Of a stretch of DNA of 32,816 nucleotides, positions 1-32,816 are shown piece by piece. A program made the translations under genes and the position numbers. Numbering within the stretch: the stretch's first letter is position 1; each line of letters starts with the position of its first letter. The stretch is from assembly GCA_017405765.1 (NCBI GenBank), contig JAFQZS010000010.1:1-32816 (forward strand). The letters run 5' to 3'. Source of the DNA: Clostridia bacterium (lineage in GTDB: Bacteria; Bacillota; Clostridia; Oscillospirales; RGIG577). The notes under the pieces are model-generated. The model did no database searches. It was not told the DNA's origin and was given only the letters and a program-made list of their open reading frames with translations.

Positions 1-210
1 AAAAGCAACTTATTTAATTCAACCTATAACCAGCGGGCACCCAAGACATGGAGCGGCTCGGCCGCGGAACTCCAGTATGGAAGAAAGTATCTAGAATGAT
101 GAGTGCTTTCAAGTCGGCCCTAAAAAGGGGGTCCGGGGGAAAGCGGCTATTAGGACTGCACTAAGTTTGCCCTTCGCTGCCCTATAGCTCCCCTTGCCGC
201 GTCCCCCGGC

Positions 211-350
211 GGTTTTGGTACTTTTCCCGTGAAAAGTATCGCCCGCCGCGTAGGCGATTAAATTCTTAAAACGTAGTTTTAAGGTTTCTTCTTGCTTTCA
301 AAGCAAGAGAAAGAAAACTTGAAAAGAAATCATAGAACGGAGTTCTAAAT
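211..350 (+). repeat. Composite multi-hairpin intergenic repeat, copy A
   Basis: Four inverted repeats follow one another: TACTTTTC/GAAAAGTA (219-226 and 231-238), CTTAAAAC/GTTTTAAG (265-272 and 276-283), CTTGCTTT/AAAGCAAG (291-298 and 300-307) and TAGAAC/GTTCTA (333-338 and 342-347). The same order, with similar linkers, occurs on the opposite strand at 32551-32690. Several differences between the copies preserve pairing (for example TACTTTTC/GAAAAGTA against TACTTTTG/CAAAAGTA). No ORF or transposase lies within it, so it looks like a REP/BIME- or MITE-like non-autonomous element. Confidence 0.7.
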
Positions 351-481
351 AAGCACCGTGCCTTGTGTGAGGCATATACGAAAGAATACGGATTGCCACG
401 TCGGCTTACGCCTCCTCCGGGTGACAAAGGCGGAGGCTTCCCCCCGTGTGGGGGGACTTTTGCGCGCCCGCCGCGTAGGCG

Positions 482-573
482 AAAAGGAGTATTAGAACCC
501 CGGTTCTAAAAAAAGTCCCCTGCTTTTACGCAAGGGAAAAAACTAAAAGGAGCCTTAGAACCCCGGTTCTAAA
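482..573 (+). repeat. Two tandem copies of the TTAGAACC palindrome
   Basis: Two near-identical units share AAAAGGAG, then a perfect palindrome TTAGAACC-CC-GGTTCTAA (492-509 and 555-572), then an A-rich stretch and TCCCC. A third relative lies near 32551-32570 on the other strand, and shorter versions (TAGAAC/GTTCTA) lie at 333-347 and 25789-25803. The units sit downstream of trkH and could act as bidirectional transcription terminators or REP-like sequences; neither role is proven. Confidence 0.65.
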
Positions 574-643
574 TAAACTCCCCGCCTCGCGGGGGAAGCC
601 GCAAAGGGGGCGCGGGGGCGTGTCCCGCGTATAAGACAGCGCT

Positions 644-2089
644 TTATCCCCGCTTTCGCCACGTTGCGGGCGCAAGCGTCAAGAGCACGGGGAATATCTC
701 AAGTCTGCCGAAAAGCATATCTACCATAAGCACTATTTTGGATGGCAGCGAGAACATCTCGTAATTGCCCGACGGCCCCACGGCGCCGAAGCCGGGGCCT
801 ATGTTGTTTAGGCACGCGACGACCGACGTTGCGCGCGTTTCAAAGTCGATGCTCTCGAACGACAAAAGAAGCAGCGACGCAAGCGCAATAACGATATATA
901 CCGCGATATATGCGCTCGTGCCGATGATAACGTCGTTTTCAACTACCTTGCCGCCCAGCCTTACGGCGCTTACGACGCGCGGATGAACGAGGCGGCGAAG
1001 ACCGCGCTTCATTATCCTGAATATAAGTATGACTCTCGCTATCTTAAAGCTGCACGTGGTGGAGCCTGCGCACGCGCCGCAGAACATAAGTATCAAAAGA
1101 ACTGTCTTTGAAAACTCGGGCCATGCGGCGTAGTCGGCGGTTGCAAAGCCCGTTGTGGTGATCACCGACGCCACCTGAAACGACGCGTATCTTAACGCCG
1201 TGAGCGCGCTTTCGTAATACGACGTGAGATTTATCGTAACTATCGCTATCGCGGCAAGTATTATGCCGATATAGGCGCGAAGCTCCTCGTTTTTTAATAC
1301 GGCCCTGAAATTGCCGATTATAAGAAAGTAAAAAAGATTCAAATTCACGCCGAAAAGCACCATAAATACGGTTATCACCGTCTCGAAATAGGCGCTGTCG
1401 TACGCGGCTACGCTTGCGTTCCTTATCGAAAAGCCGCCTGTGCCCGCCGTTGAAAAGGCGTGCGTCAAGCTGTCGAAAAGCGGCATCCCGCCTATCCAGA
1501 GAAGCGCCGTCTCAATCAGCGTGAGCGCGATGTATATGGCGTAGATTATCTTTGCCGCGTCTTTCATCTTGGGCACTATCTTGTCTACGACCGGCCCCGT
1601 AAGCTCTGCGCGCATGAGGTATATCGAGCGGTTGCCCGCGAGCGGTATCACGGCCATTACGAAGAACAAAACGCCTATGCCGCCTATCCAGTGGGTAAAG
1701 CTTCGCCACAGGAGCATACACCGAGACAGCCCCTCGATATTCGAAAGCACGCTTGCTCCCGTGGTGGTAAAGCCGCTCACCGTCTCAAAAAGAGCGTTTT
1801 CAAACTTCGGTATCTCGCCGCTTAGATAAAACGGCAGACATCCTATAACGGACAAAACCACCCACGCCAGCGCAACGATGGCAAAGCCCTCGCGCGCGTA
1901 GATCACGCGGTTTTCGGGCTTATTGAACGTAAGCACTATGCCTATCACCGCAGCGACCGCCGCCGTTATGAAAAACTCGCGCCAGCCGCTCTCGCCGAAA
2001 TACAGCGCGGCGAACGCAGGCAAAAGAAGCATGACCGCCTGCGCTATGAGTATTTGTCCTATTGTATAAAAAACCATGCGTCGGTTCAT
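644..2089 (-). CDS. trkH: Trk-type potassium uptake membrane subunit TrkH
   Basis: Integral membrane channel subunit of the Trk/Ktr potassium uptake system, working with the cytoplasmic RCK protein encoded just upstream. The 481-residue protein has the fourfold membrane-pore-membrane arrangement of the family, with recognisable pore loops SGFTTTGAS (about 105-113), AFSTAGTGGFS (211-221), ITTTGFA (310-316) and NNIGPGFG (428-435). The family C-terminal motif GRLEIFPVL is also present, so the gene is complete. The ATG start is preceded by GAGGT at suitable spacing, 21 bases after the trkA stop, so the two genes form one transcription unit. Coupling ion (H+ or Na+) cannot be read from the sequence. 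KtrB is the main alternative name, but the four-domain RCK partner favours TrkAH. Confidence 0.95.
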   Translation of the reverse strand: MNRRMVFYTIGQILIAQAVMLLLPAFAALYFGESGWREFFITAAVAAVIGIVLTFNKPENRVIYAREGFAIVALAWVVLSVIGCLPFYLSGEIPKFENALFETVSGFTTTGASVLSNIEGLSRCMLLWRSFTHWIGGIGVLFFVMAVIPLAGNRSIYLMRAELTGPVVDKIVPKMKDAAKIIYAIYIALTLIETALLWIGGMPLFDSLTHAFSTAGTGGFSIRNASVAAYDSAYFETVITVFMVLFGVNLNLFYFLIIGNFRAVLKNEELRAYIGIILAAIAIVTINLTSYYESALTALRYASFQVASVITTTGFATADYAAWPEFSKTVLLILMFCGACAGSTTCSFKIARVILIFRIMKRGLRRLVHPRVVSAVRLGGKVVENDVIIGTSAYIAVYIVIALASLLLLSFESIDFETRATSVVACLNNIGPGFGAVGPSGNYEMFSLPSKIVLMVDMLFGRLEIFPVLLTLAPATWRKRG

Positions 2090-2110
2090 CTTACGCTACC
2101 TCAAACGCCG

Positions 2111-3469
2111 TTACTTCAAAATATCCGAAATGTCGTCAAGTCCCCTGTTCGTCGTGACCACTATCACCCTGTCGCCCCGCATTATCTCGGTAGAGCCGCC
2201 GGGGATTATTATCTCGTCGCCGCGCGTTATGCAGGCGATAAGTATGTTGTCCTTTATGGAAAGGCGCGACAGCGGCACGCCCACCACGTCGGGCGAATGG
2301 GAGCGCACGAGAAATTCAAGCGCCTCTACCCTGCCCGAAGCCAGCGTATAAAGCGTTTCCACATTGGAGCCTATGGAGTTTTGCAGCGCGCGCACATACT
2401 GCACTATGCCGTTAGCCGTTATATCGCGCGGCGAAACGGCGCTCTCAAGACCCGCCGCCGCCACAAGGCCCGAAAGCGAGGGGCGCGATACCTTGGCTAT
2501 CACCTTCTGCACGTTTCGGCCCGCAGCGTACATCGCTATTATGATATTCTCCTCGTCGGAGCCGGTAAGCGTTACTACGGCGTCCGTATTGTCAAGCCCC
2601 TCCTCAAGGAGCACCGACTGATCGGTCGCGTCGCCGTTTATTATCACGGCCTTTGAAAGAAGCCCGCAAAGCTCCTCGGCGCGGCTTTCGCTCTGCTCTA
2701 TTATCTTTACCTTCACGCCTATGGCGGCGAGCATATTTGCAAGGTAAAACGCTATGCGGCTGCCGCCTATGAGCATTACGCCCGTCACATCGCGCTTTAA
2801 CGCCCCCAAAACGCCGAAAAAGGCCTCAAGATTCTTTCTCGACGCCGCGATCCTTATTATATCGCCGCTTCTTATGATAAAATCGCCCGTAGGTATATAT
2901 ACGTCGTCGCCGCGCTGCACTACGCAGACGAGCACGCGCGCGCCCACCTTTTTCGGAAGATCCTTAAGCTGAAGGCCGCTTAAAACGGAGTTCTCCCGCA
3001 CCCTAAGGCCCACAAGCTCCACACGGCCGCCCGAAAAGGTGTCTATATCTATCGCCGAGGGAAACCGAAGCATCCTAAAAAGCTCTCTTGCCGTGACAAG
3101 GTCGGGATTTATTACAAGCGAAAGTCCCAGCTCCTCTCGTATGAGCTGTATCTGTTCGTTATATTCGGGATTTCTTACGCGCGCTATCGTATAGTCCGCG
3201 CCCAGCTTTTTTGCAACGAGGCAGCAAAGCAGGTTCATCTCGTCGGAATTGGTGCAGGCGATGAGCAGATCGGCGTCGGGCACTCCGGCCTCGTTTTGAG
3301 TTGCGACTATCGCGCCGAAGCCGCATACGCCCATAACGTCGAAGCTGTTGGTTATATCCGTAACTACGCGGCGCGACTTGTCTATAAGCGTGACCTGATG
3401 GTTCTCGCGCGCAAGCTGCTCTATAAGCGCGGAGCCTATCTTTCCTCCGCCTACGACTACGATCTTCAA
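2111..3469 (-). CDS. trkA: Trk potassium uptake NAD-binding regulatory subunit TrkA
   Basis: Cytoplasmic gating ring protein that binds nucleotides and controls TrkH. The protein of about 452 residues is a tandem duplication, RCK_N-RCK_C-RCK_N-RCK_C. The first Rossmann fold opens with VVVGGGKIGSAL near the N-terminus. The second begins at MLIGGSRIAFYLA around residue 233. Each is followed by a TrkA_C domain; the last ends in GDRVIVVT near the C-terminus. Start choice: a GTG three codons upstream would place the GGGAA purine run directly against the start, whereas the TTG chosen here has GGAAGTGA seven bases upstream and gives the usual family beginning MKIVVVGGG. A good sigma-A-type promoter precedes it, so trkAH is probably transcribed apart from the upstream transporter operon. 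Confidence 0.95.
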   Translation of the reverse strand: MKIVVVGGGKIGSALIEQLARENHQVTLIDKSRRVVTDITNSFDVMGVCGFGAIVATQNEAGVPDADLLIACTNSDEMNLLCCLVAKKLGADYTIARVRNPEYNEQIQLIREELGLSLVINPDLVTARELFRMLRFPSAIDIDTFSGGRVELVGLRVRENSVLSGLQLKDLPKKVGARVLVCVVQRGDDVYIPTGDFIIRSGDIIRIAASRKNLEAFFGVLGALKRDVTGVMLIGGSRIAFYLANMLAAIGVKVKIIEQSESRAEELCGLLSKAVIINGDATDQSVLLEEGLDNTDAVVTLTGSDEENIIIAMYAAGRNVQKVIAKVSRPSLSGLVAAAGLESAVSPRDITANGIVQYVRALQNSIGSNVETLYTLASGRVEALEFLVRSHSPDVVGVPLSRLSIKDNILIACITRGDEIIIPGGSTEIMRGDRVIVVTTNRGLDDISDILK

Positions 3470-3502
3470 AAAAATCACTTCCCGAATAAATACTGTTTTA
3501 TT

Positions 3503-3531
3503 ATTTTACCATTATAAAAAAACAATGGCAA
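3503..3531 (-). promoter_or_regulatory. Promoter of trkA-trkH
   Basis: On the minus strand TTGCCA (3526-3531) is followed after exactly 17 bases by TAAAAT (3503-3508), each one mismatch from the sigma-A consensus. It lies between the terminator of the transporter operon and the trkA start, leaving a leader of about 30 bases. Confidence 0.7.
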
Positions 3532-3540
3532 GCGGCGTAT

Positions 3541-3581
3541 TTAAAAAGGATCGCGGGCGAAAAAACATGATCTTCGCCCGC
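3541..3581 (-). terminator. Rho-independent terminator of the transporter operon
   Basis: A nine-base-pair stem, GCGGGCGAA/TTCGCCCGC (3553-3561 and 3573-3581), lies about 10 bases past the last permease stop and is followed on the minus strand by GATCCTTTTT. An ATTTTT run on the other side could also make it work on the plus strand, but no plus-strand gene approaches it. Confidence 0.8.
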
Positions 3582-3591
3582 AATTTTTCAT

Positions 3592-4548
3592 TTATCTGTC
3601 TTCTCTGAAATAGTTGAAGCCCAGGTTTTCCGGTATGTGGCTTCCCTTGTCGCCGCGTATCGACGCTATGAGCAGCACGGCCGCCGTTATGATGAACGGA
3701 AGCATATTGAAAAACGCTATCGGAATGACGGAGGGCACGTAGTATTTGAGCACACGAAGCGCGCCGAAAATAAAGCTGCCCAAAATGGCCGTTTGAGGCC
3801 GCCATGCGGCGAATATTACCAAAGCTACCGATATCCAGCCCAGGCCGCCGACGCAGTCGGATATCCACACGCCGCCGTTTATTATCATAGAGCAGTATGC
3901 TCCGCCTATGCCGCATATGCCGCCGCCTATAAGTATGTTTATAAATTTCCACTTCGTTACCCCGATGGAAGCGGCGTCGGCCGCCGCCGGGTTTTCGCCT
4001 ATCGCCTGCGTATTTAAGCCGGCCTTCGTTTTAAAAAGATACCAGCCGCATATGAGCGCTATGACTATGCCCGTATATGTGAACGGGTCGTATGAGAAAA
4101 TGAGCTTGCCCACAACGGGCACGTCGGAAAGAAGCGGGATGTGTATGCTCTTCATCTGCGCTATAAGGTCAGAAGAGAGCTGCCATGTGTTGCTCGTCGT
4201 TTTTCCCACCATGTATACGCCCACGAAATTTGCGAAGCCCACGCCGAATATCGTAAGCGTAAGACCTATTACGTTCTGGTTTGCCATAAAGCCTATGGTG
4301 AGCACGGCGTATATGAGCGCCGAGACCATGCCGCCCAAAAAGGCGGCTATCATCGAAAGCGCAAGATTATGGCTTGCGTAGCCCGCCATAAAGCCGGTAA
4401 GCGCGCCTATGGACATCATGCCCTCTACGCCTAAGTTAAGGTGTCCCACCTTTTCGGAGAGTATCTCGCCCACCGTACCGAATAAAAGCGGCGTTCCCGC
4501 GGCTACCGCGGCGACGATGAATTTTAAAACAAAATCAAGAGATATCAT
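3592..4548 (-). CDS. BMP-type nucleoside ABC transporter permease (NupQ-like)
   Basis: Second membrane subunit of a BMP-lipoprotein-dependent ABC importer; characterised relatives (B. subtilis NupNOPQ, streptococcal and lactococcal systems) import nucleosides. The 318 residues are strongly hydrophobic with about eight to ten predicted membrane segments. The N-terminal region LLFGTVGEILSEKVGHLNLG is typical of this subfamily, and GENPAAADAASIGV (about 187-200) is the cytoplasmic loop that contacts the ATPase. The ATG overlaps the stop of the preceding permease by four bases (ATGA), indicating translational coupling. It is last in the operon and is followed by a terminator. Substrate is inferred from family and from xpt at the operon head. 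Confidence 0.9.
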   Translation of the reverse strand: MISLDFVLKFIVAAVAAGTPLLFGTVGEILSEKVGHLNLGVEGMMSIGALTGFMAGYASHNLALSMIAAFLGGMVSALIYAVLTIGFMANQNVIGLTLTIFGVGFANFVGVYMVGKTTSNTWQLSSDLIAQMKSIHIPLLSDVPVVGKLIFSYDPFTYTGIVIALICGWYLFKTKAGLNTQAIGENPAAADAASIGVTKWKFINILIGGGICGIGGAYCSMIINGGVWISDCVGGLGWISVALVIFAAWRPQTAILGSFIFGALRVLKYYVPSVIPIAFFNMLPFIITAAVLLIASIRGDKGSHIPENLGFNYFREDR

Positions 4549-5672
4549 TTCTTTACCGCCTCCTTTGTTTCGGCCTTCGGCGCCTTGAGCTTTTTCTCCC
4601 TGTGTCCCGCAAATACTATCTTGTATCTTACAAAAAATTCTATCGCCATGATAAAGAAGAGTATTATGCCCTGAAGCACGTCGGCGCAGGCGGTGGAAAG
4701 GCCGAACGACGACTGTATTACGCTCGAACCCTTTTCAAGTATGCCGAACGCGAACGACACCACAAGCGCCGCTATGGGATTAAGCTGCGCAAGCCACGCA
4801 ATTATTATTCCCGTAAAGCCCACGCCGTTTGCAACGCCGGTGCTCAAGGTAGCGTCGGCGCCCGTCGCCTGTATCATGCCGGCTATACCGGCTATGCCGC
4901 CCGAAAGCGCCATCGTTCTTATAACTACGCGCTTTACGTTTATCCCGGCATATCTCGCCGTGTCGCGGCTCTCGCCCACTACGCCTATCTCATAGCCCTG
5001 CTTCGTTCTGTTAAGATAAATAAAGACCGCCACAACGAGCACGAGCATGACTATCCAGCCCATATGTATGCCTGCGACCTTGTCGAGCTGTGAATTCGAT
5101 GAAAAGCGCGCTATTTTGTTAAAGCCCGCCGCCTCGGGATCGCGCCAGGGGCCGTCTCGGAGGTATGCGACGATATAGAGCGCGATGTAATTTAACATCA
5201 GCGTAAAAAGCGTTTCGTTCGTGCCCCACTTCTCACGGCAGAGCGCCGGAATAAGGCCCCATATGCCGCCGCCTACAAAGCCCGCCGCAAACATTATCAC
5301 AACCAGCACGACATGCGGAAGCCCCGAACAGAAGAGCGCGAAATACGATGCGAAGACGGCGCCCATGATAAGCTGCCCCTCGCCGCCGATGTTCCAAAAC
5401 TTCATCTTGAACGCAAGCGTTACTCCGAGCGCCGATATGCACATCGGAATGGTGAATTTTACCGTAGCCTGAAACGCCATCACCGAGCGAAAGCAGCCCG
5501 TGACCATAGTTTTGTATATCTCAAAGGGATCATAGCCTATCGAGGCTATGAATATGCCGCCGACCGCGAGCGCCACGACTACCGCAAGGATGCGAAGAAG
5601 AAAGCTCTGCGTGCGCGAAAGCTCGGCATGCTTTACTATCCTTAAAAGCGGCTCTCTTTTTTTAGCCTGCAT
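4545..5672 (-). CDS. BMP-type nucleoside ABC transporter permease (NupP-like)
   Basis: First membrane subunit of the importer. The 375-residue protein has a basic N-terminal cytoplasmic segment, a hydrophobic core with about eight to ten segments, and a lysine-rich cytoplasmic tail. GLTGIIIAWLAQLNPIAAL-like sequence (beginning near residue 280 as GFTGIIIAW) and VGESRDTARYAGINVK (about 235-250) mark the BPD_transp_2 family used by branched-chain, sugar and nucleoside importers. It overlaps the end of the ATPase gene by 11 bases and the next permease by four, so the three genes are translated as a block. It pairs with the other permease as a heterodimer in known relatives. Confidence 0.9.
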   Translation of the reverse strand: MQAKKREPLLRIVKHAELSRTQSFLLRILAVVVALAVGGIFIASIGYDPFEIYKTMVTGCFRSVMAFQATVKFTIPMCISALGVTLAFKMKFWNIGGEGQLIMGAVFASYFALFCSGLPHVVLVVIMFAAGFVGGGIWGLIPALCREKWGTNETLFTLMLNYIALYIVAYLRDGPWRDPEAAGFNKIARFSSNSQLDKVAGIHMGWIVMLVLVVAVFIYLNRTKQGYEIGVVGESRDTARYAGINVKRVVIRTMALSGGIAGIAGMIQATGADATLSTGVANGVGFTGIIIAWLAQLNPIAALVVSFAFGILEKGSSVIQSSFGLSTACADVLQGIILFFIMAIEFFVRYKIVFAGHREKKLKAPKAETKEAVKK

Positions 5673-7194
5673 ATTCGCGTACCTCCTCCCACTTTTCGCC
5701 CGTCATCATAAGGCCTATCTGATCCTTTGTAACTGCCTCGGCGTCAACGACGCCCGTTACCTTTCCGTGGCAGAGCACCATTATCCTGTCGCAGAGCTGC
5801 AAAAGCACGTCAAGGTCCTCGCCTATGTATAAAACGGCGACGCCCTTTTTCTTCTGCTCGTTTAAAAGATCGTAAACGAGGTAGCTTGAATTTATATCAA
5901 GTCCCCTTACGGGATACGCCGTTATTATCAGGTCGGGACTTGACTCTATCTCGCGCCCGAGCAAAACCTTCTGCACGTTTCCGCCCGACATCATCCTTAC
6001 GGGCGTTTCAATGCCCGCCGTGACGATGCTGAATTTGTCAACGAGGCGCTCGGCCATCTTTCTTGCGGGCGCGCGGTCAATGAATGCGCCCTTGCCGCGA
6101 GTATAAGTTTTAAGGAGCATATTGTCGGTCATTCCCATGCCGGCGACCAGCCCCATGCCAAGCCTGTCCTCCGGCACAAAGCTCATTGATATGCCGCGGT
6201 CGATAAGCTCGCGCGGGGTCTTACCCGCTATATTCTCTTTTTTATAAAGTATCGCGCCCTTCTTCGGAGCGATAAGACCGGCTATCGTCTCGCAAAGCTC
6301 CTTTTGCCCGCTTCCGGCAATGCCGGCAACTCCCAGTATCTCGCCGCCGTTTATATGAAAGCTCACGTCGTCGAGCGCTGTGCTTCCGTCGGGGCGCATA
6401 ACGGTGAGATCTACGGTTTTTAATACCTCTTCGTCAGTATCCGTTTTCGGACGCTCTATCTCCAAAGAGACACGACGCCCCACCATAAGCTCCGTAAGCT
6501 TTGAAACGTCCACCTCGGCCGTCTTTACGGTGCCGAAGCTTTTGCCCTTTCTAAGTATCGTTACCCTGTCGGATATCGAGAGCACTTCGTTCAGTTTATG
6601 CGTTATTATTATTATCGCGCATCCGGCGGCGCGCATGTGCCTGAGTATCTCAAAAAGCTTTTCCGTCTCCTGCGGCGTGAGCACCGCCGTAGGCTCGTCC
6701 AAAATGAGTATATTCGCGCCGCGGTAGAGTATTTTCAGTATCTCCACCGTCTGTTTTTCGGATACGCTCATCTCGTGTACCGGCTTTTCGGGGTCTGTTT
6801 CAAGGCCGTATTTTTCGCAAAGCTCCGAAACGCGCTTTTTTAAGACCTTCGGCGGCAGCTTTTTCCCCGGCGTTCCGAGCTCGATATTCTCCATGGCGGA
6901 AAATATCTTAACAAGCTTAAAATGCTGGTGTATCATGCCTATGCCAAGCTTTTGGGCGTCCATGGGGCTTTGTATCGAAACGGGCTTTTCGTTTACATAT
7001 ATCGTGCCCTCGTCGGGATGATATATCCCCGATATCATGTTCATAAGCGTTGTTTTTCCGCTTCCGTTCTCGCCGAGAAGCGCAAGTATCTCGCCGTAGT
7101 TTAGCTCAAGGTCTATCTTGTCGTTCGCTATCACGTTTCCGAATACCTTGGATATCTTTTCGCACCTTATGGCGCATTTTACTTCACCGCTCAT
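5662..7194 (-). CDS. BMP-type nucleoside ABC transporter ATP-binding protein (NupO-like)
   Basis: Energy-coupling subunit carrying two ABC domains in one 510-residue chain, as in ribose- and nucleoside-type importers. N-terminal domain: Walker A GENGSGKTT (41-49), a signature written MSVSEKQ (142-148) rather than LSGGQ, and Walker B ILILDEP (162-168). C-terminal domain: GIAGSGQKE (291-299) in place of a true Walker A, signature MSGGN (402-406), and LIITAYPVRGLD (422-433), in which the catalytic glutamate region is altered. A degenerate second site is usual in this family, so it is not evidence of decay. The start has GGTGAGGAT immediately upstream. A strong terminator separates it from the lipoprotein gene, so its expression is probably lower than that of the lipoprotein. 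Confidence 0.93.
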   Translation of the reverse strand: MSGEVKCAIRCEKISKVFGNVIANDKIDLELNYGEILALLGENGSGKTTLMNMISGIYHPDEGTIYVNEKPVSIQSPMDAQKLGIGMIHQHFKLVKIFSAMENIELGTPGKKLPPKVLKKRVSELCEKYGLETDPEKPVHEMSVSEKQTVEILKILYRGANILILDEPTAVLTPQETEKLFEILRHMRAAGCAIIIITHKLNEVLSISDRVTILRKGKSFGTVKTAEVDVSKLTELMVGRRVSLEIERPKTDTDEEVLKTVDLTVMRPDGSTALDDVSFHINGGEILGVAGIAGSGQKELCETIAGLIAPKKGAILYKKENIAGKTPRELIDRGISMSFVPEDRLGMGLVAGMGMTDNMLLKTYTRGKGAFIDRAPARKMAERLVDKFSIVTAGIETPVRMMSGGNVQKVLLGREIESSPDLIITAYPVRGLDINSSYLVYDLLNEQKKKGVAVLYIGEDLDVLLQLCDRIMVLCHGKVTGVVDAEAVTKDQIGLMMTGEKWEEVREYAG

Positions 7195-7290
7195 ATCCTC
7201 ACCGCCTCTTTATCAAATGACGTTTTAAAACCTTTGGAAGGCTGCTTATCAAAACAAAAAAACATTTTTCGACTTTGGTAAGCAGTCCTC

Positions 7291-7330
7291 AAAAAAAGAC
7301 AAAGGGCGGATATAAAACCCGCCCTTTGTC
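7291..7330 (-). terminator. Intercistronic terminator between lipoprotein and ATPase genes
   Basis: A perfect 12-base-pair stem (7298-7309 with 7319-7330) is followed on the minus strand by seven T residues (7291-7297). It starts about eight bases past the lipoprotein stop. Partial read-through would give more binding protein than ATPase. A second imperfect stem, CTGCTTA/TAAGCAG (7242-7248 and 7279-7285), lies between it and the ATPase start. Confidence 0.85.
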
Positions 7331-7337
7331 GTTTCTA

Positions 7338-8540
7338 TTATTTAACAATTACATTCTTGTAGTATGCCGTTATAGCGGCGTAATTCGTGCCGTCTACCTC
7401 TAAAACGGAGCCGTCGTTCGTCTCCATAGCGCCGTCGCAGCCTATCATATTGCCCGCCGCGTCGGTGTACGTGCCGGTGAATACGTCGAACGAACCGTCT
7501 ATTATCGCCGCCGCAGCCGCGTTTATCGCGTCCTCGGTGCCTTCAGCAGCCTCTGTAGAAAGATCGGTTATGTTGCAAAGGCCGTCTGCCATCGAGCCGT
7601 AGTAGTTGTCTACCTTCTCGCCTATCACCCAAGTGCCGTCCATTACGTTCTTTACTGCCTGAGTGTAGTATGCGCCCCAGTTCCATACGACGCTCGTAAG
7701 TACGCTGTCGCCCACTTCGGCCGTCATGTCGGAGTTGTAGCCTACGCCCCATACGCCGTTGTCTCTTGCAACTATCTGCGGGTTATTCGTGTCGCAGTGC
7801 TGTGCGATAACGTCGCAGCCGTCGTCGATAAGCGCCTGTGCCGCCTGTCCTTCGCCCTCGGGGTCGTACCACGAATTCGTGATCTTTACCTCTACTACCG
7901 CGTCGGGATTTACTGCCGCAACGCCCATTGCGAACGCGTCTATACCGGAGGTGCACTCGCCGTTTTCAACGCCCTGCGCCGAAACGTAGCCTACCTTGCC
8001 CGTCCGGGTCTTTAGTCCTGCCGCTATGCCGGAGAGGTAGCGCGCCTCATATATGCGTCCGAAATAGTTGTTGAAGTTTTTGCCGTTCGACTTATAGCCC
8101 GTGCCGTGGGAGAAGAATACGTCGGGATACTCCTCGGCCAGAGCCTCGCAGGTGTCCATGTATCCCCAGGAGGTTGCAAAGATTATGTTGCAGCCCTCTT
8201 CAACGCACTCTCTCATGGCGTTCTCTATAGCCGTAGCGTCGGAGTCGTCTATGTTGTTCTTTCTTATTATCTGCTCGTCGGAAAGACCGAGCTCCTTCTG
8301 CATCGCCACTATGCCCTGATCGTGGGTATAGGTATAGCCCGATCCCGTTGCGGGGTCGCCTATGTGGATAACGCCCACCTTGATGTTCTCAACGGCTACG
8401 CCTGCCGCCGTCTCTGTCTGTTCGCTTTCAGTCTCTGCGCCCTGTGCGCCGTCGTCGCTTTTTTGCGATGAGCATCCCGCGAACGCAAGAAGCATCACGG
8501 CCAATGCGCACACAAGAGCCAGGATCTTTTTTACATTCAT
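7338..8540 (-). CDS. BMP-family nucleoside-binding lipoprotein
   Basis: Surface-anchored substrate-binding protein of the ABC importer. It has a lysine-containing N-terminus, a hydrophobic signal and a lipobox ending FAGC with the lipid-attached cysteine at residue 23, followed by a Ser/Glu/Thr-rich linker to about residue 50. The rest (400 residues in total) is a BMP/Med-type periplasmic-binding fold, beginning IKVGVIHIGDPATGSG and containing VEEGCNIIFATSWGYMD and AQHCDTNNPQIV. The ATG is preceded by GGAGGTAAGGG. It lies 48 bases after xpt with no promoter or terminator between. BMP proteins of this type bind purine nucleosides in studied cases; the ligand here is inferred. A strong terminator follows. 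Confidence 0.93.
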   Translation of the reverse strand: MNVKKILALVCALAVMLLAFAGCSSQKSDDGAQGAETESEQTETAAGVAVENIKVGVIHIGDPATGSGYTYTHDQGIVAMQKELGLSDEQIIRKNNIDDSDATAIENAMRECVEEGCNIIFATSWGYMDTCEALAEEYPDVFFSHGTGYKSNGKNFNNYFGRIYEARYLSGIAAGLKTRTGKVGYVSAQGVENGECTSGIDAFAMGVAAVNPDAVVEVKITNSWYDPEGEGQAAQALIDDGCDVIAQHCDTNNPQIVARDNGVWGVGYNSDMTAEVGDSVLTSVVWNWGAYYTQAVKNVMDGTWVIGEKVDNYYGSMADGLCNITDLSTEAAEGTEDAINAAAAAIIDGSFDVFTGTYTDAAGNMIGCDGAMETNDGSVLEVDGTNYAAITAYYKNVIVK

Positions 8541-8588
8541 TTTCCCTTACCTCCATATTTTTTTATTTAACGCGCTTTGCGTTATATA

Positions 8589-9161
8589 CTAACTGCGAAA
8601 TACTATTTTCCCCTCGTTCATGCTTTCTATCACGGCAAGCGACTCTACTCTCACGCCTTCTCTCCTAAGCGCGTCTCCGCCGCCCTGAAAGCCCTTTTCA
8701 ATGGCTATGCCCGCGCCGACAACGTGCGCGCCGGCCTGGGCGCATATGTCGATAAGGCCCCTAAGGGCGTTTCCCACCGCGAGCAGGTCGTCTATTATAA
8801 GCACCCTGTCGCTTTTTAGTAGAAACTTTTTCGATACGCGCACATCGTAAACTCTGCCCTTCGTAAACGACTCCACGGGGCTTGAATAAAGCTCGCCGTC
8901 TAAATTTTTGCTCTCCGATTTTTTTGCGAATATAACGGGCACGCCGAAATACTGCGCCGCGATGCAGGCTATGCCAATGCCCGACGCCTCTATGGTGAGT
9001 ATCTTCGTTACGTTTTCGCGCCCGAAAAGACGGTAAAACTCCTTTCCCATCTCACAAAAAAGACTTATGTCCATATTGTGATTTAAAAAGGCGTCTACCT
9101 TTAATATATTGCCCTCTCTTACGGAGCCGTATTTAAGAATATATTCCTTTAAAAGATCCAT
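8589..9161 (-). CDS. xpt: Xanthine phosphoribosyltransferase
   Basis: Salvage enzyme converting xanthine and PRPP to XMP in the cytoplasm. At 190 residues it matches the family length. The PRPP-binding motif is [13 protein letters not shown] (120-132), and the region [23 protein letters not shown]-like segment (from residue 80) ends in the SFTKG motif seen in Bacillus Xpt. The ATG has AAGGGGA upstream. It is the first gene of a unit with a nucleoside-type ABC importer, linking uptake and salvage. Xpt genes in Firmicutes are often under a purine riboswitch, but the leader here is only about 55 bases after the promoter, too short for that aptamer. Adenine phosphoribosyltransferase is the main alternative and is less likely on motif details. 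Confidence 0.92.
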
Positions 9162-9221
9162 AATACGTCCCCTTTTTTGAAACTTTCGCCAATATCAGAA
9201 CATAAAAGAAATCACAGACTC

Positions 9222-9250
9222 ATTATAATCTATTATTTGGGCTTTTTCAA
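9222..9250 (-). promoter_or_regulatory. Promoter of the xpt-transporter operon
   Basis: TTGAAA (9245-9250), a 17-base spacer and a perfect TATAAT (9222-9227) on the minus strand. The predicted start of transcription gives a leader of about 55 bases. Confidence 0.8.
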
Positions 9251-9287
9251 CAAAGAACAGAGAAATCGTTGAAAAATATATTTGCGA

Positions 9288-9320
9288 AAAGCAAAAGACG
9301 GCGGATAAACGTATCCGCCG
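9288..9320 (-). terminator. Terminator of rpmE
   Basis: A nine-base-pair stem CGGCGGATA/TATCCGCCG (9299-9307 and 9312-9320) with a four-base loop is followed on the minus strand by TCTTTTGCTTTT. It begins about 20 bases past the rpmE stop. Confidence 0.75.
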
Positions 9321-9339
9321 CCTTAAATCATCATCAGCA

Positions 9340-9546
9340 TTATTTGCCTGCAAGATTAAATCTCTTATTGAACCTGTCAACGCGGCCGCCGCTGTCAACG
9401 AGCTTCTGCTTACCTGTATAGTAAGGATGGCACTTTGAACATACTTCAACCTTGATCTCAGGCTTTGTGGACATAGTTTCGATAACTTCTCCGCATGCGC
9501 ATTTAATAACTGCCTTCCCGTATTTCGGATGGATATCTGCTTTCAT
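9340..9546 (-). CDS. rpmE: Large-subunit ribosomal protein L31, zinc-binding form
   Basis: Component of the 50S subunit that bridges to the 30S head. The 68-residue protein begins [10 protein letters not shown] and has the zinc ligands Cys16, Cys18, Cys36 and Cys39 (CAC and CSKC), so it is the C+ paralogue rather than the zinc-free YtiA/L31B type. The C-terminal FNKRF motif is intact. The start is preceded by GGGGTGAA. It has its own promoter and terminator and appears to be a single-gene transcription unit. Confidence 0.97.
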
Positions 9547-9588
9547 TTTCAGTTCACCCCATTTCGAGTATATAATAGACTGAATGAT

Positions 9589-9617
9589 ATAATATCACAC
9601 GAATACATAAAATGCAA
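9589..9617 (-). promoter_or_regulatory. Promoter of rpmE
   Basis: TTGCAT (9612-9617), 17 bases, TATTAT (9589-9594) on the minus strand, about 40 bases upstream of the rpmE start. No other sigma-A-like pair in this gap is as good. Confidence 0.65.
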
Positions 9618-9656
9618 TACCAAATCAAGCTTTTTTAAATATTTTTTATCGCCGAA

Positions 9657-9676
9657 AGCCTTTTTTTAAAAAGGCT
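9657..9676 (-). terminator. Weak hairpin at the end of the 82-residue ORF
   Basis: AGCCTTTTT/AAAAAGGCT forms a nine-base-pair stem with a two-base gap that touches the stop codon of the small membrane protein gene. The A/T-rich stem and short T run after it make it a weak terminator at best. Confidence 0.4.
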
Positions 9677-9924
9677 CACTCGTTGCCTTCAAGCCTTCCG
9701 TAAGTGTTTACATATCTGTCGAGTTCGTCCTCAAGCTCGGCTATCCTTTGCTCGTCTGCGGCGATAGTTTCTTTCATCTCGGCGATCTGCCTGTCTATCC
9801 CGTTTTTCGATATATAATCATACGACGGCTCGATATAAAGCTTCACCGATAAAAAGAACGCCGCAAAAAACACCGCGACCACGATAATAAGCCACATGAT
9901 AAAACGTGCCGCGCCTCTTTTCAT
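9676..9924 (-). CDS. Small single-pass membrane protein with coiled coil
   Basis: Unrecognised 82-residue protein. A short basic N-terminus (MKRGAAR) is followed by one hydrophobic helix (about residues 8-30) and then a charged heptad-like stretch (about 44-75, rich in Glu, Ile, Leu and Asp, including IAELEDELDRYV), predicted to form a coiled coil outside the membrane. The topology resembles FtsB/FtsL/DivIC division proteins, but no sequence motif ties it to them. The start has AGGAGG nine bases upstream, which strongly supports translation. It lies 41 bases after addA on the same strand and may be its last operon member. Confidence 0.75.
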   Translation of the reverse strand: MKRGAARFIMWLIIVVAVFFAAFFLSVKLYIEPSYDYISKNGIDRQIAEMKETIAADEQRIAELEDELDRYVNTYGRLEGNE

Positions 9925-9965
9925 TTGTTTTCTCCTCCTTTATGTTCATGCGCACTTTTCGCGCC

Positions 9966-12900
9966 TTATTCGTCTGCCGAAATAAGCCTTCCCAAATAAA
10001 AGCTGTATATGTACGACTCGGCGCACCGCTTGCCGAAGACCTCCGACACCGCCCTTTTGTAAACGTCAAGCTGTCCCTTGTAGCGCCGCTTTAAAAGCGC
10101 GGCGTCTTTTGTGCGGTCCGTCTTAAAATCGATAAGCACGCACCGCCCCTCTTCGTCCTCAAAAAAGCAGTCGATAACGCCCTGCACCATTACGTCGGCT
10201 CCGCCGAAAGGCACGTCGTAAAAATCGGCCGCGTCCGCCGACATGAAAAACCGCTTCTCGCGGAAGACGCGCCGCGCGTTTTTCATGCGTTTTGATATCG
10301 GCGTTTCAAAAAAGCGCCAAAGCATGTCGATATCCAAAAGCTCCGCGTCGCTTTCCGTCATTTTGCCCGACTGCACGAGCGTTGCCGCCTGATCCTTTAT
10401 GTCGCTTTTTTCTTTAACGGTCGAAAAATCGACAAGCTCCATAAAAAGATGCATGGCCGTTCCTCTCTTTCGCGGCTCGTCCTCTTTTTTTCTTTTCTCA
10501 AAAGAAGCGCCCTCTTTCGGATCAATCGTCTCCTTTACGTATTCCGGCTCGCCGTAAGGCTTTTCCACCTCTAGAAAACGTCCCTTTATCTCCGTTGCGG
10601 AAAGCTTTGCCGGAGTGGACGAGAAAGCCGAATACGGATACTTAAACGAAAGCCTTTCGCGGATCTTCTGCACGTCGCTTTTCGGCTCTTCTTTTAAGGC
10701 GGGCGTCTCCTTTAAGGGGGGCGCGTCGTCAGAGTCCGCGTCTCTAAGAAGCGTTACCTCTATTTCGCCGCCCGTTGAAAGCTTTAGCGTCGTTTTTTTG
10801 TCATACTCCAACATGTCCGCCTTATATATTTTAAATCCTCTTACGAGAAAATCAAGATATGACGACGATTTTAAAGTAAAATATCCGCGCCTCGCGTCTT
10901 CTGCCGCATTCAAAAGCTCGCGATCGCGATATATATTAGTGCTCGTTCCGATGAGTATCAGCTTTTCCTGCGCGCGCGTCATCGCAACGTAGAGCGTGCG
11001 CATCTCTTCCGCTATGACGCGCCGCCTCATTTTTTCTTTCAGCGCAAGCTTTGATACGAGGGGATAATATATAAGGCGCTCCTTATCAAAAAAGTCGCAT
11101 CCGAAGCCGAGCTCCCCGTCGAAAAGCACGGGCTCGGCAGTATCTCTCATATTGAACCGCTTGTCAAGGCCCGCTATTATGCACACGGGAAATTCAAGCC
11201 CCTTCGATCTGTGTATGCTCATTATCTTTACCGTGCCTTCGCCTTCGTCCTGCGCGCGCCCGGCGGATATCTCTATCTTGTTCTCTATAAGGTAGTCTAT
11301 ATATAATATGAAGTTAAAAAGCCCGCTGTAATGCGACTTTTCATATTCGAAGGCGATACTTTGGAGAGTGTCGAGCTTGCCTATCCGCGCATCTGCGCCG
11401 CCCAGTCCCCGGATCATCGCCTTTATCATCGTTGTTTCATATATATAGTCTAAAAACTCCGGCGCGCTCATATCGCCCGACACAAGGCGCGCCTTTTTTA
11501 TATAGGAAAGCATTGCGGCGCACTTTTCGTTTCCCGAAAGCGCCGCCTCATGTGCCGCCATGTAAAGCGGCGCGTCTTTTTTTTGCAGGCGTATCGCCAT
11601 TATCTCGTCGTCAGAAAAGCCGAAAACGGGCGAACGCATCACCGACGCGAGCGGTATATCGTAAAGGGGATTGTCTATGCATCTTAAAAGCGCGAGAACG
11701 AAAAGCACGTCGGGGTCTGAAAAAAAGTCCTCCTTGCTCTGCGAATTTACGGGTATGCCCTCTTTTTGAAAGACTCTTTCAAACACCGTGGCCGTGGGGT
11801 TTACCGAGCGAAGAAGCACGGCGAAGTCGCCGTATCCGGCGGGGCGGTGCGTGCGCGTCTTTACGTCGAACACTTCGGCTCTCTCCCGCATCATCGAGCG
11901 TATGAGCCTTGCCGCAAGGCGCGCCTCCTGTTCCTCCTTTGATATGTCGTCCTCGCCGCCGAAATCGTCGCTTTCGCTTTCGTATTCTTCGCTTTTTTCC
12001 TTCTTTTCCTGTTGGATGATATAGAGCTCTGTATTTAAGGCGCGCCTGTCCTCTTTATAAAGATCGCTCTCTTTTAAAAATTCATCGCGCGTATAGTCAA
12101 GCTCGCCCGCATAAGACGACATTATCTCGGAAAATACGGCGTTCACCGAAGAAAGCGTCTCGCCGTGGCTTCGGAAATTCGTTGAAAGCAGTATGAGCGC
12201 GTTTTTTTCGGCGCTTTCGTCTCTGTTGAATGATTTGTATTTTTTTAAGAAGATCCCGGGGTCCGCCTGCCTGAATCCGTAGATGCTCTGCTTTACGTCG
12301 CCCACCATAAAAAGGTTTTCGCCGTCGCCTCTCGATATCGCCCCAAATATCAGCTCCTGAATGTTGTTTAAGTCCTGATATTCGTCTATGAATATCTCGT
12401 CGTATCTTTGCGACATGGCCGCCGCAAGCTCCGTTTTTTCAAGGCCGCCCTCGCCCTTTCTCCAAAGAAGCGAAAGCGCCGTCTGCTCAAGGTCGTTAAA
12501 ATCGAGCGCGCCCGCCCCGTCCTTTTCTTCGCGGTAATTTTTCACAAAGGCGCTTATTGCCGCCGAAAGCCCCCTTACGGCGGGCGCCATATTTATAAGG
12601 TCCGAAAAAAGCGAGGCGCTTTTATCGGTAAATACGTCTTTTCTTTGCTTTTCTATATCTTTTTTAAGCGCGTCGCGCACGGCCTTGTATCTTTCGTGAT
12701 GGCCTTCGTGAAGGTCGTCTGAGCTTTTTTTGTTCTTTTGGGGGAGGCGCGAAAACTTTGCCTCATGGAGTATATCGCATACCTCGTCCCACGTTATATC
12801 CTCTTTTGAGAGCGCCGAAAGAAGGCGCATATCGCCCGAAAACACGCCGCCGTACTTTTCGCTTCTCTCAAGATCGGGCGATAGCGTCGCGTAAACTTTC

Positions 12901-13574
12901 TGATACGCCGACACGGTCATTTGAAGCGACGAGATAAGCTCTCGGCCGAAAACGGTCTTGCCGATATCGCCGCCTTCCCCCGCTTCGCACAAAAGCGCGG
13001 CGTCTTTTAACTTATCTTCGTAAAACGGCAGCGCTATAAGCTTTTCGTAGATCCCCAAAAGAAGCGCCGAAAAGCGCTTGTCGCTGTTTTTTCTTACAAA
13101 CATCTCGGCCGCCGCCGTAAAGTCTTTGCCGCCCTCTTCAAACAGCTCGTCGAGCGTGCGCGACATAACGCGCGCCTTCATTATGCGCGCCTCGTCGTCC
13201 GACATGAGCTTAAAATCGGGCGCAACTCCCGCTTCAAAGAAGGACGAGCGTATAAGGCGCGAACAAAAGCTGTGTATCGTGCCTATGTCGGCGCCGTATA
13301 CCATTGTCAGCTGGCGTCTTATATGAGGATCCGCGGGGTTTTTCGCATGCTCGTCTTTCAGCGCCTTGTATATCTTTTCGCGCATACTGGCCGCGGCTGC
13401 GTTTGTAAACGTAGATACGAGCATCCTTTCGGTATCGCCGCCGTCAAGTATCTTTCTTATTATGCGCTCTACCAATACGGTCGTTTTGCCGCTTCCCGCC
13501 GCCGCCGACACAAGAATGCCTGCGGCGCGGCTTTCTATGGCGCGCCGTTGTTCGTCAGTCCAATTCCCCGCCAA
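9966..13574 (-). CDS. addA: ATP-dependent helicase/nuclease subunit A
   Basis: Helicase-nuclease subunit of the AddAB complex, which resects double-strand breaks and loads RecA (the Firmicutes counterpart of RecBCD). The 1202 residues contain UvrD-type helicase motifs in order: AAAGSGKTT (24-32), STFTNAAAASM (about 54-64), IDEYQDLN (396-403), VGDVKQSIYGFR (424-435), then SIHRSKGLEF and LYVAMTRAQEK further on. The C-terminal PD-(D/E)XK nuclease shows IDFKTDR (1148-1154). The start is TTG: GGGAGG lies eight bases upstream and the resulting N-terminus (AGNWTDEQRRAI) is the conserved one. It overlaps the addB 3' end by 20 bases, so translation is coupled. Confidence 0.96.
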   Translation of the reverse strand: MAGNWTDEQRRAIESRAAGILVSAAAGSGKTTVLVERIIRKILDGGDTERMLVSTFTNAAAASMREKIYKALKDEHAKNPADPHIRRQLTMVYGADIGTIHSFCSRLIRSSFFEAGVAPDFKLMSDDEARIMKARVMSRTLDELFEEGGKDFTAAAEMFVRKNSDKRFSALLLGIYEKLIALPFYEDKLKDAALLCEAGEGGDIGKTVFGRELISSLQMTVSAYQKVYATLSPDLERSEKYGGVFSGDMRLLSALSKEDITWDEVCDILHEAKFSRLPQKNKKSSDDLHEGHHERYKAVRDALKKDIEKQRKDVFTDKSASLFSDLINMAPAVRGLSAAISAFVKNYREEKDGAGALDFNDLEQTALSLLWRKGEGGLEKTELAAAMSQRYDEIFIDEYQDLNNIQELIFGAISRGDGENLFMVGDVKQSIYGFRQADPGIFLKKYKSFNRDESAEKNALILLSTNFRSHGETLSSVNAVFSEIMSSYAGELDYTRDEFLKESDLYKEDRRALNTELYIIQQEKKEKSEEYESESDDFGGEDDISKEEQEARLAARLIRSMMRERAEVFDVKTRTHRPAGYGDFAVLLRSVNPTATVFERVFQKEGIPVNSQSKEDFFSDPDVLFVLALLRCIDNPLYDIPLASVMRSPVFGFSDDEIMAIRLQKKDAPLYMAAHEAALSGNEKCAAMLSYIKKARLVSGDMSAPEFLDYIYETTMIKAMIRGLGGADARIGKLDTLQSIAFEYEKSHYSGLFNFILYIDYLIENKIEISAGRAQDEGEGTVKIMSIHRSKGLEFPVCIIAGLDKRFNMRDTAEPVLFDGELGFGCDFFDKERLIYYPLVSKLALKEKMRRRVIAEEMRTLYVAMTRAQEKLILIGTSTNIYRDRELLNAAEDARRGYFTLKSSSYLDFLVRGFKIYKADMLEYDKKTTLKLSTGGEIEVTLLRDADSDDAPPLKETPALKEEPKSDVQKIRERLSFKYPYSAFSSTPAKLSATEIKGRFLEVEKPYGEPEYVKETIDPKEGASFEKRKKEDEPRKRGTAMHLFMELVDFSTVKEKSDIKDQAATLVQSGKMTESDAELLDIDMLWRFFETPISKRMKNARRVFREKRFFMSADAADFYDVPFGGADVMVQGVIDCFFEDEEGRCVLIDFKTDRTKDAALLKRRYKGQLDVYKRAVSEVFGKRCAESYIYSFYLGRLISADE

Positions 13575-16500
13575 TGCTCTCGCCTCCCAGTATCTTATAA
13601 ACCTGCTCGCGCGTGAGGCGCGCGGGCTTTCTTGTTTTGTTTCCTCTGCCCTCGTCGAAGCGGCATACGCTTTTATATTCGCAAAAGCGGCAGTAAGATG
13701 TGTCCCTCGAACGGCCGAAGGGCGCTATTTCTATGCTTCCCTCTGAAAGTTTGTCTCTCATTTCGAGCACCGCCCTTTTTACGCCCTTTTCTATAACGGC
13801 GAACTCCTCTTTCGAGGCGACGGAAGTTTTGTCCTTCGGCTCCATGTCTTTATCGTATGAAACGGGTATGTATCTTGAATCCTTCTTTTCTCGAAGCATA
13901 TTGTCCATCGCCTCTATCAGCTCGCGGTCGCTTCTTATAAGGCCGTTTCTTTTAAACTCCTTTCGGCGCATTTTTAAAAGCTCGTCTTCGCTTATGCTCT
14001 TCGGGGCGCGCACCACCGGCTCGTATGCATGAAAATAGAGCGCTCCCGCCGACTCGGCGTCTCCCGTTATCTTTTTGTAATGCTCTGTGAGTGCGAACAG
14101 ATAAAGAAGCATCTGCATATTAAGGCCGTATACCACGTCGGAAAGCTCGAACGTCTTTTTGCCCGTTTTGTAATCTATAACGCGAAGATAAGTTTTCCCG
14201 TCGTTTCTGTAAACGTCTATCCTGTCCACAACGCCGAAAAGGCGCACGCCGTCGTCCTTGTTCTCAGCGGGGCTTATTGTTGCACTTATCTTTCTCTCAA
14301 AGCCCTCCGGCACGAAGCTTGATACTTTCAGCTCCTCCGTAAGATTTTCTATTATGGGACTTAGGCTCCTTACAAGGTGAGAGAAAAGATACCGAAAGCG
14401 TGCCGAGCGCTCGTCTATAAGATATATCTCGGCCGTAAGATACTCCTTTACGCACTCGCCTATAAGGCTCTCGATCTCTTTTTTGCCGTATTCTCCCAGG
14501 CTCTTTTTTCCTTTCATTATTTTAATGAAAAAGCTCTCCAGGATATAATGGACGAACGTGCCCGTGTCCGTTGGGGCAAAGTCGGAACGCTCCGGCTTTT
14601 TTATGTCAAGCACATAGTTCATATAATACGCAAAGCGGCACGAATAATATTTTTCTATGCGGCTTGCCGTAAGAACGGTATCGCGGTTTATCATGGCGGC
14701 GCGGTTTGCGGGGCTGAAGATCTTCGCCTCGTTTCCCGAGAACACGTATTTTTTCACATGCTCCTCCCATTTTTGCCACCCTTCGTCTTCTCCGAGTATC
14801 TCGGCCGCCGCCGAAAGCACGGCGCCGTCCTCGCCGCTCGCACCGCCCGAAAGCGAGGAAAAAACAAGCTCCTTTGCCTTTTGTTTTGAATAAAGGCGCT
14901 CCTTTAAGGGTATGTCGCTCTCCCTTTTTTCTTTCAGCGCCGAAAGCGCGGCGTATGCCGACGAAAGAACGCGCGAGGCTTTCGTCTCTGAGCCGTCAGA
15001 TGAGAGCGGATACGTTATAAGAAGCTCTTTTGAGGGCGCCGAAAGCGCGGCGTATACCAAAAACAGCTCGTAATTTGCATTTTCATAGGCGCTTTTCGAT
15101 ATCTCAAGCCCGATGCTTTTAAGCTCCTCGCGCTCGGCCTCGTCAAAAAGGCCGCCGCCCATGCTTATCTTCGGTATGTTATCGTCAGACGCGCCTATTA
15201 TCGCGACATACGGCGCGTTGGGCGAGATCACTCTGTCGAAAGACGACAGCGTAACGCAGTCCGCCGCGGGCGGCAGCGCGCCAAGCTTATGCTCCGAGAG
15301 AGCAAGCTCAAAAAGCTTTATAAAGCCGCCCGCCGTGCATGGCGAGTCCGAAAGCGTCTCGGCCGTTTCATAAAGCGCCTCCGTTACGGCGCCGCATATC
15401 CTTTGATACTCGTCGGCGCGCCTTATATCGCCCTCCTCACTGTATTCGCGCGAAAGTCTTTCGGCCGCCTCAAAAAAGCCCGACTCCTCCATAAACGTAA
15501 ACACGGCCTCTACCGCCTCGCCGCACGTTTTTGAAAGACCCAGCGCCCCGGAAAGCTTTGAAAGCGGCCCCATTACGCGCGCGCGTATGTCGTTTAAGAA
15601 AGACAGCTGTGCTTCGGCGCGCGCTCTTTCTTCTTCGTCGTCGCTTTTTTGTTTTCTTCTTCGTGAAAACGGGTCTTTTGTAAACGGGCGCGTAAGCTTT
15701 TCTCCCTTTATGTCCCACATGAGGACGTAATTTTCAAAAGCGCATATCTCCTCGTATGTATAATTGCCCATAAGAAGCTTTAAAAAGCCGAAAAGCTCGC
15801 TGTATGCATATTTTTTTGACGCCGCCGAAAGCGCGCCCGTAAGCGCGCGCGCAGGCGCCATGTCGGAAACGCTCTTTTTCTTGTCGGCATAAAGCGGTAT
15901 CGAATATTTTTCAAACAAGCGGCTAAGCGTCAGCTCATAGCCGCTCATGTCTGCGCACAGCACAAGGAAATCGGAATACCTGGCGCCTAACTGCACGCGC
16001 TTTGTTATCCAGTCGCAAAGATATTCCGCCTCGGCGCGCACGTTAGGCGACGAGACGACCTCTATTGCGTCGGCTGCGCCTTCGTATGTTTCGGTTTTCT
16101 CCGAAACAAAGGCCTCGCAAAGTATTTTAAGCTCCCGCGGCCTTTTTTTCTCTGTGCCCGTCTTTATTATCTCGGGCGCGTTATCGTAGCGCTCAAAAAG
16201 CGCGCATATCTTTTTAAACGTGTTCTTCGTCATCGAAAAAAGGCCGCTTCCCCCGCGCGCCTCGTCATACGAGACAGTTACGGTGATGTCGCCGCAAAGC
16301 CGTATAAGCTCCTCGAGCACAAGATACTCATGCGGCGTAAAGCCGAAAAAGCCGTCTACGTAAAACGTGCCGGGAAGAGACGAAAGCGACGACATAAGCC
16401 GCGCAAGGCGCGTAAGGTCGTCCGACGGGTCCTTGTAGGCGCGGCCTATGTGCGCCTCGTAAGCCGAATATATGAGCGCGGCGTCTTTAAGCTTTTGTGA

Positions 16501-16947
16501 GGTGCGCTCGCTTTCGCACCTTTCCGACGCCGAGCGCATCCGCTCGGGCGTAATGTTATACGTTTTAAGGTCGTTTACGGCGGCGGTCATGGCGCGAGCG
16601 AACTCGCTTTTGTGCGCGGCGCCGCGAAACACGGTAAGCGCCTCCGACACGCCCGAAACGGCAAGGCTCATTATAAGCTGCTTCGACGCGGCGCTTGCAT
16701 AAACTCCGCCCGCCGCCGCATATCTTGAAAACATAAGGCGCGCAAAGCGGACGAAGCTCAGTATCTCAACGTGCGCCGCCGCCCCGTTTCCCAAGGCGCA
16801 AAGCGCCGCGCGCTCGTACATCATAGTGGACTGCTCCGGCACGAGTATTATAATATCGCTCTCTTCGCGCCGTATCCTATCCCGTATCTCATCAAAGATA
16901 TATGTCGTCTTCCCGCTTTGGAGCGGGCCTGTGATAAGTTTAGACAA
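13555..16947 (-). CDS. addB: ATP-dependent helicase/nuclease subunit B
   Basis: Second AddAB subunit, with an inactivated helicase-like body and an iron-sulfur nuclease domain. The 1130-residue protein starts with a P-loop, GPLQSGKTT (7-15). The C-terminal nuclease shows VIDYKTGKK and the iron-sulfur cysteines: one in SCRFAYY and three in C-x2-C-x5-C (Cys1086, Cys1089, Cys1095). The start is TTG with AGGTGA seven bases upstream; no ATG lies nearby in frame. It is the first gene of the addBA unit and is transcribed away from the V-ATPase operon. All key residues seem present, so the complex should be functional. Confidence 0.95.
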   Translation of the reverse strand: MSKLITGPLQSGKTTYIFDEIRDRIRREESDIIILVPEQSTMMYERAALCALGNGAAAHVEILSFVRFARLMFSRYAAAGGVYASAASKQLIMSLAVSGVSEALTVFRGAAHKSEFARAMTAAVNDLKTYNITPERMRSASERCESERTSQKLKDAALIYSAYEAHIGRAYKDPSDDLTRLARLMSSLSSLPGTFYVDGFFGFTPHEYLVLEELIRLCGDITVTVSYDEARGGSGLFSMTKNTFKKICALFERYDNAPEIIKTGTEKKRPRELKILCEAFVSEKTETYEGAADAIEVVSSPNVRAEAEYLCDWITKRVQLGARYSDFLVLCADMSGYELTLSRLFEKYSIPLYADKKKSVSDMAPARALTGALSAASKKYAYSELFGFLKLLMGNYTYEEICAFENYVLMWDIKGEKLTRPFTKDPFSRRRKQKSDDEEERARAEAQLSFLNDIRARVMGPLSKLSGALGLSKTCGEAVEAVFTFMEESGFFEAAERLSREYSEEGDIRRADEYQRICGAVTEALYETAETLSDSPCTAGGFIKLFELALSEHKLGALPPAADCVTLSSFDRVISPNAPYVAIIGASDDNIPKISMGGGLFDEAEREELKSIGLEISKSAYENANYELFLVYAALSAPSKELLITYPLSSDGSETKASRVLSSAYAALSALKEKRESDIPLKERLYSKQKAKELVFSSLSGGASGEDGAVLSAAAEILGEDEGWQKWEEHVKKYVFSGNEAKIFSPANRAAMINRDTVLTASRIEKYYSCRFAYYMNYVLDIKKPERSDFAPTDTGTFVHYILESFFIKIMKGKKSLGEYGKKEIESLIGECVKEYLTAEIYLIDERSARFRYLFSHLVRSLSPIIENLTEELKVSSFVPEGFERKISATISPAENKDDGVRLFGVVDRIDVYRNDGKTYLRVIDYKTGKKTFELSDVVYGLNMQMLLYLFALTEHYKKITGDAESAGALYFHAYEPVVRAPKSISEDELLKMRRKEFKRNGLIRSDRELIEAMDNMLREKKDSRYIPVSYDKDMEPKDKTSVASKEEFAVIEKGVKRAVLEMRDKLSEGSIEIAPFGRSRDTSYCRFCEYKSVCRFDEGRGNKTRKPARLTREQVYKILGGESIGGELD

Positions 16948-16966
16948 TGACGGTCACCTCGAATAT

Positions 16967-16995
16967 ATTTTACCATAAAAGAAGGACATATTCAG
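16967..16995 (-). promoter_or_regulatory. Possible promoter of addB-addA
   Basis: On the minus strand CTGAAT (16990-16995), 17 bases, TAAAAT (16967-16972), ending about 20 bases from the TTG start. The -35 box is poor. A TTGACG further upstream (17021-17026) has no good -10 partner. Confidence 0.35.
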
Positions 16996-17054
16996 GATAT
17001 ATGAAAAAAAAGAGAGACAACGTCAAAATATATTAAATTTTTGTTAAATCTGAC

Positions 17055-17083
17055 TTGATTTTAACAAGGATTTATTATATAGT
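17055..17083 (+). promoter_or_regulatory. Promoter of the V-type ATPase operon
   Basis: TTGATT (17055-17060), 17-base spacer, TATAGT (17078-17083), in an A/T-rich divergent region. The leader to the first start is about 65 bases. No riboswitch-like structure was recognised in it. Confidence 0.6.
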
Positions 17084-17157
17084 ATTAGTGTATATTATTT
17101 ATACAAGATGAATCCGGTTCGTTCATTTTTATGCAAATTGCGAAGGGAGGGCGAATG

Positions 17158-17469
17158 ATGCAGAATGTTATTGGCGAGATCATCGGAGCTGAAGCCGAGG
17201 CGCAGAAAATAACGAGCGACGCAATAAAAAAACGCGAAAGCATAAATGAGGACGTAAAGGCACAGGCCGACGCCCTGCGTAAAGAACGCATGGCCGAGGC
17301 GAAGCGTCAGATAGAAGAAAAGCTTTCAGCGCAGACTGCCGAGCTTGATAAAAAAGTAAGCGAAGCCGAAAGCGAATATAAGAAAAAAGCTTCGGAGATA
17401 GACGCCGCGTACAACAAGAACAAAGACTCTTGGATCGACCTTGCATTTAAAAAAGTGATAGGCAAGTAA
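17158..17469 (+). CDS. V-type ATPase peripheral stalk subunit (H/G-like)
   Basis: First gene of the ATPase operon. About 103 residues, almost entirely charged helix rich in Glu, Lys, Ala and Gln, ending in a short hydrophobic segment (WIDLAFKKVIGK). This is the pattern of the peripheral-stalk subunit called H or G in A/V-type ATPases (NtpF in Enterococcus hirae), which forms a coiled coil with subunit E and holds the stator. GGAGG lies seven bases before this ATG; an adjacent ATG three bases upstream is equally in frame, and a more distal in-frame ATG lacks a ribosome site. Assignment rests on composition, length and position because this subunit is poorly conserved. Confidence 0.8.
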   Translation: MQNVIGEIIGAEAEAQKITSDAIKKRESINEDVKAQADALRKERMAEAKRQIEEKLSAQTAELDKKVSEAESEYKKKASEIDAAYNKNKDSWIDLAFKKVIGK

Positions 17470-17493
17470 ATTGATGGCAGGTGACAAAACTCA

Positions 17494-18552
17494 ATGTTTG
17501 AAATCGTTAAATACGGCGGACTCTTGGGTAAAGCCGCGGGAGTTTATGCAAAGCGCATAACAAGCGAGCAGTTTGCCGAGATGAAGCAGAAAACATCAGC
17601 CGAAGAGATCGTTGCGCAGCTCAAATCCCACAAGGGATACAGCGACGTTCTTTCGGAGTTCTCGGAACGGGGCTTCGACCGCGAGGCGCTTGAACGAAAG
17701 CTTTCCATGACGATCGAGCAGGATTTCGGGATGCTGTACCGCTATACGACGCAGAGCGACGCGGACCTTCTTAAATATTTCGTCATACAGAACGACGTTG
17801 AGCAGATACTGAAATATGTGCGCCTTCTTCAGGCTAAAAAAACGGAAACATATTCATATGAGCCGACGAGCTTTATAACTCATCTGTCGCGTCTGGAGTT
17901 TTCGAAGTTCAAAACGAGCCAGACGCTCGACGAATTTATCGAATCATTGTCGCAGACTCCGTATTACAGTATCATGCTTCCGTATAAGACAAAGGAAGGC
18001 TTTGATTATACGCATCTTGAGGGAGCGCTGATGACATTCCTTTTCAAAAAGTTCTTAAAGCTCATAGAAGGCCACAAGGACCCCGGCGTAAGAAAAGAGC
18101 TTTCCAAGTTCGTAAAGACCTTTATAGATATGAAGAACTTTACGAATGTGCTCAGATGCCTCTACGTCGGACAGGACAGACAGTCCATTTACGGATATCT
18201 TCTCCCCTTCTCGTCCGACACGGCGGCAAAGCAGCTTGTGAATTCCATGATAAACGCCCATTCCTACGACGAGGGACTTGCGCTTCTTATGGATTCGCCG
18301 TACAAGAAGTATTTTGATACGGGCGCAGACGAAGGCTCGAAATTTATCGAAAGCTACTATCTTGAATACGAGTACAAATTCGCAAAGAAGACTATAACGA
18401 GCCTTACGCCCAGCGTGGCGCTCGTAGTCGCGTACCTCGTATATAAAGACCTCGAGGTTAAGAATATAATCCATCTTATCGAGGCGAAAAGTTATGATCT
18501 GACCACTGAAGAAATGGAGCGTTTCTTCATCGGCGCAAAGAAAGCGGGGTGA
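17494..18552 (+). CDS. ntpC: V-type ATP synthase subunit C
   Basis: Funnel-shaped central-stalk adaptor linking the rotating shaft (D/F) to the membrane K ring. The 352-residue length is normal, and the protein is largely helical. Recognisable features include YAKRITSEQFAEM near residues 18-30 and repeated short motifs of the type LLKYFVIQNDVEQI and IDMKNFTNVLRC typical of the three-repeat vATP-synt_AC39 fold. AGGTGA precedes the ATG. The gap to the following subunit I gene is only six bases. Its position upstream of subunit I differs from the E. hirae operon, where C follows E. Confidence 0.9.
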   Translation: MFEIVKYGGLLGKAAGVYAKRITSEQFAEMKQKTSAEEIVAQLKSHKGYSDVLSEFSERGFDREALERKLSMTIEQDFGMLYRYTTQSDADLLKYFVIQNDVEQILKYVRLLQAKKTETYSYEPTSFITHLSRLEFSKFKTSQTLDEFIESLSQTPYYSIMLPYKTKEGFDYTHLEGALMTFLFKKFLKLIEGHKDPGVRKELSKFVKTFIDMKNFTNVLRCLYVGQDRQSIYGYLLPFSSDTAAKQLVNSMINAHSYDEGLALLMDSPYKKYFDTGADEGSKFIESYYLEYEYKFAKKTITSLTPSVALVVAYLVYKDLEVKNIIHLIEAKSYDLTTEEMERFFIGAKKAG

Positions 18553-18558
18553 TATTTT

Positions 18559-20481
18559 ATGTCTGTTGAAAAAATGCAGCTCGTACACGTTTTAGGCAGC
18601 ATGGACATGTTCCCGCGCGCAGCCGACATCTTGTGCGACACGCGCAATTTTCATCCCGAGAACACGAAGGAGTTTTTGGGGAAGTTTGAAAACATCGTGC
18701 CGTTCGAGTCGAGAAATCCTTACGATCACACGCTTTCGCTTGCTTTGGAGTCGCTTTCTTTAGCCTCTCTAAAGCCGCAGAAGAAAGACTTCTCGGCCGT
18801 TTCGAAAAGCGACCGCGAGATCGAGCTTTACTTTGAAGACGTGCGCGACTATTATCTCGAGCTGGGAAAGAAAAAGGACGACTACGCTTCCGCCATTTCA
18901 AAAAGCGAGTACGCCATAGGCTTTTTAGAGCCGTTAGGCTCTCTCGACGTTCCCGTTTCAAAGCTTGTAAGCTTTGAATACATAGCCGTAAGATTCGGCA
19001 AGATGCCCGTTTCGAGCAACGAAAAATACAAGCTCTTCATAATGGAGAACGAAGACGTGTTCTTCTTCCCCTTTAAGGAGGACAAGGAAAGCGTTTACGG
19101 CATGTACATAGCGCCTACGGCGTCTATAGAAAAGGCGGACGCGGTGTTCGACTCATTGGGATTTGAGCGGCTGCCCTCGGGAGAGGAATATGACGCCGCC
19201 CCGAAAGAGACTATAGAGATGCTCGGCCGCGACATCGAAAAGATGAAAGAAAGCATCACAGCCCTTGAAAACGAGGGGCGCGAATATGCCGAAAAGAACG
19301 GCGAAACGATGCTTACGCTCTATGCAAAGACGCGCCACGATTTCGAGGTATATAAGCTTATGTGCCATGCGGCGCACTCCGAAAGCACGTTCTACCTTGT
19401 GGGCTGGGTGCCGAAAAGAAACGCCGACGCTCTCAAAGCCTCGTTTGAAAGCGAGGAGGCGCTTATGTGCAACTTCGTTACGGACAGAGACGAGGAGATA
19501 GAGTGCCCCGATATAATGCCGCCCACGAAGCTTAGAAACTTCGCGCTGTTTAGGCCGTTCGAGGCGTTCCTTAAAATGTACGCGCTTCCGTCTTACAACG
19601 AGATGGACCCCACTCCCCTTCTTGCGATAGCATATTCCATACTCTTCGGCGTGATGTTCGGAGACGTGGGACAGGGAGCGGTGCTCTTTATAGCCGGTCT
19701 TATCTTCGGCTTTGTAAAGAAAAGAACTCTCGGAAAGATAATAGCGTGCGTAGGCGTGTTCTCGATAATATTCGGCTTCGTATACGGAAGCTTCTTCGGA
19801 TACGAGGACATAATACACGGCCCGTTCCACGCGATGGAGCATATAAGCTTCACGCTTACGGGATCGGTAATTCTCGGCATGGTGATGGTAGTGTTTATGA
19901 TAATCTTAAATATCATAAACGGTTTCCGTCAGAAGAACTTTGAAAAAGTTGTATTTTCGTCGAACGGCTTTGCCGGACTTGCGCTCTACGTGGGCATAAT
20001 CGCGGTAATACTTCTTCTTTTCAATCTCGGCGCAAATCTGCTTTCACCGTGGTTCATCGTTGTGTTCATCGTTATACCGCTTATCCTCATATGGTTCAGA
20101 GAGCCTCTTTCGCACTTATGCCTGCGAAGGAAGTGGAAGCCCGAGGACAAGGCGATGTATTTCGTTGAAAACTTCTTTGAGCTTATCGACGTTCTGCTTT
20201 CGGCTCTTACTAATACGCTGTCCTTCATAAGAGTCGGGGCGTTCGCACTCAATCACGTCGGTATGATGATGGTCGTTTTCATACTGGCAGAGCAGGCCAA
20301 CGGAGGTCAGAACATGGCCGTTGTCGTTATCGGCAACATCTTTGTAATGGCCCTTGAGGGTCTTTTGGTTGGCATACAGGTACTCAGGCTCAACTATTAT
20401 GAGTTCTTCTCACGTTTCTACGAAGGAAACGGCCGAGCGTTTGAACCTGTTAGCATAAAATACAATAAAAACAACATTTAG
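18559..20481 (+). CDS. ntpI: V-type ATP synthase subunit I (a subunit)
   Basis: Stator membrane subunit that provides the ion path next to the K ring. The 640 residues divide into a cytoplasmic half (1 to about 330) with coiled-coil segments around 90-120 and 215-250, and a membrane half with about seven to eight helices from residue 350 onward. NEMDPTPLLAIAYSILFGVM (347-366) opens the membrane domain. The essential arginine facing the K-ring carboxylate is seen as Arg558 in SFIRVGAFALNH (555-566). The conserved C-terminal stretch LNYYEFFSRFYEGNG (611-625) is intact. The gene is full length and closely packed in the operon. Confidence 0.96.
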   Translation: MSVEKMQLVHVLGSMDMFPRAADILCDTRNFHPENTKEFLGKFENIVPFESRNPYDHTLSLALESLSLASLKPQKKDFSAVSKSDREIELYFEDVRDYYLELGKKKDDYASAISKSEYAIGFLEPLGSLDVPVSKLVSFEYIAVRFGKMPVSSNEKYKLFIMENEDVFFFPFKEDKESVYGMYIAPTASIEKADAVFDSLGFERLPSGEEYDAAPKETIEMLGRDIEKMKESITALENEGREYAEKNGETMLTLYAKTRHDFEVYKLMCHAAHSESTFYLVGWVPKRNADALKASFESEEALMCNFVTDRDEEIECPDIMPPTKLRNFALFRPFEAFLKMYALPSYNEMDPTPLLAIAYSILFGVMFGDVGQGAVLFIAGLIFGFVKKRTLGKIIACVGVFSIIFGFVYGSFFGYEDIIHGPFHAMEHISFTLTGSVILGMVMVVFMIILNIINGFRQKNFEKVVFSSNGFAGLALYVGIIAVILLLFNLGANLLSPWFIVVFIVIPLILIWFREPLSHLCLRRKWKPEDKAMYFVENFFELIDVLLSALTNTLSFIRVGAFALNHVGMMMVVFILAEQANGGQNMAVVVIGNIFVMALEGLLVGIQVLRLNYYEFFSRFYEGNGRAFEPVSIKYNKNNI

Positions 20482-20494
20482 GAGGAATTTTATC

Positions 20495-20932
20495 ATGGAG
20501 TACATTCTTTTATTAGTAGTAGCAGCAATAATAGTTATGCCTGCAATACTTATAGGCAAGCGCATCTTAACGGGTAAAAAAGCAAAGTACGCAATGGTAG
20601 CAAACGTAGCGGCGATACTCGCCATCTGCGCTCTCACCGTAGCTGGTCCTTTAGGAAACATCGCACTGGCTGCAGGCTCGGCTGCCGGCGCTGACGTAGC
20701 GGCTCTCATCGCAGCAAGCGGCAACGCATTCATAGGCGCAGGCCTCGCGGTAGGTCTTGCCTGCGTAGGCGCAGGTATCGCAGTTGCAAGCTCGGCTTCC
20801 ACCGCAATAAGCGCAATGACCGAGAATTCCAGCATCATGGGACGCGCGCTCATCTTCGTTGCTCTTGGCGAAGGTATTGCTATCTACGGTCTTCTTATCG
20901 CGATCCAGATCATCAACAAGATCCCGCTTTGA
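20495..20932 (+). CDS. ntpK: V-type ATPase membrane rotor proteolipid subunit K
   Basis: Rotor ring subunit of 145 residues with four predicted helices (about 3-20, 33-58, 76-100 and 117-140). Only the second helical pair has the glycine-rich proteolipid pattern (GAGLAVGLACVGAGIAV, then FVALGEGIAIYGLLIAI) with one ion-binding carboxylate, Glu126. The first pair lacks both the glycine pattern and a carboxylate, so each monomer should carry one site. The Thr-Gln and Gln ligands known for Na+ in E. hirae NtpK are not apparent, so the coupling ion is undetermined. A very strong site, AGGAGGA, precedes the ATG, consistent with the many copies needed per complex. Confidence 0.93.
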   Translation: MEYILLLVVAAIIVMPAILIGKRILTGKKAKYAMVANVAAILAICALTVAGPLGNIALAAGSAAGADVAALIAASGNAFIGAGLAVGLACVGAGIAVASSASTAISAMTENSSIMGRALIFVALGEGIAIYGLLIAIQIINKIPL

Positions 20933-20954
20933 TCTATCGCAAAAGGAGGCTGTT

Positions 20955-21263
20955 ATGCGTTATTATCTTTTAAGCGATAATATCGATACCCTTACGGGTA
21001 TGCGCCTTGTCGGTATAGAGGGCGAGATCGTAAACGACGCAGACACTCTTTCAAAGAGGATAGACGCGCTCACCCGCGATCCCGACGTTGCAGTTATACT
21101 TCTTACCGACACGGTAAACAATATGTGCAAAGAAAAGCTTATAAATATAAAGCTTAACTATAAACAGCCTTTGATTGTTGTTATACCCGACAGACACGGT
21201 CGCGGAAGCTTGAGCGATTCTATAACATCGTATGTTAAAGATGCGGTCGGATTAAAGATTTGA
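20955..21263 (+). CDS. V-type ATP synthase subunit F
   Basis: Small central-shaft subunit (NtpG in E. hirae naming) that binds subunit D. The 102-residue protein begins MRYYLLSDNIDTLTGMRLVG, the usual Rossmann-like start, and contains VAVILLTDTV and PLIVVIPDRHG. The start was moved downstream of a longer open frame because AAAAGGAGG lies immediately before this ATG and the longer N-terminus overlaps subunit K and is not family-like. Gaps of 22 and 11 bases to its neighbours support co-transcription. Confidence 0.93.
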   Translation: MRYYLLSDNIDTLTGMRLVGIEGEIVNDADTLSKRIDALTRDPDVAVILLTDTVNNMCKEKLINIKLNYKQPLIVVIPDRHGRGSLSDSITSYVKDAVGLKI

Positions 21264-21274
21264 GGTGAAGATAA

Positions 21275-21889
21275 ATGAGCGAAGAAAACATTGCCCGCAG
21301 CGGTAACGCAAAGCTTGAGCGTTTTATCGAAACCGTACGCGCCGAGGCCGAAAAGCGCCGCGACGAAATATTAGCGCAAACAAAGGCTCTTACAGATGAA
21401 AAGATAGCGGTTGAACGCGATAAAATAGAACGCGAGATCTCTGCCTACCTTTTTGAAGAACAGGAAAAACTCGACGCAAGATATAAGCAAACGCTCTCAA
21501 AAGTCAATTTTGACGGCAGGCGTATGCTCCTTACAAAGCGCGAAGAGGTCATTGGTTCGGTCTTTGACGAAGTAAAGGCAAAGCTTAGGGAATATGCGAA
21601 AACCGATGAATACAAGGCCTACGTTGTAGGCCGCGTAAAGGCGGCGAAAGCCGATATGGGCGAAGGCAGCGTGGCTATAACCTTGCGTCCCGACGATAAG
21701 GCGCTTGCAGACGAGGTCAGGGCAGCGTGGGGCGACGGCGCAGAGATAAAGTTCTCGGGCGCCATTGAGAACGGGGGCGTTATGATCGCCTCCCCCGAAA
21801 AGCAGATCGTAGTTGACGAGACCTTTGACAAAAAGCTTGTCGAAGCACAAAGCGATTTCGTTAAGACGAGCGGCTTGTATTTCGGCTGA
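21275..21889 (+). CDS. ntpE: V-type ATP synthase subunit E
   Basis: Peripheral-stalk subunit that pairs with the H/G-like subunit and binds the top of the A3B3 head. The 204 residues consist of a long charged helix (about 10-95, Glu/Lys/Ala/Arg-rich) followed by a globular C-terminal domain containing GAIENGGVMIASPEKQIVVD (about 161-180), the best conserved motif of the family. GAGGTGA precedes the ATG. In this operon it lies after F and directly before A. Confidence 0.92.
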   Translation: MSEENIARSGNAKLERFIETVRAEAEKRRDEILAQTKALTDEKIAVERDKIEREISAYLFEEQEKLDARYKQTLSKVNFDGRRMLLTKREEVIGSVFDEVKAKLREYAKTDEYKAYVVGRVKAAKADMGEGSVAITLRPDDKALADEVRAAWGDGAEIKFSGAIENGGVMIASPEKQIVVDETFDKKLVEAQSDFVKTSGLYFG

Positions 21890-21923
21890 TATAAGGCCAA
21901 TAAGATAAAGCAGGTGTATAATT

Positions 21924-23717
21924 ATGTCTAATGAAACATCAGTAAAGATTTACGGTATAAACGGCCCTGTCGTTACCGTTGAAAGCAACGATGTCCTTAA
22001 AATGTCCGAAATGGTCTATGTCGGAAACGAGAACCTCATCGGCGAGGTTATCGGTATCGGAGACGACTACTCGATAATCCAGGTCTACGAGTCTACGACG
22101 GGCATACGTCCCGGCGAGCCCGTAACAACAACGGGACGCTCGATGTCTTTAAAGCTCGGCCCCGGCATAGTTTCAAACATTTTCGACGGCATCCTCCGTC
22201 CCCTCCTTCGTATAAAAGAGGAGTCGGGAGCTTTCATTGACCGCGGTATAAACATCGACGCCCTCGATCACGAACGTCTTTTCGACGTTACGGTCAAGGT
22301 CGAAAAGGGCCAAACAGTCAAAAGCGGCGATATCTTCTGCACTTGCCCCGAAACTCCGCTTATCGAGCACCGCTGCATGGTGCCGAACGGTATCGAGGGC
22401 GAAGTAGTGGAAGTAGTGCCGAACGGTCAGTATAATGTTGATACGGAAATAATCAAAGTAAAAACTCCTTCGGGAGATATAGTCGCTCTTCCCATGTGGC
22501 AGGAATGGCCTATAAGAGTGCCGCGCCCGTTTGAAAAGCGCATACCGATAGATACGCCGCTCGTAACGGGCCAGCGCGTTATCGACACGCTCTTCCCCAT
22601 CGCCAAGGGCGGCTGCGCCGCTATCCCCGGCGGTTTCGGTACGGGCAAAACGATGACTCAGCACCAGCTTGCAAAGTGGTGCGACGCAGACATCATAGTA
22701 TACGTAGGCTGCGGCGAGCGCGGAAACGAGATGACGCAGGTACTCGACGAGTTCGCAGAGCTTATCGACCCTAAGTCAAACGAAAAGCTCACGAACCGTA
22801 CCGTGCTTATTGCAAATACGTCAAACATGCCTGTTGCCGCGCGTGAGGCTTCTATCTACACGGGCATAACCTTGGGCGAGTTCTACCGCGACATGGGCTA
22901 CCACGTTGCAATAATGGCCGACTCCACCTCGCGCTGGGCCGAGGCCCTTCGTGAGATATCCGGACGACTTGAGGAAATGCCCGCCGAGGAAGGTTACCCC
23001 GCATATCTCCCCTCGCGTCTGGCGGCCTTCTACGAGCGCGCAGGCTTCGTTCACGCGCTTTCGGGACAGGACGGTTCGGTATCTATAATCGGCGCCGTAT
23101 CCCCGCAGGGCGGCGACTTCTCTGAGCCCGTAACGCAGAATACGCAGAGATTTACGCGCTGCTTCTGGGCGCTTGATAAGCAGCTTGCATATGCGCGTCA
23201 CTATCCGTCGATAAACTGGCTGCAAAGCTACAGCGAATATTTTACCGACCTCGCTCCGTGGTTCTCTGATAAGGTAAACGAAAAATTTGCTCCCTACCGC
23301 ACGCGCCTCATGGCACTTTTACAGGAAGAGAGCAGACTTATGGAAATAGTTAAGCTCATCGGCGGCGACTTTTTGCCCGACGATCAGAAGCTTATCATTG
23401 AGATCGCAAGAGTAATAAGAGTCGGATTCCTTCAGCAGAACGCGTTCCACGCAAGCGATACATACGTTCCCCTTGAAAAGCAGTTCAAGATGATGGAGGT
23501 TATCGTTTACCTTTACAATGCGGCGCTTGAGCTTGTCGGCATGAGCGTTCCGATGTCCGTCATCCTCGGTTCAGGACTCTTTGAAAGTCTTATTAAGATC
23601 AAATACGACGTTCCGAACGATCAGATCGAGCTTATCGACGGCTATAAGACGCAGATAGACGAGTTCGTAGAAAAGACGAAAAAGGAGTATGCGAACATAT
23701 TAACATTGAATATTTAG
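21924..23717 (+). CDS. ntpA: V-type ATP synthase catalytic subunit A
   Basis: Catalytic nucleotide-binding subunit, present three times in the A3B3 head. The 597-residue protein has the N-terminal beta-barrel ([11 protein letters not shown], 9-19), the non-homologous insert characteristic of A subunits (about 110-200), the P-loop GGFGTGKT (236-243), the catalytic glutamate in GERGNE (264-269), and [21 protein letters not shown]-like sequence after it. AGGTG precedes the ATG. The last five codons (LTLNI) run past a position where a TGA would be formed by a single base change at 23701; the ntpB start lies at the same spot. Confidence 0.96.
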
Positions 23718-25111
23718 GACTTAGTGAGATAAACGGTCCGCTTATCGCTATTGACAACGTAAAGGGCGCATCCTTTGAGGAAATGGTCGAGATAGCCGTT
23801 GAAGGCGGCGAGAACCGCATGGGCCGTATCGTACAGATGTACGGCGACAAGGCTATCGTTCAGGTGTTCGAGGGTACGAGCGGTCTTTCGAGAAAGAACA
23901 CGCGCGCCCGCTTTACGGGCAAGCCCATGGAAATGCCGGTATCGCGCGAGCTTCTCGGCCGCGTATTCGACGGCGCAGGCCGCCCGATAGACGGACTTGG
24001 CGAGATATTCGCCGAAAAGCGCGTAGATGTAAACGGAAAGCCTATAAATCCGGCTGCCCGCACATATCCGCGTAACTATATAAGAAGCGGCATATCTACG
24101 ATAGACGCGCTTTCTACCATCATCCGCGGACAGAAGCTGCCCATATTCTCCGGCGCAGGTATGCCCCACGACCAGTTGGCCGTTCAGATAGTTAAGCAGG
24201 CTCAGATAATGGGCTCCGGCGAGGAATCGAGCGAGGACTTCGCTATAGTATTCGCCGCAATGGGCGTTAAAAACGACGTTGCCGACTACTTTAGAAGAAG
24301 CTTTGAGGAAAGCGGCGTTTTGGAGCGCGTTTCCATGTTCTTAAACCTCTCGAACGACCCCATAGTCGAGCGTATACTTACTCCGCTCTGCGCGCTCACC
24401 GCGGCGGAATACCTTGCGTTCGACCTCGGTATGCAGATACTCGTTATCATGACCGACATGACCTCCTACGCAGAGGCGCTGCGTGAGTTCTCGTCGTCAA
24501 AGGGCGAGATCCCCGGCCGTAAGGGTTATCCGGGCTATCTTTACTCCAACCTTGCAACGCTTTATGAGAGAGCGGGCATCATACAGGGCTCCAAGGGCTC
24601 CATAACCCAGATCCCGATACTTACGATGCCCAACGACGATATAACGCACCCCGTTCCCGACCTTACGGGATACATCACCGAGGGGCAGATAGTTCTTGAC
24701 AGAACGCTCGACCAGTCGGGTATATATCCGCCCATCTCCGTGCTTCCGTCGCTTTCGCGACTTATGAAGGACGGTATCGGTAAGGGCTTTACGCGCGAGG
24801 ACCATCCTCCCCTGTCGAACCAGCTCTTCTCCGCTTACGCAAAGGTAATGGACGCGCGTTCGCTCGCGTCGGTAATCGGCGCCGACGAGCTTTCGGAGAA
24901 CGATAAGAAGTATCTCGAATTCGGCCGTCAGTTCGAAGAGCGCTTTGTAACGCAGGGCATAAACGAGAACCGCACTACGGAGTATTCGCTCGACTTAGGC
25001 TGGGAGCTTCTTACGCTCTTGCCCGAAAGCGAGCTTGACCGTATCGATAAGGAGCTGCTTGCTAAGTATTACAAGAAGCAAAACACCACACAGCCCAGGA
25101 GTGATGCGTAA
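23699..25111 (+). CDS. ntpB: V-type ATP synthase regulatory subunit B, probable ATT start
   Basis: Non-catalytic head subunit. The P-loop is replaced by [11 protein letters not shown] (about 151-161), as expected for B, and the sequence continues normally to a 3' end that overlaps ntpD. The conserved N-terminal strand [18 protein letters not shown] is encoded from 23708, but this frame contains no ATG, GTG, TTG or CTG between its upstream stop (23645) and that strand. The first ATG (23783) would delete about 28 residues of the beta-barrel and give 442 residues, shorter than the usual 455-465. I chose ATT at 23699, which has AAGGAG 11 bases upstream and gives 470 residues. A sequencing error changing ATG to ATT is the main alternative. 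The family assignment is certain; the start is inference. Confidence 0.9.
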
Positions 25112-25722
25112 TGGATATGTCCCTGTTCCCAACGAAAAGTAATCTCATGAAGGCTAAGCATTCGCTTGAGCTTGCCCAGTTAGGCTATGAGCTTATGGAC
25201 AAAAAGCGCGTTGTCTTAGTTAAAGAAATGATGTCGCTTTTCGACGATGCAAAGGCCATACAGGCAGAGATAGACGATACCTTTGCCGAAGCTTACCGCG
25301 CGCTTCAGATAGCGTTCATCTCGCTCGGCGTATCGCATGAGATAGCGCTTTCCGTGCCGGTGGACGACTCGCTGGAGCTAAAATACAGAAGCGTAATGGG
25401 TATCGAGATACCTACGCTTAGAAGCACCCAGTCGGCTCCGGGCATATACTACGGCCTTTCATCGAGCAACTCGTTACTTGACGAGGCGTATATGAAGTTT
25501 CGTAAGGTAAAGGAGCTCACCTTGAAGCTTGCCGAGATCGAGAACAGCATATACCGCCTTGCGACTAACGTAAAAAAGGTGCAAAAGCGCACAAACGCGC
25601 TTTCGAATATCATTATCCCCCGCTATACGCAGGTGATATACGATATTTCAAACGCACTTGAGGAAAAAGAGCGCGAGGAGTTTTCAAGACTGAAGGTAAT
25701 AAAGAACACCAAGCAGAAATAA
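25111..25722 (+). CDS. ntpD: V-type ATP synthase subunit D
   Basis: Central rotor shaft subunit, functionally like gamma of F-type enzymes. The 203-residue protein is mainly two long helices forming an antiparallel coiled coil: residues 10-75 (NLMKAKHSLELAQLGYELM...) and about 130-195, with the conserved RTNALSNIIIPRY motif. Its ATG shares a base with the ntpB stop (TAATG) and AGGAGTG lies ten bases upstream. It is the last gene of the operon and is followed by a strong terminator; no further ntp genes are present. Confidence 0.95.
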   Translation: MDMSLFPTKSNLMKAKHSLELAQLGYELMDKKRVVLVKEMMSLFDDAKAIQAEIDDTFAEAYRALQIAFISLGVSHEIALSVPVDDSLELKYRSVMGIEIPTLRSTQSAPGIYYGLSSSNSLLDEAYMKFRKVKELTLKLAEIENSIYRLATNVKKVQKRTNALSNIIIPRYTQVIYDISNALEEKEREEFSRLKVIKNTKQK

Positions 25723-25737
25723 GCAAAAAATATGCTT

Positions 25738-25771
25738 GCGGCGCGTCCCGTGGGACGCGCCGCATTTTTTT
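25738..25771 (+). terminator. Terminator of the V-type ATPase operon
   Basis: A perfect 12-base-pair GC-rich stem (25738-25749 with 25752-25763) is followed by seven T residues, 15 bases past the ntpD stop. Confidence 0.9.
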
Positions 25772-25785
25772 GCGACGCCGGGGCG

Positions 25786-26178
25786 GTTTAGAACGGAGTT
25801 CTATGATTCCTTTTCAATATACTTTTCTTTCTTTGCACTCGGTGTCCGCTGTAAGCGGGCTTTTTTAAACCTGCTTGTTTAATGCCGCCTATAACCAACG
25901 GGCACCAAAGACTTGGAGCGGCATTAAATAAGCAGGCGGCCTCATTTGTCATCCCGCGCGCCCCCTTTGTCATCCTGAGCGCAGCGAAGGATCTTTCTGC
26001 AATAAGATTCTTCGTCGCTTTGCTCCTCGACAATGACACGGGGGGAAGCCCCCCGCGAGGCGTGCCACCCCACACGGCAGGACGCCTCTCCCTACAGGTC
26101 ACCCAAAGGAGCGAAGCGATGCGGCGATCCGTCTCCCTATCCCAAAAACAAAAGAAACGCCGCGTCTGCGGCGTTTTT
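25786..26178. repeat. Mosaic of dispersed repeats replacing the end of an LRR gene
   Basis: From right to left: a terminator-like hairpin AAACGCCGC/GCGGCGTTT (26155-26163 and 26168-26176); a stretch with GGGGGG-AAG-CCCCCC near 26040; a repeat near 25968-25995 (TTTGTCATCCTGAGCGCAGC) of a type I recall as widespread between bacterial genes; a 17-base-pair stem-loop (25870-25936); and a TAGAAC/GTTCTA palindrome (25789-25803) related to those at both window ends. No transposase or target-site duplication was seen. Confidence 0.65.
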
Positions 26179-26663
26179 ACCAATCTCAGCGCGCTGCAGC
26201 GGTAAAACGCCCTCGCGCCTATGGACGTAACGCCCTCGGGAACGACTATCGAGGTAAGAGCCGTGCAATTATAGAACGCCTGCAAGCCGATAACGGTCAC
26301 GTTTGCGGGTATATTTATCGACTCAAGAGAGGTGCAGCCGTAAAACGCGGATGAGTCAATGTCTGTAAGGCCCTCGGGCAGATCAACGGACGCAAGCTCG
26401 CTGCAGTACGCAAACGCGCTGTGGCCGATGCTCGTCACCTCTCTGCCGCCTATCTCGTCGGGAATGTCCGCCGACGTCACTGTCGTGTCTGCGCCGGTTA
26501 TCGTTATCAGGCCGTCAAACACCTGATAGTAAAGATCACCGTTTTCTGCGGGGTACGTCATATCACCGCTCTGAACGTGCGTCGTGCCCGCCAGAGCCGC
26601 CGCAGGCAGCATGACCGCGATCATACATATTGCAATCAGCATACATATTAACTTGTTTTTCAT
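25788..26663 (-). CDS. BspA-like leucine-rich-repeat exoprotein, C-terminus replaced
   Basis: Secreted protein with a signal peptide (MKNKLICMLIAICMIAVM, cleavage near AALA) and then about four LRR_5 (BspA/Treponema type) repeats of the form AFYGCTSLESINIPANVTVI, ending at about residue 165. Relatives are cell-surface adhesins that continue for many more repeats and an anchor. Here the repeat stops mid-unit after FYRCSAL and the frame continues through dispersed repeats, giving a basic, low-quality tail of about 125 residues. The gene is therefore probably truncated, although an open frame persists. The start chosen has AGGAGAGGGAG upstream; an in-frame ATG 14 codons earlier lacks a site. Function is inferred from the repeats only. 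Confidence 0.75.
   Translation of the reverse strand: MKNKLICMLIAICMIAVMLPAAALAGTTHVQSGDMTYPAENGDLYYQVFDGLITITGADTTVTSADIPDEIGGREVTSIGHSAFAYCSELASVDLPEGLTDIDSSAFYGCTSLESINIPANVTVIGLQAFYNCTALTSIVVPEGVTSIGARAFYRCSALRLVKTPQTRRFFCFWDRETDRRIASLLWVTCRERRPAVWGGTPRGGLPPVSLSRSKATKNLIAERSFAALRMTKGARGMTNEAACLFNAAPSLWCPLVIGGIKQAGLKKPAYSGHRVQRKKSILKRNHRTPF
25870..25936. repeat. 17-bp stem-loop carrying a recurring 35-base motif
   Basis: CCTGCTT/AAGCAGG and TTAATGCCGC/GCGGCATTAA form a 17-base-pair stem with a small internal loop, enclosing about 29 bases. The motif at 25888-25922 matches 23-57 at 32 of 35 positions; the left-end copy lacks the flanking stem. Confidence 0.6.
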
Positions 26664-26778
26664 ATTCTCCCTCTCCTTTTCGGGCGCATAGGTATGTCGG
26701 ATCATTTATGATACCATTTTACCATATCCCCCCGTTCGCAACAAAAATTCGAAAGGCAGCGGCGCGGCACGCCTCCGC

Positions 26779-26816
26779 ATAAAAAAATCGGGGGCCTTGC
26801 GGCTCCCGATTTTTTA
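26779..26816 (-). terminator. Terminator of pta-ackA
   Basis: On the minus strand a stem of about 14 base pairs (26782-26795 with 26801-26814, one G-T wobble) and a run of T residues lie about 16 bases past the ackA stop. A/T runs on both sides may make it bidirectional. Confidence 0.8.
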
Positions 26817-26832
26817 TGTACAGCCTATATTC

Positions 26833-28032
26833 TTACTTTAACTTCTCAACGATAGCCTTGGTGTCGAGCGCTATCATGAGCTCCTCGTTGGTGGGAATAA
26901 CGAGGGTCTTAACGGTAGCGTCAGCGGCGCTTATGTCTATCTCCTGACCGCGGATCTTGTTCTTCTCGGCGTCTATCTTTATACCCAAGAAGTCAAGGCC
27001 GGAAACGATCTGCTCTCTGAACGCTGCGGAGTTCTCGCCTACGCCTGCGGTGAATACAACGGCGTCAACGCCGCCCATAGCAGCCGCGAACGAGCCTATG
27101 TACTTCTTTACCTGATAGCAGAACTGGTCTATCGTTATCTGTGCGCGCTCGTTGCCTTCCTTTGCGGCAGCCTCAACGTCTCTAAAGTCTGCGCTTACGC
27201 CGGAGAGGCCCAAAACGCCCGACTTCTTATTGAGGATATTGCTTATCGCCTTCGTGTCGAGGTTTTCCTTCTCCATAAGATACGGCAGGATCGCCGGATC
27301 GAGCGAGCCGCTTCTCGTGCCCATGATAAGGCCCTCGAGCGGGGTGAAGCCCATCGTAGTGTCAACCGACTTGCCGCCGTCTACAGCCGTGATGGACGAG
27401 CCGTTTCCTAAGTGGCAGGTGATTATTTTAAGCTCCGAAAGGGGCTTACCGAGCATTGCGCCCACACGCTGGGTAACATACTTGTGAGACGTGCCGTGGA
27501 AGCCGTACTTTCTTATCTTATACTTCTCAAAATACTCGTAGGGCAGCGCATAGAGGTATGCGTATGCCGGAAGCGTGGAATGGAAAGCCGTATCGAATAC
27601 GGCAACCTGCGGGATGCTGCCCAAAACTTCCTTGCAGGCGTTGATACCGATGATGTTCGGCGGGTTGTGAAGCGGCGCGATCTCGCAGCAAGCCTCGCCT
27701 ACCTTCATCATTTCGTCGTCGATAAGGCAGGAATCCTTGAAGAACTCCGCGCCGTGTACGAAACGATGGCCTACGGCGTCGATATCGCTCATGCTGGAGA
27801 TAACTGCGTATCCCTCGTGAGTGAGCGAGTCGAGAACAACGTTTATCGCGTCCTTATGATCCTTCATCGGCACGTCCTTCTTCATCTTCTCCATGCCGAT
27901 AACTTCATGCGTGAGCTTGCCGTCGATGCCTATTCTCTCGCAAAGTCCCTTTGCCATGAGCTTCTCGGTGTCCATATCGATAAGCTGATACTTGAGAGAG
28001 GAGCTGCCGGCGTTGATAACTAATACTTTCAC
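26833..28032 (-). CDS. ackA: Acetate kinase
   Basis: Converts acetyl phosphate and ADP to acetate and ATP, the energy-yielding last step of acetate fermentation. The 399 residues start with the family signature [15 protein letters not shown]. They contain [11 protein letters not shown] (substrate arginine), [12 protein letters not shown] (catalytic Asp region), [11 protein letters not shown] (His), CHLGNGSSI (phosphate loop) and [10 protein letters not shown]. The start is GTG with AAAGGAG eight bases upstream, which matches the usual N-terminus. It lies 36 bases after pta with no intervening signals and is followed by a terminator. Confidence 0.98.
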
Positions 28033-28068
28033 TTACATTTCTCCTTTTATTATATTTACAAATAATAT

Positions 28069-29067
28069 TTACATCATCTGCGCCTGTACGCTGGTGATAG
28101 CGACAACGCCTACGATATCCTCGGCGCTGCAGCCTCTCGACAGGTCGTTTACGGGCTTCTTTATGCCCTGGAGTATCGGGCCGTAAGCCTCTGCCTTTGC
28201 AAGACGCTGTACGAGCTTATAGCCGATGTTCGCCGACTGAAGATCCGGGAAGATAAGGCAGTTTGCATAGCCCGCTACCTTGCTGCCGGGAGCCTTTAAC
28301 TGGCCTACCGACTCGATAAGCGAAGCGTCCGCCTGAAGCTCGCCGTCGAGCATGAGCTCGGGAGCGCGCTCCTTTGCAAGCTTAACGGCCTCGCGCACCT
28401 TGTCTGCAGACGCGCCCTTGCCGGAGCCGTAAGTAGAATACGACATCATGGCAACTCTCGGCTCGCTCTTTAAAACGGCCTTGTACGACTTTGCGGAAGC
28501 GATAGCTATTTCAGCCAGATTGTCGGCGTCGGGGTCTATCGTAAGACCGCAGTCGGAGAATACGAACGTGCCGTTGTCGCCGAGCGTGCAGTTGGGAACT
28601 ACGACTACCATGAACGAGGATACATACTTAACGCCGGGAGCAGTCTTGAGTATCTGAAGCGCAGGTCTGAGCGTGTTGCCGGTGGAGTTGATGGAACCTG
28701 CTACCATACCGTCGGCGTCGCCCTTTTCTACCATCATAACGCCGTAGTAAAGCACGTCCTTCATTAAATTTGCAGCTTCCTCGCGCGTTATGCCCTTTGC
28801 CTTTCTCATCTCATAGAAGGTATCTACGTAATCAGCGAACTTGGGGCTCTTTTCGGGGTCTATGACCGGTATGCCCGCGATGTCGGCGCCGATCTCTTTG
28901 GCCTTGTCCGCTATCTCCTTCTCATTGCCTAAGAGCACTACCTTGGAGAAGCCCTCTTTTGCAACCTGTGCAGCCGCATTTATTACTCTGGGCTCAATGC
29001 CCTCGGGCAATACGATGGTCTTTACATCGCTTGCAGCCAGCTTTTTCATGTTACCTAAAAAATCCAT
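28069..29067 (-). CDS. pta: Phosphate acetyltransferase
   Basis: Converts acetyl-CoA and phosphate to acetyl phosphate and CoA, supplying acetate kinase. The 332-residue short form lacks the N-terminal DRTGG/regulatory domains of enterobacterial Pta. Typical motifs include TIVLPEGIEPRVINAA (about 17-32), ADGMVAGSINSTGNTLRP (about 118-135), VFSDCGLTIDPDADNLAEIA and MMSYSTYGSGKG. AGGTGG lies upstream of the ATG. It is first in the pta-ackA unit, behind a strong promoter and a leader of about 84 bases. Confidence 0.97.
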   Translation of the reverse strand: MDFLGNMKKLAASDVKTIVLPEGIEPRVINAAAQVAKEGFSKVVLLGNEKEIADKAKEIGADIAGIPVIDPEKSPKFADYVDTFYEMRKAKGITREEAANLMKDVLYYGVMMVEKGDADGMVAGSINSTGNTLRPALQILKTAPGVKYVSSFMVVVVPNCTLGDNGTFVFSDCGLTIDPDADNLAEIAIASAKSYKAVLKSEPRVAMMSYSTYGSGKGASADKVREAVKLAKERAPELMLDGELQADASLIESVGQLKAPGSKVAGYANCLIFPDLQSANIGYKLVQRLAKAEAYGPILQGIKKPVNDLSRGCSAEDIVGVVAITSVQAQMM

Positions 29068-29158
29068 AGAAGTTCCACCTTTCGATTTATCATAAAAAAT
29101 TGAGCGTGTGCTTAATATGCATTTCGGCTCAAAAAGAGCTATAATACAATTAAATATT

Positions 29159-29187
29159 ATTATAGTACAAAATCTTTAAGAATTCAA
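29159..29187 (-). promoter_or_regulatory. Promoter of pta-ackA
   Basis: TTGAAT (29182-29187), 17 bases, perfect TATAAT (29159-29164) on the minus strand. This is among the best promoter matches in the window, in keeping with a highly expressed fermentation operon. Confidence 0.8.
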
Positions 29188-29199
29188 CGGCTTTTTACG

Positions 29200-29373
29200 C
29201 TAAAATATTATTTGCGTATTTTTATTTAACTCTTGCTTTTTATCGTCTCGGTCCGAAAGGGCTTCATAAGAGCTGCCATATCGGGCTTTTCCCGCATGGA
29301 TCTTTATCTTGGCCCCAAAAACCGCCGCGGGGTATGCGTCATGCCCGCTTTGCCGTCTGCCTCTGTCAGTCAT
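29200..29373 (-). CDS. Possible 57-residue protein overlapping the CYTH-like gene
   Basis: Short open frame whose ATG lies inside the last three codons of the preceding gene (ATGACTGA overlap), an arrangement typical of translational coupling. The predicted product is hydrophilic and basic, includes AAVFGAKIKIHAGKARYGSS, and ends in QIIF. It has no membrane segment or recognised motif and no separate ribosome site. It ends just before the -35 box of the pta promoter. It may be real or a chance frame; it fills most of an otherwise empty gap. Confidence 0.35.
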   Translation of the reverse strand: MTDRGRRQSGHDAYPAAVFGAKIKIHAGKARYGSSYEALSDRDDKKQELNKNTQIIF

Positions 29374-30526
29374 GCGCGCCGAAAAAAGCGTCCATGATCC
29401 GCTGCGTTTTCAGCGAGTCTTCTTTTAACAGTATCCCCATGTTGTCAAGGTAGTTTATAAGCTCCTCACGCACGGCCGCCGCCTCATTATAGTCATCCGC
29501 CTTGACCGACAGCTCAGTAATATACTTGTCTTTGATCTCCCAGACCTCGATCCGTATCTCCGTTCCCCGATGATCCCCCGTGTAGCGCTTGAACATGACC
29601 GGCCCTGCCGTCTGAGCCGCTTCGATCGCATCGGTCCCCCAACCTTCTGTTTTCCAGTCTTTTTCTTCTGACGGCATTTTCTCCCTGATCATGGAAACGG
29701 CCTCGTTAAGGGGCAGCTCGGCTATCCCCGAATACCCGCCCGCGTCCTCGGCGGCTTCGGCCGAAAGACTAAGCGTCATGCTTGAATATCCCCACTCCAC
29801 CTCAGGCGACCACACGTCGTCGGATAGGATAAAGCCCTCCGTTTCCGCCCGGCGCAATTCGGCGGCAACGTCGCCGTCCGTTATGGGATACCGTTTTTTA
29901 TACGTCACCTTGAAGCCGTTTTCCGGTTTGTCCTCCCTGAACCTGATCCGGTTGATCCACCGCTCCTGTGTGAATTGTCGGTCGGCTGTGTCGAGATATA
30001 CCACGCCGAACGATTTATATTTTTTCCCCGTGGCAAATTCATCGCGCACTTCTTTCTTAAGAAAATGGTCTTCATCCAAAACCTGATCGGGATCCAATAA
30101 CAAATGGATCTCATATGAAAGCGGCGTCGTTTCGCCTATGTATCCCAATCGTTTCGCGGCGCACAAGGGTATCATCGAATCATCCAGCACCAAAAAAAGG
30201 GACGACGCGTTTGACACGTCAAAACTCAGGGGCTGTATTCCCGGCGAAAGGTGTTTTTTCTGTGCTCCGAGAAAACGGCCTTCGCCGTCGAAGCGAACGC
30301 ACCATGCGTCTGCGCTCTGTTCGCTGTCGGAGAGATAAAAGGACGCCGACCATCCGTGTTCTTCCCTGTGAACGGAGTCGATGCCTGCTTTCACCTGTTC
30401 TTCCCCGGCGCTTTCTTCTGCGGCAAAGCCCGATGTATGATAAGCGCACGCATATGCGGATACCGAAAAAACGATCAATAATAAAATGCAGGGCAAAAGG
30501 CGCCTCAGCCGTTTACTGTCGCTCAT
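29366..30526 (-). CDS. Secreted CYTH-like domain protein of unknown function
   Basis: Hypothetical exported protein of about 386 residues. A signal sequence (7-25, LRRLLPCILLLIVFSVSA) is followed by a region of about 110 residues with no match I recognise, then a segment from about 138 to 366 with the order of a CYTH/triphosphate-tunnel fold. That segment comprises EIHLLLD (139-145) where ExExK is expected, YLDTADRQF (177-185), INRIRFRE (191-198), VTYKKRYPI (207-215), EVEWGYSSMTLSLS (242-255) and IRIEVWEIKDKYITELSVK near 324-342. The altered ExExK suggests loss of canonical metal-triphosphate chemistry. An uncanonical AYAC at the signal end could be a weak lipobox. The start was chosen for AAAGGAGGA upstream. 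The fold assignment is from memory of motif order. Confidence 0.6.
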   Translation of the reverse strand: MSDSKRLRRLLPCILLLIVFSVSAYACAYHTSGFAAEESAGEEQVKAGIDSVHREEHGWSASFYLSDSEQSADAWCVRFDGEGRFLGAQKKHLSPGIQPLSFDVSNASSLFLVLDDSMIPLCAAKRLGYIGETTPLSYEIHLLLDPDQVLDEDHFLKKEVRDEFATGKKYKSFGVVYLDTADRQFTQERWINRIRFREDKPENGFKVTYKKRYPITDGDVAAELRRAETEGFILSDDVWSPEVEWGYSSMTLSLSAEAAEDAGGYSGIAELPLNEAVSMIREKMPSEEKDWKTEGWGTDAIEAAQTAGPVMFKRYTGDHRGTEIRIEVWEIKDKYITELSVKADDYNEAAAVREELINYLDNMGILLKEDSLKTQRIMDAFFGAHD

Positions 30527-30586
30527 ATATTTTCCTCCTTTGCATGGCGGACTTTTTATTGTCTTCACGATCCTTTTACTGATTTG

Positions 30587-30615
30587 AGCATAAATGATTA
30601 TCGGCGGACGGTCAA
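30587..30615 (-). promoter_or_regulatory. Promoter of the secreted CYTH-like gene
   Basis: TTGACC (30610-30615), 17 bases, TATGCT (30587-30592) on the minus strand, about 60 bases from the start. The -10 box matches consensus at four of six positions. Confidence 0.45.
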
Positions 30616-30711
30616 CCCCTTATAATAAATATAAACCTGCGATACGAAGTTTTTTGTATTTGTTCGACGCGCCGATAAGCCTTTCTGTCGATATCGCGGC
30701 GCGGCATACGC

Positions 30712-30740
30712 TTGACAGAGTTTGAATTCTTTTATAGAAT
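30712..30740 (+). promoter_or_regulatory. Promoter of tmcAL
   Basis: Perfect TTGACA (30712-30717), 17 bases, TAGAAT (30735-30740). Confidence 0.75.
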
Positions 30741-30880
30741 TTGTTTGAAATACTTATGTATCACATCCGCCGCAAAACGCCGTTTACGCCAAAATGCGGC
30801 CCCAAAAAAGCCTTGCATTTACCTAAGTTATCATATACGAAAAAACATTTACCGCTTCAACGCTAAAAAGGTGACTTTTC

Positions 30881-32086
30881 ATGAAAATTGCCGCAATTAT
30901 CGCCGAATATAACCCGTTTCACAACGGTCATGCATATCATATCGCCGAAACAAAGAAGCTTACTGGCGCAGAGGCCGTTGTCGCTGTGATGAGCGGCAGC
31001 TTCGTTCAGCGCGGCGAGCCCGCCGTCGCGGACAAGTATCTTCGCGCTCACGCCGCCGTTTTGGGCGGCTGCGACCTAGTAATTGAGCTTCCCGCCGTTT
31101 TCGCGCTCGGCAGCGCGCAGCGCTTTGCCTGCGGCGCCGTAAGCCTTATCGGCGGTATGGGCTGCGTTTCGGCTCTCAGCTTCGGAAGCGAGTGCGGCGA
31201 TATCGAAAAGCTAAGAGAGCTAAACCGTGCGATAAGGAGCGAGGAGTTCGCGGCGCGCCAACAGGAAATATTCTCGGAAGGAACGTCGTATCCCGCGGCG
31301 CGCGCGGCGGCGGCGCGCGAATTTGTGAGCGTAGAGCTTGCCGACATGCTCTCGCAGCCCAATAACATCCTCGCGCTCGAATATATAAACGAGGCCGAAC
31401 GTCTCTTCCCTTCTTTGTCTTTGATAACCGTGCCCCGCACGGGGGCGTCGCACGACAGCATGGAGACATTCGGCGCGTTCTCCTCGGCGTCGGCTCTGCG
31501 CGAAAGTAAGGGCGCCGATATGACGCGCTTTGTGCCCGAGCGCTGTCTTGCGCTTTACCGAGACGCGATAGACCGCGGCGTTTTCTATGTAAGTACGTCC
31601 GATTTCGACGAGCTTGTACTTTCGCATCTTATACGGCTTTCGCCGTATGAGTTGAGCCGGCTTCCCGATGTGAGCGAGGGGCTAGAAAACAGGATATACG
31701 ATGCGGCGCGTCAGTCGCAGTCGCTTTCTGAGCTTTACGAAAGAGTCAAATCGAAGCGCTTCACCCACTCGCGCCTGCGGCGCGTTATAATGTGCGCATA
31801 TCTCGGGATAAAAAAGAGCGATACGGATGCTCCGCCCGCATATATCCGCGTGCTTGCCCAAAACAAAACGGGGAGCCGCGTTTTGCGCGAGATGAAGCAG
31901 ACGGCGGCGCTTCCGATAATAACAAAGGCGGCTCATATAAGCCGATACGGCGAAGCGGCGCAGGCGCAGTTCGACATTGAAGAGCGCGCTACACGCCTTT
32001 ACGCATATGCGATAAAGGACCGAGAATACAGGCGCGCCCTAAACGACTACAAAAGAAGCGCGCAGGTGATCGGCGCGATGGAATAA
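30881..32086 (+). CDS. tmcAL: tRNA-Met cytidine acetate ligase
   Basis: Forms N4-acetylcytidine at the wobble position of elongator tRNA-Met using acetate and ATP through an acetyl-adenylate (formerly YlbM, nucleotidyltransferase-like). The 401 residues begin with IIAEYNPFHNGHAYHI, including the HxGH-type nucleotide-binding motif (HNGH, about 14-17). They continue with VMSGSFVQRGEPAVADK (36-52), LPAVFALGSAQRFA and LSFGSECGD (about 99-107), all family landmarks. AAGGTGA precedes the ATG. It stands alone as a transcription unit with its own promoter and terminator. It lies close to pta-ackA, which make its substrate. Confidence 0.95.
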   Translation: MKIAAIIAEYNPFHNGHAYHIAETKKLTGAEAVVAVMSGSFVQRGEPAVADKYLRAHAAVLGGCDLVIELPAVFALGSAQRFACGAVSLIGGMGCVSALSFGSECGDIEKLRELNRAIRSEEFAARQQEIFSEGTSYPAARAAAAREFVSVELADMLSQPNNILALEYINEAERLFPSLSLITVPRTGASHDSMETFGAFSSASALRESKGADMTRFVPERCLALYRDAIDRGVFYVSTSDFDELVLSHLIRLSPYELSRLPDVSEGLENRIYDAARQSQSLSELYERVKSKRFTHSRLRRVIMCAYLGIKKSDTDAPPAYIRVLAQNKTGSRVLREMKQTAALPIITKAAHISRYGEAAQAQFDIEERATRLYAYAIKDREYRRALNDYKRSAQVIGAME

Positions 32087-32092
32087 AATACG

Positions 32093-32119
32093 GCGGGCGC
32101 CCCATGCGCCCGCTTTTTT
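32093..32119 (+). terminator. Terminator of tmcAL
   Basis: An eight-base-pair stem GCGGGCGC/GCGCCCGC (32093-32100 and 32106-32113) followed by six T residues, beginning six bases after the stop. Confidence 0.9.
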
Positions 32120-32147
32120 AAATCTTTCCCATATCGTAAATACTCTT

Positions 32148-32186
32148 AAAAAAAGGCACGAGCGCGGGACGTATCGCCCCGCGCTC
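32148..32186 (-). terminator. Terminator of spoVM
   Basis: A perfect nine-base-pair stem GAGCGCGGG/CCCGCGCTC (32160-32168 and 32178-32186) with seven T residues on the minus strand (32148-32154), directly after the spoVM stop. Confidence 0.85.
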
Positions 32187-32190
32187 TCTT

Positions 32191-32268
32191 TTATTCGCCT
32201 CTCATCCCGAAAACGGATCTAAGTATACCGCCCAAGATCTTTGGGACCTTAAGTACAACTATCTTCAT
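32191..32268 (-). CDS. spoVM: Stage V sporulation protein SpoVM
   Basis: Tiny amphipathic peptide that recognises the convex forespore membrane, anchors the SpoIVA coat platform and inhibits FtsH in B. subtilis. The 25-residue product contains PKILGGILRSVFG (residues 9-21), aligning with PKFLGGIVRAMLG of the 26-residue Bacillus protein, including the proline at position 9 needed for shallow membrane insertion. The start has GGAGGTAA nine bases upstream. It follows a small membrane protein gene by 25 bases and is closed by a strong terminator. It is direct evidence that the organism belongs to a spore-forming lineage. Confidence 0.92.
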   Translation of the reverse strand: MKIVVLKVPKILGGILRSVFGMRGE

Positions 32269-32293
32269 ATACGTTTACCTCCAAAAAAACCAC

Positions 32294-32482
32294 TCAGCAC
32301 AATAAAAGCAGAACGCCTATAAGAAAAAGTATTATCCCCCCTATGAGCGCAAGAAGCCACGCGGGGAAAACAAGCGACAATACGACGCCCGCGCCGAGCG
32401 CGATAAGTATAAGGCTCCATATAATGCCCCTCCCGGGCCGCACGGGGCGCATCTTTTTGTCAAAGCCGCTCATCGTCATCAT
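32294..32482 (-). CDS. Small two-helix membrane protein upstream of spoVM
   Basis: Unrecognised protein of about 62 residues. A basic cytoplasmic N-terminus (DKKMRPVRPGRG) precedes two hydrophobic helices separated by a proline (LVFPAW); the second ends in LIGVLLLLC. GAGG lies six bases before this ATG; an ATG two codons further upstream directly abuts the purine run and is less likely. It is on the same strand as spoVM with a 25-base gap and no terminator, so they are probably co-transcribed. A CATATACT box near 32505-32515 loosely resembles a sigma-E -10 element, but no matching -35 was found. A sporulation role is inferred from neighbourhood only. Confidence 0.75.
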   Translation of the reverse strand: MMTMSGFDKKMRPVRPGRGIIWSLILIALGAGVVLSLVFPAWLLALIGGIILFLIGVLLLLC

Positions 32483-32488
32483 ACCCAT

Positions 32489-32816
32489 CCTCTGTATCGG
32501 TATTACAGTATATGACGCGGCGCGGTTTTAGGTGAAAGCAAGGGGGATTTTTTAGAACCGAGGTTCTAAAGACTCCTTTTTAAGTTTGCTTCTCTTGCTT
32601 TGCAAGCAAGAACAAACCTTAAAACTCCGTTTTAAGAATTTGATCCCCCTGCCGGGGGGCGTACTTTTGTGACCAAAAGTACCAAAAGTCCCGGGGAGCT
32701 TTGCTCCCCCGTCCCCACACGAGGGGAAACCCACAGGCCCATACTGCGCCTCTTGAAGCTGATTTACGCCCCACAATCTTCGGCCAGAAGGTCACCATCT
32801 TTAGTAATACTTCCAG
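32489..32816. repeat. Repeat-rich intergenic region at the right end
   Basis: After a short spacer upstream of the small membrane protein gene, the rest is hairpin-forming repeat. Besides the composite element it includes GGGGAGC-TTT-GCTCCCC (32693-32709) and a CCCCACACG-AGGGG stretch related to the C6-GTGT-G6 hairpin near 440. A 74-codon open frame across it is a by-product of the repeats. The last 60 bases hold no recognised feature. Confidence 0.65.
32551..32690 (-). repeat. Composite multi-hairpin intergenic repeat, copy B (inverted)
   Basis: Read on the minus strand it has the same hairpin order as copy A: GTACTTTTG/CAAAAGTAC (32661-32669 and 32674-32682), CTTAAAAC/GTTTTAAG (32618-32625 and 32629-32636), CTTGCTT/AAGCAAG (32594-32600 and 32604-32610), and TTTAGAACC/GGTTCTAAA (32551-32559 and 32562-32570). 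Linkers such as AAATTCTTAAAAC and CAAAGCAAGAGAA are shared with copy A. Confidence 0.7.

Follow-up and report, generated by a model that had tools for sequence, protein, structure and literature searches.

The gene at 29366–30526 of the window (the whole stretch of 32,816 nucleotides analyzed here) encodes a predicted exported protein with a CYTH/TTM-like domain which, judging by its aligned residues, would retain one of two metal sites. The reading that we favor, and hold tentatively, is that the protein binds (poly)phosphorylated compounds outside the cytoplasm by means of a single metal and, in the window's species, is uncoupled from the importer encoded near the gene in relatives. The gene and the parts of its product are laid out as follows.

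29366–30526, minus strand: coding sequence with stop codon, 386 aa, predicted exported CYTH-like protein (open reading frame, syntenic ortholog and dN/dS).
30534–30538, minus strand: ribosome binding site GGAGG, 7 nt upstream of the ATG (sequence reading).
30446–30526, minus strand: signal segment, residues 1–27 (hydropathy and alignment).
30137–30394, minus strand: N-terminal module, residues ~45–130, common to the C-terminus of L002 (sequence similarity).
29369–30124, minus strand: CYTH/TTM-like domain, residues ~135–386 (PF01928, E 0.002; family profile versus CYTH, 95.8–96.9%).

The open reading frame reported in the earlier note stands; its strand, which that note did not give, is the minus strand, with the ATG start codon at 30526–30524. 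A second species of the genus, represented by a Clostridia MAG from sheep duodenum (L003), carries in the same place an ortholog whose product is 80% identical to the window protein. In both genomes the gene is flanked on opposite sides by a gene for a PF05636 HIGH-type nucleotidyltransferase and by two genes that we take, from their sequences, to be pta and ackA. Comparison of the whole gene with L003 gave a dN of 0.116 and a dS of 0.63 (NG86; dN/dS ~0.18), comparison of the CYTH-like part gave 0.106 and 0.70, and pta of the same species pair gave 0.015 and 0.37. Given the 80% identical syntenic copy and the whole-gene dN and dS, the window gene is not a chance reading frame: it is real, under purifying selection, and evolving faster than pta. 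Among 59 related genomes, the sole match to the window protein was this 80% identical copy (L003, in G001); a third genome of the genus, with 97% completeness and 5% contamination, and 57 further genomes of this set yielded none. A PF01928 search of the window's own genome returned only the window gene, under the cut-off, and a VTC gene (PF09359) is present elsewhere in that genome.

Hydropathy supports the signal sequence claimed for this protein. Residues 11–22 form its most hydrophobic stretch, with a best 12-residue mean of 2.96, and Cys27, kept in both species in the alignment of the window protein with L003, may be part of a lipobox. A survey of the relatives for signal peptides extends this finding: a simple hydropathy rule detects a signal-like segment in 62 of the 64 relatives read as open reading frames, the two exceptions being the plasmid genes L036 and L037, and none of 12 canonical CYTHs (13 tried, one without a readable motif) reaches the same threshold. 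The N-terminal region of about 110 residues, previously described as unassigned, indeed has no Pfam or NCBIfam assignment, but residues ~45–130 are similar to the C-terminal end of L002, a BspA-type LRR protein encoded in the same genome (38% over 74 aa, E 2.7e-5, and 36% over 72 aa in a second comparison), and because of this similarity part of the region can be regarded as a shared surface-type module. The window itself also contains, at 25788–26705, a BspA-type LRR gene with a signal segment and LRR_5; the C-terminal residues ~175–305 of its product are not LRR-like, and resemble read-through into repeat-like DNA with an arginine-rich translation.

The CYTH-like character proposed for the protein is weak when the single sequence is considered and clearer at the level of the family profile. 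Pfam PF01928 scored 18.4 bits (E 0.002) against the window protein, under the curated cut-off of 23.2, and L003 likewise stayed under it at 21.5 bits; searches of the window protein against NCBIfam gave no CYTH match, and PDB sequence searches gave no TTM/CYTH match. The same Pfam model matched 7 of 9 family members at E up to 1, with a best value of 8.4e-6, and a relative, G960, reached 25.6 bits in a frame that includes its neighbors; L135 and L130 had no Pfam CYTH match. Comparison by hhalign of 37 family rows with 12 canonical CYTHs gave 95.8% in local mode (72 columns) and 96.9% in global mode (206 columns), the C-terminal half of the family alone giving only 2.5%, and in reverse the family profiles retrieved the canonical CYTHs L026, L079 and L080, which served as controls. 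The VTC polyphosphate polymerase domain (PF09359) has a related tunnel fold. Membership in VTC is ruled out by hhalign values of only 13.4% (local) and 0.5% (global) and by the lack of a PF09359 match in the window protein. CYTH compared with VTC, to which it is considered related, gave 2.7% and 9.8%. AlphaFold2 runs with two alignment rows each yielded mean pLDDT values of 38.4 and 33.8. Judging from the profile comparison (96%), residues ~135–386 would adopt a CYTH/TTM-like fold.

Compared with CYTH/TTM proteins (PF01928, e.g. SaTTM), the window protein shows domain-wide profile similarity and matches their conserved residues with E139, RxR, a YK-type basic patch, E338 and K373. It differs from them in its predicted export, in its longer domain (~250 aa), in its score under the Pfam cut-off, and in two replaced glutamates, the first in ExExK and the second in ExE. 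The relevant residues are encoded as follows.

30104–30118, minus strand: Ser137-Tyr-Glu139-Ile-His141, aligned to ExExK (alignments).
29942–29959, minus strand: WINRIR, residues 190–195, with the invariant R193xR195 (alignments).
29891–29902, minus strand: YKKR, residues 209–212, conserved basic patch (alignments).
29501–29515, minus strand: ELSVK, residues 338–342, with E338 and S340 on the first and second Glu of ExE (alignments).
29405–29410, minus strand: K373-T374, near the C-terminal helix (alignments).

The earlier note had read the ExExK signature as EIHLL, a register that is off by two. In three joint alignments, window residues 137, 139 and 141 fall on the E, E and K of ExExK in 12/12 CYTHs, a register found also in the hhalign alignment of the family with CYTHs; the motif is thus SYEIH (137–141), in which the first Glu (S137) and the Lys (H141) are changed and the second Glu (E139) is kept. 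These joint alignments also place residues 193 and 195 on RxR and residue 340 on Glu in 12/12 CYTHs; residue 338 falls on Glu in all 12 CYTHs in two of them and in 10 of the 12 in the third. A single hhalign global alignment has its C-terminal part shifted by two residues, with low confidence. Tunnel residues were checked over the 72 domains that the alignment holds besides the window's, and E139, D179, R193, R195, R212, E327, E338, S340 and T374, which include the metal-1 ligands and basic residues, are invariant in 72/72. Position 141 is Lys in 70 of these relatives and His in L003 and L115. At position 137, 22 relatives have Asp, one has Glu and 49 have another residue; the plasmid relative L036, alone among the 72, has Glu there and hence a full ExExK.

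The N-terminal ExExK motif, given as the CYTH criterion in the sections of PMC8233210 considered here, reads SxExH in the window, and the strand-8 ExE, which carries two metal ligands, reads Glu-x-Ser in the window and 72/72 relatives. The phosphate-holding RxR is present in all of them as R193xR195. As for particular CYTH enzymes, the W/Y-x-R-x-R of thiamine triphosphatases is not matched, the conserved Trp190 lying three, not two, residues before R193; the small residue that replaces the first RxR Arg in class IV adenylyl cyclases is not found either, Arg193 being present in the window and 72/72 relatives, and their HF four residues before ExExK is absent from the 18 rows inspected. Since the Pfam score lies under the cut-off and neither ExExK nor ExE is intact, we would not class this protein among the canonical CYTH members.

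According to the same sections of PMC8233210, SaTTM holds one metal by E7 and E135, or, with calcium, two metals by E5, E7 and E137, and the second ExE Glu serves metal 2, the water activator, in TTMs and ThTPases. By this SaTTM map, the family would have retained the metal-1 pair (E139, E338), always lost one metal-2 ligand and mostly lost the other, which suggests that the second metal site used in classical hydrolysis is no longer intact across the family; a residual part of it may persist at position 137, as this position is acidic in 23/72 relatives. The degraded signature is therefore not a private decay of this protein: the first ExExK Glu and the second ExE Glu are lost family-wide, so that the window protein appears to be an ordinary one-metal member of its family. 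Only the Lys-to-His change at 141 is special to the window and L003, and occurs separately in L115.

The extent of the family emerged from successive profile searches. When 394 genomes from the order were searched with a two-row profile, 20 matches had E values of up to 1, of which the window, its sister and G387 (5.8e-24) were retained; the other 17, at E between 0.05 and 1, were regarded as chance and left unused. With G387 added to the profile, six matches came from 398 genomes of the phylum: four from family f129 at about 1e-56, the window, and one regarded as chance. Three matches were obtained from 391 genomes of the class (the window, the canonical CYTH L026 and one regarded as chance), and 148 genomes from the family of G387 returned, besides G387 itself, one match regarded as chance. 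A nine-row profile matched 74/197 genomes of f129 (Bacillota) and 20/200 genomes of the class of f129, including the canonical CYTHs L079 and L080 and a fragment, L078. L027, L029 and L035 were regarded as chance matches and not used. Plasmid records contained two family genes; the single match of another search falls on the helical linker of L007, off the domain; phages gave no family match and viral contigs no relative. In a tree, a long branch leads to the window pair, and the group that contains it has weak support; we therefore make no claim of horizontal transfer.

Several architectures occur among the relatives. The CYTH-like domain is fused with LTD and FIVAR in L025 and with fn3 in L108 and L120, and in a second architecture of ~550–565 aa fn3 and a stretch resembling GH115_C come after it (L120:7729–9417 and seven similar loci, the Pfam domains having been seen in two of these eight). 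The plasmid relatives without a signal segment, L036:4998–5765 from Priestia megaterium and L037:6028–7311 from Paenibacillus sp. 37, both lie close to S8 peptidase genes, and L037 carries a fused histidine-phosphatase-like domain. At G1403:C2:669958–670709 and G1441:C1:2207553–2207801, family copies are found in pieces only, with internal stop codons, and are perhaps broken genes or assembly errors.

An importer recurs in the neighborhood of the gene in relatives. We considered 68 loci, comprising 65 flanked stretches together with L003, L036 and L037; about 60 of the 68 were picked from match sites without long flank in f129 and its class, many near-identical loci of the f129 genus g547 were omitted, and L136, a fragment match, was kept as a miss. 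A bit-score rule defined a five-gene set consisting of a LysR regulator, an ABC ATPase, a binding protein, a fused permease and a beta-CASP protein. At least three of these five genes are present in 22/68 loci from five families, including L025 from the window's order, with the beta-CASP gene in view in 19 of the 22 and the LysR gene in 19; L086 and L088, which show parts only, were left out of the counts. The closest set gene lies within 400 bases of the CYTH-like gene in 16 of 21 measurable loci, and up to 3.2 kb away in the rest. Five more loci (L089, L094, L097, L102 and L118) combine a related importer with a calcineurin-like phosphoesterase, for which ApaH-type tetraphosphatases are the closest names in NCBIfam, under cut-off, and L116 combines an importer with a type I phosphodiesterase gene. 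A PhnS/iron-type ABC importer is thus found near the gene in 28/68 loci, 25 of which also have a beta-CASP, calcineurin-like or type I phosphodiesterase gene; a full importer of this type is absent from the other 40/68, the window's type included. The L003 locus and the eight fn3-bearing loci (Pfam run on two of the eight) have no such set, and none was seen by eye among the window's open reading frames. A search of the window's genome for the L025 fused permease, run without a positive control, gave no match. In L100, a calcineurin-like gene stands at the contig start.

The enzymes of these neighborhoods merit mention in their own right. The beta-CASP metallo-hydrolase at L038:7713–9134 and its equivalents in 18 other loci belong to the same set as the importer, and named beta-CASP relatives are mostly nucleases, for which a PhnS/iron-type importer is unusual company. 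Its place is taken elsewhere by a calcineurin-like phosphoesterase (L118:7699–8361) or a type I phosphodiesterase (L116:3426–4235), unrelated folds being swapped. A different transport locus lies in the window at 3592–9161, 21 kb from the CYTH-like gene, where a BMP/PnrA-type binding protein, an ABC ATPase, two permeases and a phosphoribosyltransferase gene probably form a nucleoside or purine importer operon.

Clues to the substrate of the relatives' importer point in more than one direction. The nearest NCBIfam names of its ATPase, binding protein and permease are PhnT2, PhnS and PhnU2, and the PhnS2/PhnT2/PhnU2 and Fbp-type ABC importers are the best-named models for these neighbors, although all model matches are under cut-off and such importer genes do not adjoin the window gene. 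Among the PDB entries related to the binding protein, iron binders rank first, and proteins that bind phosphonate or pyridoxal phosphate rank lower. The permease has relatives on plasmids (~35% identity), and most of those with an annotation are called iron permeases. An iron-linked role for the family is conceivable.

In the model that we favor, for which we infer the fold, the metal count, the ligand, the binding role and the cooperation with the importer, the protein would be exported and would carry a small surface-type module followed by the CYTH/TTM-like domain, displayed beyond the membrane. The tunnel would retain one metal site (E139, E338) and basic phosphate-gripping residues, and would be devoid of ligands for a second, water-activating metal, such that a (poly)phosphorylated compound would be bound with one divalent metal and not split by the classical two-metal route. 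In relatives with the importer, capture outside would be followed by import and by hydrolysis inside; in the window's species, where the gene stands alone, the product is probably a surface capture or sensing protein. Binding rather than two-metal splitting seems most likely because metal 1 and the basic residues are kept and the metal-2 ligands are gone. The suggestion of the earlier note that the protein is a binding or sensing derivative of the fold is thus the best fit, stripped of the idea of decay.

Strong conservation of residues would also suit an enzyme. The protein could be an active extracytoplasmic phosphohydrolase of altered chemistry, using one metal or acting on pyrophosphate or an organic phosphate, with release of the product for uptake. 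We consider this rather unlikely, yet an alternative to be taken seriously, given the tight constraint on the putative tunnel, with residues invariant in 72/72 relatives, and because the plant proteins AtTTM1/2, which lack the signature motifs ExExK and ExE, act on pyrophosphate according to the sections of PMC8233210 considered here. The presence of Asp or Glu at position 137 in 23/72 relatives and of phosphoesterase-type genes nearby points in the same direction. AtTTM1/2 (cluster 7 in that source) are likened to the family by description, and differ from it by a phosphoribulokinase domain fusion and by their restriction to plants and amoebae; moreover, the second ExE Glu, needed for metal 2 by that account, is Ser in the window and all relatives.

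Considerably less probable is that the fold serves another job, such as scaffolding or the binding of a non-phosphate ligand, for example a polymer of the cell wall or matrix. The fusions with LTD and FIVAR or with fn3 and the surface module of the window protein would accord with such a job, and acidic and basic residues could suit other ligands, but the residues retained are those that hold metal 1 and phosphates in TTMs, as described in the part of PMC8233210 considered, and a CBM29 match of a three-row profile (E 0.007) was gone with nine rows and is ascribed to chance. That the CYTH resemblance is itself fortuitous, or the window gene a decaying copy, is very improbable: the score under the Pfam cut-off, the long branch and the lack of the gene in the third genome of the genus would agree with it, but dN/dS is ~0.18, the window retains all nine family-invariant residues, and the profile evidence runs in both directions.

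In the sections of PMC8233210 considered here, CYTH proteins are treated as enzymes, the characterized members being hydrolases or cyclases, their physiological role is called largely elusive, class IV cyclases are described as devoid of any signal sequence, and no exported bacterial group is named. In the collection of papers covered by our literature search, no description of an exported CYTH-like family was found. More broadly, it is possible, though we hold this wider proposal with less confidence than the binding role itself, that a widespread extracytoplasmic triphosphate-tunnel class has dropped its catalytic metal to become receptors of phosphorylated compounds that partner PhnS/iron-type importers and interchangeable phosphoesterase-type enzymes, the window lineage having made of it a stand-alone surface protein. 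An exported one-metal family with a recurrent importer partner makes the extracellular role of this fold, and the cargo of the importer, directly testable.
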